Positions 1 to 64,000 of a DNA stretch of 64,000 bases are shown in pieces. Under the pieces are notes generated by a model that worked only from the letters and a program-made list of their open reading frames with translations, was not told the DNA's origin and ran no database searches. Every line of letters begins with the position of its first letter. Within the stretch, counting starts at the first letter, position 1. The translations under genes were made by a program, and so were the position numbers. The DNA comes from Rhodococcus spelaei. GTDB lineage: Bacteria > Actinomycetota > Actinomycetes > Mycobacteriales > Mycobacteriaceae. Location of the stretch: NCBI RefSeq assembly GCF_006704125.1, contig NZ_VIGH01000001.1, positions 372,001-436,000 of the forward strand, written 5' to 3'.

Positions 1-536
1 ACCGGGGTGGAGCCGGCCGGCATACCGGCGAAGGTGGCGGTGGTGTGGGTGGCGTCCGAGTGGACGACGATCGCCGTGCATCCGCCTGCGGTGAGTTCGG
101 CGAGCGGTGCGGATATCAACTGCGAGTTCCGCAGGATCACCGAGACGGTCCGGTCGGCATCGGAGGTGACCTTCACGGTGAGCCCGGCGAGCTCGGAGTC
201 CGGTGCCTGTTTCGGCGCGGTGGAGACGAGGGTGTCGCCGCCCGGGGGCAGGGTCCCGGCGACGGCGCACGGGATGTGGATGTCGAGGGCGAGCGGCTCG
301 TAACTGACCAGCGGGGCGTTCACGCTGGTGAGCGAGTCGTTCTGCGGCCAGGACACGTGGGCGGTCTGCTGGTCGACCGGCAGCAGGGGCGTCAGGACGG
401 CGAGGACGGCGCCGAGCAGGCCGGCAACGATCGCGATCAGGCGGGCGGTCCGCACTCCGGACCGGTTTGCGGAATCGATTCCGGGCTTGGACATTCCGGG
501 CGTGGACGCTGCGGGGAACTCAGACTCGGCGGGCAC
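1..536 (-). CDS. Emb-family arabinosyltransferase, N-terminal part (cut by window edge)
   Basis: Only the first ~178 residues are in the window; the gene runs off the left edge. After ~30 polar residues there is one membrane segment (RLIAIVAGLLGAVLAVL), then the typical Emb start PLLPVDQQTA...WPQNDSL and an extracytoplasmic beta-rich region with PLVSYEPLALDIHIPC. This matches EmbA/B/C, GT-C enzymes that use decaprenyl-phospho-arabinose to extend cell-wall arabinan outside the membrane. Which Emb paralogue it is cannot be told from this fragment. GTG at 536 is chosen because it gives the full polar leader; ATG at 494 is an alternative. Confidence 0.85.
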   Translation of the reverse strand, partial: MPAESEFPAASTPGMSKPGIDSANRSGVRTARLIAIVAGLLGAVLAVLTPLLPVDQQTAHVSWPQNDSLTSVNAPLVSYEPLALDIHIPCAVAGTLPPGGDTLVSTAPKQAPDSELAGLTVKVTSDADRTVSVILRNSQLISAPLAELTAGGCTAIVVHSDATHTTATFAGMPAGSTP

Positions 537-642
537 AAGGACCGATCCTATGGGTTGGGTGCCGCGTCACCGGTCGTCGGCGAGTCCCGAGGGCGCGAGT
601 CCGGGGTCCGTGCGAGGGTGTGGACCCCGGACTCGCTGCCTG

Positions 643-792
643 TCAGGAGTCGAAGTGGAAGCCACCCCCACCGGCTCCGCCACCCGCCGCGCCACCGCCG
701 GCAGCGCCACCCGAACCGCTGCCCGAGCCGGTGCCGAAGTTGCCGCCGAACATCGCGGAGATCAGGGTCGAAAAGATCGTCGAGAAGGACAT
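643..792 (-). CDS. small Gly/Ser-rich protein, 49 aa, unknown
   Basis: A 49-residue ORF with a strong ribosome binding site (GCAGGAG, 7 nt before ATG 792). It has a short hydrophobic/amphipathic N-terminus (MSFSTIFSTLISAMFGG), then almost only Gly, Ser and Ala, and ends in HFDS. It lies just upstream of, and in the same direction as, the emb gene, with ~106 nt between them. No family is recognised. The clear ribosome binding site is the main reason to call it; the low-complexity tail could also arise by chance in GC-rich DNA. Confidence 0.45.
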   Translation of the reverse strand: MSFSTIFSTLISAMFGGNFGTGSGSGSGGAAGGGAAGGGAGGGGFHFDS

Positions 793-974
793 AAGCGCTC
801 CTGCGGGTCGTGCGATGGTGACCGGCACCGGTTGGTGCCGTGAGCCATTGGACCGAGCTGTCGGCCCTCGACGGAACGGATCGGGCGCAGGTTAGGGGTC
901 GATTAGGGGTGAGTCGGGCATCCCCCGGCCCCTAGTGTTTCCCCTACCTGCGGGCCCCGGATCGGTGGCGGACG

Positions 975-2819
975 TCAGCGCCCGACGGCGACCAGTGCCC
1001 TTACGTCCCAGACCCACACGTCGTCGGCGCGGTGACCTGGGTCGCCGAGCAGGGCCTGCACGGTCTGACGCAGCACCTGCTCCTTCGGCCCGCGGGGCAG
1101 CACCAGCACGTCGGCCTGCCAGAACTTCAGGTCGGTCACCGCCTGGGCGCGCATCGCGTCCGTGATCTCGGGCGCAATGCCGGTCTTCTGGGTCTGCGCC
1201 AACACGCTCGCGGTCGGCCGGTCGTCGGGTCCGTACTTGGCCTTTTTCTCCGGCCCGACCGGTCCGACGAAGTAGCCGCCGGCGAGTGGGAAGCCGAAGT
1301 CGGCGTCGATCTGCCAGGTCAGCGCGCGGGCATCCTCGGGTCGGGGCAGCGGCACGGTGACGAGGGAACCGGAGTCGACGTAGTCGCGCCAGGTCCCGTC
1401 GGTGAAGAACTTGGGGGCGGCGGAACGGTCGATGGCTTGGAGGGGCGCCGGAGCGAGCGGCAGCAGGGCGAGCAGCAGACCGAGACACCACGGGATCAGT
1501 GCTGCCCGCTCGCGTAGCGCGCGGTCGGTGGCCAGGGCCAGCAGCAGCGCGATCGCCGGGACAGCGCCCATCGCGAAGCGGGTCTCGAGCACCGACTCGA
1601 GCAGCGGCAGGTTCGCGATCCACTTCCAGGGCAGCTCGATGCCGGTGTCACTGCGGCCGATCATCAACCGGGAGCCGAGCGAGAGCACGATCATCACCGC
1701 GGTCGTGGCGGACGCCGCCCGCGCGACCGGTGACCGTCGTAGCCATGCGGCCGCTGAGACAACCACGGCGAGCAGGGGCCAGCCGAAGTACGCGTTCTGC
1801 TCGGTGGGGTTGATCGCGACGTCCTGGCCGGGGTTGGTGTGCCCGCCGAGGGACTGTGTCGGGAACTGCAGCACGGCCTTGAGGTCGTTGCCCATCAGCC
1901 CGTGATCGATGGCGTGGTAGCTCTGCGGGCCGAAGAACTGCCACCACAGCGGGGCCGCGGTGAGCACCACAGCGATGGCGGCGGCCAGCAGCAGCGGACG
2001 CACGGCGTTGCGGGCGGCGGGCGCAGCCAGTCGGGGTCGGAACGCGAAGTAGCACGCGGTGAACACGGCGAAGGTCAGGGCCGTGATGAGCAGCGGCTCC
2101 TCGCCGAGTGCGATCTGAGCGGCGACGAGCAGACCGAGGACGACTGCGGTGCGCGGGCCCGCTCCGCGGCCGAGTCGGATCACGCAACCGAGGATCAGCG
2201 GGAGCAGTGCCAGGACGACGAAGTTGGGGTGACCGTTGGCGTGCGAGATCATCGCCGGGGCGAACCCGCAGAACAGGCCCCCGACAGCCGCGGCCGCGCG
2301 GGACTGCACGGCGTAGCGGGCGAGGAGCCAGTACCAGGCGAACGCGGTGCCCGCGAGCCCCGCGGTGAGGACGAGCGTCCAGGTGACGGTCGGGCCGAAC
2401 AGCAGGGTGACGGGGGCGAGCGGGATGCTGACCCCGAACATGGCGGTGTTGGCCATGAGATTGACGCCCTGCGGATAGTTCTGCAGGACGGTGCCCAGGG
2501 GGTTGTCGAGGTGGGTGATCGAGCGGGCCGCGACGGCGAAGAACCACTCCCACATCCGCTGGTCCTGGCCGCTGTCGACGAGGTAGCCGGTCGCTGGTGA
2601 GCGCCACTGCCGGGAGAGGACGAAGACCGCGAGTGCGGTGAACCCGACGGCCGCAGCGACGTCGGGTCGGGTCAGGCGCGGTCGCAGGCGCCGTCCGACG
2701 GTGCGGAGCCGGGACGCGTCGGGCGCAGTGGTGGTGCTGATCGGTGCCTGGTCGACGGCGTTGTCGTGCTCGGCGCGGTCGGGTGCGGTGCCCGCGGTGT
2801 GACCAGGAGTCAGCGTCAT
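975..2819 (-). CDS. large polytopic membrane protein, GT-C-like
   Basis: A 614-residue protein. About 50 polar cytoplasmic residues precede roughly 11 to 13 hydrophobic segments, and a soluble C-terminal domain starts near residue 450. The first extracytoplasmic loop holds DSGQDQRMW (Asp82 and Asp86), the place where GT-C glycosyltransferases keep acidic catalytic residues, followed by NYPQGVNLMANT. The C-terminal part (FFTDGTWRDYVDSG, DFGFPLAGGYFVGP) resembles periplasmic domains of YfhO/GT-C-like proteins. Position upstream of emb suggests a cell-envelope glycosylation role, which is inference. It is not AftB or AftA by sequence. Start ATG 2819. Confidence 0.6.
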   Translation of the reverse strand: MTLTPGHTAGTAPDRAEHDNAVDQAPISTTTAPDASRLRTVGRRLRPRLTRPDVAAAVGFTALAVFVLSRQWRSPATGYLVDSGQDQRMWEWFFAVAARSITHLDNPLGTVLQNYPQGVNLMANTAMFGVSIPLAPVTLLFGPTVTWTLVLTAGLAGTAFAWYWLLARYAVQSRAAAAVGGLFCGFAPAMISHANGHPNFVVLALLPLILGCVIRLGRGAGPRTAVVLGLLVAAQIALGEEPLLITALTFAVFTACYFAFRPRLAAPAARNAVRPLLLAAAIAVVLTAAPLWWQFFGPQSYHAIDHGLMGNDLKAVLQFPTQSLGGHTNPGQDVAINPTEQNAYFGWPLLAVVVSAAAWLRRSPVARAASATTAVMIVLSLGSRLMIGRSDTGIELPWKWIANLPLLESVLETRFAMGAVPAIALLLALATDRALRERAALIPWCLGLLLALLPLAPAPLQAIDRSAAPKFFTDGTWRDYVDSGSLVTVPLPRPEDARALTWQIDADFGFPLAGGYFVGPVGPEKKAKYGPDDRPTASVLAQTQKTGIAPEITDAMRAQAVTDLKFWQADVLVLPRGPKEQVLRQTVQALLGDPGHRADDVWVWDVRALVAVGR

Positions 2820-2953
2820 GCACCCATCCCGTCAGTCGGCGGCAGACGGGACGTCGGCCGCGGTGCTAGTCGGATACCGTACCGATCCACCCTGTGAGGT
2901 GGCTGGGTACGGCCCGCACACCGGGACCGAGCGGACCAGGCTTCGGCTGCCCG

Positions 2954-4516
2954 TCACTTGCTCGGCGCGGACAGCGTCTTGGTGTACAGCACCGTCCCCG
3001 CGGCGTCGAGCAGGTCGACGGTCAGGTCGGCGGTGGCACCGTCGATCCGGACCTCGCCGAAGTGCTGGAACCCCTCCATCGGGGAGGCCTTCGGGGTGGG
3101 CGGGGCGTGCACGAAGACGGCCTCCGGTCCGAACGTGCCGTCGAGCTTGTTGGGTCCGAACCCGCCGGCGTTGAGGGGTCCGGACACGAATTCCCAGAAC
3201 TCGTCGAAGTCCTTGTAACTGGCCCGCTCGGGCGAGTAGTGATGAGCGGCGGTGTAGTGGACGTCGGCGGTGAGCCAGACGATACCGGTGACATTCTTGG
3301 CCTTGACGGCCGAAAGGACCTGAGCCACCTCGGTTTCCCGGCCGAGGGGCTGGCCCGGGTCACCCTGGGCGACGGCCTCGTAGGCGGTGTCACCGTCGGG
3401 GACCACCAGGCCGAGGGGAAGGTCGTTGGCGATGATCTTCCAAGTCGCGGTGGACCGTCCGAGTTCGTCGATCAGCCACCGGGTCTGCTCGGCGCCGAGG
3501 ATCCGCCCGGCCGGGCCGTTGTTCGCGTCGTTGGCGTCCTTGTAGCTGCGCATGTCGAGCACGAACACGTCGAGCAGTGGTCCGTACCCGATCTTGCGGT
3601 AGACCCGGCCGTCGACTGCCTCGGTCGGCTGGACCGGCTGCCACTCGTGGAATGCCTGGAAGGCGTGGCCGGCGAGTACGTCGACGTTCTTCTCGGTGTA
3701 CTCGGGCAGGTCCAGGATCTCGCCGGGGTACCAGTTGTTGACGGTTTCGTGGTCGTCCCACTGGACGATCTGCGCCACCGAGGAGTTGAAACGACGGTAG
3801 TTCTCGTCGAGCAGGTTGTACGCGAACTGGCCGCGGTACTGGTCGAGGGTCTGCGCCACGGCACTCTTGGACTCGGTGACGACGTTTCGCCAGATCCGGC
3901 CGTCGGGCAGGGTGACGGTCTCCTTGAGCGGACCGTCGGCGTAGACGACGTCGCCGGAGTGCAGGAACAGGTGCGGGTCGCGGGAAGCCATGGTGTCGAA
4001 GATCTTCATCCCGCCGATGTCGGGGTTGATGCCGAAGCCTTGGCCCGCGGTGTCGCCCGACCACTGGAGGGTGATGTCGGAGGCCTTGTCGGGTGCGGTG
4101 CGGAAGACACCGGTGACCGGTTCGGAGGTGGCGCGGTCCTCGCCCTCGAGGGTGACGCGGTAGTGGATCTGCTCACCGGCGGGCAATCCGGTCAGACGCA
4201 GACGCCCGGTGCCGTCGGTGGCCGGCGTGAGCATGCCGCCCTCGAATCGCGTCGGGGATGTGAACGATTCGCTCGCGGAGGTCTCGACGACGAGCTTCGC
4301 GGGCCGGTCTGCTCGCGCCCAGATCAGTGCGCCGTCCCGGCGCACATCGCCTGCGGCGACACCGTGGCTGAGAACCGGGCGATCGCGAAGCAGGGCGGTC
4401 GAGGAGGCCGATGACCCGCTGGCGGTGTTGCTCCCGCCGGTGGAGCAGGCGGCCGCGGGAACGGCGATCAGCCCGAGCGCGGCGGAGCGGAGCAGGGTTC
4501 GGCGCGACAGGTACAC
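2954..4516 (-). CDS. phoD: PhoD-family alkaline phosphatase/phosphodiesterase, Tat-exported
   Basis: A 520-residue protein starting with a twin-arginine signal (SRRTLLRSAALGLIAVPAAAC), so it is exported folded; Cys24 gives a weak lipobox possibility. It has an N-terminal PhoD_N beta domain (VLSHGVAAGDVRRDGALIWARAD) and then the metallophosphatase core with HSGDVVYADGP (~residue 187), VQWDDHETVNNW (~residue 250), WLTADVHYTAAHHY and EFVSGPLNAGGFGP. PhoD enzymes release phosphate from phosphomono- and diesters outside the membrane using iron and calcium. The GTG start at 4516 is supported by GAGGAG 7 nt upstream. Induction by phosphate starvation is typical of the family, but I see no clear Pho box. 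Confidence 0.92.
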   Translation of the reverse strand: MYLSRRTLLRSAALGLIAVPAAACSTGGSNTASGSSASSTALLRDRPVLSHGVAAGDVRRDGALIWARADRPAKLVVETSASESFTSPTRFEGGMLTPATDGTGRLRLTGLPAGEQIHYRVTLEGEDRATSEPVTGVFRTAPDKASDITLQWSGDTAGQGFGINPDIGGMKIFDTMASRDPHLFLHSGDVVYADGPLKETVTLPDGRIWRNVVTESKSAVAQTLDQYRGQFAYNLLDENYRRFNSSVAQIVQWDDHETVNNWYPGEILDLPEYTEKNVDVLAGHAFQAFHEWQPVQPTEAVDGRVYRKIGYGPLLDVFVLDMRSYKDANDANNGPAGRILGAEQTRWLIDELGRSTATWKIIANDLPLGLVVPDGDTAYEAVAQGDPGQPLGRETEVAQVLSAVKAKNVTGIVWLTADVHYTAAHHYSPERASYKDFDEFWEFVSGPLNAGGFGPNKLDGTFGPEAVFVHAPPTPKASPMEGFQHFGEVRIDGATADLTVDLLDAAGTVLYTKTLSAPSK

Positions 4517-4678
4517 GGGTTCTCCTCACGAGTGGGGTGCCTGCGCCTCGTAGACGCGACGGCTTGTGAGGGTGACGAACGAAAACCAACGTTCGGTAAA
4601 GGTCGGGTGATGGTCGGACGGAGACTCGGTGTCGATGTTTCTTGTGAATCGGCGCCGTGATGGAACCTCAGCTTGACT

Positions 4679-4706
4679 CGACTCCCCGACTCCCCGACTC
4701 CCCGAC
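4679..4706. repeat. 3.5 copies of an 8-bp tandem repeat (CGACTCCC)
   Basis: Perfect head-to-tail copies of CGACTCCC at 4679, 4687 and 4695, then CGAC. They lie in the ~260-bp gap between the phoD start and the end of the XRE regulator gene. The 8-bp unit would frameshift a coding region, but none is evident here. A slippage-prone repeat of unknown effect. Confidence 0.7.
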
Positions 4707-4777
4707 GCGCCGGCCTCAGCGGTGAATCTCATTGCGGCGGGAATTGGTGCTCGAGCCGCGTGACGGGGTCTTCGGGT

Positions 4778-5047
4778 TCAGGAGGCGGCGTCGCGGCGGA
4801 CCGGCGGATCCGCGAGTGCGTGTGCGACGCGGTCGAGCGAGAGGTCGAGGACCTGTGCGAGTGCTGCGACCGTGAAGAACGCCGGTGTCGCGATCCGGCC
4901 GGTTTCGATCTTGCGCAGGGTTTCCGCCGAGATGCCAGCGCTAGTCGCGACGTCGGCCATGCTCGCCGATCCCCGCGCAGCGCGTAGCAGTTCGCCCAGC
5001 CGCTGGCCCCGTTCGAGTTCCTCCGCCGTGAGCGGCACGCGCACCAT
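4778..5047 (-). CDS. small XRE-family helix-turn-helix repressor
   Basis: An 89-residue protein that is almost entirely one XRE/Cro-type DNA-binding domain: RLGELLRAARGSASMADVA, then GISAETLRKIETGR (recognition helix) and TPAFFTVAALAQVLDLSLD. It is divergently transcribed from the methionine aminopeptidase gene, with 50 bp between the start codons. That gap is mostly filled by a 28-bp near-perfect palindrome. Inference: it represses itself and map by binding that palindrome. Start ATG 5047; a further ORF extension is unnecessary because the domain is complete. Confidence 0.85.
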   Translation of the reverse strand: MVRVPLTAEELERGQRLGELLRAARGSASMADVATSAGISAETLRKIETGRIATPAFFTVAALAQVLDLSLDRVAHALADPPVRRDAAS

Positions 5048-5050
5048 GTG

Positions 5051-5078
5051 CCTATAGTAATACCGGTATAACTATTGG
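5051..5078. promoter_or_regulatory. 28-bp palindromic operator between XRE gene and map
   Basis: The sequence reads CC-t-ATAGT-a-ATACCGGTAT-a-ACTAT-t-GG. All positions pair except two symmetric ones (5053/5076 and 5059/5070), so 24 of 28 bases are in dyad symmetry around the central CCGG. It covers the divergent promoter region, and TATA-rich stretches within it could be the -10 elements. The likely ligand is the XRE repressor encoded at 4778-5047. Confidence 0.75.
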
Positions 5079-5097
5079 AACTGGGAGTGTGGGAGCA

Positions 5098-5865
5098 ATG
5101 GTCGAGATCAAGACGGAACGTGAAGTGCAGGCGATGCGGGCCGCGGGACGAGTCGTCGCGGCCGCACTCGACGCCGCGCGCGCGACCGCCGCGGTCGGGG
5201 TGAGCCTGCGTGACCTCGACGCGGCCGCGGCCGAGACGATCCGGGCGGCCGGCGCCACGCCCGCCTTCCTCGGCTACCGCCCCGACTGGGCCCCGAGCCC
5301 GTTTCCAGGCGTCGTCTGCGCCAGTGTCAATGATGCGGTGGTGCACGGCATTCCGACGGACTACCGGCTTGTGGACGGTGATCTCGTCAGCCTCGACTGC
5401 GGAGCGTTCCTCGACGGCTGGTGCGGCGACTCCGCAGTCAGCTTCGTGGTGGGCGAGGCCGACCCCGAGGACCTCCGGCTGATCGCCGACACCGAGACTG
5501 CGCTGGCGCGGGGCATCGAGGCGGCCAGGGTGGGAAACCGGATCGGCGACATCGCCGATGCCATCGGCACTTTCGCGCGATCCCAGGGGTGGGGCCTGCT
5601 CGCCGATCACGGCGGCCACGGCATCGGACGTGCCATGCACGAGGACCCGGACGTGCCCAACGAGGGACGGCCCGGTCGAGGCATGAAACTTCGGCCCGGC
5701 CTGGTGCTCGCTCTCGAACCCATGCTCATCCGAGGCGGCACCGACGACTACCGGCACGACGCCGACGGGTGGACCCTCCGCACGCTGGACGGAACGAGGG
5801 CTGCGCACAGCGAGCACACCGTCGCGATCACCGCGGGCGGCCCGGTGGTCCTGACCGCTGCGTGA
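5098..5865 (+). CDS. map: type I methionine aminopeptidase
   Basis: A 255-residue enzyme that removes N-terminal Met from new proteins. All five metal ligands of the pita-bread fold are present: Asp100, Asp111, His174, Glu207 and Glu239, in LVSLDCGAFLDGWCGDS, HGGHGIG, LALEPM and HSEHT. This numbering closely matches the E. coli enzyme. It lacks the N-terminal SH3-binding or zinc extension of some actinobacterial Maps. ATG 5098 is preferred over GTG 5089 because the protein then begins in the usual MVEIKTEREV way. Being paired with its own XRE repressor suggests a conditional, second Map rather than the ribosomal-operon copy. Confidence 0.93.
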   Translation: MVEIKTEREVQAMRAAGRVVAAALDAARATAAVGVSLRDLDAAAAETIRAAGATPAFLGYRPDWAPSPFPGVVCASVNDAVVHGIPTDYRLVDGDLVSLDCGAFLDGWCGDSAVSFVVGEADPEDLRLIADTETALARGIEAARVGNRIGDIADAIGTFARSQGWGLLADHGGHGIGRAMHEDPDVPNEGRPGRGMKLRPGLVLALEPMLIRGGTDDYRHDADGWTLRTLDGTRAAHSEHTVAITAGGPVVLTAA

Positions 5866-6179
5866 CCCGCGGGACGGTCGAGGTGGCGGAGAACGCTCTG
5901 CTCACACCCGCCGCAGGCCGAGACGCTCGATTCCGCGATCCACGCACAGGTTTCGACGAAATGTGCACACTTTCGGCTGGGTTGTCAGCACTTTCCGCGA
6001 ATTCGCCAGCATCGAAAGATATTTCGCGCGAAGTTGATGTTGTCGACGTCGCGTGTCTACGAGTTCCCCCGGTTCTGCGTGCCATGATCAATCATGGCCT
6101 GGCTTCGTTGCGGCAGTGGGCAAGTTCAGAGAACGCAGAGCGGTAGGCATGCGTGCCTACCGCGAAATGCGGTGGTGCG
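5866..6179. other. 314-bp intergenic region with several palindromes
   Basis: I see no convincing gene here. The DNA is more AT-rich than its surroundings. It contains the palindrome TTCGCGCGAA (6023-6032), an 18-bp inverted repeat GCCATGAT-CA-ATCATGGC (6081-6098) and a 22-bp hairpin immediately before the next gene (6141-6162). It is most likely the regulated promoter of the pseudokinase gene at 6180. Confidence 0.6.
6141..6162. promoter_or_regulatory. hairpin/palindrome CGGTAGGCA-TGCG-TGCCTACCG
   Basis: A perfect 9-bp stem with a 4-nt loop, ending 17 nt before the ATG at 6180. It could be an operator, or a structured leader that hides the ribosome binding site (GGTGG) just downstream. The alternative GTG start at 6153 would lie inside it, which argues for the ATG at 6180. 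Confidence 0.55.
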
Positions 6180-7601
6180 ATGAGCTCTACGGAGAAGCAG
6201 AGGAAGCCGGTGGCGGCGTCCGCGGCCACGCCGTCGGAGCCACCCACGTTGCCGCGTCCCCCGGTGGTGGAGCCGTCACGGGTGCTGTGCCCGGGGGCCG
6301 TTCTCCTGGACGGACGATATCGGTTGCTCGCGCCCTGCGGCGGAGTCGACGGCCTCGAATTCTGGCACGCAACGGACTTGGCGGTCGGCCGCGAAGTGGC
6401 GCTGACCATAGTCGCTTCCGGCACCGACCCGAGCGAGTCGGCGGAGATGTTCGGTCGGACGATCTGGTTGTGCCGGATCAGATCGGCTGCGGTCGCGCGG
6501 ATTCTCGACATGGTGGGCACGGATTCCCTGTCTCTCGTGGTCGCCGAGTGGATACCGAGCGTGTCTCTGCGCGAGGCCGTCGGGGGCGAGACGTCGCCGT
6601 CGGGAGCGGCCAGGGCGGCCACCGCGTTGGCCGAGGCGGTGGCGGAGGCCCACGAGCTCGGTACCGTGCTGTCGCTGGACGGCGCGAGTCGGGTGCGGGT
6701 GAGCCTGGACGGTGCCGCCTACCTGGCGTTCCCCGGCACACGGGCCAACGCGCGTCCCGAGGTGGACCTGCACGGACTGGGCCGCGTGCTCGGTGCGCTG
6801 ACATCCGGATCCCTGGACACCGCGCCGCTTCCCGAGGGCACGCCGCCGGAACTGTCGACCGCGATCGCCGAACTGCTGCGTCCAGGCACGACGACGACCG
6901 CGGCCGCGACCGCCGACACCCTCGCCGACGTCACCGAGACGGCGCGAGCGGCGGCGGCCACCGTCGTCACCCCGGCGGACGCCGACACCATGTCGCCACG
7001 CCGGCTGGCGATCCTGTCGGCGGCCGCCGTGACGACCGTGCTGGTACTGGGCACGATCGGATGGTTGATCGGCACCGCTGCGGTCACCTCTCCGGACCCG
7101 GAGGCTCCCGGACTGGCGGCGGTCCTGCCCGTCGCCACCGCAGCGGCCGAACCTGCACCGCCACCTGCGGTTCCTGTCATTCCCGTCGGTGCGTCGGTGT
7201 TCTCGCCTCAGCAGTTCCCCGACAACTCCGCCGACGCGGGGCTGGCGATCGACGCGAACTTCGCCACCGGGTGGTCCACCGACTCCTACCGGCAGCAGTT
7301 CCCGGCGTTCAAGAACGGCGTCGGCCTGGTCGTCGCGCTGCCGCCGGACACGGTGACGCGCGCGGTGTGGATCGTCTCGTCCACACCCGGTGCGCGAGTG
7401 GAGATCCGGACGCCCCCGCCGCCGGGCGGACGGCTCGAGGACACGACGGTGCTCGGCGAGGGGGTGCTGGGTCCGCGTGACACCACCATCGCGCTGCGGG
7501 ACGCGGGGCCGGCGTCCGGCCTACTCGTGTGGATCTCGGGACTGACCGGCGTCGAGGGGTCCTACCACGCCGATCTCGCCGAGATCGGCTTCACCAGCTG
7601 A
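6180..7601 (+). CDS. membrane pseudokinase with C-terminal discoidin-like domain
   Basis: A 473-residue protein. Residues ~45-235 follow a Ser/Thr-kinase layout (LLDGRYRLLAPCGGVDGLEFWHATDLAVGREVALTIVA) but key motifs are absent: the VAIK lysine position is Thr, and there is no HRD or DFG. One membrane helix follows (LAILSAAAVTTVLVLGTIGWLIG), then a Pro/Ala linker and an extracytoplasmic beta-sandwich resembling F5/8 type C domains (VFSPQQFPDNSADAGLAIDANFATGW in two parts). The architecture recalls the C-terminal half of mycobacterial MviN (Rv3910), which binds FhaA, but here it stands alone. Inference: a signalling or scaffold protein linking an outside ligand to the cytoplasm. Confidence 0.75.
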   Translation: MSSTEKQRKPVAASAATPSEPPTLPRPPVVEPSRVLCPGAVLLDGRYRLLAPCGGVDGLEFWHATDLAVGREVALTIVASGTDPSESAEMFGRTIWLCRIRSAAVARILDMVGTDSLSLVVAEWIPSVSLREAVGGETSPSGAARAATALAEAVAEAHELGTVLSLDGASRVRVSLDGAAYLAFPGTRANARPEVDLHGLGRVLGALTSGSLDTAPLPEGTPPELSTAIAELLRPGTTTTAAATADTLADVTETARAAAATVVTPADADTMSPRRLAILSAAAVTTVLVLGTIGWLIGTAAVTSPDPEAPGLAAVLPVATAAAEPAPPPAVPVIPVGASVFSPQQFPDNSADAGLAIDANFATGWSTDSYRQQFPAFKNGVGLVVALPPDTVTRAVWIVSSTPGARVEIRTPPPPGGRLEDTTVLGEGVLGPRDTTIALRDAGPASGLLVWISGLTGVEGSYHADLAEIGFTS

Positions 7602-7616
7602 CCTCCCGGCGGCCGG

Positions 7617-8003
7617 CTACTCGGCCGACCCGTACGGCCTGGCGATGATCTCCATGGCGTGCCCTGCCGGATCGCTGAAATACACGCCGCGGCCGCCGTG
7701 ATTGGTGTTGATCTCGCCGGGCAGCCGCATCTGTGGGTCTGCCCAGTGCGCGATTGCGCCGTCGAGGATGCGGGCATAGATCCGGTCGAAGGCCTCGTCG
7801 TCGACGAGGAAGGCGTAGTGCTGTATCTGAATCTCGTCGACGGGTGGTTCGGCGAAATGGAGCTGCACACCCTCGTCGAGTTCGACGGTGGTGAACGGGC
7901 CCCACGGCGTCGGCTCGGGTAGTCCGAAGAGGGTGGCCAGGAAGTCGGCCGAGTGCTGACGGTCTTTCGCCGCGATGATGGTGTGGTTGAACGTGATGGT
8001 CAC
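7617..8003 (-). CDS. VOC/glyoxalase-family protein
   Basis: A 128-residue single-domain protein of the vicinal oxygen chelate superfamily: FNHTIIAAKDRQHSADFLATL at the start (read in two halves), IQHYAFLVDD in the middle and GVYFSDPAGHAMEIIARPY at the end, with His and Glu placed as metal ligands. The substrate is unknown. GTG 8003 has AAGGGG 6 nt upstream; longer upstream starts lack support. It is divergent from the ECF sigma gene, an association often seen for sigma factors carrying a SnoaL-like C-terminus. Confidence 0.82.
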   Translation of the reverse strand: MTITFNHTIIAAKDRQHSADFLATLFGLPEPTPWGPFTTVELDEGVQLHFAEPPVDEIQIQHYAFLVDDEAFDRIYARILDGAIAHWADPQMRLPGEINTNHGGRGVYFSDPAGHAMEIIARPYGSAE

Positions 8004-8118
8004 AGTGACCCCTTGATGTTCGACGCCTCCATGCCTGACGCAGTCCGTCATCGACACGCGACGCTGCCGACATTCAACCGGCCCGGAAGCGGGCTCGCAA
8101 GCCCGCCCGGCGCCGACC

Positions 8119-8145
8119 GATGAGTTTTGCGCTCGCGCGGGGTCT
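8119..8145 (+). promoter_or_regulatory. putative ECF-type promoter (GATGAGTTTT-N12-GGTCT) of the sigma gene
   Basis: GATGAGTTTT at 8119-8128 and GGTCT at 8141-8145 are separated by 12 nt and end 35 nt before the sigma-factor start. The same two blocks with exactly the same spacing occur before the doxX gene at 15698-15724. This suggests one sigma factor reads both and that the sigma gene is autoregulated. Confidence 0.55.
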
Positions 8146-8180
8146 GTACTCCAGAGACCGATCACGGAAGGGTGAGGTGC

Positions 8181-9182
8181 ATGACCGAGAGCGCAGTTCG
8201 TGGAGAGTTCGCCCCGCTGGCGGAGCCGTACCGACGGGAGTTGCTGGCCCACTGTTACCGAATGTCAGGCTCGGTGCACGACGCCGAGGACCTGGTCCAG
8301 GAGGTGTACCTGAAGGCGTGGCGGGCCTACGACCGGTTCGAGGGCCGCTCCTCGCTGCGGACCTGGCTGTACCGGATCGCGACGACCACGTGCCTGACCG
8401 CGCTCGAGAGCAAGGGCAAGCGACCGTTGCCCACCGGCCTCGGCGCGCCCAGCTCCGACCCTGCCGACGACCTCGTCGAACAGCGGGAGGTGCCGTGGCT
8501 CGAGCCGATTCCCGACACCCTGCTCGGCACCGGAGCGAGCGATCCCGCGGTGGTCGCGACGTCCCGCGAGAGCATGAGGCTGGCGCTGATCGCGGCGCTG
8601 CAGTTCCTGCCGCCGAAGCAGCGGGCGGTGCTGATCCTGCGTGAGGTGCTGGCCTGGCCTGCGGCGGACGTGGCCGAGCTGCTCGGCACCAGCACCGCGG
8701 CAGTCAACAGTGCGTTGCAGCGGGCCCGCGCGCAGATCGACCAGGCCGCGCCGACGGAGGACGCCGTCGTGGAACCGGTCCGGCCGGATCAGCGTGAGCT
8801 GCTCGACCGGTACATGGCGGCGTTCGAGACGTACGACATGGCGGCATTGAAGGAACTGTTCACCGAGGACGCGGTCTGGGAGATGCCGCCGTTCGTCGGC
8901 TGGTACCAGGGTCCGGACGCGATCCGTTCTCTCATCGAGAACAACTGCCCGGCACAGGGGCCCGGCGACATGAAGCTGATTCCGACGGTGTCGAACGGGC
9001 AGCCGGCGTTCGCGATGTACATGCGCGACCCCGACGGCGTCCACCGCGCGTTCCAGCTGCAGGTGGTCACGCTGGGACCGTCCGGGATCGGTCACGTGAC
9101 CGCGTTCTTCGACGTCGCGCTGTTCGCCAAGTTCGGTCTGCCCGAAGTGTGGGGCGCTCCGTCGGCTCCGCTCGAGTCATGA
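8181..9182 (+). CDS. ECF sigma factor with C-terminal SnoaL-like domain (SigG/SigJ type)
   Basis: A 333-residue protein. Region 2 is at ~14-80 (CYRMSGSVHDAEDLVQEVYL, FEGRSSLRTWLYRIA), region 4 at ~130-190 (LQFLPPKQRAVLILREVLAW, LLGTSTAAVNSALQRARAQI). An NTF2/SnoaL-like domain at ~205-320 (RYMAAFETYDMAALKELFTE, DAVWEMPPFVGWYQGPD) replaces the need for a separate anti-sigma factor. No anti-sigma gene is next to it. Start ATG 8181 is 6 nt after a strong GGAAGGGTGAGG site. Its stop overlaps the next gene's start (ATGA), so the two are co-translated. Confidence 0.9.
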   Translation: MTESAVRGEFAPLAEPYRRELLAHCYRMSGSVHDAEDLVQEVYLKAWRAYDRFEGRSSLRTWLYRIATTTCLTALESKGKRPLPTGLGAPSSDPADDLVEQREVPWLEPIPDTLLGTGASDPAVVATSRESMRLALIAALQFLPPKQRAVLILREVLAWPAADVAELLGTSTAAVNSALQRARAQIDQAAPTEDAVVEPVRPDQRELLDRYMAAFETYDMAALKELFTEDAVWEMPPFVGWYQGPDAIRSLIENNCPAQGPGDMKLIPTVSNGQPAFAMYMRDPDGVHRAFQLQVVTLGPSGIGHVTAFFDVALFAKFGLPEVWGAPSAPLES

Positions 9183-9784
9183 CCGGCAGCGCGGTGGTGT
9201 GGCCGGTGGCCGACCCGGTCGCACTGCTCGAGCGGGCAATCGGTTACACGCTCGGCAGCCTGCAACTGGTGACGCCGCAGGACATGTCGGCGCCCACGCC
9301 GTGTCGTGAGTGGGACCTGCGGGCACTGCTGGCACACATGAACGACGCCCTCGCGACCCTGCAGGAGGCCGTCGACGATCGGACGGTGACGCTGGTCCCC
9401 GACCCGGTGGCGCCCGATCCCGATGCCGATCCCGTTGCCGCCCTACGGGATCGGGCCTGTCATCTGCTCGGGTCCTGGGCCGGGTCCGGTGACCCCGCGC
9501 CCATCCGGATCGGCGAGGTCCCGGTGCTGGCGGACATCGTGCCCTCCGCCGGGGCGCTCGAGGTCGCGGTACACGGGTGGGACGTGTCCGTCGCGTGTGG
9601 TCGCCCCCGTCCGATACCGTCCGCCCTCGCGGGCGAATTGCTCACCTGCGCAGCGCTATTCGTCACGGATGCGGACCGGTCGGTGCGCTTCGGCCCGCCC
9701 GTCGAGGTGTCGGGAGATGCGGGGGCGGGGGAGCGGTTGCTGGCGTTCCTCGGGCGTGATCCGCGTGGTCTACCCCGGCCTTAA
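9179..9784 (+). CDS. DinB-superfamily protein, TIGR03086/maleylpyruvate-isomerase-like
   Basis: A 201-residue protein with the four-helix DinB-like fold used by mycothiol-dependent enzymes: PTPCREWDLRALLAHMNDAL near residue 42 and ALEVAVHGWDVSVACGRP near residue 128 supply the metal-binding His residues. TIGR03086 proteins are of unknown substrate. Translation is coupled to the ECF sigma factor through an ATGA overlap, so it is probably part of that stress response. It converges on the TetR gene, and the two stop codons share TTAA at 9781-9784. Confidence 0.8.
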   Translation: MTGSAVVWPVADPVALLERAIGYTLGSLQLVTPQDMSAPTPCREWDLRALLAHMNDALATLQEAVDDRTVTLVPDPVAPDPDADPVAALRDRACHLLGSWAGSGDPAPIRIGEVPVLADIVPSAGALEVAVHGWDVSVACGRPRPIPSALAGELLTCAALFVTDADRSVRFGPPVEVSGDAGAGERLLAFLGRDPRGLPRP

Positions 9785-10341
9785 CCGAGCGACAGGTCGA
9801 TCAGCCGCTGCGCCGCCAGGTCGGTTCGTTCGATGTCGCCGGTGATGAGCCGATCCAGCAGGATGCCACGAAGGCCGGACACGAGCAGCGTTGAAACCAC
9901 GGTCGCCTCGCCCACCTCGGATCCGAGCCGCACGAGTACACCGGTGAGCGAGGCAACCAGTGTTTCGATGGCTGCCGTGGAGTACTCGACGAACGGTCCC
10001 TGCTGCACGCACGCGGTGCCCATCACCTGCAGTAGTACCCGCGTATGGGTGGAATGCTCGCCGCTCGTCAGCGCAGCCCACAACTCCCGCATCCTGGCCG
10101 GGAGCATCGCCCGACTCGACACGTCGGCGAACCGTTCTTCGATGTCGGGCCGCTGCGTTGCCAGTGCCTGCGCGAGCAACTCCTCCTTGCTGCCGAAGTA
10201 GTGGATGAGCATTCGCGAACTCGTGCCCAGCGCCGCCGCGAGGGGGCGCAGGGACAGGTCGGCGAGACCGCGTTCGCCGATGTAGTCGATTACCTGGGCG
10301 AGAATTTCCGCGCGTTTCGCGTGGTCGGGTGGGCGAGCCAT
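9781..10341 (-). CDS. TetR-family regulator
   Basis: A 186-residue protein. The N-terminal helix-turn-helix is clear: AEILAQVIDYIGERGLADLS then LRPLAAALGTSSRMLIHYFG followed by SKEELLAQAL. The ligand domain that follows is a standard all-helical type. It is divergent from a beta-ketoacyl synthase gene across 40 bp, and two 18-bp palindromes with the half-site CTGTAGCG flank and overlap that gap. Inference: it represses the ketoacyl synthase and itself, with an acyl-type ligand most likely. Confidence 0.88.
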   Translation of the reverse strand: MARPPDHAKRAEILAQVIDYIGERGLADLSLRPLAAALGTSSRMLIHYFGSKEELLAQALATQRPDIEERFADVSSRAMLPARMRELWAALTSGEHSTHTRVLLQVMGTACVQQGPFVEYSTAAIETLVASLTGVLVRLGSEVGEATVVSTLLVSGLRGILLDRLITGDIERTDLAAQRLIDLSLG

Positions 10342-10348
10342 GGGTTGA

Positions 10349-10366
10349 CTGTAGCGACCGCTACAG
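10349..10366. promoter_or_regulatory. TetR operator 1, CTGTAGCG-AC-CGCTACAG
   Basis: A perfect 8+8 bp inverted repeat around a 2-bp centre, 8 nt upstream of the TetR start codon in the divergent promoter region. Confidence 0.7.
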
Positions 10367-10381
10367 GTATTTGTTGTCATC

Positions 10382-11635
10382 GTGACTGTAACGATCGCTT
10401 CAGAAACTGCCCGTCGTGTGCGGCCCGTCGTGGCCACCGCTGTTGCGGCGACGACGTCGATCGCGGACTGCATCGACGACACGTGGGACGGTTTGCTGCA
10501 CGGCCGCAGTGGGATTGCCCAACTCGAAGACGAGTTCGTGGACCAGTACGACCTCCCGGTACGCATCGGCGGCAAGTTGCAATCGCTGCCATCGGCGAGG
10601 TTGACCAGGGTGGAACATCGCAGGCACTCGTTCGTCGAACAGATGGCCCTCGTGCTCGGTAGGCAGGTCTGGGCCGAAGCGGGCAGTCCCGAGGTCGACC
10701 GTGAACGACTCGCGGTGGTGGTCGGTACCGGGCTCGGCGGCGGCGACGCCCTGGTCGACGCGGTCGATGCGCTTCGCGGCGGCGGGTACCGAAAAGTCTC
10801 GCCGATGTCCGTTCCGATGGTGATGCCCAACGGGCCGGCCGCGACTGTTGGTCTCGAAATCGGAGCCAAGGGAGGTGTTTTCGCACCGACCTCGGCCTGT
10901 TCGTCGGGATCGGAGGCTATCGCGCACGCCTGGCGACTGATCGCCACGGGTGAGGCCGACGTCGTCGTCGCCGGTGGTGTCGAAGGACAGATCGGCGCCG
11001 TCCCGATCGCGAGTTTCGCCATGATGCGCGCCATGAGCACCCGAAATGGAGAACCGGATCGCGCGTCACGCCCATTCGACCGCGACCGAGACGGCTTCGT
11101 GATGGGCGAGGCAGGCGCACTCATGGTGCTCGAGTCCGAAGCGCACGCAAGGGCCCGTGGGGCAGAGGCATTCGGCCGAGTGCTCGGGGCCGGCATCACC
11201 TCCGACGCATTCCACATCGTGGCTTCCGACCCCGACGGAATCGGGGCCGCTCGTGCGATGCGCAAGGCGATCGAGAGCGCCGGCCTCAGCCCCTCGGACA
11301 TCGACCACGTCAACGCTCACGCGACGTCCACCCCGGTGGGCGACGCGTCCGAAGCGAACGCGATCATGGCGGTGACCAAGGGCGCGACGGTCTATGCGCC
11401 GAAGTCGGCCCTCGGTCACTCGATCGGGGCGGTCGGCGCCCTCGAGGCGATCCTCACCATGTCGACGATTCGTGATCAGGTTGTCCCGCCGACCTTGAAC
11501 CTCGAAAACCAGGATCCTGCAGTAGATCTGGACATCGTCTCAGGTTCCGCGCGCAATCAGCGGGTAGACTACGACCTGAGCAATTCGTTCGGCTTCGGCG
11601 GCCACAACGTCACCCTGGCCTTCGGTCGGGCGTAG
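10382..11635 (+). CDS. beta-ketoacyl-ACP synthase II-type (KasA/KasB-like)
   Basis: A 417-residue condensing enzyme of the fatty-acid/mycolate FAS-II type. The catalytic set is complete: Cys173 ([10 protein letters not shown]), His313 ([11 protein letters not shown]), Lys341 and His346 ([11 protein letters not shown]). These positions nearly match KasA of M. tuberculosis. It stands alone without acpM, fabD or the other kas gene, and has its own TetR, so it is probably a conditional condensing enzyme, not the core one. The start is uncertain: GTG 10382 has no ribosome binding site and the second operator lies over it, so transcripts may be leaderless; GTG 10418 is an alternative. Confidence 0.9.
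10386..10403. promoter_or_regulatory. TetR operator 2, CTGTAACG-AT-CGCTTCAG
   Basis: An imperfect copy of operator 1: same length, with one changed base in each arm, centred 37 bp away. It overlaps the first codons of the ketoacyl synthase gene, a position that would block transcription start or early elongation. Confidence 0.55.
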
Positions 11636-11648
11636 CGACGATGCTCCC

Positions 11649-12007
11649 CTAGTCGGCCGCCGCGATCGCCCGCAGCACCCCGAACGTCTCCTGCTCGTCC
11701 TGTTCGGTGCCGGGGTACCGGTCCGCGAGATCCATGCCGGCGGAACGACTTGCGTGTCACCGACGCGGCCGTCGTCCAGGACGAGCTGACCGATCTTCGC
11801 GAAGTCGCGCGCGGTGGCGTTGATGCAGCAGAACGCCTTCTCCTGCCCGCCGCCCCGGTCGAGGTTCCAGGTGGCGTCGTTCTCCGCGCCGATCGGACCC
11901 CACAGGTCGTGTGAACTGCGCGCCCCGGTGGTCGCGGACGAAGGCGTCGAGGTCGCGGGTGAGGTACATCCGGGTGGTGCCGGTCAGGGGGGTCATCGAT
12001 GACGGCA
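11649..12007 (-). pseudogene. decayed serine hydrolase (beta-lactamase/EstB type) fragment
   Basis: No intact frame spans this stretch, but the minus strand encodes pieces of a penicillin-binding-protein-like serine hydrolase in different frames. One piece reads DLWGPIGAENDATWNLDRGG then GQEKAFCCINATARDFAKIG and QLVLDDGRVGDTQVVPPAWI, typical of the C-terminal half of the family. The catalytic SxxK region is missing. The end of the sequence continues in another frame. It is a remnant by frameshift and deletion, filling the otherwise empty gap after the ketoacyl synthase gene. Confidence 0.65.
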
Positions 12008-12044
12008 AGGCGGCCCCGGCGGCGACGCGGAATCGCGAAACGGG

Positions 12045-12596
12045 CTACGCGACGCCCTCCCAGGCGAACGGGGCGAAGGCCTCGTCGACCGGCGCCCCGG
12101 TCATGCGGTTGGCGAAGGTCGACAGTGTGTAGGTGCCGAGGCCCAGCACGACCTCCAGCGCCTGCCGGGGGGTGAAGCCGGCGTCGAGGAACGCGCGCAT
12201 CCGGACGTCGTCGACGGCGCCCGCGGTATCGAGCACGGCCAGGGTGAACTGCCGCAGCGTCTCCAGGCGCGGATCGCCGAGCGGACGGCGCTCACGTAGC
12301 GCGGCAATGAGTTCGGGCGAGGCTGCGTCCCGGGTGAGTCGCGCCGAGTGCAGGGCGACGCAGAGGTGGCATTCGTGGCGCGTGGCGATCGCGAAGACCA
12401 CCACCTCGCGTTCGAGGTGGCTCAGCGTGCCGTGCTCGAACAGGGCGTTCGTCCTGGCGAATGCCTGCGTCAGTTCCGGCGACTCGGCCATCAGTGCCGT
12501 CGCGGCGGGGAGGAAGCCGAACTGCTGCTCGACCGCGGCCATGGTCGGGCGGGCGGCGGTCGGGGCGGTCGCGGTGGTGTGGGCGGTGAACGTCAT
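12045..12596 (-). CDS. AhpD/carboxymuconolactone decarboxylase-family protein
   Basis: A 183-residue protein with the CMD helical fold. The redox motif EC-xx-C-xxx-H is intact (Glu75, Cys76, Cys79, His83) in AIATRHECHLCVALHSARL, as in alkylhydroperoxidase-like enzymes that reduce peroxides via a cysteine pair. ATG 12596 follows AAGGAAG by 6 nt. It is divergent from a MarR regulator with palindromic GACAAC/GTTGTC sites between them, so peroxide- or electrophile-responsive control by MarR is likely (inference). Confidence 0.85.
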   Translation of the reverse strand: MTFTAHTTATAPTAARPTMAAVEQQFGFLPAATALMAESPELTQAFARTNALFEHGTLSHLEREVVVFAIATRHECHLCVALHSARLTRDAASPELIAALRERRPLGDPRLETLRQFTLAVLDTAGAVDDVRMRAFLDAGFTPRQALEVVLGLGTYTLSTFANRMTGAPVDEAFAPFAWEGVA

Positions 12597-12619
12597 GGTG
12601 GCTTCCTTCGGATAGGGTC

Positions 12620-12655
12620 GACAACGTGGTTGTCCAAACGGTAAACCTGGTTGTC
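12620..12655. promoter_or_regulatory. MarR operator region with GACAAC-GTG-GTTGTC palindrome
   Basis: A perfect 6+6 bp palindrome with a 3-bp centre lies at 12620-12634. The GGTTGTC half-site recurs at 12649-12655, 21 bp (two helical turns) further on. It lies between the divergent ahpD-like and marR genes. Confidence 0.6.
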
Positions 12656-12677
12656 GATATTGCGCAAGGGGTGCGAC

Positions 12678-13148
12678 ATGAGTGAGCGCGCGGGTCCGGG
12701 CTTCGAACTGCCCCTCTTGCTGTTTGCCGGGTTCCGGTCGCTGATCGACGAGACGCACCGCAGGCTTGCGGAGCAGGGACATCCGGACATGCGGCCCGCG
12801 TACGGATTCGCGATGCAGGCGGTCGGGCTCGACGGTGCCAGCGCCAGTGAGGTGGGCAGGCGACTCGGCATCTCGAAGCAGGCTGCCGGCAAGACCCTCG
12901 ACCGCCTGGAGTCGATGGGATACGTTTCCCGACAACCGGATCCGTCGGATGCCCGGGCCAAGCGGGTGGTGCTCACCGAACTGGGCCTCGACAGCCTGCG
13001 ACGCGCGGGCGCAATCTTCGACCGGTTGCAGGCCGACTGGGCGCGCGCGATCGGGGCCGACAGGCTCCGCGCCCTCGAGGACGACCTGCGCACCGTCACC
13101 GCCGGTCAGGCGTACCGGCTGGACGCGCAGGCCTGGTTCGGCGGCTGA
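12678..13148 (+). CDS. MarR-family regulator
   Basis: A 156-residue winged-helix protein: LDGASASEVGRRLGISKQAA then GKTLDRLESMGYVSRQPDPS DARAKRVVLTELG is the classic MarR recognition helix and wing. The N-terminus (LPLLLFAGFRSLIDETHRRL) forms the dimerisation helix. ATG 12678 follows AAGGGG by 7 nt. It is the probable repressor of the divergent AhpD-like gene. The sensor ligand is unknown; no obvious lone redox Cys is present. Confidence 0.88.
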   Translation: MSERAGPGFELPLLLFAGFRSLIDETHRRLAEQGHPDMRPAYGFAMQAVGLDGASASEVGRRLGISKQAAGKTLDRLESMGYVSRQPDPSDARAKRVVLTELGLDSLRRAGAIFDRLQADWARAIGADRLRALEDDLRTVTAGQAYRLDAQAWFGG

Positions 13149-13156
13149 CGAGCGGC

Positions 13157-13732
13157 TCAGTCGCCGTAGAAGCTCGCCGCATCCACCTCGGCGAGCGGGA
13201 TCCGGTCCGGTGTCCTGCCCGCCGCGGACCGGCCGGTGGTCGCCGGCCGGCGCTCTCGCAGCGTGACTGCGAGCGCGGGCTCCTCGTCGATCCGTTGGAC
13301 CAGGCAGTAGACGGCGGCAAGGTGGTGCAGGCACGGGTTCCGGCGGCCCGCGCACCCGCAGGTCGTGGTGTGGTCGGCGACGTCACCGGTCACCGAGATG
13401 CCCTTCGCGACAAGGTCGGCAACCACGCTGTCGGGAATCTCGCCCGCCGCGACCCGACGGTCGCGGGCGCCGACGCGGGTGAGCAGGGCGCGGGCGGCGG
13501 TCGACTCCTTGCGGTCCCACAGTGGCAGGTCGATCCCGACCGGGACGGTCTTGCCGCGGACGGTGACCTCGGCTCGGATCCGGCCCGCCTCGACGGCGGT
13601 GAGGGTGACCGAGCCGTTTCCGGCCAGCGTGCGAGCTTGGGGCAACAGTGAATTCGGCGTCGACGTAGTCGTGGACTCGACCGTCCGCAGCCACGCCCGT
13701 CCCCATGCGGTGACTCCGAGCTTCGTGGCCAT
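13157..13732 (-). CDS. SWIM zinc-finger protein
   Basis: A 191-residue protein with a SWIM domain near residues 125-150: CGCAGRRNPCLHHLAAVYCL carries the CxC...CxH zinc ligands. The N-terminal part (KLGVTAWGRAWLRTVES) is the usual beginning of SWIM partners of SNF2 proteins. Its ATG overlaps the stop of the upstream SNF2-family gene (TGATG), so the two are translationally coupled and likely form one DNA-remodelling complex. It is slightly short for the family. The function in bacteria is not established. Confidence 0.85.
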   Translation of the reverse strand: MATKLGVTAWGRAWLRTVESTTTSTPNSLLPQARTLAGNGSVTLTAVEAGRIRAEVTVRGKTVPVGIDLPLWDRKESTAARALLTRVGARDRRVAAGEIPDSVVADLVAKGISVTGDVADHTTTCGCAGRRNPCLHHLAAVYCLVQRIDEEPALAVTLRERRPATTGRSAAGRTPDRIPLAEVDAASFYGD

Positions 13733-15585
13733 CAGTTTGCTCCGATCGCGTCGAGGTCGAGCAGGGCGCGCAGCTGCGCGTCGGGCAGGTCCGCGAGTGC
13801 GGCCTCCGCGTTGCCGGAGATCGACTCCGCGACAGCACGTTTCGACTCGTGCATCGCGGCGATGTGGTCCTCGACGGTGCCGCCGGTGACGAGGGTGTGC
13901 ACGTTGACGGTGCGCCGCTGGCCGATCCGGTGGGCGCGGTCGGTGGCCTGATCCTCCACGGCCGGGTTCCACCAGCGGTCGTAGTGCAGGACATGGCTCG
14001 CCCGAGTGAGATTGAGTCCGAAACCCGCCGCCCGGAGACTGAGGATCAGCACCGGCGGCGCGTCGGGTGCGGACTGGAAGGCCTCGACGAGCTCGTCGCG
14101 GCGCGCCACGCTCAGCCCGCCGTGCAGGAACGGAACCTCGCCCAGGCCCAGTTCGGCGGTCAGGTGCGACGACAGCAGCTCGCCCATGGTGCGGTACTGG
14201 GTGAACACGAGCGCGCGGTCGCCGTCCGCGACGATCTCCGACAGCATTTCGGTTGCGCGGTCGAACTTTCCGGACCGCCCCGACAACCGGTCGCCCTCGT
14301 GACCGAGCTGCGCGGGGTGGTTGCACACCTGCTTGAGGGTGGTCAACAGCGCCAGCACGTTGCCGCGCCGGGCGATGCCGCTGCCCAGTCCCGCGTCGAA
14401 CGCGGTCTCCACGGCGGCGCGGTACAGGCGAGCCTGCTCGTCGGTCAAGGTGCACGCGATCGTCGCGTACTGCTTCGGGGGCAGGTCCGTCGCGACCAGT
14501 GCCTTGGTGCGGCGCAAGACGTACGGGTCGATCACCGTGGCCAGGCGCGCCGCGGCCGAGGCGGAGCGACCGGACTCGATCGGCGCGGCGAACCGCTGCC
14601 GGAACCGGGACCGGGTGCCCAGCACCCCCGGGTTGGTGACGTGCAGCAGCGACCACAGTTCCTCGAGCCGGTTCTCGACCGGCGTGCCCGTCATCGCGAC
14701 CTTGATCGTCGCCTCCAGCCGGGCGGCAGCCTTGGCGGCCTGCGAGCCGGGATTCTTGATCTGCTGGGCCTCGTCGAAGATCACCGCGTCCCACTTCGCC
14801 GCCGCCAGGGCGTCGGCGTCGGAGCGCAGGACGCTGTAGCTGGTCAGGACGATGGAAGTCGGGTCTGCCGGCAGGGATCGGTGCGGACCGTGGTGCACCG
14901 TCACCGCGAGGTCCGGTGCGAAACGGTCGATCTCCCGCCGCCAGTTGCCGATCACCGAGGTCGGGCACACCACCAGGTGCGGGCCCGGGCGGGTGGCCAG
15001 CAGGGCGATCGCCTGCAGCGTCTTGCCCAGGCCCATCTCGTCGGCCAGGATGCCGCCGCCCTCGCCCGCGAGCGCGCGGAGCCAGGCCACCCCGTGAATC
15101 TGGTAGGGCCGTAGGGTCGCTCGGATGCGCGCGGCCCGAAGGTCCCGGGTGAGGGCGGCGGTCGCGCCGAACCGGCGCAGCGTCGCCGCCGCCCCGTCGA
15201 TGGTGGACTCGTCGCCGTCGAGGGCCGCATGCGCGGCGGCCGGCATCGACGCGGCGAGATCGGCGACGTCGCCGTCCGCCACCTGCGCCGCTCGCTGCCA
15301 GGCCCGCACCGACGCCCCCACCTCGTCGGCGGGCAGGTCGGGACGCAGGTCGCGCAGCGCGGGCAGGGCCGTGGGCACGTCGACCAGTCGTGCCTGCACG
15401 GTCCGCGGTGCGACCGTCGTCGCGTCGACGGGCACCGCGAGCCGCACCTGCGCCGGAGTGCCGGACGGGAGGCCGTATGCCGTCAGGGCCGCCTCGACGT
15501 CGTCGACGCCCCACCACGCGAGCGACGCCTGCGCGGGCACGAGGGTGGCCTGCAGGCGTCCGGGATTCGGGTTCGACTCGTCCAT
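13732..15585 (-). CDS. SNF2-family DNA-dependent ATPase (HepA/RapA-like helicase)
   Basis: A 617-residue protein. After an N-terminal domain (~1-180), the helicase core has the Walker A motif GGILADEMGLGKTLQ (~residue 205), motif II FDEAQQIKN (~290), motif III AMTGTPVENRLEELWS, and the C-terminal RecA domain with VFTQYRTMGELL, LHGGLS, LILSLRAAGFGLNLTRASHV and TDRAHRIGQ. SNF2 proteins translocate on duplex DNA and displace proteins. It is shorter than typical bacterial members (~900-1000 aa). A TANNNT element (TACCCT) 8 nt before ATG 15585 suggests a near-leaderless transcript. In operon with the SWIM protein. Confidence 0.92.
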   Translation of the reverse strand: MDESNPNPGRLQATLVPAQASLAWWGVDDVEAALTAYGLPSGTPAQVRLAVPVDATTVAPRTVQARLVDVPTALPALRDLRPDLPADEVGASVRAWQRAAQVADGDVADLAASMPAAAHAALDGDESTIDGAAATLRRFGATAALTRDLRAARIRATLRPYQIHGVAWLRALAGEGGGILADEMGLGKTLQAIALLATRPGPHLVVCPTSVIGNWRREIDRFAPDLAVTVHHGPHRSLPADPTSIVLTSYSVLRSDADALAAAKWDAVIFDEAQQIKNPGSQAAKAAARLEATIKVAMTGTPVENRLEELWSLLHVTNPGVLGTRSRFRQRFAAPIESGRSASAAARLATVIDPYVLRRTKALVATDLPPKQYATIACTLTDEQARLYRAAVETAFDAGLGSGIARRGNVLALLTTLKQVCNHPAQLGHEGDRLSGRSGKFDRATEMLSEIVADGDRALVFTQYRTMGELLSSHLTAELGLGEVPFLHGGLSVARRDELVEAFQSAPDAPPVLILSLRAAGFGLNLTRASHVLHYDRWWNPAVEDQATDRAHRIGQRRTVNVHTLVTGGTVEDHIAAMHESKRAVAESISGNAEAALADLPDAQLRALLDLDAIGAN

Positions 15586-15697
15586 GGTCGCCGAGGGTAG
15601 CGCCGGCCCCGCTCTTCTTGCCACGATAAATCTGCAGTTCAGCTGTGGTTTTCCCGACATTGACGGAACCCGGTCTGTGCGGCTCTGACCGGGCGGC

Positions 15698-15724
15698 GAT
15701 GAGTTTTCCGACCGCCGCTGGTCT
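15698..15724 (+). promoter_or_regulatory. putative ECF-type promoter (GATGAGTTTT-N12-GGTCT) of doxX
   Basis: It is identical in both blocks and in spacing to the element before the ECF sigma gene (8119-8145). It ends 55 nt before the doxX-like start codon. Confidence 0.55.
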
Positions 15725-15779
15725 ACCTGGCAACAGCTTCACGCACCGTGCGCGGAGCATCAGGCCCGAGGAGCCCGCC

Positions 15780-16223
15780 ATGACCACCACGCCGCACACC
15801 TCGACCATCGCCCCCGCGACCGTCGCCGGCACCCACCCGATCTCGCCGCGCACCCGGCTCGTCGGACGCATCGTCACGGGCGTCGTCGTCCTGTTCTTCC
15901 TCTTCGACTCGCTCACCCACATCGCGAACGTCGAACAGGTGCGCACCGCGATGGCCGACCTCGGGTTCGACCCGAGCCTGAACCGGGTGTTCGGCGTGGT
16001 GCTGCTCGCGTGCCTGGTGATCTACCTGGTGCCCGTCACGTCGATCCTCGGCGCGGTCCTGCTGACCGGCTACCTGGGCGGGGCGGTGGCCACGAACCTG
16101 CTCACCGAGCAGCCGATCCTGAGCACCACCCTGGCCCCGATCTACTTCGGGATCCTGGTCTGGGGCGGGCTGTACCTGCGCGACGCCCGGGTTCGGGCGA
16201 TCATGCCGCTCGTCCGCCGCTGA
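15780..16223 (+). CDS. DoxX-like membrane protein
   Basis: A 147-residue protein with four membrane helices (VGRIVTGVVVLFFLFDSLTH, NRVFGVVLLACLVIYLVPV, SILGAVLLTGYLGGAVATN, TLAPIYFGILVWGGLYL). This matches DoxX-like proteins, which are linked to thiol and oxidative stress in mycobacteria; the biochemical role is unclear. ATG 15780 follows GAGGAG by 6 nt. The promoter-like element it shares with the ECF sigma gene makes it a candidate target of that sigma factor. A strong hairpin ends the unit. Confidence 0.82.
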   Translation: MTTTPHTSTIAPATVAGTHPISPRTRLVGRIVTGVVVLFFLFDSLTHIANVEQVRTAMADLGFDPSLNRVFGVVLLACLVIYLVPVTSILGAVLLTGYLGGAVATNLLTEQPILSTTLAPIYFGILVWGGLYLRDARVRAIMPLVRR

Positions 16224-16249
16224 CGCCGCGTCCCGCGTGCCACCGTCCT

Positions 16250-16292
16250 GAATGGGCCATCCGGTCAGTTCAACTGACCGGATGGCCCATTC
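16250..16292 (+). terminator. very stable hairpin after doxX
   Basis: GAATGGGCCATCCGGTCAG pairs perfectly with its complement (about 19-bp stem, TTCAA loop), 26 nt after the doxX stop. There is no T-run, as is common for actinobacterial terminators. Confidence 0.75.
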
Positions 16293-16387
16293 GGTGCGGG
16301 TGGGGGCGGGACTCCGGGCGAAGATCAGGGTCGAATTCGGGGTGACACCTGATGCGCCGACCCCGGCCCGGGCGACAGGATGTCGAC

Positions 16388-16588
16388 ATGACCTTCGACA
16401 GCAACACCACCAAGCCCTTCGCCCGCTCGACCACGCAGCGCATGCTCGGCGGCGTGTGCGGCGGCATCGCCGAGTACTTCGGGGTCGACGCCAACCTCGT
16501 GCGAGCCGGCGCCGTCCTCGCCGCCTTCGCCACCGGTGGCACCGCCGTCCTCGTCTACCTCGCGCTGTGGATGCTGTTGCCCGCGTGA
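16388..16588 (+). CDS. PspC-domain small membrane protein
   Basis: A 66-residue protein consisting of one PspC domain: LGGVCGGIAEYFGVDANLVR followed by a hydrophobic helix (AGAVLAAFATGGTAVLVYLALWMLLP). PspC proteins sense envelope stress in enteric bacteria; actinobacterial single-domain copies are of unknown role. It ends 10 nt before the convergent MFS gene stop. Confidence 0.85.
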   Translation: MTFDSNTTKPFARSTTQRMLGGVCGGIAEYFGVDANLVRAGAVLAAFATGGTAVLVYLALWMLLPA

Positions 16589-16598
16589 GGTCGTCGGA

Positions 16599-17966
16599 TC
16601 AGCTGACCGGGACCGGCTGCGGCCAGCGCGGGTGCGCGGCGTCGATGACGACCGCGTGGGTGTGCCGGTAGAGGTCGTCCCCGACGAGGTCGGCCGCCGC
16701 CCGCTCGGCGGGGGTGAGCGACTCCGCGTCGTGCAGGTGGGTGATCAACTCCGGGTCGTGCCGCGGCCACATCCACAGTGCCGCACCGAGTCCGGCGGCA
16801 CCGATCACCGACAGCGTCACCCAGGTCGTGGTCAACCCGGAGGCCGCGAGCCATCCCGCGATCGGGTAGGTGACCAGCCACGCAAGGTGGGAGAGCGAGA
16901 ACTGTGCGGCGAACAGGGCGGGTCGGTCCGCCGGGCCGGAGGACCGCCGCAGCACCTGGCCGGTGGGGGTGAGCACCGCAGCGGTGCCGGCGCCGACGAC
17001 CGCCCACACTCCGACCGCGGCGGCCCAGCGCCAGTTGCCACCGTCCGCGAGCGAGAGCAGGATCGCCGCCCCGAGACCGGCGAGCAGCGTTCCGCCGCCT
17101 GCCAGCATCACCGGCCGGGCCCCGACCCGGTCCAGCACCCGCGGTGCGGTGAGCGCGATGATCATCGTCCCGAACCCGTTGGCGGCCAGCAGAACCGCCA
17201 CGCCGGACTGGGTTCCGCCGAGGCTGTCGCGGACGTAGTTGACGGTGTTGACCATGATCACCGACCCCGCCGCCGCAACCGCGAGGTTCAGGCCGAGGAG
17301 TCCCCGCAGGCGTGGGGTGGCCGCGAAGATGCGCAGGCCGACCGTGATCCGGTCCCGGAACGTGCCCTCCGTGGTTGCCGTGCTGTCGGGGATGCGCGTG
17401 GCGATCACCAGGGCGGCCGAGACAACGAATCCGATTGCGGTGCCGACGAACAGCCAGTGGAAGCTCACCAGGGTCAGGGCAACCGCGGCCAGCATCGGGC
17501 TCAGCAGGGTCTCCATCGTGGCGGCCAGCTGCGCGGCCGACAGCGCGCGGGTGTACTCGCGTTCGTCGGGGAGGATGTCCGGGATGATCGCCTGATAGGT
17601 CGGGGTGTACGCGGCGGAAGCGGTCTGCAGGATCGCGATCAGCAGGTAGATCTGCCAGACCTGGTCGACGAACGGCAGCGCCATCACGATCGCCCCGCGA
17701 ATCGCGTTGAGCGAGATCAGGAACGGTCGCCGGGGGAGCCGGCCCGCGTAGGCGGCGACGACCGGGGCGACGGTGACGTAGACGACCATCTTGATGGTCA
17801 GTGCGGTGCCGAGCACCGCTGCCGCGTCGGCGCCTGCGAGCTCGTAGGCGAGCAGCCCGAGCGCGACCGTGGTCAGGCCGGTGCCGAACAGGGCCGACAC
17901 CTGGGCGGTGAACAGCCGGAGGTAGTCGCGGTTCGCGAACAGCGACGTGAGGGTGGACTCGGACAC
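16599..17966 (-). CDS. MFS transporter
   Basis: A 455-residue protein with about 12 hydrophobic segments in two halves. The loop after helix 2 reads GRLPRRPFL, a degenerate MFS motif A, and the polar C-terminal tail (~55 residues) has several His residues (HDPELITHLHDAE, YRHTHAVV). GTG 17966 follows AAGGAA. It lies 82 nt downstream of the His-rich protein gene, in the same direction and under the CsoR-like operator at 18980, so copper or another soft-metal stress is the likely context; the substrate is not known from sequence. Confidence 0.82.
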   Translation of the reverse strand: MSESTLTSLFANRDYLRLFTAQVSALFGTGLTTVALGLLAYELAGADAAAVLGTALTIKMVVYVTVAPVVAAYAGRLPRRPFLISLNAIRGAIVMALPFVDQVWQIYLLIAILQTASAAYTPTYQAIIPDILPDEREYTRALSAAQLAATMETLLSPMLAAVALTLVSFHWLFVGTAIGFVVSAALVIATRIPDSTATTEGTFRDRITVGLRIFAATPRLRGLLGLNLAVAAAGSVIMVNTVNYVRDSLGGTQSGVAVLLAANGFGTMIIALTAPRVLDRVGARPVMLAGGGTLLAGLGAAILLSLADGGNWRWAAAVGVWAVVGAGTAAVLTPTGQVLRRSSGPADRPALFAAQFSLSHLAWLVTYPIAGWLAASGLTTTWVTLSVIGAAGLGAALWMWPRHDPELITHLHDAESLTPAERAAADLVGDDLYRHTHAVVIDAAHPRWPQPVPVS

Positions 17967-18048
17967 GGTGGTGGGTTCCTTCGTCGATGGGGTGGGTCGC
18001 GGGTACGCGGACAGCAGCAGTCGCACATCGGGTCGCCTCCGGTGGGTG

Positions 18049-18936
18049 TCAGTGGTGGTGGTGTGCGGCCGCGGTGAGGGTGAACGCGGCGGTGCGGACG
18101 GTGTCGTCGTGCCGGAAGTCGAGGAACAGGCGGTACGTTCCGACGCCCGGTGCTGCGGTGTGGAAGGTGACGGCAGGGCCGGGCGCGGTGACCCCGTCGC
18201 CGGGCGCCCCGTTCGGGTGGACGTGGACGTAGGCGAGGTCGCCCGCGCGCAGCACCACCAGGTGCCCGTAGGCGCCGAGGTACGGCTGCAGGTCGGTGAC
18301 GGGCACGCCGTTCCGGCGGACGGTGAGGGTCAGCAGGCCGCCAGCGCCGGTGGTCAGGTCCCCGTCGAGGGTGACCTCGTAGTCGTCGACGACGGCGGCG
18401 CGGTTCGGGGCGGGCGTCGGCCGGGGGTCGTAGTCGCCGGCGACGGCGAGGTCGGCGCCGAGCGTGATCGTGCGTCCGAGCGCGGTCGGCGCGATGTCGG
18501 TGAACACCCGGTAGGCGCCGGCCTCCGGCAGGTGCAGGCGCACCGACCAGGTGCCGTCGTCGGCGAGCTCGGGGTGCACGTGCCAGAAGCCGGTCAGCTC
18601 GCGCTGCGCGACGATCAGGTGCAGGTCGCGGTCGTGGATCGAGGTGTAGTCGGTGACCGGGCGGCCGTCGGGGCCGAGGATGCGGAACCGGAGGTCGAGG
18701 TCGCCGGGCCGGACGACGGTCTCGGCCAGGTCCAGGGTGTAGCCGTCCTGTGTGATCTGCAGTCCGCCCGGCAGTCCCGCGGGATGGTCGCCGCCGCCGT
18801 GCGCGTGAGCCGTGTGGCCGCCGTGGCCAGCGTGGGCGTGGGCTTGGGCCTGGTCGGCGGCCACGTGGCCGCCGTTGGCGTGGCCGCCGTTGGCGTGGGT
18901 GCCGTGTGCGTGCTGGTCGTGGGTGTGGGTGCTCAT
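18049..18936 (-). CDS. His-rich putative metal-binding protein
   Basis: A 295-residue protein. The first ~55 residues are a His/Gly/Ala repeat region (STHTHDQHAHGTHANGGHAN) and the C-terminus ends in AAAHHHH. Between them are two beta-sandwich-like repeats (FWHVHPELADDGTWSVRLHL; YVHVHPNGAPGDGV) each with an HVHP motif. No signal peptide or membrane helix is visible. The composition and the perfect CsoR-type operator 43 bp upstream of the start point to a copper (or similar metal) buffer; this is inference. ATG 18936 has GAGGAA 6 nt upstream. It is the first gene of a unit with the MFS transporter. Confidence 0.75.
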   Translation of the reverse strand: MSTHTHDQHAHGTHANGGHANGGHVAADQAQAHAHAGHGGHTAHAHGGGDHPAGLPGGLQITQDGYTLDLAETVVRPGDLDLRFRILGPDGRPVTDYTSIHDRDLHLIVAQRELTGFWHVHPELADDGTWSVRLHLPEAGAYRVFTDIAPTALGRTITLGADLAVAGDYDPRPTPAPNRAAVVDDYEVTLDGDLTTGAGGLLTLTVRRNGVPVTDLQPYLGAYGHLVVLRAGDLAYVHVHPNGAPGDGVTAPGPAVTFHTAAPGVGTYRLFLDFRHDDTVRTAAFTLTAAAHHHH

Positions 18937-18979
18937 CGTCGTTCCTCTCGTTGCGGGGTGGTCCCAGGAACGAAGATAC

Positions 18980-18996
18980 ATACCCCCTGGGGGTAT
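18980..18996 (-). promoter_or_regulatory. CsoR/CstR-type operator, ATACCCCC-T-GGGGGTAT
   Basis: A perfect 17-bp palindrome with G/C tracts, the hallmark of CsoR-family (copper or persulfide sensor) operators, 43 bp upstream of the His-rich protein gene. No csoR gene is in the window. Related sites lie at 52208 and 52241. Confidence 0.75.
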
Positions 18997-19066
18997 CGCA
19001 AGGGGTGTGGAGAATCGCCGTGCGGGGTGTGTCGGGGTTCGACCGGGTGGCTGGTCCCGGCCGGGG

Positions 19067-20977
19067 TCAGTGCCGGGTGACGACGACGAACGGTCCGACC
19101 TCGGTCGTGGTGAACCGCGGGTCGTCGAACAGGGAGGTCGGGAAGGTCACGGTGTAGCGCTTGACGTTCGGGTCGTTCGGGTACACGTCCTGCGCCAGCC
19201 GCAGCGTGTAGCCGTCGGCGCTCTTGCGGAAGACGAACACATCCGGTGCGCGCCACGGGCTCTCGTCCAGCTGCCGGATCAGGTCGTCGGGACTGGTGGC
19301 CTCGGTCCACCGCCCGATGGCGGCGGCCCGCTTGTCGAACTCGGCGAGGGGGTTCGCGTAGTGCGAGGTCAGGCCCTGGAATCCGAAGTACGGGTAGAAG
19401 CTCAGGAAACTGGTGTCCGCGGTGAGCACCACGGTGTCCGACCGCGGCTCGGGGCGCTGCGATCGGATGGTCGCGTCCACCTCGGAGTAGTAGGACGCGG
19501 CGCCGGGCGGCCGCTTGTCGGCCCGCACGCCGTCGCCGTCGGTGTCGGTGTAGGCGGTGTTGATCTCGGGGGCCAGGTGATGCGGGATCGACTGTGCGAA
19601 CGCCACCGCGCCCAGCGCCCCGACCGCGACCAGTGCGGCCTTGATCCGGGGATTGTCGCTGGTCGCCAGGATGATCCAACGGGAGAAGTCGACGAAGCCG
19701 AAAACGCCTGCAGCGCCGAGCAACACCAGCAGCACCGGCTCGAGACGGAAGGACAGCAGCGTGTTGCCCGCGGCGGTGAAGGCCATCGACAGCAACGACC
19801 ACAGGTACACCGCGACCACACCGATGCCGAGGGACTGGGCTCGCCGCGACGTGGTGGCGCGGCCGACCAGCCACACCGTGCCGAGCAGGCAGAGGGCGCC
19901 GATCAAGGACGCGTCGAACATCGGCAGCGGCAGGGTGGAGCCGGGCTCGGGCAGGTAGTGCGTGGCGGTGCCCGAACCGGCGGGGGAGCCGTGGCGCAGT
20001 TCGAGCAGGAACGGCGTCCACACGATCAACGCGATCAGCCCGGCGATCGCCCCGGCCGCGACGAGCCGCAGCAGCGGATCGCGCACCGCGGCGAATCCGT
20101 CCGCGCGCCATGCCAACCCGGCCGCGACCAGCGCCATCAACGTCACGGCGAACGCGGCCCAGCCGAGGTAGAGGGTGTAGAAGGTGGCGGCCAGGCCGAG
20201 GAAGGCGCCGGTGCCGACGATCGCGCCCCAGCCGCCGGAACCGGGGGCGCGGTGCAGACCGCCCCAGGCCAGCACCAGCACCGGCGGCAGCAGCACCACG
20301 AGCACCGCGCTGTACGGCTCGGGGGAGGCGTAGGCGAGCGCGATCGCGCTCACGGCGAGGGTCACGACGACGGCGAGGTCGGCGCGGATCAGCCTGGACC
20401 ACAACACGAGTGCGATCACCGACGCGACCGCCAGCGACGCGATCGAGTACGGCTTGAAGACCTCCCAGCCGGACATCCCCAGCAGGTTGGCCACGCGTCC
20501 GCCGACCCAGAACCAGCCCGCCGGGTAGAACGACGGCAGGTCGGCGTAGGTCATGTCCTTGAGGGCCGCGGTGTCGGTCATCCGGGTGAGGAACTCGGTG
20601 CGGAACTCCTGGTCCACCGAGACGCCGAACAGGTACAGCTTCGTCGCGGCCAACGGCATCCCGAGGGTGACCGTGACGAATCCGGACACCCCCACCCAGG
20701 AGAGTGCCTTCGCCACCAGGGGGGCGCGACCGGCGCGCAGCAGCCACACCGACACGGCCAGCAGCACCATCGCGGCCACCTGGCCGACAGTGGTCAGGGC
20801 GCGAGTGACGTTGGAGGAGTTGAACGCCGGCCAGTGCACCACCGAGAATGCGACCAGTCCGACCGCCGCGACCACGGCCGCAACGACAGCCGCCAGCACC
20901 ATCTCGCCGATCGCCTCGATCGCCCGCCGGGCGGGTTGAACGGGGTGGGGCGGGGCAGTGCTGGCGGTGGTCGTCAC
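19067..20977 (-). CDS. aftA: galactan 5-O-arabinofuranosyltransferase AftA
   Basis: A 636-residue GT-C membrane enzyme that adds the first arabinose residues to galactan from decaprenyl-phospho-arabinose. Around 11-13 membrane segments occupy residues ~25-425 and an extracytoplasmic domain (~430-636) follows. The loop DQEFRTEFLTRMTDT with DLPSFYPAGWFWVGGR is characteristic of AftA. It follows dprE2 in the same direction, as in M. tuberculosis, but with an 83-bp gap containing a dispersed palindromic repeat. Unlike M. tuberculosis, embC does not follow; emb is ~18 kb further along. Confidence 0.92.
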   Translation of the reverse strand: MTTTASTAPPHPVQPARRAIEAIGEMVLAAVVAAVVAAVGLVAFSVVHWPAFNSSNVTRALTTVGQVAAMVLLAVSVWLLRAGRAPLVAKALSWVGVSGFVTVTLGMPLAATKLYLFGVSVDQEFRTEFLTRMTDTAALKDMTYADLPSFYPAGWFWVGGRVANLLGMSGWEVFKPYSIASLAVASVIALVLWSRLIRADLAVVVTLAVSAIALAYASPEPYSAVLVVLLPPVLVLAWGGLHRAPGSGGWGAIVGTGAFLGLAATFYTLYLGWAAFAVTLMALVAAGLAWRADGFAAVRDPLLRLVAAGAIAGLIALIVWTPFLLELRHGSPAGSGTATHYLPEPGSTLPLPMFDASLIGALCLLGTVWLVGRATTSRRAQSLGIGVVAVYLWSLLSMAFTAAGNTLLSFRLEPVLLVLLGAAGVFGFVDFSRWIILATSDNPRIKAALVAVGALGAVAFAQSIPHHLAPEINTAYTDTDGDGVRADKRPPGAASYYSEVDATIRSQRPEPRSDTVVLTADTSFLSFYPYFGFQGLTSHYANPLAEFDKRAAAIGRWTEATSPDDLIRQLDESPWRAPDVFVFRKSADGYTLRLAQDVYPNDPNVKRYTVTFPTSLFDDPRFTTTEVGPFVVVTRH

Positions 20978-21000
20978 GAATTCGGAGTCTAGGCGCTACG

Positions 21001-21050
21001 CGCCCGTGAGTACTTGTGGCCCGCAGGCGGACCAGAAGGACTCACGGGCG
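21001..21050. repeat. dispersed palindromic repeat, copy 1
   Basis: A 15-bp stem CGCCCGTGAGTACTT pairs with AAGGACTCACGGGCG (one mismatch) around a 20-nt loop. With its GCGGCTCCGCC-type flank it is nearly the reverse complement of the element at 59376-59430. Here it sits between dprE2 and aftA and could attenuate or process that transcript. Confidence 0.7.
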
Positions 21051-21060
21051 GCGGAGCCGC

Positions 21061-21822
21061 CTAGACCGGCAGCTTGCGGAAGACGGCGCGGGGGACGTGC
21101 CGCAGGATCACCATCACGAAGCGGAACGGGCCCGGTGCCCAGACGATTTCCTTGCCCTTGTCGGACGCGGAGACGGCCAGCGCGGCGACGTCCTCCTTGT
21201 TCACCGTCAGCGGGGCCTCCTTGACGTGCGCACTGAACTGCGTGCGCACCATACCCGGGCGGACCACGGTCACCTTCGGGCCGTACTCGGCGAGGGCCTC
21301 GCCGAGGCCCAGGTAGAAGCCGTCCAGGCCGGCCTTGGTGGAGCCGTAGACGAAGTTGGCGCGCTTGACGCGCTCGCCCGCCACCGAGGACATCGCGATG
21401 ATGCGACCGAAGCCCTGCGCCTTCATCTTCTCGCCGACCAGCACACCGACGGAGACAGCCGCGGTGTAGTTGACGTTGGCCACCAGCACGGCCTTGCGCT
21501 GGTTCTGCCACAGCTCCTCGGCGTCGGCGTCCAGGCCGAACGCGACGATCGCGACGTCGACGTCGCCCTTCGACCACGCCTCGTCGATGACCTTCGGGTG
21601 CGACTCGGTGTCGACGGCGTCGAAGTCGATGACGTCGACCTCGGTGGCGCCCTTGGCCTTCAGCTGCGCGACGGCGCCGTCACGGCCCGGGTCGCCAGGC
21701 AGCGCGGCCAGGATGACCCGCATCGGCGCCTTCTCGAGGTACTTCTCGCAGATCGCGAGGCCGATCTCCGAGGTGCCGCCGAGCAGCAGGAGGGTCTGGG
21801 GGTTACCCACGGCGTTGATCAT
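21061..21822 (-). CDS. dprE2: decaprenylphosphoryl-2-keto-ribose reductase DprE2
   Basis: A 253-residue short-chain dehydrogenase that completes epimerisation of decaprenylphosphoryl-ribose to decaprenylphosphoryl-arabinose with NADH. The cofactor loop GGTSEIG (15-21), Ser of AMSSVAG (~146) and the Tyr159-x3-Lys163 pair in VYGSTKAG are intact. The C-terminal [10 protein letters not shown] is typical. Its ATG overlaps the dprE1 stop (TGATG), coupling the two enzymes, which work in sequence. Confidence 0.95.
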
Positions 21823-23273
21823 CAGTGCAGTTCCAACCTTCTGGACATGTCGGAGGCGAAAACGCCTGTGGGGTCGTATTTGCGACGGGTCGCGATCCAC
21901 TCGCCGATCCGCGGGTACATCGCGTGGAAGGTCTCGGCGTTGGTGCGCGAGTCCTTCGCGGTGTACAGCCGGCCACCGAACTCGAGCACCCGCTTGTCGA
22001 GTTCGGTGACGAACTCGTTGAGGCCGGCCTTGATCGGGAAGTCGACGCAGACGTTCCAGCCGCGCATCGGGAAGCTCAGCGGGGCCTGGTTGCCGTCGCC
22101 GAACAGCTTGAACACGTTGAGGAACGAGTAGTGCCCGGAGCGTTGGATGTCGACGATGATCTTCTTGAACTCGTCGACGGCGTCGGTCGGGACCACGAAC
22201 TGGTACTGCAGGAATCCGTTGGACCCGTAGGCGCGGTTCCACTCGCCGAACAGGTCGAGCGGGTGGTAGAACGCCGTCAGGTTCTGGACCTGGTTCGTCG
22301 CGTTCTTCGTCTTGCGGTAGTACAGCTCGCCGACGATCGTGAAGTCGAACTTGTTGGCCAGGCCGTTCGGGAAGATGTCCGGGAACGTCACCAGGGGCTT
22401 GGCGTTGAACCGCAGCGGATCCTTCTGCAGCTTCGCCGGCAGTTGGTCGAGCGTGGCGAGGCTGCCGCGCGAGACGGCGGCGCGCCCGAGCTTCGGCGGC
22501 GCGGAGATCGCGTCGAACCACGCCGAGGAGTAGTCGTAGTTGGCCTCGCTGCCGTCGCTGTGCAGCGCGATCGTCTCGTCGAGACTTTCCGTGCGCCTGC
22601 TGTCGGCGATGAAGTACGCCGTCTCGGTCGGCGTCATCTTGATGGTGGCGCGCAGGATGATGCCGGTCAGGCCCATGCCGCCGACCGTCGCCCAGAACAG
22701 CGCGCCCTTCGGGTCGTTCTTGCCGCCCTTCGGGGTCAGCTTGCGCACCTGACCGTCCGCGGTGAGCAGGTCCAGCGACACGACGTGGTTGCCGAAGCTG
22801 CCCGCGCTGTGGTGGTTCTTGCCGTGGATGTCGGAGCCGATCGCGCCGCCGATGGTGACCTGGCGGGTGCCGGGCAGGACCGGGACCCACAGGCCGAACG
22901 GCAGAGCCGCCTTCATCAGCTGGTCCAGGTTCACACCGGCGTCGACGTCGACCAGCCCGGTCTCCCGGTCGATGCGATGAATGCGGCTCAGCGCATTCAT
23001 GTCGATGACCAGGCCGCCCGCGTTCTGCGCGGGATCGCCGTAGGAGCGGCCGAGGCCGCGGGCGATGACGCCACGGCGCAGGTGGCTCGGCTTCCCGTCG
23101 TTGTGCTCGGCGACCTGCGCGACTGCGCTGGCGATCACCTCGACGTCGGGGGTGGACAGCACCTCCGCGGTGGTCGGGGCGGTGCGCCCCCAACCGGTGA
23201 GGGTGCGGGTCTGGGTTGTCAGAGGCTGCGGCGGCGTGAGCGCGGCAGGCGACTCTTCTGCTGTCGTGGACAT
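21822..23273 (-). CDS. dprE1: decaprenylphosphoryl-beta-D-ribose 2'-oxidase DprE1
   Basis: A 483-residue FAD enzyme of the VAO/PCMH fold. The FAD region contains [20 protein letters not shown] and [20 protein letters not shown]. The C-terminal part has [14 protein letters not shown]: Cys409 corresponds to Cys387 of M. tuberculosis DprE1, the residue attacked by benzothiazinones, so this organism carries the sensitive form. ATG 23273 is chosen over upstream starts; a TANNNT box (TAACCT) 8 nt ahead suggests a leaderless transcript. Divergent from gtrA, as in M. tuberculosis Rv3789/Rv3790. Confidence 0.96.
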
Positions 23274-23416
23274 CGGTGTAGAGGTTACTCGTCGGCCGCG
23301 ATTGCATACCCCGGTCGCTGCGCCGAGTGTGCAGATCCGGTCGCCGAAACTCGACATTTGCCCCGACAACTGCACGCTCGTCGGGCCTCCGTCGCACCGT
23401 CGCCTACGCTCGATTC

Positions 23417-23884
23417 GTGTCCGGTACCCCCCAAAGTCCCAAGCCGCACGTGCCGCTGGCCGTCGACCTCCCGTTGGCCGACGAGTCGGTGCAGCCCGAG
23501 GTCGATCTCAAGACCCAGATCGTGCGTTTCGTGGCGACCGGCGCGTTGTCCGCGGTGGTCGATTTCGGCCTGTACGTGGTCGGCCTGGCGATCGGGTTGC
23601 CCGTCGCCGTGGCCAAGTCGATCAGCTTCGTCGCCGGCACCACCACCGCCTACGTCATCAACCGCCGGTGGACGTTCCAGGCGGAACCGAGTCGCGCGCG
23701 GTTCATCGCCGTGGTGGCGCTCTACGCGGTGACCTTCGCGGTGCAGGTCGGCCTCAATCAGGTTATGTACCACACCTTTCCGGACGTGTGGTGGCGCGTC
23801 CCGCTCGCCTACCTGATCGCGCAGGGCACCGCGACGGTGATCAACTTCCTGGTCCAGCGGATGGTGATCTTCAAGATCCGGTAG
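23417..23884 (+). CDS. GtrA-family membrane protein (Rv3789-like)
   Basis: A 155-residue protein with four membrane helices: [58 protein letters not shown] and [20 protein letters not shown], with the GtrA motif NRRWTF. The mycobacterial counterpart is needed for arabinan assembly and may anchor or flip the lipid-linked sugar. A -10-like TACGCT ends 6 nt before GTG 23417, so the mRNA is probably leaderless; the longer frame upstream is not needed. Confidence 0.88.
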
Positions 23885-23975
23885 TCGCGGCGGTCGGTCG
23901 TCATCCTTGCCGGGTGACGACAAGGCCGTCGGTCCGGGGAATGGTGGGGTGACGCCCAACTTCTCGGAGGAACAC

Positions 23976-25364
23976 ATGCCCAGTTCACCAGTCCACGGCA
24001 CCTTGGCGAATGTTCGGATGGACGGCGAGCTTCCCCGCCGCGCGGACCTGCCGACGATCTTCGACGAGCTCGATCATCAGCTGGCCTGCCAGGCGTACCT
24101 GTGGTCCTTGCCGCTGGTGTCGTACGCCCAATGGCAGGCGCAGCACCGGGACGTGTTCGGCGCGACGGACTACGACCTGGTGCACTACGTCACCTATCAG
24201 GACCGTCTCGGCCTCATCACGGCGAATGCGACGACGCCGTACATCCTGAACTTCATCGACCTCAGCCAGACCGGACCGCTGGTCGTGGAACTGCCACCCG
24301 GACCGACCGCGGGCGGGTTGTCCGACTTCTGGCAGCGCGAATGCGGGATCCTCGGCGAGATGGGCCCGGACCAGGGCCGCGGTGGCAAGCACTTGATCGT
24401 TCCGCCCGGGCAGGACACGCCCGACGTCGACGACAGCTACTACGTGCACGAGGCGAGCGGCATGAACGTTATGTTCGGCTTCCGCACGCTGGACCCCGAC
24501 CCGGCGCGGTCCCAGAAGCTGGTCGACGGGATCCGGATCACCCCGTTCGATGGACGCGAGGCACCGCAGACCCGGATCGTCTCCCCGGCAGGCCGGGCGT
24601 GGAACGGCGACCAGCCGCGCGGCCTCGACTACTGGGTTCGACTGCACGACATCTATCAGCACGAGATCGTCGACGAGCGCGACCGCTTCTACCTGGCGAT
24701 GCTCAAACAGCTGGGCATCGAGAAGGGCAAACCGTTCGAACCCGACGAGCGGCTGACCCGGATCCTGACCGCGGCTACCGCCACAGGTGAGCTGATGGCG
24801 CAGGCCAACTCGTTCGCCAAGCGCTTCCCGGGGGCCCTGTACTGGCCGGACCGGCAGTGGGATCTGGTCGCCCAGCTCGACCACTCCGATCAGCGTGGCG
24901 AGCACCACGACCAGCTGCTCGAGCGCGCCGCCTGGTTCTACGAGGCGGTCAGCTTCTCCGAGGCGATGAAGAGTCAGACGCCGGGCGTCGGACAGGCGTA
25001 CCTCGGCGCGTACACCGACGCGGCGGGCGAGTGGTTGGACGGCGGCGAGCACTACACGCTGCACGTCCCCGCCGATCCGCCCGCCAAGTTGTTCTGGTCG
25101 GCCACCGTCTACGACGTCGACACCCGCTGCCTGATCGACAACGAGCAGCAGCGCGGCGACCGTGGATCGCGCGATCCCGACCTCGTCAAGAATGACGACG
25201 GCTCCGTCGACCTCTACTTCGGGCCGACCGCGCCGGGCGGCAGGGAGGCCAACTGGGTCCAGACCATCCCGGGCCGGCACTGGTTCTCATACTTCCGGTT
25301 CTACGGCCCCTTGGAACCGTACTTCGACCGCAGTTGGAAACTGGGGGACATCACCCCCGCCTGA
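23976..25364 (+). CDS. DUF1254/DUF1214 domain protein
   Basis: A 462-residue soluble protein with an N-terminal DUF1254 region (LACQAYLWSLPLVSYAQWQA; TPYILNFIDLSQTGPLVVEL) and a C-terminal DUF1214 region (YTLHVPADPPAKLFWSATVY; GREANWVQTIPGRHWFSYFR; FYGPLEPYFDRSWKLGDI). The biochemical role of this family is not known. There is no signal peptide, although many relatives are secreted. ATG 23976 follows GGAGG by 6 nt. It ends 11 nt before the convergent protease gene. Confidence 0.85.
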   Translation: MPSSPVHGTLANVRMDGELPRRADLPTIFDELDHQLACQAYLWSLPLVSYAQWQAQHRDVFGATDYDLVHYVTYQDRLGLITANATTPYILNFIDLSQTGPLVVELPPGPTAGGLSDFWQRECGILGEMGPDQGRGGKHLIVPPGQDTPDVDDSYYVHEASGMNVMFGFRTLDPDPARSQKLVDGIRITPFDGREAPQTRIVSPAGRAWNGDQPRGLDYWVRLHDIYQHEIVDERDRFYLAMLKQLGIEKGKPFEPDERLTRILTAATATGELMAQANSFAKRFPGALYWPDRQWDLVAQLDHSDQRGEHHDQLLERAAWFYEAVSFSEAMKSQTPGVGQAYLGAYTDAAGEWLDGGEHYTLHVPADPPAKLFWSATVYDVDTRCLIDNEQQRGDRGSRDPDLVKNDDGSVDLYFGPTAPGGREANWVQTIPGRHWFSYFRFYGPLEPYFDRSWKLGDITPA

Positions 25365-25374
25365 GAACGGACAG

Positions 25375-26541
25375 TCAGGGTGCGCCGACGGTCAGCGTCA
25401 GCGATCCCGTCCGCTGCCGGCCGCCGCCGTCGACCCAGCCGAGGTCGACGCGGTCGCCGGGATGGCGGGCGGTCATCTCGACGGTCAGGTCGCTCGACGA
25501 GCGGATCGGGTTCGCGCCCCAGGACACGATCACGTCTCCCCGCGCGATCCCGGCCTGTTCGGCGGGGCTGCCCGCGCCGACCGCGACCACCTTGGCCCCG
25601 GACTGGGTCTCGCCGACATCGGTGACGGCGACGCCGAGCAGCGGCGTCGGCCCGATGTGCACGGTCTCCGAGGTCCGGCCCCCGCGGATCTGGTCCGCCA
25701 GCGCGACGGCATCGTCGATCGGGATGGCGTAGGACTCGATCGGGATCGGCGCGCCCGTCGTCGGCGGCGAATCCGGTGCGGGCGTGGAGCCGGCGGAATG
25801 CCCCGGATCGACAGGCGCCGGACGCATCCCGGTGTTGCCCGCGGTGCTGACGCCGACGACCTTGCCGAACGCGTCGACCAGTGGCCCGCCGGAGTCGCCG
25901 GGCCGGATGTCCGCGTCGACCTCGATCATGCCGGTGAGCCGGTTGCGACTGCCGTCCGAGGCGTTGCGCGCGGTGACCGACTGGCCGACGCCGACCACTT
26001 CGCCGGGCGCGGACAGCGGTATCCCGCCGCCCTCCGCGTTGCCGATCGCGATGACCGGGTCGTGCCGGTGCAGGTCCGCGGACCGGCCGAGCGTGGCGGT
26101 CGGCAGGCCGGTCACGTCGTCGAGTCGCAGCACCGCGACGTCCCGGAACCGGTCGTAGCCGAGTACCTGCGCGGTGTGGCGGGACCCGTCGACGAGGGTG
26201 GTGGCGCTGATGTCGGTGGCGCCGTCGATGACGTGGTGGTTGGTCAGCACCACACCGTCGGGGGTGAGCACGATGCCGGTGCCCGCGGTGGTCAGCGGGC
26301 CCGCGGCGGAGGTGATGGTGACGATGGTCGGCACCACGCGGGCCGCGATCTCGGCGGGGGCGAGCGGGACGGGCGCGGGCGCGGGGGCGGCGACCGGTGC
26401 CGGGATGTTCGGCAGGGTGGGCGAGTCGGTGCCGAGTCGGCCGCCGACCAGCAGGCATCCGGCGACCGCGGCGACGAGCAGCAGCGCACGCAGGCCACGG
26501 TGACGCGGCGGCCGTCGTCGGTCGCGCTCCCTGCTGTCCAT
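25375..26541 (-). CDS. membrane-anchored HtrA-like serine protease with PDZ domain
   Basis: A 388-residue protein: short Arg-rich cytoplasmic tail, one membrane helix (ALLLVAAVAGCLLVGG), Pro/Ala linker, trypsin-like domain and a C-terminal PDZ domain (~295-385; LLGVAVTDVGETQSGAKVVA, GSPAEQAGIARGDVIVSWG). The triad is complete: His103 (TNHHV), Asp134 (RDVAVLRL) and Ser217 (RPGDSGGPL). It should act outside the membrane on misfolded or regulatory envelope proteins. The start may be GTG 26547 or ATG 26541; neither has a strong ribosome binding site. Confidence 0.9.
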   Translation of the reverse strand: MDSRERDRRRPPRHRGLRALLLVAAVAGCLLVGGRLGTDSPTLPNIPAPVAAPAPAPVPLAPAEIAARVVPTIVTITSAAGPLTTAGTGIVLTPDGVVLTNHHVIDGATDISATTLVDGSRHTAQVLGYDRFRDVAVLRLDDVTGLPTATLGRSADLHRHDPVIAIGNAEGGGIPLSAPGEVVGVGQSVTARNASDGSRNRLTGMIEVDADIRPGDSGGPLVDAFGKVVGVSTAGNTGMRPAPVDPGHSAGSTPAPDSPPTTGAPIPIESYAIPIDDAVALADQIRGGRTSETVHIGPTPLLGVAVTDVGETQSGAKVVAVGAGSPAEQAGIARGDVIVSWGANPIRSSSDLTVEMTARHPGDRVDLGWVDGGGRQRTGSLTLTVGAP

Positions 26542-26684
26542 CCACACCCTGCATCCGGCGGCGCAGCCGCCCTCTCCGAATCCTGCGCAGTCGTGCTCTA
26601 GACGCTACTGGGGTCCTGTCGCGAGTGCGCGCTTTCGGGCGCGCGGAAATGAGATGTACGTAACTTTCAGTTGCAGCTAATTCC

Positions 26685-26696
26685 TACTCATGAGTA
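26685..26696. promoter_or_regulatory. TACTCATGAGTA palindrome upstream of the MCE gene
   Basis: A perfect 12-bp palindrome in an AT-rich stretch, 75 bp before the MCE start at 26771. A possible start codon at 26690 lies inside it and has no ribosome binding site, so I treat the palindrome as part of the promoter region. Confidence 0.4.
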
Positions 26697-26770
26697 ATTT
26701 CATTCGCGTACTAGGCAGTGGCGGGGGGCCGGCTGGCCGTGAGAACGACGACGATCAGCAGAGGTGGACG

Positions 26771-28024
26771 ATGCCTGCACTGTCACGAATGGCCCGCTGG
26801 CAGCTGGTGGGGCTCGCGCTGCTGGCGCTCGTCGGCCTGGTGTTCGTCGGCGGCAAGTACGTCCGGCTCGACAATCTGCTCGGCTTCGGCCAGTACACCG
26901 TGACTGCGAACTTCGCCGATTCCGGTGGCATCTTCACCAACGCCGAGGTGACCTACCGCGGCGTCCCGGTCGGCACGGTCGGGAACCTGCGACTGACCGA
27001 CGACGGCGTCGCGGTGGATCTGATGCTCGACAACGACGCTCCCAAGGTGCCCGCCACGGCCAAGGCGGTCGTCGCGAACCGCTCCGCCATCGGTGAGCAG
27101 TACGTCGATCTCCAGCCCTCCTCCGACGGCGGACCGTTCCTGACCGACGGCTTCCACATCGCGCGGGCGAACACCGTCATCCCGGTCCCGGTCGAGCAGG
27201 TGCTCGCCGGCACGAACACACTCGTGCACTCGGTGCCGCTCGGTTCGCTGACCACCACGGTGCGCGAGCTGGGCGAGGCCTTCGACGGCAAGGGCGACGA
27301 CCTGCAGAAGCTCGTCGACTCGGTCAACTCGTTGTCGAAGGCCGGAACCGACAACCTGCCCCAGACGACAACGCTGATCCGTGACGGTCGGAAGGTTCTC
27401 GACACTCAGGCGGCGCAGTCCTCCTCGATCAGGGACTTCAGCGCGGACCTCGAACTGCTCTCGCAGCAGCTGAAGTCCGACGACCCCGACCTGCGACGGC
27501 TGATCGACACCGGCACTGCCGCCAGCACGCAGGTCGGGTCGCTGCTGGCCGCGTCGGGCGCGAACCTGACGACGAACCTGACCAATGTCGCCCAGCTGTC
27601 GCGCTCGCTCGGGCCCCGCGCGCTGGCGCTGAACACCCTGCTCACCTACCTGCCCGCGCTGGCCGGCGGCGCGAGCACCGTCACCCCCGGCGACGGCACC
27701 ATCCACCTGGGTCTGCTCGCCGAGACCAACAACCCGCCGCCGTGCACCCAGGGCTACGAGGGCACCCGCGAGATCGTGGAACGGATGAAGCGGGAGAACC
27801 CCGACTTCGACGAGACCCGCGACGACTTCCCGCTCAACACCGAGGCGAACTGCACCACCCCGCTCGGCAGCGCGACCGGTGTCCGGTCCGCGAACCGAAT
27901 CGCCTACGCCGATCCGAGTACCCCGCAGCCGTGGGACAACAAGCCGAAGAAGGCGCCCGAGACGCTGAACCTGAACCCGATCGCCACACAGCTGGCACGA
28001 CTGACGGGCGTCACCCCGAAGTGA
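26771..28024 (+). CDS. orphan MCE-family protein (MceF-like)
   Basis: A 417-residue protein. The N-terminal membrane anchor (WQLVGLALLALVGLVFVGG) is followed by the MCE/MlaD domain (~45-130: YTVTANFADSGGIFTNAEVT, YRGVPVGTV, IGEQYVDLQP) and a long helical region (~170-320) that would form the needle-like tube in hexamers. MCE proteins import lipids together with YrbE permeases. No yrbE, other mce genes or mce-associated genes are nearby, so this is an orphan. ATG 26771 has AGAGGTGG upstream. Confidence 0.9.
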   Translation: MPALSRMARWQLVGLALLALVGLVFVGGKYVRLDNLLGFGQYTVTANFADSGGIFTNAEVTYRGVPVGTVGNLRLTDDGVAVDLMLDNDAPKVPATAKAVVANRSAIGEQYVDLQPSSDGGPFLTDGFHIARANTVIPVPVEQVLAGTNTLVHSVPLGSLTTTVRELGEAFDGKGDDLQKLVDSVNSLSKAGTDNLPQTTTLIRDGRKVLDTQAAQSSSIRDFSADLELLSQQLKSDDPDLRRLIDTGTAASTQVGSLLAASGANLTTNLTNVAQLSRSLGPRALALNTLLTYLPALAGGASTVTPGDGTIHLGLLAETNNPPPCTQGYEGTREIVERMKRENPDFDETRDDFPLNTEANCTTPLGSATGVRSANRIAYADPSTPQPWDNKPKKAPETLNLNPIATQLARLTGVTPK

Positions 28025-28042
28025 CGGCCCGAAAAGGGTGAA

Positions 28043-28073
28043 GCCGCCGGCACCTGAAACAGGTGCCGACGGC
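28043..28073 (+). terminator. hairpin after the MCE gene
   Basis: A 9-bp perfect stem CGGCACCTG-AAA-CAGGTGCCG, extended by GCCG/CGGC, 19 nt after the stop. No T-run. The rest of the 243-bp gap up to rmlC shows nothing else I can support. Confidence 0.65.
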
Positions 28074-28267
28074 CTCCGGTGACGATGCCCGCCATATCGC
28101 CTCTCGGCAAGTGGTCGCTCGCAGCGACAAATATGATGTGGTACCCGGGGTATGTCCGGACGTCGCCAGCCCGTTCAACGGTACCGGGTCGAGTTCTATT
28201 CCGGCCTCCGGTGGGCCTCTCGGTCAGCGGTGACGGAAGGCAGGGTGCCAACGCGACGGCGCCTCAC

Positions 28268-28857
28268 TCACCCGTCGAACTTCGGCAGCACACCTTCCTC
28301 GACCAGGTGTGCCAGCGTGGGCGCCGCCGAATCCTTCTCGGACAGCTGGTAGGCCAGGGCCGTGCCGTCGCGCCCGACCGTCGGCCACTCGATGGCGACG
28401 TCCGGGTCGAGCGGGTGCAGGTCCCGGTCCAGGCTCGGGGTGTACTCGATCGAGCACAGGTACATCACCGTGGAGTCGTCCTCGAGCGAGAGGATGGCGT
28501 GCCCGAGTCCCTCGGACAGGTACACGGCCCGACGGTCCACGTCGTCGATGAGCACGCTGTCCCACCGGCCGAACGTCGGCGACCCGACCCGCAGGTCGAC
28601 GATCACGTCCAGGAAAGCGCCCTTGACGCAGGTGACGTACTTCGCCTGCCCGGGTGGGTAATCGGTGAAGTGCACCCCGCGCAGCACCCCGGCCGCGGAC
28701 ACCGAGCAGTTCGCCTGCTGCAACTTCAGCGGCCGCCCGACCGCCGCCTCGAACGCCGAGCCCTTGAACCACTCCAGGAACACCCCGCGGTCGTCGCCGA
28801 ACTGTCGGGGCGTGATCTCCCAGGCGCCGGGAATGCTCAGTTCACGGAACTCCACCG

Positions 28858-28861
<4 letters not shown>
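28268..28861 (-). CDS. rmlC: dTDP-4-dehydrorhamnose 3,5-epimerase
   Basis: A 197-residue cupin that converts dTDP-4-keto-6-deoxyglucose to the dTDP-L-lyxo form. [10 protein letters not shown] at the start, catalytic His64 ([20 protein letters not shown]) and Tyr134 (VMYLCS) are present; the length is normal. The product supplies rhamnose for the arabinogalactan linker. Its GTG start overlaps the rmlA stop by 4 nt (GTGA), so the two are co-translated. Confidence 0.94.
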
Positions 28862-30802
<1,941 letters not shown>

Positions 30803-30941
30803 GCATGATTTCCCCGCCGGGTCCTAGCGACTCCGCTACGCTGCTGCCCGCGGGTGCGAAATCGTCCCTGTAGCACGGTGTTCGATTGACGACACGGTGT
30901 TCTACCGTTCGTCTCGGCCCTGTGCCAGGGAAGGATCTGTG

Positions 30942-31763
30942 ATGGCCGGCGCGCATCGGGCCCCCACCCGCTGGGACACCGCACGACGAGGTGCGGCACT
31001 GCGGACCGTCGCGGTGGCCGCCACCTTCGGCACCGCCGCGATCGCCGCGCCCAGCGTCGCGGCCGCCGAGCCGGTCACCGGTACCGCGTGCAGCGGCCTC
31101 GGCGCAGACCTCGTCGATCTGGCCACCGGATCCGCCGGCGGCGAACTGGCCGCCCTGCTCCCGTGCCAGCTGACCGACACCGCCGACAGCTTCATCGGGT
31201 TCGTCGGCCTCGGCAGCGTCGGCGACGCCGTGAACGACGGCGCACTCGGCTCCTCGAACCTGGGTCCCGGCAACGTCGGATCCTCCAACACCGGCTCGGA
31301 CAACGCCGGGTGGAACAACGACGGGTGGGCGAACACCGGTTCGGCCAACTCGGGATCCGCCAACGCGGGCTGGAACAACGACGGCTTCGCGAACACGGGT
31401 TCGGCGAACTCGGGTTCGGTGAACGCGGGCTGGAACAACGACGGTTTCGGGAACACCGGTTCGGCCAACTCGGGGCTGGGGAACACCGGTTGGAACAACA
31501 TCGGTTGGCTGAACACGGGTTCCGCGAACGCCGGCTCGTCGAACACCGGTGGGTTCAACCTCGGTTCCTCCAACACCGGCTGGTTCAACGTGGGCTCGTC
31601 GAACACCGGCTCCGGGAACTTCGGATCCGCGAACTCGGGCTCGACCAACGTCGGGTCGGCGAACACCGGCTCCGGCAACGCCGGGTCCGCGAACACCGGG
31701 TCGGGGACCACGGGATCCCTCGAGACCGGTGTCGGCTCCGCCGCGGTCGGCCCGCTCTCGTAG
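30942..31763 (+). CDS. secreted MPTR-like pentapeptide-repeat protein 1
   Basis: A 273-residue protein with a Sec signal peptide (RTVAVAATFGTAAIAAPSVA, cleavage near AAA-EP). A short N-terminal domain holds two Cys (TACSGLGADLVDL and ALLPCQL). About 170 residues of N-x-G-x-x repeats follow (NTGWNNIGWLNTGSANAGSS and similar), then a conserved tail TGVGSAAVGPLS. The repeat is the type found in mycobacterial PPE-MPTR proteins (Pentapeptide_2), but there is no PPE domain. It is a tandem paralogue of the next gene. ATG 30942 follows GGGAAGGA by 7 nt. The function is unknown; surface location and beta-solenoid structure are inferred. Confidence 0.82.
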   Translation: MAGAHRAPTRWDTARRGAALRTVAVAATFGTAAIAAPSVAAAEPVTGTACSGLGADLVDLATGSAGGELAALLPCQLTDTADSFIGFVGLGSVGDAVNDGALGSSNLGPGNVGSSNTGSDNAGWNNDGWANTGSANSGSANAGWNNDGFANTGSANSGSVNAGWNNDGFGNTGSANSGLGNTGWNNIGWLNTGSANAGSSNTGGFNLGSSNTGWFNVGSSNTGSGNFGSANSGSTNVGSANTGSGNAGSANTGSGTTGSLETGVGSAAVGPLS

Positions 31764-31879
31764 AACGCGCCGACAAACGCCGATTGACGCGCGGGCCCGC
31801 CCGCGCGGCGGTACCGTCACGACCGCAACACCCATTCTGAGAGTTCGCTCGCGCCTTACGGGTTGAGAAGGAGCACTCC

Positions 31880-32560
31880 ATGAACGTTGTTCGCCGGGTC
31901 ACCACGGTCAGGACCCTCGCCGTCGCCGCCGCGCTCGCCGCGCTGTCGACGGGCTACGCGGGCGTCGGCCTCGCGAACGCCGATCCCGTGAGCGATCTCG
32001 TGGGTGCGCACACCGCCGTGGCCGCCGCCCGGCCGTCCTGCGCGGACGCCGGACTGGCCGACGTCGCGGTGCTGGTCCGGTCCCTGGCGCCGGACGATGT
32101 CGCGATCCTGCTGCCCTGTCGCGACGTGGCCGGCGGCCTCGGCTCGGGCAGCGCCGGTTCCTCCGGCGGCGGCAGCAGCTTCGGGTCCCTCAACGTCGGC
32201 CCGGACAACACCGGCTCCTACAACGCGGGCTCCCAGAACACCGGCTCGAACAATGTCGGCTCGACGAACACCGGCTCCGGCAATGTCGGGTCGTCCAACA
32301 CCGGCTCCGGCAACGTCGGGTCTGCCAACACCGGTTCCGGCAACGTCGGGTCCGCGCAGACCGGAACGGCGAACGCCGGGTCCGCGAACACCGGAAATTT
32401 GAACCTCGGATCCGCGAACACCGGCTCGACCAACGTCGGGTCCGCCAACACCGGCTCGAGCAACACCGGATCGTTGAACACCGGCTCGCTGGTCGAGGGC
32501 TCGGCGACAACCGGGATCGGGTCGGTCGGGATCGGGCCGCTGGGCATCGGCTGGAACTGA
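31880..32560 (+). CDS. secreted MPTR-like pentapeptide-repeat protein 2
   Basis: A 226-residue paralogue of the preceding gene. It has a signal peptide (LAVAAALAALSTGYAGVGLA-NADP), the same two-Cys N-terminal domain (RPSCADAGLADVAVLVRSL; AILLPCRD), ~110 residues of NTGSGNVGSSNTGSGNVGS-type repeats and the tail TGIGSVGIGPLGIGWN. ATG 31880 follows GAGAAGGAG. The 116-bp gap to paralogue 1 could carry its own promoter. Conservation of the head and tail outside the repeats argues for a real family and not a GC-rich artefact. Confidence 0.82.
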   Translation: MNVVRRVTTVRTLAVAAALAALSTGYAGVGLANADPVSDLVGAHTAVAAARPSCADAGLADVAVLVRSLAPDDVAILLPCRDVAGGLGSGSAGSSGGGSSFGSLNVGPDNTGSYNAGSQNTGSNNVGSTNTGSGNVGSSNTGSGNVGSANTGSGNVGSAQTGTANAGSANTGNLNLGSANTGSTNVGSANTGSSNTGSLNTGSLVEGSATTGIGSVGIGPLGIGWN

Positions 32561-32702
32561 GCTCGCGCACCCATGTGCCGAGGTAGCGGGTGCGCGGCCG
32601 GAGGCGCAACACCGGACCGCCTAAGCTGAGAACTCGCACGCACCGGCAGGGGGCCGTCCTCGCGGAAGTCGGGTGCGCGGGTTCATCTAGGAGATTGACG
32701 AA

Positions 32703-33650
32703 ATGCTGTTGTCCGTCGTGGTGCCGTGTCACAACGAGGAGGACGTTCTCGCCGACCTGGTACGCGAGGTGCTGAGCACCCTCGAGCAGGCCGACGTGGA
32801 CGTCGAACTCGTGCTCGTCGACGACGGCAGCCGGGACGACACCGTCCGCATCATGCGCGAACTCCACGAGCGGGATCCGCGCTGCCGATTCGTCTCCTTC
32901 AGCCGCAACTTCGGCAAGGAAGCGGCAATGCTCGCCGGCCTCGGCTACGCGCAGGGCGACGCCGTCGTCATCATGGACGCGGACCTGCAGCATCCGCCGC
33001 ACCTGCTGATCGAGATGCTCCGCCTGCACGGCGAGGGCTACGACCAGGTCATCGCGCGCCGAACCCGGGAGGGCGACGCGTTCACCCGAACCGTCCTCTC
33101 GCGTCTGTACTACCGCCTGGTCAACGCGATGGTCGACGTCAACATGCAGGACGGTGCCGGCGACTTCCGCCTGCTCAGCCGCCGGGCGGTCGACTCCCTG
33201 CTCCGGATGCGCGAATACAACCGCTTCTCCAAGGGCCTGTTCTCCTGGATCGGTTTCCCCACGATCACCGTGGACTACCACAACGTGGCCCGGCAGGGCG
33301 GCGGCGAGAGCAAGTGGACCTTCCGTCGGCTGCTCAACTACGGACTGGACGGCATCATGTCGTTCAACAACGCCCCGCTCCGGCTGTCGATCTATATCGG
33401 CGCGATCGTCACAGGGCTGTCGTTCGTGTACGTCATCGGCCTGATCGTCGCCGCGCTGATGCACGGCGTGACGGCCCCCGGTTACGTCACCCTGATCGCC
33501 GCGATCACCGGCATGGGTGGGCTGCAGTTGCTGTTCCTCGGGGTGATCGGCGAGTACGTCGGGCGGATCTACTACGAGGCGAAGCGCAGGCCGCACTACC
33601 TGGTCGCCGAGACCGAACCGGGCGCGCGCGAGGGTGGCTCGATCCGATGA
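32703..33650 (+). CDS. family-2 polyprenyl-phosphate glycosyltransferase (GtrB/DPM1-like)
   Basis: A 315-residue enzyme. The GT-A domain has SVVVPCHNEEDVLADLV, LVDDGSRDDT, IMDADLQHPP (catalytic DxD) and QDGAGDFRLLSRR. Two C-terminal membrane helices follow (SIYIGAIVTGLSFVYVIGLI; VTLIAAITGMGGLQLLFLGV). GtrB-type enzymes load a sugar on to polyprenyl phosphate at the inner face. ATGA overlap with the downstream gtrA-type gene makes the classical GtrB/GtrA pair. The sugar is not predictable. Confidence 0.92.
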   Translation: MLLSVVVPCHNEEDVLADLVREVLSTLEQADVDVELVLVDDGSRDDTVRIMRELHERDPRCRFVSFSRNFGKEAAMLAGLGYAQGDAVVIMDADLQHPPHLLIEMLRLHGEGYDQVIARRTREGDAFTRTVLSRLYYRLVNAMVDVNMQDGAGDFRLLSRRAVDSLLRMREYNRFSKGLFSWIGFPTITVDYHNVARQGGGESKWTFRRLLNYGLDGIMSFNNAPLRLSIYIGAIVTGLSFVYVIGLIVAALMHGVTAPGYVTLIAAITGMGGLQLLFLGVIGEYVGRIYYEAKRRPHYLVAETEPGAREGGSIR

Positions 33651-34048
33651 TCCGACACATCCTCCGGTTCGGCGTCGTCGGTCTGATCAACACCGCCGTC
33701 TACTACGGGCTCTACCTCGCGTTCAACACGGTGATGCCGTACCTCGCGGCGCACCTGCTCGCCATCGCGATCTCGATGGTCGGCTCGTTCTTCCTGAACT
33801 GCTACTGGACCTTCCGGACCCCGCCGACGTGGCGCAAGTTCGCCCTGTTCCCCCTCACGAACGCCACGAACTATATCGTCACCACCGTCGGCATGATCCT
33901 GCTCGTCAGTGCCCTGCACGTCGACGACCGGATCGCACCGCTCATCGCGGCGGTCGCCGCGATCCCGGTGACGTTCCTGTTGTCCCGCCGCATCCTCACC
34001 CGTCCGAGTCCGACCGTCCCGGTTCCGGAGGCAGTCGAGACACACTGA
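33647..34048 (+). CDS. GtrA-family flippase-like membrane protein
   Basis: A 133-residue protein with four membrane helices (HILRFGVVGLINTAVYYGLY and similar) and the GtrA hallmark NCYWTFRT. Translationally coupled to the GT2 gene (ATGA at 33647). GtrA proteins are thought to flip the polyprenyl-phosphate sugar made by the partner. It is distinct from the Rv3789-like GtrA at 23417. Confidence 0.9.
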   Translation: MIRHILRFGVVGLINTAVYYGLYLAFNTVMPYLAAHLLAIAISMVGSFFLNCYWTFRTPPTWRKFALFPLTNATNYIVTTVGMILLVSALHVDDRIAPLIAAVAAIPVTFLLSRRILTRPSPTVPVPEAVETH

Positions 34049-34119
34049 CCCTTTTCACCGTTTCGGGCCCGCCACGACGCTGCCCTATGCTCTCTCGGGA
34101 CCTTGGAGGGGATCGAACG

Positions 34120-36348
34120 GTGACGTCGGGCAACACAGCGCAGACCAACGGAGCAGCGACGGGCATTGTGCAACGGTGCCGGCGACTGCCGGACTGGCTG
34201 ATCGCGCTCGCGGTGGGACTACTGACCGCGCTGATCGCGACGATCGCGCAGTGGCGGGGACACTTCTTCTACTACGTCGGCGATCAGCACGAGCAGTTCG
34301 CGCCGCTGTGGCACGTGTTCGGCACGAGCCTGCGGGCCGGGCAGTGGCCGACGATGGATCCCGCGGGCTGGATGGGCGGAAACTATGCCGCCGAGGCCCT
34401 GACCGGGATCTGGAACCCGGTGAACCTGCTCAACTTCATGCTCGTCTCGCACTTCGACAACCTGTCGTTGGCGGCGTTCGTCGTGATGGTCGAGATGCTG
34501 GCGATCCTCGGTGCGGGCGTCTACCTGCTGGCCCGCGAGTACGGGTCCCGTCGCGCGGCCGCGGTGATCGTGGCGACCGCGCTGCCGGTGTCGGGGTTCA
34601 CGCTCTGGTACGAGGCGTCGGGTTGGCCCGCCGGCCTGATGGCGTTCACCTGGGTCACCCACTTCTGGTGGTCCGCGCGCCGGCACTCGCGCGGTGCGAT
34701 GAACCCCTTCGTCCCCTTCCTGTTCGGCGCGCTCGCCATGACCACCGGCAACCCGTACGCGCCGCTCGGACTGGTGGTCGTGCTGGCTGCGATCGCGGTC
34801 GAACTGGCGGTCCGGCGGCGGTACGTCCGGCTCGCTCACCTGGTGGTGTTGGGTGCGTGCGTCGGCGCGGTCGCGCTGCTGGTGTTCCTGCCGCTGCTCG
34901 GGACGAGCGAGGTCACCACCCGGGAGTCGCTGGCCGCGCTGTCCAACGACACCTTCCTGGTGCCGGACGTCGGCGACCTGGTGACCGGCAGTGTGCCCAC
35001 CTACCTGCCGTCGATGTCGACGTGGGCCGGGGGCCGGCTCGAGTCCGTGCCGACCACCTACTTCGCCTGGTTCCTGGTGCCGCTGCTGCCCTGGTTGCGG
35101 TGGCGTACCGCGCGGGCCAGGGCGGGCGCGTTGACCAGCCTGTTCGGGGTGGGCGGTTTCTATCTCCTCGCCACCCTCGCTCCGTCCAATCTGTGGTTGT
35201 TCCGCTGGCCGGTGCGCCTGGTCGAGTACCTGTACCTCGCCGTCGGCGTGCTGTTCGCGGTGGCGCTGTCGGCGGGGCTGGCCAGGGACAATGTGCGTAG
35301 GCGGGCCGGCGCGACCGCCGCGCTGGTCGTGGTCGGCTTCTACCTCGGATGGGCGGTGCGCCCCGACGAGTTCCCCGTCCACGCCCTGGGTCTGCTGGTC
35401 GTCGCGGCGCTGCTGGCCGCACTGCTGGTGGCGTACCGCCGGGGCGGACTGCCGACCGCGGCGGTGGTCGCGGTCGTCGGTACAGCCGCCGTGCTGTTCA
35501 TGCAGGCGTCGTCCTTCCCGGCGAGCGCGACCGACGGCGGAAAGTCCTACCCCGCGTACGACCTGAACCGGATCGCGGCGGGCACCGCCGACTACCGGGG
35601 CACCGTCCTGCAGATCGCCGCACTCGAGAACACCTCCTCGGAGGACATGCGCAGGGGCGAGATCCTGTTCGGCAACCTGCCACGGGCGGCGGGGATCCAG
35701 TCGGTCGCGAGCTACACCGGCATGGGCTTCGTCGACTTCGCCAAGGAACTGTGCATGGACTACCGCGGTGCCACCTGCCGCGACGCCTTCGACCGGGTCT
35801 GGCGTCCCGCGGACGCGTCGACGCCGGCCCCGCTGATCGACGTGATGGGGGTGTCCACGCTCGTCCTGCAGCGATCGCTGCTGCCGGAGGCCGCGGCCGC
35901 GGAACCGCCGCCGGGCTGGCATCGCGCCTACGACACCCCGGTGCGCGCGGTGTGGATCCGCGACGAGGTGCTGCCGGCCGACAGCCGTCTCACCTGGACG
36001 TCCCCGGGCGTCGAGGCGCGGACCGCGGAGTACGCGCCGCAGCGGGAGGCGGTGCACTACACCGCCGCGGAGCCGGGCCGGATCGCGTTCGCCCGGTTGG
36101 CCTGGCCCGGGTACACCGCCACCGTCGACGGCCGCGACGTCGAGTTGGCGCAGGGCCCGGCCGGACTGCTCGCGGTGGACGTCCCGGCGGGTGAGCACAC
36201 GCTCGTCGTCGAGTTCGCCACGCCGGGCCTGCGGCTCGGGTTCGCGGCACTGGTCGGAGCGGTGCTGGCCGCGCTGGTCCAGACGGCGGTGTGGTTCTGG
36301 CGGCGTCCCACGCGTTCGCCGCGTCGAGGCGGAACCGCCCGCGGTTGA
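34120..36348 (+). CDS. YfhO-family large membrane protein (putative glycosyl transfer)
   Basis: A 742-residue protein with ~12 membrane helices up to residue ~475 and an extracytoplasmic C-terminal domain ending in one more helix (LRLGFAALVGAVLAALVQTA). The first loop has FFYYVGDQHEQFAPLWH (acidic residues at the GT-C catalytic position), then WNPVNLLNFM. The C-terminal AYDTPVRAVWI, LARLAWPGYTATVDG-like segment is the YfhO periplasmic domain. YfhO proteins are GT-C-like and help glycosylate wall polymers. It is a candidate for using the sugar lipid made and flipped by the upstream GtrB/GtrA pair. GTG 34120 has GGAGGGG upstream. Confidence 0.8.
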   Translation: MTSGNTAQTNGAATGIVQRCRRLPDWLIALAVGLLTALIATIAQWRGHFFYYVGDQHEQFAPLWHVFGTSLRAGQWPTMDPAGWMGGNYAAEALTGIWNPVNLLNFMLVSHFDNLSLAAFVVMVEMLAILGAGVYLLAREYGSRRAAAVIVATALPVSGFTLWYEASGWPAGLMAFTWVTHFWWSARRHSRGAMNPFVPFLFGALAMTTGNPYAPLGLVVVLAAIAVELAVRRRYVRLAHLVVLGACVGAVALLVFLPLLGTSEVTTRESLAALSNDTFLVPDVGDLVTGSVPTYLPSMSTWAGGRLESVPTTYFAWFLVPLLPWLRWRTARARAGALTSLFGVGGFYLLATLAPSNLWLFRWPVRLVEYLYLAVGVLFAVALSAGLARDNVRRRAGATAALVVVGFYLGWAVRPDEFPVHALGLLVVAALLAALLVAYRRGGLPTAAVVAVVGTAAVLFMQASSFPASATDGGKSYPAYDLNRIAAGTADYRGTVLQIAALENTSSEDMRRGEILFGNLPRAAGIQSVASYTGMGFVDFAKELCMDYRGATCRDAFDRVWRPADASTPAPLIDVMGVSTLVLQRSLLPEAAAAEPPPGWHRAYDTPVRAVWIRDEVLPADSRLTWTSPGVEARTAEYAPQREAVHYTAAEPGRIAFARLAWPGYTATVDGRDVELAQGPAGLLAVDVPAGEHTLVVEFATPGLRLGFAALVGAVLAALVQTAVWFWRRPTRSPRRGGTARG

Positions 36349-36417
36349 TACCCTGCCACCCAGGGAGAACCCCGAGTTCGATCCGTACATGCGGTTGTGG
36401 AAAGCGGTAGGAGCACT

Positions 36418-38307
36418 ATGAACGAGTCAGCGGCGGTCGCGCCTGTGGACGGGAGCACTGCCGCTGTCCGCAGCGCACTCCACGAGCATCGAGATCTCGA
36501 CCGACTGGTGCTGGCGCGCGGTGTCTTCACGGGCCCGACCGCCCGCGTGAAGGACGCCCTCTACGCGAAGATCGTGGCGGGCAAGGCGCACCGCGAGCGG
36601 TTCTCGGTGCACCTGGAGAAGGGCGCGACGGTCTCCACCGACACCTACTTCGGCGACTTCCCGGCGAGCTACTTCCAGCGGTGGACCACCGTCACCGAGG
36701 TGACGGTCTCCTTCGCGCACGAGGCGGAGGGCGCCGCGCTGGTGCTGCTGCGCGGTTCCGACGCCGAAGGCAAGGCTCGCACGCTGAGCACCCGCGAGTT
36801 CTCCGGGACCGGGTCGGTCAGCCTGACCGCGACGCTCGACGCGTACCTCGACGGCGGTTCGCTGTGGCTCGAGTTCACCGCGGTCGACGGCGGACTCACG
36901 GTGCGCTCGCTGGCGTGGACAGTGCCCGCGCCCGAGGTGATCCGTCCGGCCGCGATTGCCATCTGCACCTTCAACCGCGCCGACGACTGCGCGCAGACCG
37001 TCGCGGCGATCGCCGGTGACGCCGAGATGTCCGCCGGGATCGACGCGGTCTACGTCGTCGACCAGGGCTCGGACCCGGTGTCCGACCGACCCCTCTTCGC
37101 GGAGGTCGCGGCGACCCTCGGAGACAAGCTGGTGTACCTGCGGCAGCCGAATCTCGGTGGTGCGGGCGGCTTCACCCGCGGCATGTACGAGGTCTCCGAG
37201 ATCAACGAGCACGCGAACGTGATCCTGATGGACGACGACATCCTCTGCGAGCCCGAGTCGGTGCTGCGGATGAACGCCTTCGCCAACGTCACTGCCGAGC
37301 CCACGCTGGTCGGCGCGCAGATGCTCTACCTGATGAACCCGCAGAACCTGCACGTCAGCGCCGAGGAAGCGGACCTGTCCAAGCTGAAAGCCGGTCGCTG
37401 GGCGGCGAATTCGCTGCACGACGCGAACCTGCTGAAGAAGAAGCAGAACAAGCGGGTCGACGCGGGCTACAACGCCTGGTGGTCCTGCCTGATCCCGGCG
37501 GAGGTCGTCTCCCGGATCGGCCTGCCGATCCCGATGTTCTTCCAGTGGGACGACATCGAGTACGGCCTGCGAGCCCGCGGCGCCGGCTTCGTCACCGTCA
37601 CCCTGCCGAACGCCGGGGTGTGGCACGCGGACTTCCACTGGAAGGACCGCGACGACTGGGCGAAGTACTTCTCCATCCGCAACTCGCTGATCGCGGCGGC
37701 GTTGCACAGCGACTTCGACGTGAAGAACCTCAGCAAGCTGATGACCCGTGAGATCACCCAGTACCTGGTCTCGATGCAGTACGGCTTGGCGTACACCATG
37801 ATTCGCGGCATCGAGGACTTCCTCGCCGGGCCGTCGGTGCTCGAGGACGGCGGTCAGGCGGTGCTCGCGTCGATCCGCAAGGAACGTGCCCGGTTCCCCG
37901 AGACCGTCAAGCATCCCGCGAACGACATCCCGGGGGTGCGCCAGGCGGACATGGTGGTCCGTCGCGCCGGGTTCGAGCCGGAGAAGACCCGACTGGACGC
38001 GGTGCTCGCGAAGCGGGCCGCCTACCAGTGGCTCGGCCGGACCCAGCACGGGGTGGCGAACATCCCGGCGGGGGAGGCGCACTGGTGGCACGTCTCGCTG
38101 TTCGACACCGCGGTTGTCACCGATGCCTCGCAGTCCGGGGTTCGAGTTCGGCGCCGCGACAAGGAGACCGCCCGCGAGCTGACGGCCCGCACCGCGAAGC
38201 TGATGAAGCGATTCCGGGAGCAGGGGACCGCGACGCAGGAGCAGTTCCGTTCGGCCCTGCCGCAGTTGACCAGCCGGGAGAACTGGGCTCGCCTGTACGG
38301 CAAGTAG
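36418..38307 (+). CDS. glfT2: galactofuranosyltransferase GlfT2
   Basis: A 629-residue GT2 enzyme that polymerises galactan with alternating beta-1,5 and beta-1,6 links from UDP-galactofuranose at the inner membrane face. It has an N-terminal beta-sandwich domain (~1-165), the GT-A domain with IAICTFNRADDC, QPNLGGAGGFTRGMYE, the metal motif MDDDIL and the catalytic WDDIEYGLRARG, HADFHWKDRDDW, and the C-terminal helical domain. Length is close to the M. tuberculosis enzyme (637 aa). ATG 36418 follows AGGAG by 6 nt. Confidence 0.97.
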   Translation: MNESAAVAPVDGSTAAVRSALHEHRDLDRLVLARGVFTGPTARVKDALYAKIVAGKAHRERFSVHLEKGATVSTDTYFGDFPASYFQRWTTVTEVTVSFAHEAEGAALVLLRGSDAEGKARTLSTREFSGTGSVSLTATLDAYLDGGSLWLEFTAVDGGLTVRSLAWTVPAPEVIRPAAIAICTFNRADDCAQTVAAIAGDAEMSAGIDAVYVVDQGSDPVSDRPLFAEVAATLGDKLVYLRQPNLGGAGGFTRGMYEVSEINEHANVILMDDDILCEPESVLRMNAFANVTAEPTLVGAQMLYLMNPQNLHVSAEEADLSKLKAGRWAANSLHDANLLKKKQNKRVDAGYNAWWSCLIPAEVVSRIGLPIPMFFQWDDIEYGLRARGAGFVTVTLPNAGVWHADFHWKDRDDWAKYFSIRNSLIAAALHSDFDVKNLSKLMTREITQYLVSMQYGLAYTMIRGIEDFLAGPSVLEDGGQAVLASIRKERARFPETVKHPANDIPGVRQADMVVRRAGFEPEKTRLDAVLAKRAAYQWLGRTQHGVANIPAGEAHWWHVSLFDTAVVTDASQSGVRVRRRDKETARELTARTAKLMKRFREQGTATQEQFRSALPQLTSRENWARLYGK

Positions 38308-38310
38308 TCC

Positions 38311-39840
38311 TTGCCCGAGTCCGTTCGGACCCGACGGTGGGACGCCCTGTTGGTGGGCGTCCTTGCCGTCGTGCTCGGTGCGGCCGGAAGTTGGATCCCG
38401 TCGTTCTGGTACGACGAGGTCGCGACGCTTCATTCGGGCGGTCGTTCGCCGAGTGACCTCTGGCGCATGCTCGGCAACATCGACGCGGTGCACGGGTTGT
38501 ACTACGCCGGAATGCACTACTGGCTGGGGGCTTTCGGGCCGTCGGAGTTCTCGGCCCGTCTGCCGAGCGCCCTCGCCGTCGGTGCCGCCGCGGCGGGGGT
38601 CGTGGTGCTCGGCGCTCGGCTCGGCACGCGTCGACTGGGAGTGGTCTCGGGTGTGGTGTTCGTGCTGCTGCCCCGCGTCGGGTGGGCGGCGGTGGAGGCC
38701 CGTGGCTACGCGTTGACCGTCGCCGCCGCGGTGTGGCTGACGGTGATTCTCGTTGCGGCGCCGACGGTTCGGGGCAGATGGCGGCGGGCCGCGGCGTGGT
38801 CCGGATATGCGGTGGCCCTTGCCGTGTCGATCGTGCTGTTCGCGTATCTCGCGACCATGATTGCCGCACACCTGCTGACATTGTTGGCGCGCAAGGAAGT
38901 TCGCAGCTCCTGGCGAGGTTGGTCGGTCGCGGCCGCCGCGGGCACGGCCGGCGCGGCACCGTTCCTCGCCGTGGTGCGGGCGCAGTCCGGCCAGGTCGGC
39001 TGGATCCCGCCGCTGGACTCGCATCTGCCCCGCGCCCTCGCCGAGTACCAGTGGTTCGTCGGTGCCCCCGGGTTCGCGGTCGCGTTCGGTGTCCTCCTCG
39101 TCGTCGCGGCGGTCGTCACCGCTACCCGCGGCGGGGACGGGACCTGGCGCCGGGTACTGGCGGTCGCGGTGCCGTGGACCGTGGTGCCGACGGCCGCGCT
39201 GCTGATCTACTCGGTCGTCGAGTCGCCGATGTACCTGGATCGGTACGTCGCCTTCACCACCCCCGCGGCCGCGCTGCTCGGCGGCCTCGCCCTGACCAGG
39301 ATCACCGCGCGCTGGTGGACGACGACGCTGACGGTCGCGGTGTTCGCGGCGCTCGTCGTGCCGGGCTACCTCGCCCAGCGCGGACCGTACGCCAAGCCGA
39401 GCGGCATGGACTTCTCCGAGGTCAACCGGTTCGCGGGCGAGCACCTGAGGCCGGGGGACTGCGTGCTGTTCGGTGCGGCGGCGTGGAACCCGGCGTCCCA
39501 GCGACTCGTCGAGGACGTGCGGCCCGCGGCCTTCGACGGCGTCCGCGACCTCGGTGCGGGCCGCACCGCCGCGAGCGAGGGCTCGTTGTGGGAACTGGAA
39601 CGCGCGGTCACCGACCCCGTGGAACCGCTGGCCTCGTGCCAGGCCCTCTGGTACTTCACCGATCAGGAACGCGACGCCACCCGCACCGTCAGGCACACCT
39701 CGAACGAGCTGTGGACGCTGCCACCGCACCACTTCGAGGACACGGCGCAGTTCGCCGAGTTCACCCGCGCCGGGTTGCGGATCGAGGACCGGTGGTCGTT
39801 CAACGTCACTCAGGTGGTGCTGCTGCGCCCGCAGCGGTGA
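38311..39840 (+). CDS. GT-C family membrane glycosyltransferase, TTG start
   Basis: A 509-residue protein with ~9-10 membrane helices, then a C-terminal soluble domain. The first extracytoplasmic loop has FWYDEVATLHSGGR, the DE motif of PMT_2/GT39-like enzymes that use polyprenyl-linked sugars, and a second-loop GLYYAGMHYWLG typical of this clan. The donor is probably decaprenyl-phospho-mannose or arabinose (inference). It begins with TTG only 3 nt after the glfT2 stop, so it is read by coupling to GlfT2. Its best-known relatives are mycobacterial membrane mannosyltransferases; the exact role is open. Confidence 0.75.
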   Translation: MPESVRTRRWDALLVGVLAVVLGAAGSWIPSFWYDEVATLHSGGRSPSDLWRMLGNIDAVHGLYYAGMHYWLGAFGPSEFSARLPSALAVGAAAAGVVVLGARLGTRRLGVVSGVVFVLLPRVGWAAVEARGYALTVAAAVWLTVILVAAPTVRGRWRRAAAWSGYAVALAVSIVLFAYLATMIAAHLLTLLARKEVRSSWRGWSVAAAAGTAGAAPFLAVVRAQSGQVGWIPPLDSHLPRALAEYQWFVGAPGFAVAFGVLLVVAAVVTATRGGDGTWRRVLAVAVPWTVVPTAALLIYSVVESPMYLDRYVAFTTPAAALLGGLALTRITARWWTTTLTVAVFAALVVPGYLAQRGPYAKPSGMDFSEVNRFAGEHLRPGDCVLFGAAAWNPASQRLVEDVRPAAFDGVRDLGAGRTAASEGSLWELERAVTDPVEPLASCQALWYFTDQERDATRTVRHTSNELWTLPPHHFEDTAQFAEFTRAGLRIEDRWSFNVTQVVLLRPQR

Positions 39841-39844
39841 CCGG

Positions 39845-40705
39845 TCACTCCGTCATCCGCACGACCACCTGCTCGTGGTCGGCCGTGTACGCCAGGTACT
39901 CGAATCGCAGTCCTGTGCTCTCGACGAACTCGGCCCACGCCCGGTACTCGTGCTGCCGCCAGCCCGGATAGTTGAAGAACTCGTCGAACACCAGCACCGT
40001 GCCGGGCACGAACCGTTCGCCGATCAGGCGAAGTACGGTCGCGGTGGAGGAGTGCAGGTCGGCGTCGAGGTGCGCGAACGCGATCGGCCCGGGGTGCTCG
40101 GCGAGGAAGTCCGGCAGCGTGTCCTCGAACAGGCCCGCGACCAGTTGCGCGCCCGGCACCACCGGCACCGACTCCTGCGCGAACTCCCCGACCGGGAACC
40201 CGGTACGCCAGGTCTCCGGGAGCCCGGTGAACACGTCGAAGCCGACCACCTCGTGGCCGGCCGGTCGCAGGGCCGCGGCGATCATCGAGAGCGTGGTGCC
40301 GCCCGCGACGCCGAACTCGAGCGCGAGACCGTCGCCCCGCACCAGGTCGAGCGCGTAGCGCAGCGTCTCGTGCGGGTCCCGGCGCACCTCGGCGGTCGGC
40401 ATCCGGTCGAGCACGAACTCGGCGGCCTCGGCGGCGGCGCGCACGTCGAGGGCGCGGGAGATGTCGCGGCGCGCCCGCTGCTCGAGCTCGGTCAGTCGTT
40501 CCCCGACCGTCGCGACCTGGGTGCGGGCCAGGGCCAGTTCGCCGAGCACGCGCGACAGCTCGCCGTTGACGGCGGACAGCTCGGCCATCAGCTGGTCGTG
40601 ACGGTTCTCCTGCTCCACGCGGGTCTGCCGGTCGGACTCGTGCACCACCTCGGCCACGGCTCGTTGCAGCTTCAGTCGAGCCGATCTGCGGAACCGAGCG
40701 AGCAT
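39845..40705 (-). CDS. TylF/MycF-like SAM-dependent methyltransferase with coiled-coil head
   Basis: A 286-residue protein. Residues ~10-85 form a heptad-rich helical/coiled-coil segment (ELSAVNGELSRVLGELALAR). The methyltransferase core follows: ALEFGVAGGTTLSMIAAALR is motif I, VVGFDVFTGLPETWR motif II, and IAFAHLDADLHSSTATVL the metal-binding acidic motif as in TylF-type O-methyltransferases; FDEFFNYPGWRQHE follows. The position beside galactan genes suggests a cell-wall sugar substrate (inference). ATG 40705 has GAGGGG 8 nt upstream. It converges on the GT-C gene with 4 nt between stops. Confidence 0.8.
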   Translation of the reverse strand: MLARFRRSARLKLQRAVAEVVHESDRQTRVEQENRHDQLMAELSAVNGELSRVLGELALARTQVATVGERLTELEQRARRDISRALDVRAAAEAAEFVLDRMPTAEVRRDPHETLRYALDLVRGDGLALEFGVAGGTTLSMIAAALRPAGHEVVGFDVFTGLPETWRTGFPVGEFAQESVPVVPGAQLVAGLFEDTLPDFLAEHPGPIAFAHLDADLHSSTATVLRLIGERFVPGTVLVFDEFFNYPGWRQHEYRAWAEFVESTGLRFEYLAYTADHEQVVVRMTE

Positions 40706-40830
40706 GCGGGACACCCCTCATCTACGACGTCGAGTCCACCCCATGCTGCCAGTTGTCGACGACGAGCGTCGTCTTGTCGCGCAGATGCCGCCGCGCCACG
40801 ACGGCTACTGTGCCGGCCGTGCTGACGAAA

Positions 40831-40859
40831 ACCGTTCGACCGCAACGTGATCGAACGGT
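40831..40859 (-). terminator. inverted repeat ACCGTTCGA...TCGAACGGT after glfT1
   Basis: A perfect 9-bp stem with an 11-nt loop, 17 nt beyond the glfT1 stop. No T-run. A separate GACGAC-GAGC-GTCGTC repeat (40758-40773) lies further along. Confidence 0.55.
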
Positions 40860-40875
40860 ACGGCGACGCGCAGCG

Positions 40876-41763
40876 TCAGGGTCGCCGGAACTTCTCCTGC
40901 CGGCCCAGGCCGCGCAGCCTCATCCACTCGCGGAATCCGCGAACATCGCGGCGCTGGACGAGGAAGAACCAGCCGAACCGCGCGTACTCCTGCGGCAGCA
41001 GCTTGCGCATGCCGGGCTGGGCCATCAGATAGCCGCGGTTGCGGTAGGTGAAGAACCGCTTCGTCTCGTTGTCCGGGTACTGGGTGTGCATCCGGCCGCC
41101 CAGGATCGGCTTGAACTCGTCGGCGCCGTTGGGGTGCACGTACGCGGTCTGCAGGCAGGTACCGAACGGCAGCCCCGACCGCACCAGCCGCCGATGCACC
41201 TCGACCTCGTCGCCGCGCACGAACAGTCGCAGGTCCGGCACGCCGACCGCGTCGATGGCGGCCGCGGAGAACAGGGCGCCGTTGAACAGCGACGCGATGC
41301 CGCGCAGCAGATCGTCCTCGCCCAGCTCGGAACGCAGCCGCCGCCATTCGACGCCGCGGCGCAGCGGGAACGCCAGCCGGTCCGGGTCGTCGATGTCGCA
41401 GACCACCGGCGAGACCTCGGCGAGGCCGTTGCGCGTGGCGCAGTCGAGCAGGGTGGCCAGCACCTCGGGGCCCTCGGGCCTGCCGTCGTCGTCGGCCAGC
41501 CACACCCAGTCCGCGCCGAGCGAGAGCGCGTAGAGCATGCCGAGCGCGAAGCCGCCGGCGCCGCCGAGGTTGTGCTTGGACCCCAGGTAGGTGGTGGGAA
41601 CGTCGGCGCCCTCGACCAGCGTGCGGACGGCGTCCTCGTCGGCGTTGTCCACGACCACCAGGTGATCGAGCGGCCGGGACTGGGTGGCGAGCACCTTCAG
41701 CGACTCCGCCAGCAGCTCGCGCCGCTGGTGGGTCACCACGACGCCGACGATGAACTCGCTCAC
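40876..41763 (-). CDS. glfT1: galactofuranosyltransferase GlfT1
   Basis: A 295-residue GT2 enzyme that primes galactan by adding the first galactofuranose residues to the rhamnosyl linker. The GT-A motifs are VVVTHQRRELLAESLKVL, VVDNADED, LGSKHNLGGAGGFALGM, WLADDDGRPEG (metal-binding Asp residues) and LFVRGDEVEVHRRLV. Length is close to M. tuberculosis Rv3782 (304 aa). GTG 41763 overlaps the wzt stop (GTGA), so linker priming and export genes are one operon. Confidence 0.95.
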   Translation of the reverse strand: MSEFIVGVVVTHQRRELLAESLKVLATQSRPLDHLVVVDNADEDAVRTLVEGADVPTTYLGSKHNLGGAGGFALGMLYALSLGADWVWLADDDGRPEGPEVLATLLDCATRNGLAEVSPVVCDIDDPDRLAFPLRRGVEWRRLRSELGEDDLLRGIASLFNGALFSAAAIDAVGVPDLRLFVRGDEVEVHRRLVRSGLPFGTCLQTAYVHPNGADEFKPILGGRMHTQYPDNETKRFFTYRNRGYLMAQPGMRKLLPQEYARFGWFFLVQRRDVRGFREWMRLRGLGRQEKFRRP

Positions 41764-42566
41764 GCGCTCTGCTCGCGTTCCATCTCGGCGATGACGTGCC
41801 GGACGTGGTCGGCGGCGTCGTCGCCCTCGTAGGCACGCACCACGCTCTCGATGTCGCCCTGCATGCGGATCTGGCCGTGGTCGATCCACATCGCGCTGTT
41901 GCACAGCTGCGCGAGGAATTCGTTGGAGTGGCTGGCGAAGACCAGGATGCCGGACCGTTCCACCAGCGCCTGGAGACGGATGCGGGCCTTCTTCATGAAC
42001 TCCGCGTCGACCGCGCCGATGCCCTCGTCGAGCAGCAGGATCTCGGGGTCGATGCTGGTGACGACGCCCATCGCGACGCGCACCCGCATGCCGGTCGAGT
42101 AGGTGCGCAGCGGCATCGACAGGTACTCGCCGAGCTCGGTGAACTCCGCGATCTCGTCCATCTTGGCGAGCATCTGCTTGCGGGTCTGCCCGAGGAACAG
42201 GCCTCGGATGATGATGTTCTCGTAGCCGGAGATCTCCGGGTCCATGCCGACGCCGAGGTCGAACACCGGCGCGACGCGACCGCGGATCCGGGCGCTGCCG
42301 CGGGTCGGCTCGTAGATGCCCGACAGCAGGCGCAGCAGCGTCGACTTGCCGGCTCCGTTGTGGCCGACCAACCCGATCCGGTCGCCCTCCTTCAGCGACA
42401 TGGTGATGTCGCGCAGGGCCTCGACGACGACGACGTCCGAGTCGTTGCGGCCGATCGTTCCGCCTGCCTTGCCGAGGAACGCCTTCTTCAGCGACCGGGA
42501 CTTCGCGTCGAAGATCGGGAAGTCGACGCAGGCGTCATGGGTGTCGATGCTGACGTGCTCTGTCAT
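41760..42566 (-). CDS. wzt: galactan export ABC transporter ATPase (Wzt/Rv3781 type)
   Basis: A 268-residue ABC ATPase. Walker A GLVGHNGAGKSTLLRLLSG, Q-loop replaced by the Wzt-type FDLGVGMDPEISGYENI, signature TYSTGMRVRVAMG, Walker B EILLLDEGIGAVD and the H-loop FASHS are intact. It has no C-terminal carbohydrate-binding domain, like Rv3781. It powers flipping of the lipid-linked galactan through Wzm. ATG 42566 lies 15 nt after the wzm stop. Confidence 0.94.
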   Translation of the reverse strand: MTEHVSIDTHDACVDFPIFDAKSRSLKKAFLGKAGGTIGRNDSDVVVVEALRDITMSLKEGDRIGLVGHNGAGKSTLLRLLSGIYEPTRGSARIRGRVAPVFDLGVGMDPEISGYENIIIRGLFLGQTRKQMLAKMDEIAEFTELGEYLSMPLRTYSTGMRVRVAMGVVTSIDPEILLLDEGIGAVDAEFMKKARIRLQALVERSGILVFASHSNEFLAQLCNSAMWIDHGQIRMQGDIESVVRAYEGDDAADHVRHVIAEMEREQSA

Positions 42567-42581
42567 GTGTGGCCGATCTCC

Positions 42582-43457
42582 CTAAACCCAGTAGGGCACA
42601 CGGGCCCGGTACTTGCGCAGCGCGAACAGTGCGAAGGCCCATCCGACGACGGTAATCGCCAGCACGATGTACCAGTGGTACGCCTCTTGCGGCTTCCCGA
42701 TCATGGGGGCGCGGATGATCTCGAGGTAGTGGTACAGCGGGTTCAGCTCGGCCAGTTTGACGCGGTCGGCGGCCTGGCCGCCCTGGCTCTTGAGGCTCTC
42801 GGTGGTCCACATGATCGGCGTCAGCACGAACAGCAGCAGGGTCAGGCTGCCGAGGATCGGCGAGATGTCGCGGTAGCGGGTGGAGAAGATGCCGAAGACG
42901 ATCGACACCCACAGTGCGTTGAGCACGATCAGCCCGAGCGCGGGGATCGCCGACAGGTCCGGCCAGGTCAGGTGCCGCCACACCCCGAACGCGAACACCA
43001 TGACCACGTAGATCAGCAGGTTGTGCGCGAAGAACAGCAGTTGCCGCCACACCAGGCGGTACACGTGCACGCTCAGCGCGGACGGGAGCTGCTTGATCAG
43101 GCCCTCGTTGGCGACGAACACGTCCGAGCCCTCGAGGATCGAGGCGCTGATCAGGTTCCACACGATCAGGCCGACCGTCACGTACGGCAGGAACTCGTCG
43201 ATCGGGATGTCGAGCAGCGCCGAGTACAGCAGGCCCATCGCCGCGGCCTGGACACCGGTGGCGATGGTGATCCAGAACGGACCGATCACCGAGCGGCGGT
43301 AGCGCTGCTTGATGTCCTGCCAGCCCAGGTGGAGCCACAGCTCGCGCTGCGCGAAGCCGTCGCGGAGGTCCTGGAACGCACGACGGAAGGTTTGCGAGTC
43401 GGAGGCCGGCGGAGAAGCGCTCGCGGCGGCCTCGGATTCGAGGGCGGATGCTGACAC
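42582..43457 (-). CDS. wzm: galactan export ABC permease (Wzm/Rv3783 type)
   Basis: A 291-residue ABC-2 permease with six membrane helices after a cytoplasmic amphipathic helix. WQDIKQRYRRSVIGPFWITI is the classic start of polysaccharide ABC permeases. LNPLYHYLEIIRAPMIG near the end is also family-typical. GTG 43457 starts the operon wzm-wzt-glfT1. It is 48 nt downstream of the bpa gene in the same direction, so bpa may be co-transcribed. Confidence 0.94.
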   Translation of the reverse strand: MSASALESEAAASASPPASDSQTFRRAFQDLRDGFAQRELWLHLGWQDIKQRYRRSVIGPFWITIATGVQAAAMGLLYSALLDIPIDEFLPYVTVGLIVWNLISASILEGSDVFVANEGLIKQLPSALSVHVYRLVWRQLLFFAHNLLIYVVMVFAFGVWRHLTWPDLSAIPALGLIVLNALWVSIVFGIFSTRYRDISPILGSLTLLLFVLTPIMWTTESLKSQGGQAADRVKLAELNPLYHYLEIIRAPMIGKPQEAYHWYIVLAITVVGWAFALFALRKYRARVPYWV

Positions 43458-43505
43458 GGTGCCCGAGCCTACCGGTCGGGCCGTCGGGCCCGACCGGCCC
43501 GCGGC

Positions 43506-44090
43506 CTACAGGTACTGCCCGGTACCCGGTGCGGACTGCTGCCCCGGGTGCCCGGGGCCCTGCCCGCCGAGCCCGGGCGGCAGCGCACCCTGGCGCATCT
43601 GCTCGAGCTGCGCCCGCGCCGCCATCTGCTGGGCGAACAGCGCGGTCTGGATGCCGTGGAACAGTCCCTCCAGCCAGCCGACCAGCTGGGCCTGCGCGAT
43701 GCGGAGCTCCGCGTCGGTGGGCACCGAGTCGTCGGTGAAGGGCAGCGTCAGGCGTTCGAGTTCCTCCCGCAGCTCGGGCGCCAGGCCCTGTTCGAGTTCC
43801 CGGATCGACGACTTGTGGATCTCCTTGAGCCGGGCGCGGCTGGCGTCGTCGAGCGGCGCCGCGCGCACCTCCTCGAGGAGCTGCTTGATCATCGTGCCGA
43901 TCCGCATCACCTTCGCCGGCTGCTCGACCATGTCGGCGAGCGATTCGTCCGGCTCGCCGTTGCCGTTGCCGGTTCCGGTGCCCTCGCCCGGGAGGCCCGT
44001 GGGGTCGACGGGGGACCCGGAGGAGTTGCCCAGCACGGGCCGACCGTCGGGTCCGATCACGAGCACGTGTTCATTCTCCGGTTGAGTCAT
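43506..44090 (-). CDS. bpa: bacterial proteasome activator Bpa (Rv3780 type)
   Basis: A 194-residue protein that forms dodecameric rings opening the 20S proteasome without ATP. The start [16 protein letters not shown] and the four-helix core ([40 protein letters not shown]) match the family. It ends in GQYL, the C-terminal motif known to dock into proteasome pockets. A Gly/Asn-rich linker and Pro/Gly-rich tail flank the core. ATG 44090. Proteasome genes themselves are not in the window. Confidence 0.95.
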
Positions 44091-44203
44091 GGGTCCATCT
44101 TGTCGCAAGACATTGTGTCGTACCAGCTCACGCTGGTTGTGACTTCTCACAATCGGCGCAACCCCATCGCGCGGTCCGGAAATCAGCACCTAGGCTGTCG
44201 GTC

Positions 44204-45403
44204 ATGGCTTACGACGTCGCCCGGGTACGGGGACTGATCCCGTCGCTCGGAGACGGTTGGATCCATCTCGATCCGCAGTCCGGAATGCAGCATCCCGACT
44301 CGGTGTCGACCGCGGTGTCGACGGCGTTCCGCGGTACTGCCGCTTCGCATTCCGGCCGGCACGTGAGCTCCCGGCGCAGCGCCGCGATCCTCGACGCGGC
44401 CCGCGAGGCGGTCGCCGATCTCGTCGGCGGCGACCCGGCGGGCGTGGTCCTCGGGCCGGACCGCGCGTCCCTGTTGGCGTGGCTGGCCGAGGCCTTGAGC
44501 TCGCGACTCGGTCTCGGCACCGGTGTGGTGCTGTCCCGGCTCGACGAGGAGGCGAACGTCGCGCCGTGGCTGCGCGTCGCGAACCGGTACGGCGCCCAGG
44601 TGCGGTGGGCCGAGGTCGAGATCGACACCTGCGACCTGCCGAGCTGGCAGTTCGCGGAGCTGATCGGGCCGACCACCCGACTGGTCGCGTTGACGGCGGC
44701 CTCGCCGATCGTCGGGTCGGCCCCGGATGTGCGGGTCGCGGCGGACCGGGCGCACGAGATGGGCGGACTGCTGGTGGCCGACGCGGTCGCCGCCGCACCG
44801 TATGCGCACGTGGACATCCACGAGTTGGGCGCGGACGTGGTCGCGGTGAACGCGCCGAGCTGGGGCGGTCCGCAGGTGGGGGCGTTGGTCTTCCGGGACC
44901 CCACCCTGCTCGACCGGATCCCGGCGATCTCGCTGAACCCGCACGCGCGTGGTGCGGAACGACTCGAGATCGGCGGACACCAGTACTCGCTGCTCGCCGG
45001 GCTCACCGCGTCCGTCGACTACCTGGCCGGGCTGGACGAGAGCGCCCGCGGGTCCCGTCGGGAACGGCTCGAGACGTCGATCAGTTCGCTGCAGGACTAC
45101 CACGACCGGCTCTTCGACCATCTGATGGCGGCGCTGCGCCGGCTGCCGCAGGTGACGTTGATCGGAACCTCGCACAGTCGGGTGCCCACGATCAGCTTCA
45201 CCGTCGCCGGGGTGCCGGCGGAGAAGGTGTCGGAGCACTTCGCCGAACGCCGGATCGGCACCGTCGTCGGGGGCAAGGGCAGCAGGCTGCTGGACTCGCT
45301 CGGGGTCAACGAGGAGGGCGGCGCCGTGACGGTCGGGCTGGCGCCGTACACCACCCGCTACGAGATCGACCAGCTCGTCCGCGCCGTCGCCGCCCTCGGC
45401 TGA
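44204..45403 (+). CDS. class-V aminotransferase-fold protein lacking the PLP lysine (Rv3778c-like)
   Basis: A 399-residue protein of the NifS/class-V fold. [20 protein letters not shown] keeps the Asp that pairs with the cofactor ring, but the following segment reads [20 protein letters not shown] where relatives have a xxHK/YKWxGP lysine: the Schiff-base Lys is Ser. The rest of the fold ([11 protein letters not shown], the C-terminal [20 protein letters not shown]) is intact. So it is probably not a conventional PLP aminotransferase or desulfurase. A -10 box TAGGCT 7 nt before ATG 44204 suggests a leaderless mRNA. Convergent with the quinone oxidoreductase. Confidence 0.82.
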
Positions 45404-45462
45404 CTGCTGCCTGCCCCACTCCCGACCTACCCCGACCGACGGCTAACGCCCGCGCTGTCCCT

Positions 45463-45511
45463 GGTGAGGGGAACCTTCACTCGGTCTGACGGGCTGATGG
45501 TTCCCCTCACC
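45463..45511. terminator. bidirectional hairpin GGTGAGGGGAACC...GGTTCCCCTCACC
   Basis: A perfect 13-bp stem with a 23-nt loop between two convergent genes. It overlaps the stop codon of the oxidoreductase gene. Confidence 0.7.
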
Positions 45512-46493
45512 CGAGGGTCAGGACCACCTTGCCGATCGTCTCGGCCGAGTCGAGCAGGGCGTGCCCGGCGCCGGCCTCGGTGATCGGCAGTTCCGCGTGC
45601 ACGACCGGTCGCACCGTCCCGTCCGCGATCAGCGGCCACAGCCGCCGCGTCACCTCGGCGACGATCTCCGCCTTGCCCGACTGCCCAGTCTCGGGCCGCG
45701 TGCGCAGGGCGGTCGCGAACACCCGGCCCCGTTTGGCGAGCAGCTTGCCGAGGTTCAGTTCGCCCGTCGCGCCGCCCTGCATGCCGATCACGCACAGCTG
45801 CCCGTCGGCGGCGAGGGCGTCGACGTTGCGGTCCAGGTATGCGGCGCCCATGTTGTCGAGGATCAGGTCGGCGCCGCCCTGCGGTGTATTGCGCACCGCG
45901 GCGACGAAGTCGTCCTCGCGGTAGTTGACGGCGATGCTCGCCCCGAGGTCCCGGCACGCGGCGAGCTTGTGCTCGGACCCGGCGGTGACGGCGACGGTGG
46001 CTCCGAGGGCGACGGCGACCTGAATGGCGTGGGTGCCGATGCCGCCCCCGCCGCCGTGGATCAGCAACAGCTGCCCGGCGCGCATCCCGCCGATCATCAC
46101 CAGGTTCGACCACACCGTGCACGCGACCTCGGGTAGCGAGGCGGCTGCGGCGAGGTCGAGACCGTCGGGGACGGGGAGGAGCTGGCCGGCGGGTACCGCG
46201 ACCCTCTCCGCGTAGCCGCCGCCCGCGAGCAGTGCGCAGACGCGATCGCCGACCCGCCAGCCGCGGACTCCCTCACCGAGTTCGGCTACCGTGCCGGAAC
46301 ATTCGAGTCCGAGGATGTCGCTGGCGCCGGGCGGCGGCGGATAGAAGCCGCGGCGCTGCAGCACGTCGGCACGGTTGACGGCGGTGGCCGCGACGTCGAC
46401 GAGGACTTCGCCGGGTCCGGGTCGCGGATCGGGGACCTGCGTCCACTCGAGGACCTCGGGTCCGCCGGGGGTGGTGACAGTGATCGCGTGCAT
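45507..46493 (-). CDS. NAD(P)H quinone oxidoreductase, PIG3/QOR type
   Basis: A 328-residue zinc-independent medium-chain dehydrogenase: VAATAVNRADVLQRRGFYPP, LGLECSGTV, the NADPH loop LLLIHGGGGGIGTHAIQVAV and the C-terminal EAGAGHALLDSAETIGKVVL. It matches Rv3777, whose neighbour Rv3778c is conserved here too. The enzyme reduces quinones or enals in the cytoplasm. A -10 box TAGCGT lies 6 nt before ATG 46493 (leaderless). Confidence 0.92.
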   Translation of the reverse strand: MHAITVTTPGGPEVLEWTQVPDPRPGPGEVLVDVAATAVNRADVLQRRGFYPPPPGASDILGLECSGTVAELGEGVRGWRVGDRVCALLAGGGYAERVAVPAGQLLPVPDGLDLAAAASLPEVACTVWSNLVMIGGMRAGQLLLIHGGGGGIGTHAIQVAVALGATVAVTAGSEHKLAACRDLGASIAVNYREDDFVAAVRNTPQGGADLILDNMGAAYLDRNVDALAADGQLCVIGMQGGATGELNLGKLLAKRGRVFATALRTRPETGQSGKAEIVAEVTRRLWPLIADGTVRPVVHAELPITEAGAGHALLDSAETIGKVVLTLG

Positions 46494-46557
46494 GCATCGA
46501 CGCTAGCCCCCGGCGAGGTCGTTCCCACGGAGGGGCGGAGCGGCTACCGTCACGCCG

Positions 46558-47744
46558 GTGACCAATTTCGGCAACCTGCAGAACGAGATCTACTTCTCCG
46601 GCCTCGGCGGCGCGGTGCCGCAGCTCCCGATGACGGCGGCCGGTCTCGAGGAGCTCGCCCGCGTGACGCTGTCCCCGGCCGCGTTCGGCTACATCGCGGG
46701 CAGTGCGTCGAGCGAGCGGACCGCGGCCGCGAACCTGGCCGCCTTCGACCGTCACGCCATCGTGCCGCGGATGCTGCGCGGGACCGCGGCCGCTGATGCC
46801 AGGGACCTGAGCGTCGAGGTGCTCGGAACCCGACTGGCGGCGCCGGTGCTGACCGCGCCGGTGGGGGTGCTCGAGCTGGTGCACCCCGACGCGGAACCGG
46901 CGGTCGGGGCGGTGGCCGCGGAACTGGGCGTCGGGTCGGTGCTCTCGACCGCGGCGTCCACACCGATCGAGCAGGTCGCCGAGGTGTCGGGGGAGAACTG
47001 GTGGTACCAGCTGTACTGGCCGTCGGACGACGAGGTCGCGGAGTCGCTGGTGCGGCGCGCGACCGCGGCCGGCGCCAAGGCAAGGCAATCGTACTGACCG
47101 CGGACACGCCCGGAATGGGCTGGCGGCCCAGGGATCTCGAACTCGGCCACCTGCCCTTCCTGCAGGGCAAGGGCATCGCGAACTACCTGTCGGATCCGGT
47201 GTTCCGCTCCCGCCTCGCGACGCCGCCCGAGGAGAGCGTCGAGGCGATGCAGATGGCGGTGCTCGCCTGGGTCGGCATGTTCGGCAACCATTCGGTGCGC
47301 GCGGCGGATGTTGCGCGACTCCGGGAGTGGACGGATCTGCCGATCGCGGTCAAGGGCGTCGTGCACCCCGATGACGCGCGCGCGGTGGTGGACTCCGGTG
47401 CGTCGGGTGTGGTGGTGAGCAATCACGGTGGCAGGCAGGTGGACGGCGCGATTGCCGCGCTCGACGCGCTGCCCGCAGTCGCCGCGGCGGTCGGTGACCG
47501 CGCGAGCGTGCTGTTGGACTCCGGAATCCGTTGCGGCGCAGACGTGATCAAGGCGCTGGCCCTGGGCGCGGACGCGGTGCTGTACGGCAGGCCGTGGGTG
47601 TACGGACTCGGCGTCGCGGGCGAGGAGGGGGTGCGGCACGCGTTGCGGATGCTGCTGGCCGACCTCGACATCACGCTCGGGCTCGCCGGGTTCGCGAGTG
47701 TGGCGGAGGTGGACGCCTCGGCATTGCGGTCGGTCACCGGCTGA
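46558..47744 (+). pseudogene. FMN-dependent alpha-hydroxyacid oxidase (lactate 2-monooxygenase-like), frameshifted
   Basis: Two overlapping frames together encode a full ~390-residue enzyme. Frame 1 (46558-47097) carries NEIYFSGLGGAVPQLPMTAA through [12 protein letters not shown] and then stops at RQSY. Frame 2 resumes with [20 protein letters not shown] and includes [31 protein letters not shown] (catalytic His) and [20 protein letters not shown]. The break is a tandem duplication of AAGGC (47077-47086); removing one copy restores the frame. It is either a recent natural mutation or a sequence error. A TANNNT box (TACCGT, 46545-46550) precedes GTG 46558. Confidence 0.88.
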
Positions 47745-47782
47745 TCGGGGTCGGCCGGGTGTGCCGGCCGGTCCGCAATTCA

Positions 47783-47796
47783 ATACCAATCGGTAT
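47783..47796. promoter_or_regulatory. ATACC-AATC-GGTAT inverted repeat before marR
   Basis: A 5+5 bp palindrome ~30 bp upstream of GTG 47827, placed near the -35 region of a promoter whose -10 (CATAAT, 47815-47820) ends 6 nt before the start codon. A candidate autoregulatory site. Confidence 0.4.
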
Positions 47797-47826
47797 GTAA
47801 TCGGCCCCGGCTGGCATAATGCGGGT

Positions 47827-48321
47827 GTGAGTGCAGCGATGGGGGACGAGTCGGGCGACACGCCCAGGTGGCTCGACGGCGCGGAAATGCGTGCGTGGCG
47901 CGGATTCATCGAGGGCAGCCAGCGGCTGATGGAGGTCCTCAACAGGGAGCTCCAGACCCGACATCGAATCTCGCTGGACGACTACCGAATTCTGGTGATG
48001 CTCTCCGAGTCGAAGGACGGCGCGGCGCGGATGAGCGATCTCGCCGACGGGGTGCTGTCCTCGCGCAGCAAGCTCACGCACCAGGTGCGGCGCATGGAGG
48101 TGGAGGGCCTGGTGGCCCGGAGCACCTGCGTCGAGGACGGCCGGGGGGTGCTGGCCGTGATCACCGAGGGCGGTCGCGAGCGGCTCGCGGAGGCCGCACC
48201 CACGCACGTGCGGGGGGTGCGCCGGTACCTGATCGACCTTCTCGAGCCCGCCGAGTTGCTCGGCGTGGCGACCGTCTTCGACAAGGTCGACGGCGCCCTC
48301 GATCGGCGGATGGAAGGTTGA
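47827..48321 (+). CDS. MarR-family regulator
   Basis: A 164-residue winged-helix protein with ISLDDYRILVMLSESKDGAA, RMSDLADGVLSSRSKLTHQV (recognition helix) and RRMEVEGLVARSTCVEDGRG (wing). It begins GTG 47827, with CATAAT 6 nt upstream and no ribosome binding site, so translation is probably leaderless. Next to the broken hydroxyacid oxidase, whose expression it might once have controlled (inference). Confidence 0.86.
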   Translation: MSAAMGDESGDTPRWLDGAEMRAWRGFIEGSQRLMEVLNRELQTRHRISLDDYRILVMLSESKDGAARMSDLADGVLSSRSKLTHQVRRMEVEGLVARSTCVEDGRGVLAVITEGGRERLAEAAPTHVRGVRRYLIDLLEPAELLGVATVFDKVDGALDRRMEG

Positions 48322-48372
48322 GCTCAGCGGGGCGTTCATCACCCGCGGGATGCGGACGATAGGATTCGCCAC

Positions 48373-48460
48373 GGAAGCGTGGCAGAGCGGCCGAATGCAC
48401 TCGCCTTGAAAGCGAGCTTGGGTAAAACCAACGGGGGTTCAAATCCCTCCGCTTCCGCCA
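48373..48460 (+). tRNA. tRNA-Ser (anticodon UGA)
   Basis: An 88-nt class II tRNA with encoded CCA. The acceptor GGAAGCG pairs with CGCTTCC, the anticodon arm is CTCGC-CTTGAAA-GCGAG, a long variable arm (TTGGGTAAAACCAA) is present and the T loop reads GTTCAAATC. Reads UCA codons. Confidence 0.96.
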
Positions 48461-48462
48461 AG

Positions 48463-48503
48463 GGCCCCGACCTGATTCGTGCAGGTCGGGGCCTTGTTTG
48501 TTT
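48463..48503 (+). terminator. tRNA-Ser(UGA) terminator
   Basis: A 12-bp perfect stem GGCCCCGACCTG/CAGGTCGGGGCC with a 7-nt loop followed by TTGTTTGTTT, immediately after the tRNA. Confidence 0.88.
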
Positions 48504-48693
48504 CACGTTGGAGCCCGCTGCGACGGCTGTAGCGACTGTCCCGCCCTCGACGGGTGACCGGGGCGGCGAACGGCCGAGATCCCGGCCGTTTCTCCCCTCG
48601 AACCCCCTTCTCCCCGACAATGAATCGGGTCACGACCACTAATCCCCGGTGACCGCGGAAAGTGCCCTCCCGGTCCTGCAGAAAGGTCACGCC

Positions 48694-49086
48694 ATGAGTT
48701 TCACCGACGAGGAGATCGCCTACCTTCGCTCGCAACCACTGGCACGGATCGCGACGACCGACCCCGACGGGCAGCCGGATGTGGTGCCGGTCGGGTTCGA
48801 ATTCGACGGGACGTACATCAACATCGGCGGCATCGCTCCGGCCAAGACCAGGCGTCACCACAACGTCCTCGCCGGCAACGACAAGATTGCCCTGGTGGTC
48901 GACGACCTGGTGTCGACTCAGCCGTGGACCCCGCGATACCTGCGGGTGTACGGCACCGCGGAGGTAGTCGAGGGCGAGCAGCCGTATCTGCGTGTCACGC
49001 CGGACATCTCGTGGAGCTGGAACCTCAGCGGTGAACCACTCGACCACAACGCCATGAAGCCGCCACGCCGGACGGTGCACCGCTGA
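48694..49086 (+). CDS. PPOX-class, probably F420-dependent, oxidoreductase
   Basis: A 130-residue split-barrel protein: FTDEEIAYLRSQPLARIATT, DPDGQPDVVPVGFEFDG and IGGIAPAKTRRHHNVLAGND follow the pattern of the PPOX subfamily (TIGR03618-like) that uses F420 in actinobacteria. The substrate is unknown. ATG 48694 has AAAGG 8 nt upstream. A strong hairpin follows the gene. Confidence 0.85.
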   Translation: MSFTDEEIAYLRSQPLARIATTDPDGQPDVVPVGFEFDGTYINIGGIAPAKTRRHHNVLAGNDKIALVVDDLVSTQPWTPRYLRVYGTAEVVEGEQPYLRVTPDISWSWNLSGEPLDHNAMKPPRRTVHR

Positions 49087-49131
49087 GGCGTCGGCTCCCG
49101 CGCGGACCCGATCGACCGCCCGCCAACACGA

Positions 49132-49170
49132 AAGGCTCTGACCCGGCGACAGTCGCCAGGTCAGAGCCTT
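49132..49170. terminator. bidirectional terminator AAGGCTCTGACC...GGTCAGAGCCTT
   Basis: A perfect 12-bp stem; the loop itself contains GGCGAC/GTCGCC. It ends in CTT on the plus strand and lies between the convergent PPOX and secreted-protein genes. Confidence 0.82.
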
Positions 49171-49188
49171 CTTGCGTATCCGTGACCG

Positions 49189-49584
49189 CTACGGCGTGTT
49201 CAGGTAGTCCTGGATCGCCTGCTGCGCCTGGGGGTTGCCGTTGCCCATGCCGACGAGCCCACCGATGATCGCGCCCGTCGGGCTGCCGATCATGCAGCCG
49301 GCGAGGCTGCCGGGGAACATCGACACGCAGCCGATGCCCAGCCCGACCACCGCGCCGATGGCCGTCCCGGCCGCGCCGCCGTTCGCCCAGCCCAGGTTGA
49401 GCTGGTTGAGCATGTTCGCGAGCGCAGCCTCCTTGGCGGGAGAGTCGACCTGGTGCACTCCCGGAACCGTCAGGCCGGGTGGACCGTCCGCCGGGGTGGC
49501 CGCGTTGGCCTGTGCGGTCCCGGCGCCCGCGATCACTGCCGCGGCAATCAGCGCCGATGCCGATCCTCTGGTTATCAGGTTCAT
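49189..49584 (-). CDS. small secreted protein with Gly-rich hydrophobic segment
   Basis: A 131-residue protein with a Sec signal peptide (ASALIAAAVIAGAGTAQANA, cleavage near ANA-AT). A mature part with KEAALANMLNQLNLGWANGG is followed by a Gly/Ala/Ile-rich stretch (TAIGAVVGLGIGCVSMFPGS, AGCMIGSPTGAIIGGLVGMG) with two Cys, like glycine-zipper membrane-inserting segments. ATG 49584 follows AAGGTGAGGA by 6 nt. Related small exported proteins occur in rhodococci (recalled); the function is unknown. Confidence 0.78.
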   Translation of the reverse strand: MNLITRGSASALIAAAVIAGAGTAQANAATPADGPPGLTVPGVHQVDSPAKEAALANMLNQLNLGWANGGAAGTAIGAVVGLGIGCVSMFPGSLAGCMIGSPTGAIIGGLVGMGNGNPQAQQAIQDYLNTP

Positions 49585-49728
49585 GGCGATCCTCACCTTG
49601 CAGACGAAGGAAGAGTTCGCGACCGACTGTAATCGTCGACCGCGCCCGCGGCGAGGGAACGGCGGCAATTTTCTGCGTGTCGCTCGCCTACCCGATTGCC
49701 GACCGTACGGTTCCGTTCCGTGCCTGCT

Positions 49729-49971
49729 TCAGACCCCGGCCGGGGTGCGGCAGCTCGCGCGCTCGAGCCCGAACTTCTCCATGGCCAGGCTGGCTGGGCA
49801 CCATCCGATCGCGGCGTAGAAGACGAGGTTGGCGCCGACGAAACCGGTGAGCAGCAGCCACCACGCCGAGAAGGCCAGTGTCAGGGCCACACTCAGCAGG
49901 ATCATCACTCCGGCCATGAGTGGCACAACGCGTTCGACAGTCCAGCCCTGGTGGCGGGGAAGAGTTTTCAT
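49729..49971 (-). CDS. DUF2892 membrane protein (YgaP-C-terminal-like)
   Basis: An 80-residue protein with the DUF2892 layout: ERVVPLMAGVMILLSVALTL, AWWLLLTGFVGANLVFYAAI and the GWCPASLAMEKFGL tail with a conserved Cys. DUF2892 often occurs with rhodanese or sulfide-stress genes under CstR/CsoR control. It follows the MmpL gene by 37 nt in the same direction, so it belongs to the unit behind the operators at 52208 and 52241. Confidence 0.85.
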   Translation of the reverse strand: MKTLPRHQGWTVERVVPLMAGVMILLSVALTLAFSAWWLLLTGFVGANLVFYAAIGWCPASLAMEKFGLERASCRTPAGV

Positions 49972-50008
49972 GTGAATCTCCTTGGTAGGTAGGCGGAGTC
50001 GGAACGGA

Positions 50009-52189
50009 TCAGCCGTGCGAGAAGCTGATCTTCGGCAGGATCCGGCGAAGCCAGGCCGGCGACCACCAGGCGGCGTGACCGGTCAGGCGCAGCAGCGCCG
50101 GCAGCAGCACCAGTCGGACCAGGATCGCGTCGAGCAGTACGGCGACGCCGAGGATGACGCCCATCTCCTTGGGCGGCAACGGATCTGCGAGTGCGAAGCT
50201 GAAGAACACCCCGACCATCACGGCGGCGGCCGCGAATATGACCCGCCCCGAGTGCCCCATGCCCTCGACTTGCGCGGCGGCGGCGTCACCGGTGCGCTCG
50301 TACTGTTCCTTGACCGTCGAGAGCAGGAACACCGTGTAGTCCATCGCGATGGCGAAGATCATCGCGAAGAAGAACACCGGACCCCACCCGTCCAGGAAGC
50401 CCTGCGGGGTGAAGCCGAGCAGGCTCGCCCCGTGACCGTCCTGGAAGATCAGCTTGGCCACGCCGAACGCCGCGGCGGTCGAGAGCAGGCTCACCACGGT
50501 GCCCAGGATGGCGATCAGCGGTGCCTGCAGCGCGATCAGCAGCAGCAGGAATCCGAGGGCGAGGATGACCGCGACGATGATCGGCAGGTAGTCGTTCAGC
50601 GCCTGCTGCAGGTCGAGGTTCTCCGCGGGCGCGCCGCCGACGCGGGCCTGCTCGGGCAGGTCGGCGCGCAGCCGGTCCACGATCGAGCCCATCGAGTCGT
50701 CGGAGGGGTCGACGTTCGGCATCGCCTGCAGCATCACGTAGTCCGAGCCGTCGATCGCAGGCATCGGCGGGGTGACCATGGCGATGCCCTCGGTCGCCGC
50801 GGCGGCCGCCGCGGTCGCGTCGGCTTCCGAGGTGGGGGCGATGATCTGGAGCATGCCGGGTGCGCCCTCGCCCATCTGAGCCTGGACCAGCTCGTAGCCC
50901 TGGCGGACGGGGGCGTTGGTGGGCACGACCTGGATCGACGGCATCGCGACCTTGAGTCCGAACACCGGGATGGACAGCCCGACCAGCACGACGACGGCGC
51001 CGATCGCGAACGGCCACGGGTGCTTGTGCAGCAGGGTGCCCCAGGCCGCGAACCGCGGGGACCGGTGCTGCTGTCGCTTGGCGAACGGGAGCGAACCGGC
51101 GTTGACCTTCGGTCCGAGCTTCCCGAGAGCGGCGGGGAGCAGCGTCAGGGTGGCGGCGAGGACGAAGGCGACCGCGAGCATGATGCCGACGGCCATGGTC
51201 CGCACGGCCGGGGCCGGGACCAGCAGCACGGCGGACAGGGACACCAGCACAGTGACGCCCGACAGCACCACGGCCTTGCCTGCGGTGTCCATGGTCTCGG
51301 CGACCGCGAGGCGGGGATCGCCGGTCTTGCCCAGCGCGTCGCGGAAGCGGGAGACGAGGAACAGGGCGTAGTCGATGCCGAGTGCGAGGGCGAACATCAT
51401 CGCGAAGTTCATGGCCCACACCGAGATCGGGGTGACGGTATTGAGTAGGACCAGCCCGCCCGCGGACGCGACGAGGCCGGCGAGGGTGAGCAGCAGCGGC
51501 AGTCCGGCGGCGACGAGGGAGCCGAAGGCGAGCACCATGATCGCCATGGTCACCGGCCAGGAGACCATTTCGGCCTTGATCATCGCGTCATGGTTGGCCT
51601 TGTTGAAGTCGCTCCACAGTGCGGACGCGCCGGTCGGGTAGACCTCCACGCCGTCCCCGGACAGCGCGGTGAGTTCGCCCTTGACGTCGTCGACGGCCTT
51701 GACCATGTCGTCGGTGCTCGCGTTTGCGCCGGCGATCAGGATGCCGGTGTGCCCGTCGGGGCTGATCGTCATCCCGGGCTGCGGCGCGATGACCTCGCCG
51801 AAGCGTGGGTCGGCCGCGAACACCGCGGTGGCCTCGTCGAGGACGCGGGCGACGGCGGGATCGGTCACCTGCTCGGTGTCCGAGTGCACCACCACCTGCA
51901 CCGAGGCGGAGGAATTGCCGCCGAAGTGTTCCTGCGCCAACTCGCGGACCTGCACCGATTCCGAGCCGTTGGCCTGCCAGCCGGCGCCGGCCAGAGAACT
52001 GAACACCGACGGTGCGGCGGCACCGAGCGCGACCAGCGCGATCAGCCACACCCCGAACACCCATCCCGCACGACCGGCCATGGTCGCGCCCAGTCTGCCG
52101 AGGATGCCCCCGAAGTCGGCACTGGTCGGCGCGGCGGCGGACGCCCGTGACGGTGGACGGTCCGCGGTCGCCAGCTTCCTGCTGCTCAC
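50009..52189 (-). CDS. MmpL-family RND transporter
   Basis: A 726-residue protein with 12 membrane helices in two MmpL repeats, each with an extracytoplasmic loop. MFALALGIDYALFLVSRFRD and FAIAMDYTVFLLSTVKEQYE carry the Asp-Tyr pairs of the proton relay. MmpL proteins export lipids or siderophores. It is small (M. tuberculosis MmpL3 is 944 aa) and lacks the long C-terminal tail. GTG 52189 has AAGGAG 6 nt upstream. The two CsoR/CstR-like palindromes just upstream imply control by copper, persulfide or a similar signal, which is unusual for MmpL genes. Confidence 0.9.
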   Translation of the reverse strand: MSSRKLATADRPPSRASAAAPTSADFGGILGRLGATMAGRAGWVFGVWLIALVALGAAAPSVFSSLAGAGWQANGSESVQVRELAQEHFGGNSSASVQVVVHSDTEQVTDPAVARVLDEATAVFAADPRFGEVIAPQPGMTISPDGHTGILIAGANASTDDMVKAVDDVKGELTALSGDGVEVYPTGASALWSDFNKANHDAMIKAEMVSWPVTMAIMVLAFGSLVAAGLPLLLTLAGLVASAGGLVLLNTVTPISVWAMNFAMMFALALGIDYALFLVSRFRDALGKTGDPRLAVAETMDTAGKAVVLSGVTVLVSLSAVLLVPAPAVRTMAVGIMLAVAFVLAATLTLLPAALGKLGPKVNAGSLPFAKRQQHRSPRFAAWGTLLHKHPWPFAIGAVVVLVGLSIPVFGLKVAMPSIQVVPTNAPVRQGYELVQAQMGEGAPGMLQIIAPTSEADATAAAAAATEGIAMVTPPMPAIDGSDYVMLQAMPNVDPSDDSMGSIVDRLRADLPEQARVGGAPAENLDLQQALNDYLPIIVAVILALGFLLLLIALQAPLIAILGTVVSLLSTAAAFGVAKLIFQDGHGASLLGFTPQGFLDGWGPVFFFAMIFAIAMDYTVFLLSTVKEQYERTGDAAAAQVEGMGHSGRVIFAAAAVMVGVFFSFALADPLPPKEMGVILGVAVLLDAILVRLVLLPALLRLTGHAAWWSPAWLRRILPKISFSHG

Positions 52190-52207
52190 TCTCGACTCCT
52201 TACGTAG

Positions 52208-52223
52208 ATACCCCATGGGGTAT
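52208..52223 (-). promoter_or_regulatory. CsoR/CstR-type operator, ATACCCCATGGGGTAT
   Basis: A perfect 16-bp palindrome 18 bp upstream of the MmpL start codon. An in-frame ATG inside it (52216) is not used as the start because a good ribosome binding site serves GTG 52189. Confidence 0.75.
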
Positions 52224-52240
52224 TAGGCAATGCGCTCGAC

Positions 52241-52258
52241 GATACCCCCAGGGGTATC
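52241..52258 (-). promoter_or_regulatory. CsoR/CstR-type operator, GATACCCC-CA-GGGGTATC
   Basis: A second palindrome 34 bp upstream of the first (centre to centre), about three helical turns. Together they flank the probable MmpL promoter. Confidence 0.72.
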
Positions 52259-52302
52259 GATGTGGCCAGCGAGAAGCGTCACACGTCGAGCGGGATGATC
52301 GG

Positions 52303-53115
52303 TCAGGACGCCTGCCGGAGCTGCATGCCGGCGAGCTCCACGACGTACTCGGCGGCGGCGTCGTCGTAGGTCACGCTGTAGGTGGTGGGGTAGTAGCCGG
52401 ACTTCGCATACGCCTGCGGTTGCCTGACGTCCTCGGTCAGTGTCGGGCGGGTCTGCAGCCACTGGCGGGTCATCATCGGTTCCGTGAACGTGTAGGCCCC
52501 GTCCCAGGAGCCGGCGAGCACTGCCTGGTCGAAGTTGTACAGGCCCGGGATCATGCCGTCGGCCCGGTTCGCCCAGTGCAGGCCCATCTTCGGCGAGGTG
52601 TTCATCTCGGGCGGACCGGGTGTGGGAATGTAGTCCACGGGCATGTACTGCGCCGGTGGCAGTTTCGATGCACGCGACTGGAAATCCGCACGCGCGGGGT
52701 CGATTTCGTCGACCGCACTTGCATCGATCATGTAGAAGTGCATGTCGAAGTGCGGTTTCGCGAACAGTCCCAACGGCCCGTGCCCGTGCGGGTTCCAGTC
52801 CAGCGTGACGTACTCGAAGGCCGTCGGCGGGGTCTGGTCCGGCAGCTCGAGCGGGAAGGTCTGCATCTCCACGTCGGCGGCATCGGTCAGTCCGTCCAGG
52901 GCGGACGCGGACAGGCGGATCCCGACGCCGGCCGGTGTGCCGTTCTCGTCGAGCGTCACGAAGGACCGCGCTGTGCCGCCGCCGACGTCCACGGCGGGTC
53001 CGAACCAGGTCGGGGTGGCGGCGGAGGAGTCCGCCATGCACCCGGTCGCGACGCTCAGGCTCGCGCAGACAGCGAGGGTCAGGCCGACTGTCGGGGACCG
53101 TCGAGAAGCGTGCAT
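52303..53115 (-). CDS. DUF5602/TTHB210-like lipoprotein
   Basis: A 270-residue exported lipoprotein: signal GLTLAVCASLSVATGCMADS with lipobox SVATGC. The mature protein has WNPHGHGPLGLFAKPHFDMH followed by FYMID, the His-rich signature of DUF5602 (TTHB210-like) proteins, in which the His residues may bind a metal. The later segment contains MPVDYIPTPGPPEMN and MGLHWANR. The function is unknown. ATG 53115 has GAGGTG 4 nt upstream. It lies upstream of the MmpL unit in the same direction; the operators in between suggest separate promoters. Confidence 0.8.
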   Translation of the reverse strand: MHASRRSPTVGLTLAVCASLSVATGCMADSSAATPTWFGPAVDVGGGTARSFVTLDENGTPAGVGIRLSASALDGLTDAADVEMQTFPLELPDQTPPTAFEYVTLDWNPHGHGPLGLFAKPHFDMHFYMIDASAVDEIDPARADFQSRASKLPPAQYMPVDYIPTPGPPEMNTSPKMGLHWANRADGMIPGLYNFDQAVLAGSWDGAYTFTEPMMTRQWLQTRPTLTEDVRQPQAYAKSGYYPTTYSVTYDDAAAEYVVELAGMQLRQAS

Positions 53116-53292
53116 GATGCACCTCGTCTGGATGTGGCCGGGCTGAACAGCCTACCGCCGACGGCTGCCGAGTCAGGGCGAATCAGACTTCCGAGCAGCG
53201 AAGATGTGACGTCCGGGTGCGCTCGGCTATCTTCTCCGCGGCCAGGTGTGACGGGCGACCACGGCGGTCGGCCCGGTGTGAAAGTGGGATCA

Positions 53293-54289
53293 ATGAAGTT
53301 GCTCGCGGCGACGGCCCTCACCATGGCGACGGCGGCGCTGCTCCCGTCGACCGCCTCGGCCGGAGGCATCACAGCCCCCACCAGCGCGCAGGTCGCGACC
53401 ATCGACCATGTCACGATGCTCACCGACCAGCGCGCCGCGCTCTTCGTGAACTCGCCGTCGATGGGCCGGGTCGTGCAGGTCCAGGTGCTGCTGCCGGCCG
53501 ACCGGTCGACGGCGCGGCCCACGCTGTACCTGCTCGACGGCGTCGGAGCCGGCGAGGACACCGACGACACCGAGAGCACCTGGACTGACAGGACCGACGC
53601 CGTCGACTTCTTCGCCGACAAGGACGTCAACGTGGTGCTGCCGGTCGGCGGCCTCGCGAGCTACTACACCGACTGGCAGCGCCGCGACCCCGTGCTCGGC
53701 GTCAACCAGTGGGAGACGTTCCTGACCGAGGAACTGCCGCCGATCGTCGACGCTCGCTTCCACGGCAACGGCGTCAACGCGGTCGCGGGCCTGTCGATGG
53801 GCGGCACCGGCGCGCTGAACCTGATAACGCGCCATCCCGACCTGTACACGGGCGTCGCGTCGTACAGCGGCTGCGCGGACACCTCCAGCACCCCGGAGGC
53901 GCAGTTCGTGGTTCGTCGGACGGTCGGGTTCAAGAAGGGCAACGCCGACAACATGTGGGGCCTCGACACCGACCCGGACTGGGCCGCGCACGACCCGATG
54001 CGCAACGCCGAGGCGCTGCGGGGCAAGGTCGTCTACTCGTCGGTCGGCAACGGTCTGCTCGGGCCGCACGACCGCCCGGACGATCCCGACCTCCCGCTGA
54101 TCATCGTGATCGGCGCCCCCCCTCGAAGCCGCCGCGCTGCACTGCACGCAGGGCTTCGAGCAGCGACTGGGCCAGTTGAACATTCCGGCGACCGTCGTGT
54201 ACCGGCCGAACGGCACGCACACCTGGCTGTACTGGCAGGACGACCTGCACGCATCGTGGCCGACGTTGAGCGGCGCCCTCGGGCTCTGA
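53293..54289 (+). pseudogene. Ag85-like mycolyltransferase/esterase, copy 1, frameshifted near the C-terminus
   Basis: A signal peptide (ALTMATAALLPSTASAGGIT) and an alpha/beta-hydrolase domain like antigen 85 (VQVLLPADRSTARPTLYLLD, VLPVGGLASYYTDWQRRDPV, nucleophile in AGLSMGGTGALNL) are intact to IIVIGAP. There the frame shifts at a run of seven C (54116-54122). With six C the protein would continue LEAAALHCTQGFEQRL... VYRPNGTHTWLYWQDDL (catalytic His) and stop at 54289, ~331 residues, as in the adjacent paralogue. As it stands the catalytic His is lost and the frame reads on into the second copy. It could be a homopolymer sequencing error. Confidence 0.85.
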
Positions 54290-54423
54290 CGCTTACCTCA
54301 CGTCACGAGTGGGGCGGCGCGACAGCCGATTTCCGTGTCGAGCCTTCACTGACGGCCATCTTCGGCTACCTTGACGAGCAGCGGTACGCCCGCAACCCGT
54401 GGGTAGCCGCCCGAGGTGGGCCC

Positions 54424-55413
54424 ATGAAGCTGCTTGCGACAATGGCTCTTTCGGTGGCCCTGTGCGGCCTGATCACCCCGGCCGCGTCGGCCGGACCTCG
54501 GGGCCCCGCCCCCGGGCCCGAGGCGGCATCGGTGGACCACGTCACCATGCTCACGGACCGCCGCGCCGCGGTGTTCGTGAACTCGCCGGCGATGGGTCGG
54601 GTGGTGCAGGTCCAGGTGTTGCTGCCGGCCGGCTCGGCGCCGCGGCCGACCCTGTACCTGCTCGACGGCGCGGGCGGCGGTGAGGAGTCGGCCTTCCGGG
54701 AGAGCACCTGGACGCAGAAGACCGACGCGGTCGGCTTCTTCGCCGACAAGGACGTCAACGTGGTGCTGCCGGTCGGCGGCACCGGCAGCTACTACACCAA
54801 CTGGAAGCGACCCGACCCTGCGCTCGGCGTCGACGAGTGGGAGACGTTCCTGACTGCGGAACTGCCCCCGCTGATCGACGCGGGTTTCCACGGCAACGGG
54901 GTCAACGCGATCGCGGGACTGTCGATGGGCGCGCACGCCGCGCTGAACCTCGTCACCCGCCATCCGAGTTTGTACGGCGGCGTCGCGGCCTTCAGCGGGT
55001 GCGCCGACAACAGCCAGTCCAACTCGAAGCTCTCGGTGCGCGCGACGGTCGCGTGGAAGGGCGGGGACGCCGACAACATGTGGGGTCCCGACGGCGATCC
55101 GGCCTGGGCGGCCAACGACCCGCTGCGCAACGCGGAGGCGTTGCGCGGCAAGGCGATCTACCTAGCGGTGGGTAACGGCGTCGTCGGGCCGGCGGACGAT
55201 CCGACCACCACAGCCGGCCTCAGCGCGATCACTCTCGGCGCGGTGCTCGAGGCCGCCGCGTTGCACTGCACGCAGCTGTTCGACGAGCGGCTACGTCAAC
55301 TGGGCATCCCCGCGACCGTCCACTACCGGCCGAACGGCACACACTCCTGGCCCTACTGGCAGCAGGACCTGCACGACTCGTGGCCGACGCTGGCGCGGGC
55401 GCTGGGACGCTGA
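54424..55413 (+). CDS. Ag85-like mycolyltransferase/esterase, copy 2
   Basis: A 329-residue secreted alpha/beta-hydrolase: signal peptide LATMALSVALCGLITPAASA, oxyanion region PTLYLLDGAGGGEES, nucleophile Ser in AGLSMGAHAALNLVTRHPS and catalytic His in YRPNGTHSWPYWQQDLHDSW. In corynebacteria and rhodococci this family transfers mycolates to trehalose or arabinogalactan. It is a tandem duplicate of the preceding gene (~135 bp apart), with the same exon-long similarity. ATG 54424 follows GAGGTGGG. It ends 6 nt before the convergent hisC2. Confidence 0.88.
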   Translation: MKLLATMALSVALCGLITPAASAGPRGPAPGPEAASVDHVTMLTDRRAAVFVNSPAMGRVVQVQVLLPAGSAPRPTLYLLDGAGGGEESAFRESTWTQKTDAVGFFADKDVNVVLPVGGTGSYYTNWKRPDPALGVDEWETFLTAELPPLIDAGFHGNGVNAIAGLSMGAHAALNLVTRHPSLYGGVAAFSGCADNSQSNSKLSVRATVAWKGGDADNMWGPDGDPAWAANDPLRNAEALRGKAIYLAVGNGVVGPADDPTTTAGLSAITLGAVLEAAALHCTQLFDERLRQLGIPATVHYRPNGTHSWPYWQQDLHDSWPTLARALGR

Positions 55414-55419
55414 CGCGAG

Positions 55420-56511
55420 TCAGACCGTGCGCGACTTCCAGATGGTCAGACCGTCGCCGGTGGCGAATGCGAGGAACGCGTCGTTCTCGTCGGGATCGCC
55501 GATGGTGATCCGCACGCCGTCGGTGCCGTAGGGGCGGACCAGCACGCCGGCCGCCGCACTGGCCTCGGAGAACTCGGACGAGCGGTCGGCGAGCGGCAGC
55601 CAGACGAAGTTCGCGTTGGACGCCGGCACCTCGTAGCCGGCCTCGAGGAGGGTCGCGCGCATCCGGCGGCGCTCGGCGACGATCCCGTCGGTGCGGGCCA
55701 GCAGTTCGTCCGCGGCGGCCAGCGAGGCGATCGCGGCGGCCTGTGCGACCGTGCTGACAGCGAACGGGATGTGCACCTTGCTCAGTGCCGCGACGATCGC
55801 CGGGTCCGCCACCGCGTACCCGACCCGCAGGCCGGCAAGGCCGTACGCCTTCGAGAAGGTTCGCAGCACAACGACGTTCGGCCGGCCCTCGGTGAGGGCG
55901 ACGCCGTTCGGGATCTCCGGACCGGCCTGGTCGCCGGGCCGCATGTACTCGATGTACGCCTCGTCGAGGATCACCAGGACGTCGGTGGGCACGGCGTCGA
56001 GGAAGCGCTCGAGTGCGTCCTGCCCGACGGCCGTTCCGGTCGGGTTGTTGGGGTTGCAGACGAAGATCACCCGGGTCCGGTCGGTGATCGCCGCGAGCAT
56101 CGCGTCGAGGTCGTGCACGTGGTCGGCGGTCAGGGGCACCTGGACCGGGGTGGCGCCGGCGACCATGGCGACCACCGGGTACACCTCGAACGCGCGCCAG
56201 GCGAAGAGCACCTCGTCGCCGGGGCCCGCGGTGATCTGCACGAGTTCCTGGCACAGGCTCACCGATCCGCAGCCTGCGGCCACACGGTCGACGCTGACAC
56301 CGAGGCTGGCTGCGAGGGCCTCGCGCAGGGCCACCGACCCGTTGTCGGGATAGCGGTTCACGCCGAGCGCGGACTCCGCGATCGCGGCGGCCACGCTCGG
56401 CAGCGGGCCTGCCGTGGTCTCGTTGCTCGCCAGCTTGATGGCGCCGGGAAACGTGCGTCCGGGCACGTAGGGGCTGATGTCGGCGAGGTCTGGGCGCGTT
56501 CGGGCAGTCAC
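55420..56511 (-). CDS. hisC2: histidinol-phosphate/aromatic aminotransferase HisC2
   Basis: A 363-residue PLP class-I/II aminotransferase: KLASNETTAGPLPSVAAAIA, VFVCNPNNPTGTAV, VILDEAYIEYM and the Schiff-base Lys in LRTFSKAYGLAGLRVGYAVA. It matches Rv3772, which acts on histidinol phosphate and aromatic keto acids. tyrA is ~3 kb away, as in M. tuberculosis, consistent with a role in aromatic amino acid supply. GTG 56511 has CATAAT 8 nt upstream (probably leaderless). Confidence 0.92.
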   Translation of the reverse strand: MTARTRPDLADISPYVPGRTFPGAIKLASNETTAGPLPSVAAAIAESALGVNRYPDNGSVALREALAASLGVSVDRVAAGCGSVSLCQELVQITAGPGDEVLFAWRAFEVYPVVAMVAGATPVQVPLTADHVHDLDAMLAAITDRTRVIFVCNPNNPTGTAVGQDALERFLDAVPTDVLVILDEAYIEYMRPGDQAGPEIPNGVALTEGRPNVVVLRTFSKAYGLAGLRVGYAVADPAIVAALSKVHIPFAVSTVAQAAAIASLAAADELLARTDGIVAERRRMRATLLEAGYEVPASNANFVWLPLADRSSEFSEASAAAGVLVRPYGTDGVRITIGDPDENDAFLAFATGDGLTIWKSRTV

Positions 56512-56616
56512 GATTGCCCATTATGCGCCCGTCCATCTACCGGCCGGTAGCGATTGCCGTTCGCGGCCGAAAAGAAAATCGGGCAGGGCCGCCCGGACCG
56601 TGCCACAGTAGACGGT

Positions 56617-57345
56617 ATGGCGGGAATCTTCGCTGACAGTGCGGTGCTCCGCGCAGTCCTCGAGCGCCCCGACGACGCTCCCGAACACGTGCCCCTGACG
56701 GCCGTCGAACCGGACGGTCCCGCCCGCGGCGGCATCGTCGTCCTGCACGAGTCGCGGCAGTTCACCGAGACGTTGCTGGACCTGATGCGACTGTTGGCCG
56801 GGGAGGGCTGGCTGACGGTCGCGCCGCACCTGTTCCACCGGCAGTCCGCGCACAGTGCCGCGGAAGTGTTCGGCGACAGCCTGTTCGCGGACTTCGACGC
56901 CACCTTCGACTGGCTGGTCGCGCGGGGTGTGTACGCCGACTGCGTCGGGGTGCTCGGGTTCGACGACGCGGGCACGGCTGCGCTCCTGGTCGCGACGAAC
57001 CGTCCGATCGGCGCGGCGGTGAGCGTGTCGGCGCGCGGGATCCTCGAGCCGCTCGATCCGGAAGCGCCCGCCCTGGTCGACGCGGCCGCGTCGTTGCAGG
57101 CGCCGTGGCTCGGGCTGTACGGCGACGACGATCCGTGCACCCCGCCCGATCAGGTCGAGCGGTTGCGCGAGGCGGTCGCCCGCGCGCCGGTCGCAACCCA
57201 CGTGGTCAGCTACCGCGGCCTCGAGCACCGCGCCGACGAGCCGCCGACCCTGCCCGCCGACGGCGACGACGCCGACCCGACTACGCAGGCGATCATGGAC
57301 GCGACCCGCCGGATCTTCGACTGGTTCGACAGCAACCTCCGATAA
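56617..57345 (+). CDS. dienelactone-hydrolase-fold protein lacking the usual nucleophile
   Basis: A 242-residue alpha/beta-hydrolase of the DLH family: GGIVVLHESRQFTETLLDLM, LTVAPHLFHR, the final APWLGLYGDDDPCTPPDQVE and YRGLEHRADEP. At the nucleophile elbow, where DLH has GFCxGG, this protein reads VLGFDDAGTAALL: the Cys/Ser is Asp. The acid and His regions remain. It may use Asp as nucleophile, as in haloalkane dehalogenases, or be non-enzymatic. ATG 56617. It is followed by the tRNA pair. Confidence 0.8.
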   Translation: MAGIFADSAVLRAVLERPDDAPEHVPLTAVEPDGPARGGIVVLHESRQFTETLLDLMRLLAGEGWLTVAPHLFHRQSAHSAAEVFGDSLFADFDATFDWLVARGVYADCVGVLGFDDAGTAALLVATNRPIGAAVSVSARGILEPLDPEAPALVDAAASLQAPWLGLYGDDDPCTPPDQVERLREAVARAPVATHVVSYRGLEHRADEPPTLPADGDDADPTTQAIMDATRRIFDWFDSNLR

Positions 57346-57427
57346 CGCCCGTCTGACCAGCCGTTTTGCCTAAACCGTCCGGTCCTGTGTAATCTTTCGC
57401 CCGGCGGTTCGAAAGGACCTGAGCCTA

Positions 57428-57519
57428 GGAAGCGTGCCAGAGCGGCCGAATGGGACTCACTGCTAATGAGTTGTCCTCCTCAAAGGGGACCGGAGGTTCA
57501 AATCCTCTCGCTTCCGCCA
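57428..57519 (+). tRNA. tRNA-Ser (anticodon GCU)
   Basis: A 92-nt class II tRNA with encoded CCA. Acceptor GGAAGCG/CGCTTCC, anticodon arm ACTCA-CTGCTAA-TGAGT, long variable arm. Reads AGC and AGU codons. Confidence 0.96.
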
Positions 57520-57554
57520 CGCTGGTGCACGTAGGCCAGCACAACTGAAGACAT

Positions 57555-57627
57555 GCGCCCGTAGCTCAACGGATAGAGCACTTGACTACGGATCAAGAGG
57601 TTAGGGGTTCGAATCCCTTCGGGCGCA
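57555..57627 (+). tRNA. tRNA-Arg (anticodon ACG)
   Basis: A 73-nt tRNA without encoded CCA. Acceptor GCGCCCG/CGGGCGC, anticodon arm CTTGA-CTACGGA-TCAAG, T loop GTTCGAATC. The A34 should be edited to inosine by TadA, whose gene is at 60979 in this window. Confidence 0.96.
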
Positions 57628-57631
57628 CAGT

Positions 57632-57670
57632 GAAACACCCCGTCACCAGCCATTGGTGGCGGGGTGTTTC
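57632..57670 (+). terminator. tRNA-Arg terminator
   Basis: GAAACACCCCG pairs with CGGGGTGTTTC, with an inner CACCA/TGGTG stem, 4 nt after the tRNA. Confidence 0.82.
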
Positions 57671-57739
57671 GGTCTGGCTGGACAACGGCGATACGCTCTC
57701 CTCTTCGCCTCGCGCGGAGTACCTCCCGGAGGTTCGCCA

Positions 57740-57907
57740 GTGTCGAATCAGCACCCTTCCCGGACTTGGCGCGGATGCGCCCTCTGCAAGCCGCACAAGC
57801 GCCGCGGCCAGGGCCGTGCCCGGCGTGAACCGGTCGCCGTCGTCAGGCAGCTCGGAAAGTCGCGGCGGTTGTCCCGGCGCGACCTGGGCGACGCGCTGCG
57901 CAACTGA
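57740..57907 (+). CDS. small Arg/Lys-rich protein with CxxCxxH motif, 55 aa
   Basis: A 55-residue basic protein (about one third Arg/Lys) starting SNQHPSRTWRGCALCKPHKR and ending LGKSRRLSRRDLGDALRN. The CxxCxxH segment could bind zinc or contact RNA. GTG 57740 has GGAGG 7 nt upstream. It lies directly after two tRNA genes; no family name is known to me. The remaining space up to 58020 shows nothing else convincing. Confidence 0.6.
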   Translation: MSNQHPSRTWRGCALCKPHKRRGQGRARREPVAVVRQLGKSRRLSRRDLGDALRN

Positions 57908-58019
57908 ACTCATGTCGCGAACGGGCGATTCCCGGGGCATCGGCCGAGAGACCACCCAGGAAACTGCCCGTTCGTGCGCCGGACGAGGTTTCGGCTTCTC
58001 GATCTCCCTCGGCTCGGGC

Positions 58020-58544
58020 TCACCAGCTGCAGCCGCAGACTCCCGCCAGCGACCGCACCTGGTAGCACTCGGTACACGCCTGGCCGTGCTCGCGGCGTCG
58101 ACTGCGGTCGCGCTTCTGCGCCTTCGCCCGCATCGCCACGACCGACTGGGTCAGCGTCGCGATGCCGCCGTCGGCCGGCAGGTCCGGAGCGCCGAAATGC
58201 CGGTAGCAGCGCAACCTCTCCTCGGCGGCGTGCCACTCGACGTCCGCGGGCAGCTCGCCGTAGGTCGACTCGACGGCCTTCGCGTATCCGTCGCCGACGC
58301 GGCCGTCGACGCTGCTCACGCACAACGCGGAGAGCAGCGGTTCGCCGCGACGGCTGCACTCGAGTGCGACCTTCGCGAGGGTCTTGCCGATCCAGTTCTG
58401 GAGGAGGTTGCTGGTGCGTACGCCGGAGGCGGACTGGATGGTCTCGGCGAGCTCCGGGTACGTGGTCGTACTCCGGTAGCTGCCTGCGACATCGATCAGC
58501 GCGCGCCGCGCCTCGGCAGCCCAGATCTCCTGGTTGTCGGCCAT
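58020..58544 (-). CDS. unknown 174-aa protein with C-terminal Cys cluster
   Basis: A soluble protein, mostly helical, with QEIWAAEARRALIDVAGSYR, ELAETIQSASGVRTSNLLQN and WIGKTLAKVALECSRRGEPL followed by ALCVSSVDGRVGDGYAKAVE. The C-terminus after a Lys/Arg-rich linker is CTECYQVRSLAGVCGCSW, a CxxC...CxC arrangement suggesting a zinc knuckle. ATG 58544 has a strong GAGGAGG site 6 nt upstream. I do not recognise a characterised family. Isolated transcription unit between tRNA genes and a lipid-binding-domain gene. Confidence 0.65.
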   Translation of the reverse strand: MADNQEIWAAEARRALIDVAGSYRSTTTYPELAETIQSASGVRTSNLLQNWIGKTLAKVALECSRRGEPLLSALCVSSVDGRVGDGYAKAVESTYGELPADVEWHAAEERLRCYRHFGAPDLPADGGIATLTQSVVAMRAKAQKRDRSRRREHGQACTECYQVRSLAGVCGCSW

Positions 58545-58771
58545 GGGTACCTCCTCGGTCCGTTGCCCAGTTCATCCATTTGCGTTATCGGAGTGTTACC
58601 GCGATCACGTCGTGGGTTCGCAGGGCGATGAGGTCGGCCCGGTGTTCTCTCGCCGAATCGCGGTGGGCGAACGTCGGACTGGGGAATCCGACCGAGGTCG
58701 CCAAGGTGACGCGCGGGCGCGGGTTCGTCGCCCCGGCTGCTGTTCCGGGCCGCGTCGCTTACCGTAGTTGA

Positions 58772-59371
58772 GTGACCAATCCTGCTCAGGACGCCGCGGC
58801 CACCGGTTCGACCTGGCCCACGATCCTCACCTGGCGTGCGCAGTCCGCGCCCCGCATGGAGTCGGTGCGGGTGCAGTTGCTCGGAAATCGGATCAAGGCG
58901 GCCGGCCGGATCATCGGCGGCGAATGCGAGGAGCATCCCGCCTTCAGCGCCTCCTACGACCTGGTCACCGACGAGAACGGCGTGACCCGCAGGCTCTCGC
59001 TGCGGACCAGCCTCGCCTCCCGTGAGCGGCAGATCTCGATCAGCCGCGACGAGGAGGGCTACTGGATGGTCGAGGACGGCACCACCCACACCCGCTCCAC
59101 CTTCGGGGGCGCGCTGGACGTGGACGTGGTGCTCAGCCCGTTCTTCAACACGCTGCCGATCCGCCGCTACGGCATGCAGCACGACTCGGAGGACATCCAG
59201 GTCCCGGTCGTCTACGTGCACCTGCCCGACCTGCGCGTGCGGGCCGCGGACCTCACCTACAGCAGCGGACCGGACGGGATCCACGTGCTCTCGCCGGTGT
59301 CGAGCTCGTCGATCACCGTCGACGCCGACGGCTTCATCCTCAACTACCCCGGTCTCGCCGAACGGATCTGA
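58772..59371 (+). CDS. putative glycolipid-binding domain protein
   Basis: A 199-residue beta-rich protein: ESVRVQLLGNRIKAAGRIIG, FSASYDLVTDENGVTRRLSL, EEGYWMVEDG, DVDVVLSPFFNTLPIRRYGM and VPVVYVHLPDLRV fit the Glycolipid_bind family (PF06475), whose fold relates to lipoprotein carriers. No signal peptide, so it is cytoplasmic. A -10 box TACCGT lies 6 nt before GTG 58772 (leaderless). Convergent with tyrA. Confidence 0.82.
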   Translation: MTNPAQDAAATGSTWPTILTWRAQSAPRMESVRVQLLGNRIKAAGRIIGGECEEHPAFSASYDLVTDENGVTRRLSLRTSLASRERQISISRDEEGYWMVEDGTTHTRSTFGGALDVDVVLSPFFNTLPIRRYGMQHDSEDIQVPVVYVHLPDLRVRAADLTYSSGPDGIHVLSPVSSSSITVDADGFILNYPGLAERI

Positions 59372-59375
59372 GCGG

Positions 59376-59430
59376 CTCCGCCGCCCGTGAGTCCTTGTGG
59401 CCCCTATGCGGGCCGGAAGGACTCACGGTC
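59376..59430. repeat. dispersed palindromic repeat, copy 2 (also a bidirectional terminator)
   Basis: CCGTGAGTCCTT (59385-59396) pairs perfectly with AAGGACTCACGG (59417-59428). The ~55-bp element including the GCGGCTCCGCCG flank is nearly the reverse complement of copy 1 at 21001-21050. The tyrA stop codon lies in its loop. Confidence 0.75.
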
Positions 59431-60372
59431 GCGGAACGCGCCTCCATTCCGGCCGGCCTCGCGCAGCGCCGGGGCCCAGCCGGGCTCGCCGACCGTGATG
59501 TCGGTGATCTCCCAGCGCTGCAGGTTCTCGTAGCGCAGCCGCGCTGCGTGCCCGGCGTGCACCAGGGTCTCGGTACTCCGATGCTCGGCGAGCGCGTCGC
59601 GGGCCTCGGACAGCAGCCGCAGTGCCTCGTCGAGGGCCACCGTCAACGCCTCCGAGTTCGCCTCACACATCGCCCGCACCAGGTCGGGTGCGGTGCCCGC
59701 GACCCGGGTGCAGTCCCGGAACGAGCCGGCGGCCAAGCCGAGCGCGAGGTCGCCGCCCGCTGCCGCGGTCACCGCTAGTGCCTCCGCCAGCAGATGCGGT
59801 AGGTGTGAGATCCGAGCGACCGCGGCGTCGTGCTCACGCGCCCCCGCGGGCACCACGACCGAGCCGCAGTCCAGCGCGAGGTGCGCGACCTGCCGCCACG
59901 CCTCCGGATCGGTGTCGTCCTCGGCGGCGACCACCCACACCGCGTCGCGGAACAGGCTGGCGTCGCCCGCGGACCACCCGGAGTGCGCGGTGCCCGCCAT
60001 GGGGTGCCCGCCCACGAACCGGGCGGCGAGTACGTGTCGTCGGACCGCGGCGAGCACCGCGCCCTTGACGCTGACCACGTCGGTCAGGGTGCAGTCGGGT
60101 GCGCTCAGCGCGACCTGCGTGAGCACCGCGTCGAGTGCGGGTTCGGGAACCGCGACGACCACCACGGCGCCCTCGGTCTGGGCCCGCTCGAGGGCCGCGG
60201 CCAGATCGGTGCCGGCGTCGTATCCGTCGCCGACTGCCTCGTCGACGGCGCCCGCGGATCGGTTGTAGCCCCAGGCCGTGCGGCCCGCCGCGACCGCGGC
60301 ACGCAGCAGCGAACCGCCGATCAGCCCGAGCCCGAGCACGCACACCGGCGGGTCAGTCGATTCAGCAGACAC
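59404..60372 (-). CDS. tyrA: prephenate dehydrogenase
   Basis: A 322-residue enzyme for tyrosine synthesis. NAD-binding VCVLGLGLIGGSLLRAAVAA, then VVVVAVPEPALDAVL, TDVVSVKGAVL, FVGGHPMAGTAHSGWSAGDA (substrate and catalytic His) and ISHLPHLLAEALAVTAAAGG. The C-terminal ~50 residues are helical; no ACT domain. The start is uncertain: GTG 60372 or ATG 60390, neither with a good ribosome binding site. Divergent from the tadA unit, as for Rv3754/Rv3753c. Confidence 0.92.
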   Translation of the reverse strand: MSAESTDPPVCVLGLGLIGGSLLRAAVAAGRTAWGYNRSAGAVDEAVGDGYDAGTDLAAALERAQTEGAVVVVAVPEPALDAVLTQVALSAPDCTLTDVVSVKGAVLAAVRRHVLAARFVGGHPMAGTAHSGWSAGDASLFRDAVWVVAAEDDTDPEAWRQVAHLALDCGSVVVPAGAREHDAAVARISHLPHLLAEALAVTAAAGGDLALGLAAGSFRDCTRVAGTAPDLVRAMCEANSEALTVALDEALRLLSEARDALAEHRSTETLVHAGHAARLRYENLQRWEITDITVGEPGWAPALREAGRNGGAFRDRESFRPA

Positions 60373-60438
60373 TCGGACAGGTTGGCACATTTGCCGCCGG
60401 ACTTCATGTACCGGCCACGAGCGGACTACGGTTGCCGC

Positions 60439-60978
60439 ATGGCTGCTCAGCGCGCGGGTAACAACAGCGCCCCCTCGGACCAGTTCGAGGATCTCGAAGG
60501 CTTCGGTGTCGCGGTCGTCCTCGACGACGGCAAGTGGAAGTGCACGGCACTGACCGCGGCGGCACTGACCAGCCTCGAGGCCGCCGAGACCGAGCTGCGC
60601 GAGATGCGGAGCTCGGGTGCCGTGTTCGGCCTGCTCGACGTGGACGACGAGTTCTTCGTCATCCTGCGTCCCGCGCCGTCGGGGACCCGGCTGCTGCTCT
60701 CCGACGCCACGATGGCCCTGGACTACGACATCGCCGCCGACGTGCTCGAGGCCCTCAACATCGACATCCCCGACCTCGACGTCGACGAGATCGACGACGT
60801 GGAGCCGTGGGAGGAGGGCGACCTGAGCCTGCTCGCCGACCTCGGTCTGCCGGAGCCGGTGCTCGGGGTGATCCTCGCGGAGACCGAGCTGTACCCGGAC
60901 GAGCAGTTGGGCATGATCGCGCAGCGCCTCGGGTTCGCGGGCGAGCTGTCCGCTGTGCTCGACGTGCTGCCCCGGTAG
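60439..60978 (+). CDS. tRNA adenosine deaminase-associated protein (Rv3753c-like)
   Basis: A 179-residue acidic protein (DIDIPDLDVDEIDDVEPWEE) of the family found next to tadA in actinobacteria: FGVAVVLDDGKWKCTALTAA, FGLLDVDDEFFVILRPAPSG, LGVILAETELYPDEQLGMIA. No catalytic role is known; the fixed position with zero gap to tadA suggests a partner protein. A TACGGT box ends 6 nt before ATG 60439 (leaderless). Confidence 0.88.
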   Translation: MAAQRAGNNSAPSDQFEDLEGFGVAVVLDDGKWKCTALTAAALTSLEAAETELREMRSSGAVFGLLDVDDEFFVILRPAPSGTRLLLSDATMALDYDIAADVLEALNIDIPDLDVDEIDDVEPWEEGDLSLLADLGLPEPVLGVILAETELYPDEQLGMIAQRLGFAGELSAVLDVLPR

Positions 60979-61452
60979 ATGACGCCGGACCTCGGCCCGA
61001 GGACCCGCGACGAGGCGATGGTCCGTGCGGCGATCGAGGCCGCTCGCGCCGCCGACGCGGCGGACGTTCCGGTCGGTGCAGTGATCTTCGACGCGGACGG
61101 CGTGGAACTGGCCCGCGCCGCCAACGCCAGGGAAGCGACCGGCGACCCCACCGCGCACGCCGAGATCGTGGCGTTGCGGGCGGCGGCCCGCGTGCACGGC
61201 GACGGCTGGCGGCTCGAGGGCGCGACCCTCGCGGTCACCCTGGAACCGTGCACGATGTGCGCGGGTGCGTTGGTGCTCGCCCGGGTGTCGCGGGTGGTCT
61301 TCGGCGCATGGGAACCGAAGACGGGTGCGGTCGGGTCGCTGTGGGACGTCGTCCGCGACCGGCGGCTCACCCACCGGCCGCAGGTCCGCGGGGGAGTGCT
61401 CGAACCCGAGTGCGCCGAACTGCTCGAGGAGTTCTTCCGTCTGCAGCGCTGA
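60979..61452 (+). CDS. tadA: tRNA-specific adenosine deaminase
   Basis: A 157-residue deaminase that makes inosine at the wobble position of tRNA-Arg(ACG), itself encoded at 57555. Zinc ligands His60-Ala-Glu62 (PTAHAEIVALR) and Cys91-x2-Cys94 (LEPCTMCAGALVLARV) are intact. ATG 60979 follows the previous stop directly, so translation is coupled. tRNA-Ser(CGA) starts 46 nt downstream. Confidence 0.94.
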   Translation: MTPDLGPRTRDEAMVRAAIEAARAADAADVPVGAVIFDADGVELARAANAREATGDPTAHAEIVALRAAARVHGDGWRLEGATLAVTLEPCTMCAGALVLARVSRVVFGAWEPKTGAVGSLWDVVRDRRLTHRPQVRGGVLEPECAELLEEFFRLQR

Positions 61453-61497
61453 CCACGCGATTTAGCGTCAGCGCCGGAGTCGGGTAAAGTCACCGGC

Positions 61498-61588
61498 GGT
61501 GGCGTGTCCGAGCGGCCTAAGGAGCACGCCTCGAAAGCGTGTGACGGGTAACCCCCGTCCGAGGGTTCAAATCCCTCCGCCACCGCCA
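61498..61588 (+). tRNA. tRNA-Ser (anticodon CGA), integration target
   Basis: A 91-nt class II tRNA with encoded CCA. Acceptor GGTGGCG/CGCCACC, anticodon arm CACGC-CTCGAAA-GCGTG, variable arm GACGGGTAACCCCCGTC. Reads UCG codons. Its last 27 nt recur at 62933-62959, marking site-specific integration into this gene; the tRNA stays intact. Confidence 0.96.
61562..61588 (+). repeat. attL-type copy of the 27-bp direct repeat (inside the tRNA)
   Basis: This copy forms the T-arm 3' half, acceptor strand and CCA of tRNA-Ser(CGA). Confidence 0.85.
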
Positions 61589-61590
61589 AA

Positions 61591-61626
61591 GCCTCCCGCC
61601 TGTTTACACAGGTGGGAGGCTTTTTT
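61591..61626 (+). terminator. tRNA-Ser(CGA) terminator (element-borne)
   Basis: GCCTCCC-G-CCTGT / ACAGG-T-GGGAGGC stem with TTAC loop and a TTTTTT tail, directly after the left repeat. The right repeat is followed by its own hairpin at 62966. Confidence 0.9.
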
Positions 61627-61657
61627 CGTGCCCGGATGCGCTCTGATTGGCCCCGTC

Positions 61658-61676
61658 TGCCCACACTTTGCCCACA
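61658..61676 (+). repeat. two TGCCCACA repeats, 11 bp apart (left end)
   Basis: Copies at 61658-61665 and 61669-61676, same orientation. They match the array at 62822 near the other end of the element; candidate integrase arm-type sites. Confidence 0.6.
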
Positions 61677-61971
61677 TCTGCCGGTGAGTGAGAGGCGACC
61701 GAGAGGCGCGGGAGGGCATGCACCCCTTGCGGTGGTAGGCGTGGTCAAATCGACTATGACCTGCACCACATGCGTACGTACGGTTTGCCCATCGCGCGCC
61801 AGCTGTCGCAGCTGCGGTATTAGAGGCCGCTCACGTCCACTGGGAGGCACTACCGGACGCTTGCCTATATGACGGGGACCGATCGCGCACTGTGCGTAAT
61901 GTTGGGCAGCTGAGGGGTGAACTTGCAGGTCAGGGGCACGTAACGACATGGGTGTTATTTCGAAATAGGTC

Positions 61972-61999
61972 TTGCACTACCGGACAAACGCCGTACATT
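61972..61999 (+). promoter_or_regulatory. promoter of the toxin-antitoxin pair (TTGCAC-16-TACATT)
   Basis: A -35 TTGCAC at 61972-61977 and -10 TACATT at 61994-61999, 35 nt before the antitoxin start. The region between the left end of the element and this promoter shows no convincing gene. Confidence 0.5.
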
Positions 62000-62033
62000 C
62001 GTTAGTGAACACCACGGAGGGAGGCACCACCCC

Positions 62034-62303
62034 ATGACTACCAAGACTGAGAGAGTTGAGCTGCGGGTAGCGCCGCAGAGTCACGAACAGATACAAGCAG
62101 CAGCGGAACGAGTCAACGAATCGACATCTGAATTCGTTCGGAACGCGGCTTTGGATAGGGCTGACAGGGTACTGGCTCTGTCGAGTCGTACCTTGATGCC
62201 AGCAGAGCAGTTCGATGCGCTCATCCACGCACTAGACGTCGCTGATGACGCCCCGAACCTCGAGAAGCTTGCAGCGGAACCGAGGCGGTTCGCCAGGCAA
62301 TGA
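62034..62303 (+). CDS. DUF1778/TacA-like ribbon-helix-helix antitoxin
   Basis: An 89-residue protein. The N-terminus TERVELRVAPQSHEQIQAAA followed by ERVNESTSEFVRNAALDRAD is a DUF1778 ribbon-helix-helix domain that binds its own operator. The C-terminal part (LMPAEQFDALIHALDVADDA and PNLEKLAAEP) is the toxin-neutralising tail. A strong GGAGGGAGG site precedes ATG 62034. Overlaps the toxin gene by ATGA. In TacA/TacT systems the antitoxin covers the active site of the acetyltransferase and the complex represses transcription. Confidence 0.9.
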   Translation: MTTKTERVELRVAPQSHEQIQAAAERVNESTSEFVRNAALDRADRVLALSSRTLMPAEQFDALIHALDVADDAPNLEKLAAEPRRFARQ

Positions 62304-62821
62304 CATGGGTTTCCAGTGGCCTCACAGCAGAGCATGACGTCGACGAGTTTGACTGCGGCGTCGATCCTCTGAATCGATGGCTGATCCAGAGTGCTTGGCA
62401 GGCACATAAACGCGATACCGCACGGACCTACGTCTGGACTCAGCGTGGCGATAGTCGGGTGATGGCGTACTTCGCCATCACTCCGACGCAGGTAAATCGC
62501 GAGGAAGATGGGATCAGCAAAACGGTTGCTGCCCGTCTGGATCGGGTACCGGCGTTCCTCATTGCGAAGTTGGCCGTGGAAAAATCCATCCAAGGTGACG
62601 GCAACGGTAAGCAGCTATTGCTCGATGCCATCGGAAGGATCGTCGGCGTAGCTCAGCTGGGCGGCGGCCGGCTCATTGTCGTAGATGCGATCGATGACGC
62701 CGCTGCGTCCTTCTATGAGAAGTACGACTTCATTCCCGTCCAGAACACCCCTCGGCGTCTCATCATGAAGATTGAGACAGCGAGGAAGGTGTTCCGAATC
62801 GACATGCCCTCTTCTGAGTAG
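62300..62821 (+). CDS. GNAT-family TacT-like toxin
   Basis: A 173-residue acetyltransferase. Typical TacT features are the start FDCGVDPLNRWLIQSAWQAH, the central KLAVEKSIQGDGNGKQLLLD with the acetyl-CoA loop QGDGNG (98-103), and Tyr139 in ASFYEKYDFIPV at the catalytic tyrosine position. TacT toxins acetylate the amino acid on charged elongator tRNAs and stop translation. The ATGA overlap with the antitoxin is standard. It is in full length and frame, so the pair is probably active. Confidence 0.9.
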   Translation: MTWVSSGLTAEHDVDEFDCGVDPLNRWLIQSAWQAHKRDTARTYVWTQRGDSRVMAYFAITPTQVNREEDGISKTVAARLDRVPAFLIAKLAVEKSIQGDGNGKQLLLDAIGRIVGVAQLGGGRLIVVDAIDDAAASFYEKYDFIPVQNTPRRLIMKIETARKVFRIDMPSSE

Positions 62822-62850
62822 TGCCCACACATTGCCCACACTTGCCCACG
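62822..62850 (+). repeat. three TGCCCACA-type repeats, 10-11 bp apart (right end)
   Basis: Copies at 62822-62829, 62833-62840 and 62843-62850 (the last is TGCCCACG), all in the same orientation as the left-end pair. Confidence 0.6.
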
Positions 62851-62932
62851 AAACCCGGTGAGCTGTGGTGACTCGCACTGATGTGATTATGCAGGTCAGC
62901 GCGATATCAACCCTCTGGCCAGGAGGTCTGGA

Positions 62933-62959
62933 AGGGTTCAAATCCCTCCGCCACCGCCA
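62933..62959 (+). repeat. attR-type copy of the 27-bp direct repeat
   Basis: Exact copy of the tRNA-Ser(CGA) 3' end (61562-61588) with no tRNA around it. Confidence 0.85.
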
Positions 62960-62965
62960 CGAAAA

Positions 62966-62990
62966 CCTCCGACCGATTACCGGTCGGGGG
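62966..62990 (+). terminator. hairpin after attR, probably the original tRNA-Ser terminator
   Basis: CCTCCGACCG-ATTAC-CGGTCGGGGG (one G-T pair) followed by TCTTCT. Its position right after the displaced tRNA end fits an insertion that separated the tRNA from its native terminator. Confidence 0.75.
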
Positions 62991-63094
62991 TCTTCTGCGT
63001 TCGGGGTCGTCCCGCACACCCCCGCTGTCACAACGACGCTGCACGTCCAACGCCCGCGCGACGGCGGCAGAAGGGGTGAGCGGGCGGTCGCGAA

Positions 63095-63676
63095 CTACGC
63101 GACCTCGGCGAGCGCGGCGTCGATCCAGCGGACCACCTCCGTGCCGGCCCGGTCGAGGGCCCGCACGTCACGTTGCGCCTTGGCGACCATGATGGCGCCC
63201 TCGACGGTCGCGATCGCGGTGGTGGCGACGGACTCGGCGCGGTCCGGGGCCAGCCCGCGACGTTCGAGCTCCGCTGCGATGTCGCTTTCCCAGGCGGTGA
63301 ACGCCGCGCCCGCGACGGTTCGGGCCGCGTCGAAGTCCCCGCCGGCGAGTGCGGCCGCCGCGACCGGGCAGCTCGCGTCGAAGTCGGAGTCCAGCAGCTG
63401 GCGGCGGAAGAGGTCGACGATCGCCTTCAGGGTCTCGCCGGGTCCGCGTTCCTCGAGGTTCGCGGCGATCATCGAGCCCATCAGCCGGCCCGCGAGCAGC
63501 GTGGCCTCCTCGGCGAGCTGGGTCTTGCCGCCCGGGAAGTGGTGGTAGATCGAGCCACGCGGCGCCTGCGAGCGCGTGATGACGTCGGCGAACGAGGTGG
63601 CGTCGACGCCCCGTTCCCGAAACAGCGTCACCGCGCTGGCCAGCATCCGGTCGCGGGTGGTGCCGCTGTGTTTCAC
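63095..63676 (-). CDS. TetR-family regulator (AcrR/LmrA-like)
   Basis: A 193-residue protein: TRDRMLASAVTLFRERGVDA then TSFADVITRSQAPRGSIYHH and FPGGKTQLAEEATLLAG form the DNA-binding domain. The C-terminal TetR_C domain has ASCPVAAAALAGGDFDAART with a Cys seen in LmrA/YxaF-type members. GTG 63676 has GAGG upstream. It is divergent from the YceI-family gene, its likely target. Confidence 0.88.
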   Translation of the reverse strand: MKHSGTTRDRMLASAVTLFRERGVDATSFADVITRSQAPRGSIYHHFPGGKTQLAEEATLLAGRLMGSMIAANLEERGPGETLKAIVDLFRRQLLDSDFDASCPVAAAALAGGDFDAARTVAGAAFTAWESDIAAELERRGLAPDRAESVATTAIATVEGAIMVAKAQRDVRALDRAGTEVVRWIDAALAEVA

Positions 63677-63772
63677 GTGGTTGCCTCGCTCTCGATGCTC
63701 GCAGCCGAGGATAGTCCGGCCGTGCATGTCGACGGACCCCAGTTCGCGTACGCCGTCGCCTACCCTCCGACT

Positions 63773-64000
63773 ATGCGAAGGCGCTGGTGGGTACTCGGTT
63801 CGGTGGTGGTTGTCGCGGTGCTCGCGCTGGTCGCGGGCCCGTGGGTGTACGGGACGTGGATTGCGACGGACGACGCCCCGGCGGCCTCCGTCTCGACCTC
63901 CGGGGCGCAGGCCGCGACCGGTGACGTGAACGGGACCTGGCGGGTCGACCCCGGGACCGCCCCGAACGCGACCGCGGCCGGCTACACCGTGCACGAGGTC
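63773..64000 (+). CDS. YceI-family protein, N-terminal part (cut by window edge)
   Basis: 76 residues are visible. A membrane anchor or signal (WWVLGSVVVVAVLALVAGPW) is followed by a Thr/Ser/Ala linker and the start of a YceI lipocalin-like domain (NGTWRVDPGTAPNATAAGYT). YceI proteins bind long isoprenoids in a beta-barrel. A TACCCT box lies 6 nt before ATG 63773, so translation is probably leaderless. Divergent from the TetR gene. Confidence 0.82.
   Translation, partial: MRRRWWVLGSVVVVAVLALVAGPWVYGTWIATDDAPAASVSTSGAQAATGDVNGTWRVDPGTAPNATAAGYTVHEV

Follow-up and report, generated by a model that had tools for sequence, protein, structure and literature searches.

A 1.37-kb unit at tRNA-Ser(CGA) in Rhodococcus spelaei, holding a TacA/TacT-like pair, is probably the remnant of a phage satellite

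The window analysed herein is a stretch of 64,000 nt from the genome of Rhodococcus spelaei (contig NZ_VIGH01000001.1), and towards its right-hand end lies a tRNA-Ser(CGA) gene (61498–61588, plus strand; identified with ARAGORN), which appears to have been the target of an insertion and is intact after it. The 3′ end of this gene, at 61562–61588, recurs on the same strand at 62933–62959 as an exact 27-bp direct repeat, with the two copies, regarded here as left and right attachment cores, lying 1371 bp apart. On a crude equal-base estimate, the chance expectation for such a pair is approximately 5e-11. Between the repeats the GC content is 0.58, compared with around 0.69–0.76 in the adjoining 400-base windows, and only two genes are called, both of them intact, specifying a DUF1778 antitoxin (62034–62303) and a GNAT toxin (62300–62821). 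No integrase was detected between the repeats by inspection of ORFs or by integrase matching, and neither a capsid nor a replication gene is present in the 1.37-kb unit. The first-pass annotation of this DNA, made from the letters alone, had described the exact tRNA-end copy 1.37 kb downstream, the lower GC, the toxin–antitoxin pair as the sole intact genes and the lack of an integrase, and all four are borne out.

The antitoxin (89 aa, plus strand) is of the DUF1778/TacA type, matching the Pfam model TacA1 (PF08681) with an E-value of 1.8e-10 and 41.1 bits (cut-off 21); against solved relatives its best E-value is 3e-5, and that for KacA is 0.01. Its ORF overlaps by 4 bases that of the toxin, a 173-aa plus-strand product with QGDGNG and FYEKY stretches, which was placed with GNAT toxins of the TacT/KacT kind by a phmmer search of solved proteins, recovering 15 distinct PDB sequences at E ≤ 1e-3 (E-values from 1e-21 to 1e-10), KacT included. 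Pfam GNAT models score just under their cut-offs on the toxin, no NCBIfam model for it was found, and no PADLOC model matches the pair. As in TacAT and KacAT systems, a DUF1778-type antitoxin thus stands upstream of an overlapping GNAT toxin, but the pair differs from them in being 57–58 % identical, at best, to the closest TacAT relatives found, with its toxicity predicted by relationship. Going by the named family, the activity predicted for TacT is acetylation of aminoacyl-tRNA, with TacA as its neutralising partner; such a pair would favour retention of the unit and may act against phages. The earlier suggestion of an island held by addiction is a plausible hypothesis. Searching IMG/VR for TacT relatives gave seven pattern stretches, none of which was confirmed. 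With regard to regulation, a scan of 61400–63100 gave no sigma-70-like promoter. A 12-bp palindrome seen by eye, TATTTCGAAATA (61956–61967), lies roughly 70 bases upstream of the antitoxin start and is a possible operator, whilst the region from about 61690 to 61950 has no counterpart among the matches listed from a DNA search of 401 genomes of the family.

Both ends of the unit also carry arm-type repeats, a feature absent from the first-pass annotation. On the left there are two copies of TGCCCACA (61658–61676, plus strand), starting at 61658 and 61669, which is +95 and +106 from the GGGTTC of the core. On the right, TGCCCAC occurs three times (62822–62850, plus strand), with starts at 62822, 62833 and 62843, or −112, −101 and −91 from the GGGTTC of the right core, and the first of these begins one base after the toxin stop codon. 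From their sequence and placement we infer that these repeats bind an integrase. The Gordonia phage Finkle, which has 25 core bases in common with the unit, a similar hairpin and a related tyrosine integrase, displays TGATCAG at −124, −113, +95 and +106, with no TGCCCAC there; other letters at nearly equal offsets are as expected of integrase arm sites. The minus strand of the left arm region (61650–61700) can be read, tentatively, as the last codons of a lost integrase, SPADVGKVWAD, resembling SPANVGKVWAD in a related element (L076). This candidate tail spans at most a dozen codons, and the arm DNA itself fixes most of the residues that agree; asserting an integrase relic firmly was considered and dropped.

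A hairpin follows each of the two cores. That behind the left core (61588–61623, plus strand) is an inverted repeat of 94 % with a T run next in sequence, and is probably a replacement terminator borne by the element. The one behind the right core (62969–62987) is likely to be the native tRNA-Ser(CGA) terminator, given a terminator scan and its resemblance by eye to the hairpin behind the same tRNA in a congener (G005). The earlier claim that each repeat copy is followed by its own terminator stands insofar as both are followed by a hairpin, but the scan (two sites found versus 0.9 expected) reported only the second, and that as a minus-strand site. Hairpins of the CTG..CAG type, resembling that of the elements, are also found behind tRNA-Ser(CGA) in the congeners G002, G003, G001 and G004 (L004, L005, L006 and L008), and in these same four the left-end arm pattern is absent behind the hairpin. 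The hairpins are therefore not diagnostic of insertion, and their use as proof of it was dropped.

Comparison with congeners gives a clearer view of the site. In G005, tadA (91 % identical) is followed by tRNA-Ser(CGA), then by a CCGACCGG..CCGGTCGG hairpin resembling the one behind the right core of the unit, and then, by eye, by the counterpart of the window gene at around 63773. The TetR gene that stands in between in the window is missing from G005, and its neighbourhood is therefore not identical to that of the window. The order tadA, tRNA and TetR (65 %) is seen in G001, with 256 bases from the tRNA to TetR. The first-pass annotation had proposed looking for empty sites in related genomes, and the insert is indeed missing at tRNA-Ser(CGA) in both G005 and G001; thus the segment is not fixed in all relatives, as judged by a between-species comparison with one genome per species. 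Other sequence lies downstream of this tRNA in G003 and G004. G002 (L011, G002:C6) harbours a different insert of approximately 1.2 kb between tRNA-Ser(CGA) and TetR, with ImmA/IrrE-like and membrane-type ORFs (by eye), no arm sites and no second core.

Searches of the family covered a sample of 401 or 301 genomes, with one genome per species. A DNA search with the unit (401 genomes, two candidates scored in each) produced matches in 51 of them, R. spelaei included, and the 64 places listed comprise the unit itself, 50 places at its two ends and 13 inside it. For the left end, the pattern sought was the core plus two arm sites, the first arm being allowed at +82 to +112 and the 11-base spacing being fixed. 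It occurs in 31 of the 401 genomes, and a right-end pattern in 14, whilst reversed-pattern controls for both ends are found in none of the 401. As the arm motif and spacing of the search pattern were derived from the window itself, the perfection of left arms across the set is partly a result of selection. Amongst the left ends, 20 have their first arm at +94 to +98, ten at +102 to +109 and one at +83, and all begin with the same core as the unit. The same patterns were found in IMG/VR in two stretches (left end) and three stretches (right end). A tRNA-Ser gene (CGA or TGA; ARAGORN) stands at the left core in 29 of the 31; the stretch from G227 is cut off there, and at the left core of G052 (L206, a 5.8-kb element) no tRNA was found despite the presence of 150 bases upstream, so that this core may itself be a tandem copy, perhaps one amongst several.

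The integrase genes of these relatives were identified, amongst ORFs called with a simple script, by matches to the L075 and Finkle integrases, with a second scan against the L075 integrase only. A full-length ORF (372–461 aa) is present near the left end in 18 of the 31 (some 2.2 kb in for G248), and a partial or split one in eight (G017, G080, G118, G305, G052, G214, G372 and G218). None was found near the left end in R. spelaei (G000), G073, G365, G096 and G271. The first-pass reading had turned in part on whether any related element with this att core bears an integrase, and such elements exist. One of them, of 10.1 kb (L075, in G078), specifies an integrase with an arm-binding domain, a DNA polymerase/primase, a head maturation protease and a major head protein, and two others (L189 and L204) each have a Phage_capsid protein. 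Capsid-type genes were scanned for in these three large elements, and their presence in all three indicates that these resemble capsid-forming satellites. Capsid-bearing candidate PICIs and phiRv elements have been described for Mycobacterium (PMC10654092). In gene content the scanned relatives fit candidate PICIs and phiRv1/phiRv2-like elements, possessing an integrase and a major capsid gene and residing at tRNA genes. We draw this parallel for the relatives and not for the unit, which differs in having no integrase, replication or capsid gene, and thus has neither the own integrase nor the major capsid and replication gene that mark a candidate PICI.

Right ends with arms were located for 19 of the 31 left ends, and additionally for G096 (one core mismatch) and G003, although the element of the latter, at approximately 19 kb, is left out of the counts for 20 elements given here. 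No right end could be placed in the stretch covered for G073, G365, G214, G372, G129, G218, G271, G021, G210 and G248, and for G210, G248 and G021 a right end lies on another contig. The 20 paired elements form a series of 19.5, 16.3, 11.0, 10.8, 10.1 (three), 10.0, 9.8 (two), 8.9, 8.8, 8.7, 7.6, 6.1, 5.8, 5.7, 3.4, 2.3 and 1.37 kb, the smallest being the unit in the window. The integrase is broken, partial or unfound in all six elements of less than 7 kb, whilst amongst the 14 above 7 kb it is full-length in 13 and split in one (G017). The 2.3-kb element (G080) carries a Fic protein that is 88 % identical to the Fic in the same place of an 11-kb element from another genus (G010), and this is the clearest sign that the miniatures are full elements minus their middle.

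Fourteen of the 20 paired elements have a last rightward ORF that stops 110–160 bp short of the right core, by the arms. In each element between one and three ORFs, those closest to the right end, were scanned, some with Pfam alone, and a toxin–antitoxin or defence gene was recognised in eight of the 20, an uncontrolled tally and not a test of enrichment. These are TacA in R. spelaei, Fic/SoFic in G080, G010 and G227, AbiD in G064, SocA_Panacea and PemK followed by an unnamed 79-aa ORF in G144, SocA_Panacea in G052, and NYN/HEC-09, on the opposite strand, in G347. Other right-end genes specify a DUF3800 protein (G078), a ClpP-like protease (G017), an HTH protein (G368), a siphovirus Gp37-like protein (G280) and a pterin dehydratase (G305), whilst the right-end ORFs of G118, G235, G359, G330, G175, G027 and G096 match no model. 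These results point to a cargo slot on the attR side of the tRNA-Ser satellites of this family that can hold genes of the Fic, AbiD, Panacea and TacA types. No published description of the 1.4-kb unit, or of such an attR cargo slot, was found in the open-licence literature. The 3.4-kb decayed element of G118 (L210, 1928–3606) has cargo ORFs of 241, 96 and 213 aa, the last of which starts, by eye, like a PIN domain; none of the three matches Pfam, NCBIfam or PADLOC models at E ≤ 1e-3.

The reading preferred here, and probably the correct one as far as sequence comparison can indicate, derives the unit by deletion from a phage satellite that had a capsid gene and resembled the mycobacterial candidate PICIs and phiRv elements. 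It looks like the two ends and the toxin–antitoxin cargo of a virus-parasitising element of around 10 kb, with the other genes, including the integrase, gone. The first-pass view of a minimal tRNA-Ser element, or decayed island, is supported by the two insert-free congeners and by the existence of relatives that bear an integrase and agree with the unit in core and in arm geometry. In the course of events envisaged, the parent satellite would integrate into the 3′ end of tRNA-Ser by means of its own tyrosine integrase, would supply a tRNA end and a hairpin to take the place of the original ones, and would have a cargo slot, often with toxin–antitoxin or defence genes, directly beside its right arm sites. 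Deletion of the integrase gene and of the rest of the parental gene set would then leave attL and its arm sites, TacA/TacT, and attR and its arm sites. The sampled family genomes yielded no full-size satellite whose slot holds this TacAT, and the parent itself is therefore not seen.

A conservative description of such a remnant is that of a cis-mobilizable element (CIME). A CIME lacks integration and transfer genes but keeps attL and attR, and an element that integrates in tandem with it can carry it along (PMC5704250). The unit likewise keeps both attachment sites, at a tRNA 3′ end, and has lost integration and transfer genes, the integrase included, and it has a cousin in Actinophytocola oryzae that stands in tandem behind an integrase-bearing element; at its own site no tandem element was seen. 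It differs in that it seems to derive from a satellite and not from an ICE or IME, is only 1.37 kb in size, and has a cis mobility that is hypothetical. Because core and arms are complete, excision of the unit by a related incoming integrase would be possible, as would its carriage by a satellite inserting in tandem, in the manner of a CIME.

A rival explanation is a unit that is still spreading, i.e. integrase-less ends and cargo moved in trans by the integrases of related satellites or phages, and perhaps co-packaged by them, much as transposases serve MITEs. We consider this unlikely. The complete core and arm set of the unit speaks for it, with mismatches of 0, 0 and 1 in the three right arms, which equals the best integrase-bearing elements and is common to seven of the 13 intact ones, as do other TacT units in which an integrase was not found, in A. 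oryzae (1.65 kb) and Mycobacterium methanotrophicum (3.6 kb, at tRNA-Pro). A precedent exists in the microcin H47 island of Escherichia coli, an integrase-less island whose exchange is reported to depend on host-supplied functions (PMC3191183); like the unit it is repeat-flanked, with no integrase of its own and with mobility functions from elsewhere, but its exchange has been demonstrated and its cargo is unrelated. Against this, intact arms are explained by recent deletion alone, and defective elements show no special upkeep of their right arms, the mean number of mismatches being 2.71 of 24 in the seven defective elements versus 2.15 in the 13 intact ones. Right-arm damage is seen in one arm of G118 and as a missing third arm in G305 and G096, and a poor third arm also occurs in the integrase-intact G175, G330, G368 and G227. 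Furthermore, no second copy of the unit exists in R. spelaei and none was found in the 401 sampled family genomes (best two candidates scored per genome), so that the search for the 1.4-kb unit elsewhere, suggested at first pass, came back empty; sampling one genome per species, there is no sign of independent jumps. No match to the integrase of the related elements was obtained in the R. spelaei genome at E ≤ 1e-5 (ten candidates scored), where the five PF00589 places are on contigs 11, 15 and 16 and none is on that of the window (contig 1), and the idea of a helper integrase in the same genome was dropped. The earlier proposal of a satellite-like element mobilised in trans is hence retained only for its first half, capsid genes in three relatives and a primase and head protease in one pointing to a satellite parent, but with neither a matching integrase nor a second copy in the genome itself, mobility of the unit in trans at present is doubtful. 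MITEs and CALINs are presented as deletion-born hitchers in the literature (PMC11389934). The unit shares with these the retention of ends and the loss of the recombinase, but it is a single copy in its own genome and the 401 of the family, where a MITE-like element would have several recombinase-less copies of ends plus cargo, its ends are those of a site-specific integrase, and it carries protein genes.

Alternatively, the toxin–antitoxin pair may have entered a decayed attachment scar by ordinary recombination, the repeat and arms deriving from a separate, earlier satellite. Pairs of this kind also live elsewhere, as 53 of 55 TacT-relative loci scanned (many spanning only 1.5 kb per side) are without this core or these arms, the exceptions being the locus in the window and one in A. 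oryzae (L111), which has the core only. The toxin, however, ends at the base directly before the arms, just where the last rightward ORF of most paired elements is found, and the 2.3-kb Fic element provides a direct parallel, so that this explanation is very improbable beside that of a satellite remnant. That the repeat arose by chance within native tRNA surroundings, with no mobile element, may be dismissed almost entirely, for although a left-type hairpin stands behind the tRNA without arm sites in four congeners, it would leave the exact 27-bp repeat, the drop in GC, the arm geometry common to integrase-bearing elements and the insert-free congeners to coincidence.

Taken as a satellite remnant, the unit shows what may be left of a worn-down phage satellite, namely arm-bearing ends and an immunity or addiction cargo beside attR. 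The wider pattern, comprising the attR-side cargo slot and the recurrence of miniatures, is the part worth following. A core with arms and a single module is a simple way to find orphan toxin–antitoxin and defence modules, and whether such stubs are dead, or are moved by the integrases of satellites that are still intact, becomes a testable question. It is conceivable, albeit unlikely, that actinobacterial satellites repeatedly shed miniatures of arms plus attR-side defence or toxin genes, which spread by parasitising the integrases, and possibly also the capsids, of intact satellites, as a counterpart of MITEs that uses site-specific recombinases and has immunity genes as cargo.

Outside the family sample, a plasmid DNA search with the unit gave one 73-base match only, and a phage DNA search gave ten records, of which seven align with tRNA-Ser sequence, one aligns with the 5′ portion of the tRNA, and two are phage Finkle. 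Amongst the TacT relatives, the A. oryzae locus contains the core twice, with a toxin 48 % identical to that in the window and an antitoxin recognised by eye. Its TacAT unit (L111 5092–6797, L222) has 1.65 kb between 54-nt repeats of a tRNA-Ser end (94 %), follows, in tandem, an element of 16 kb that has an integrase and resides at tRNA-Ser(TGA), displays a different repeat, GCAGTCTCATTCG, near both ends, and has no PF00589 match inside it. A tRNA is in view at ten further TacT loci, two of which have a clear copy of a tRNA-Pro end (L098 and L103), with a 19-nt copy in L119 and no copy in the other seven. In L098 (M. methanotrophicum, 5449–9135) the unit is 3.6 kb in size, with a 43-nt copy of the tRNA-Pro(GGG) end and TacAT beside the distal copy, and contains no PF00589 match provided that the numbering of contig C1 corresponds to the named record. 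The unit of L103 (a mycobacterium, 5452–11318) measures 5.8 kb and has a 26-nt copy of the tRNA-Pro(GGG) end, an uncalled antitoxin and, by eye, a 102-aa piece resembling the C-terminus of an integrase. Judging by their starts, these two tRNA-Pro units share a protein of 789–795 aa.
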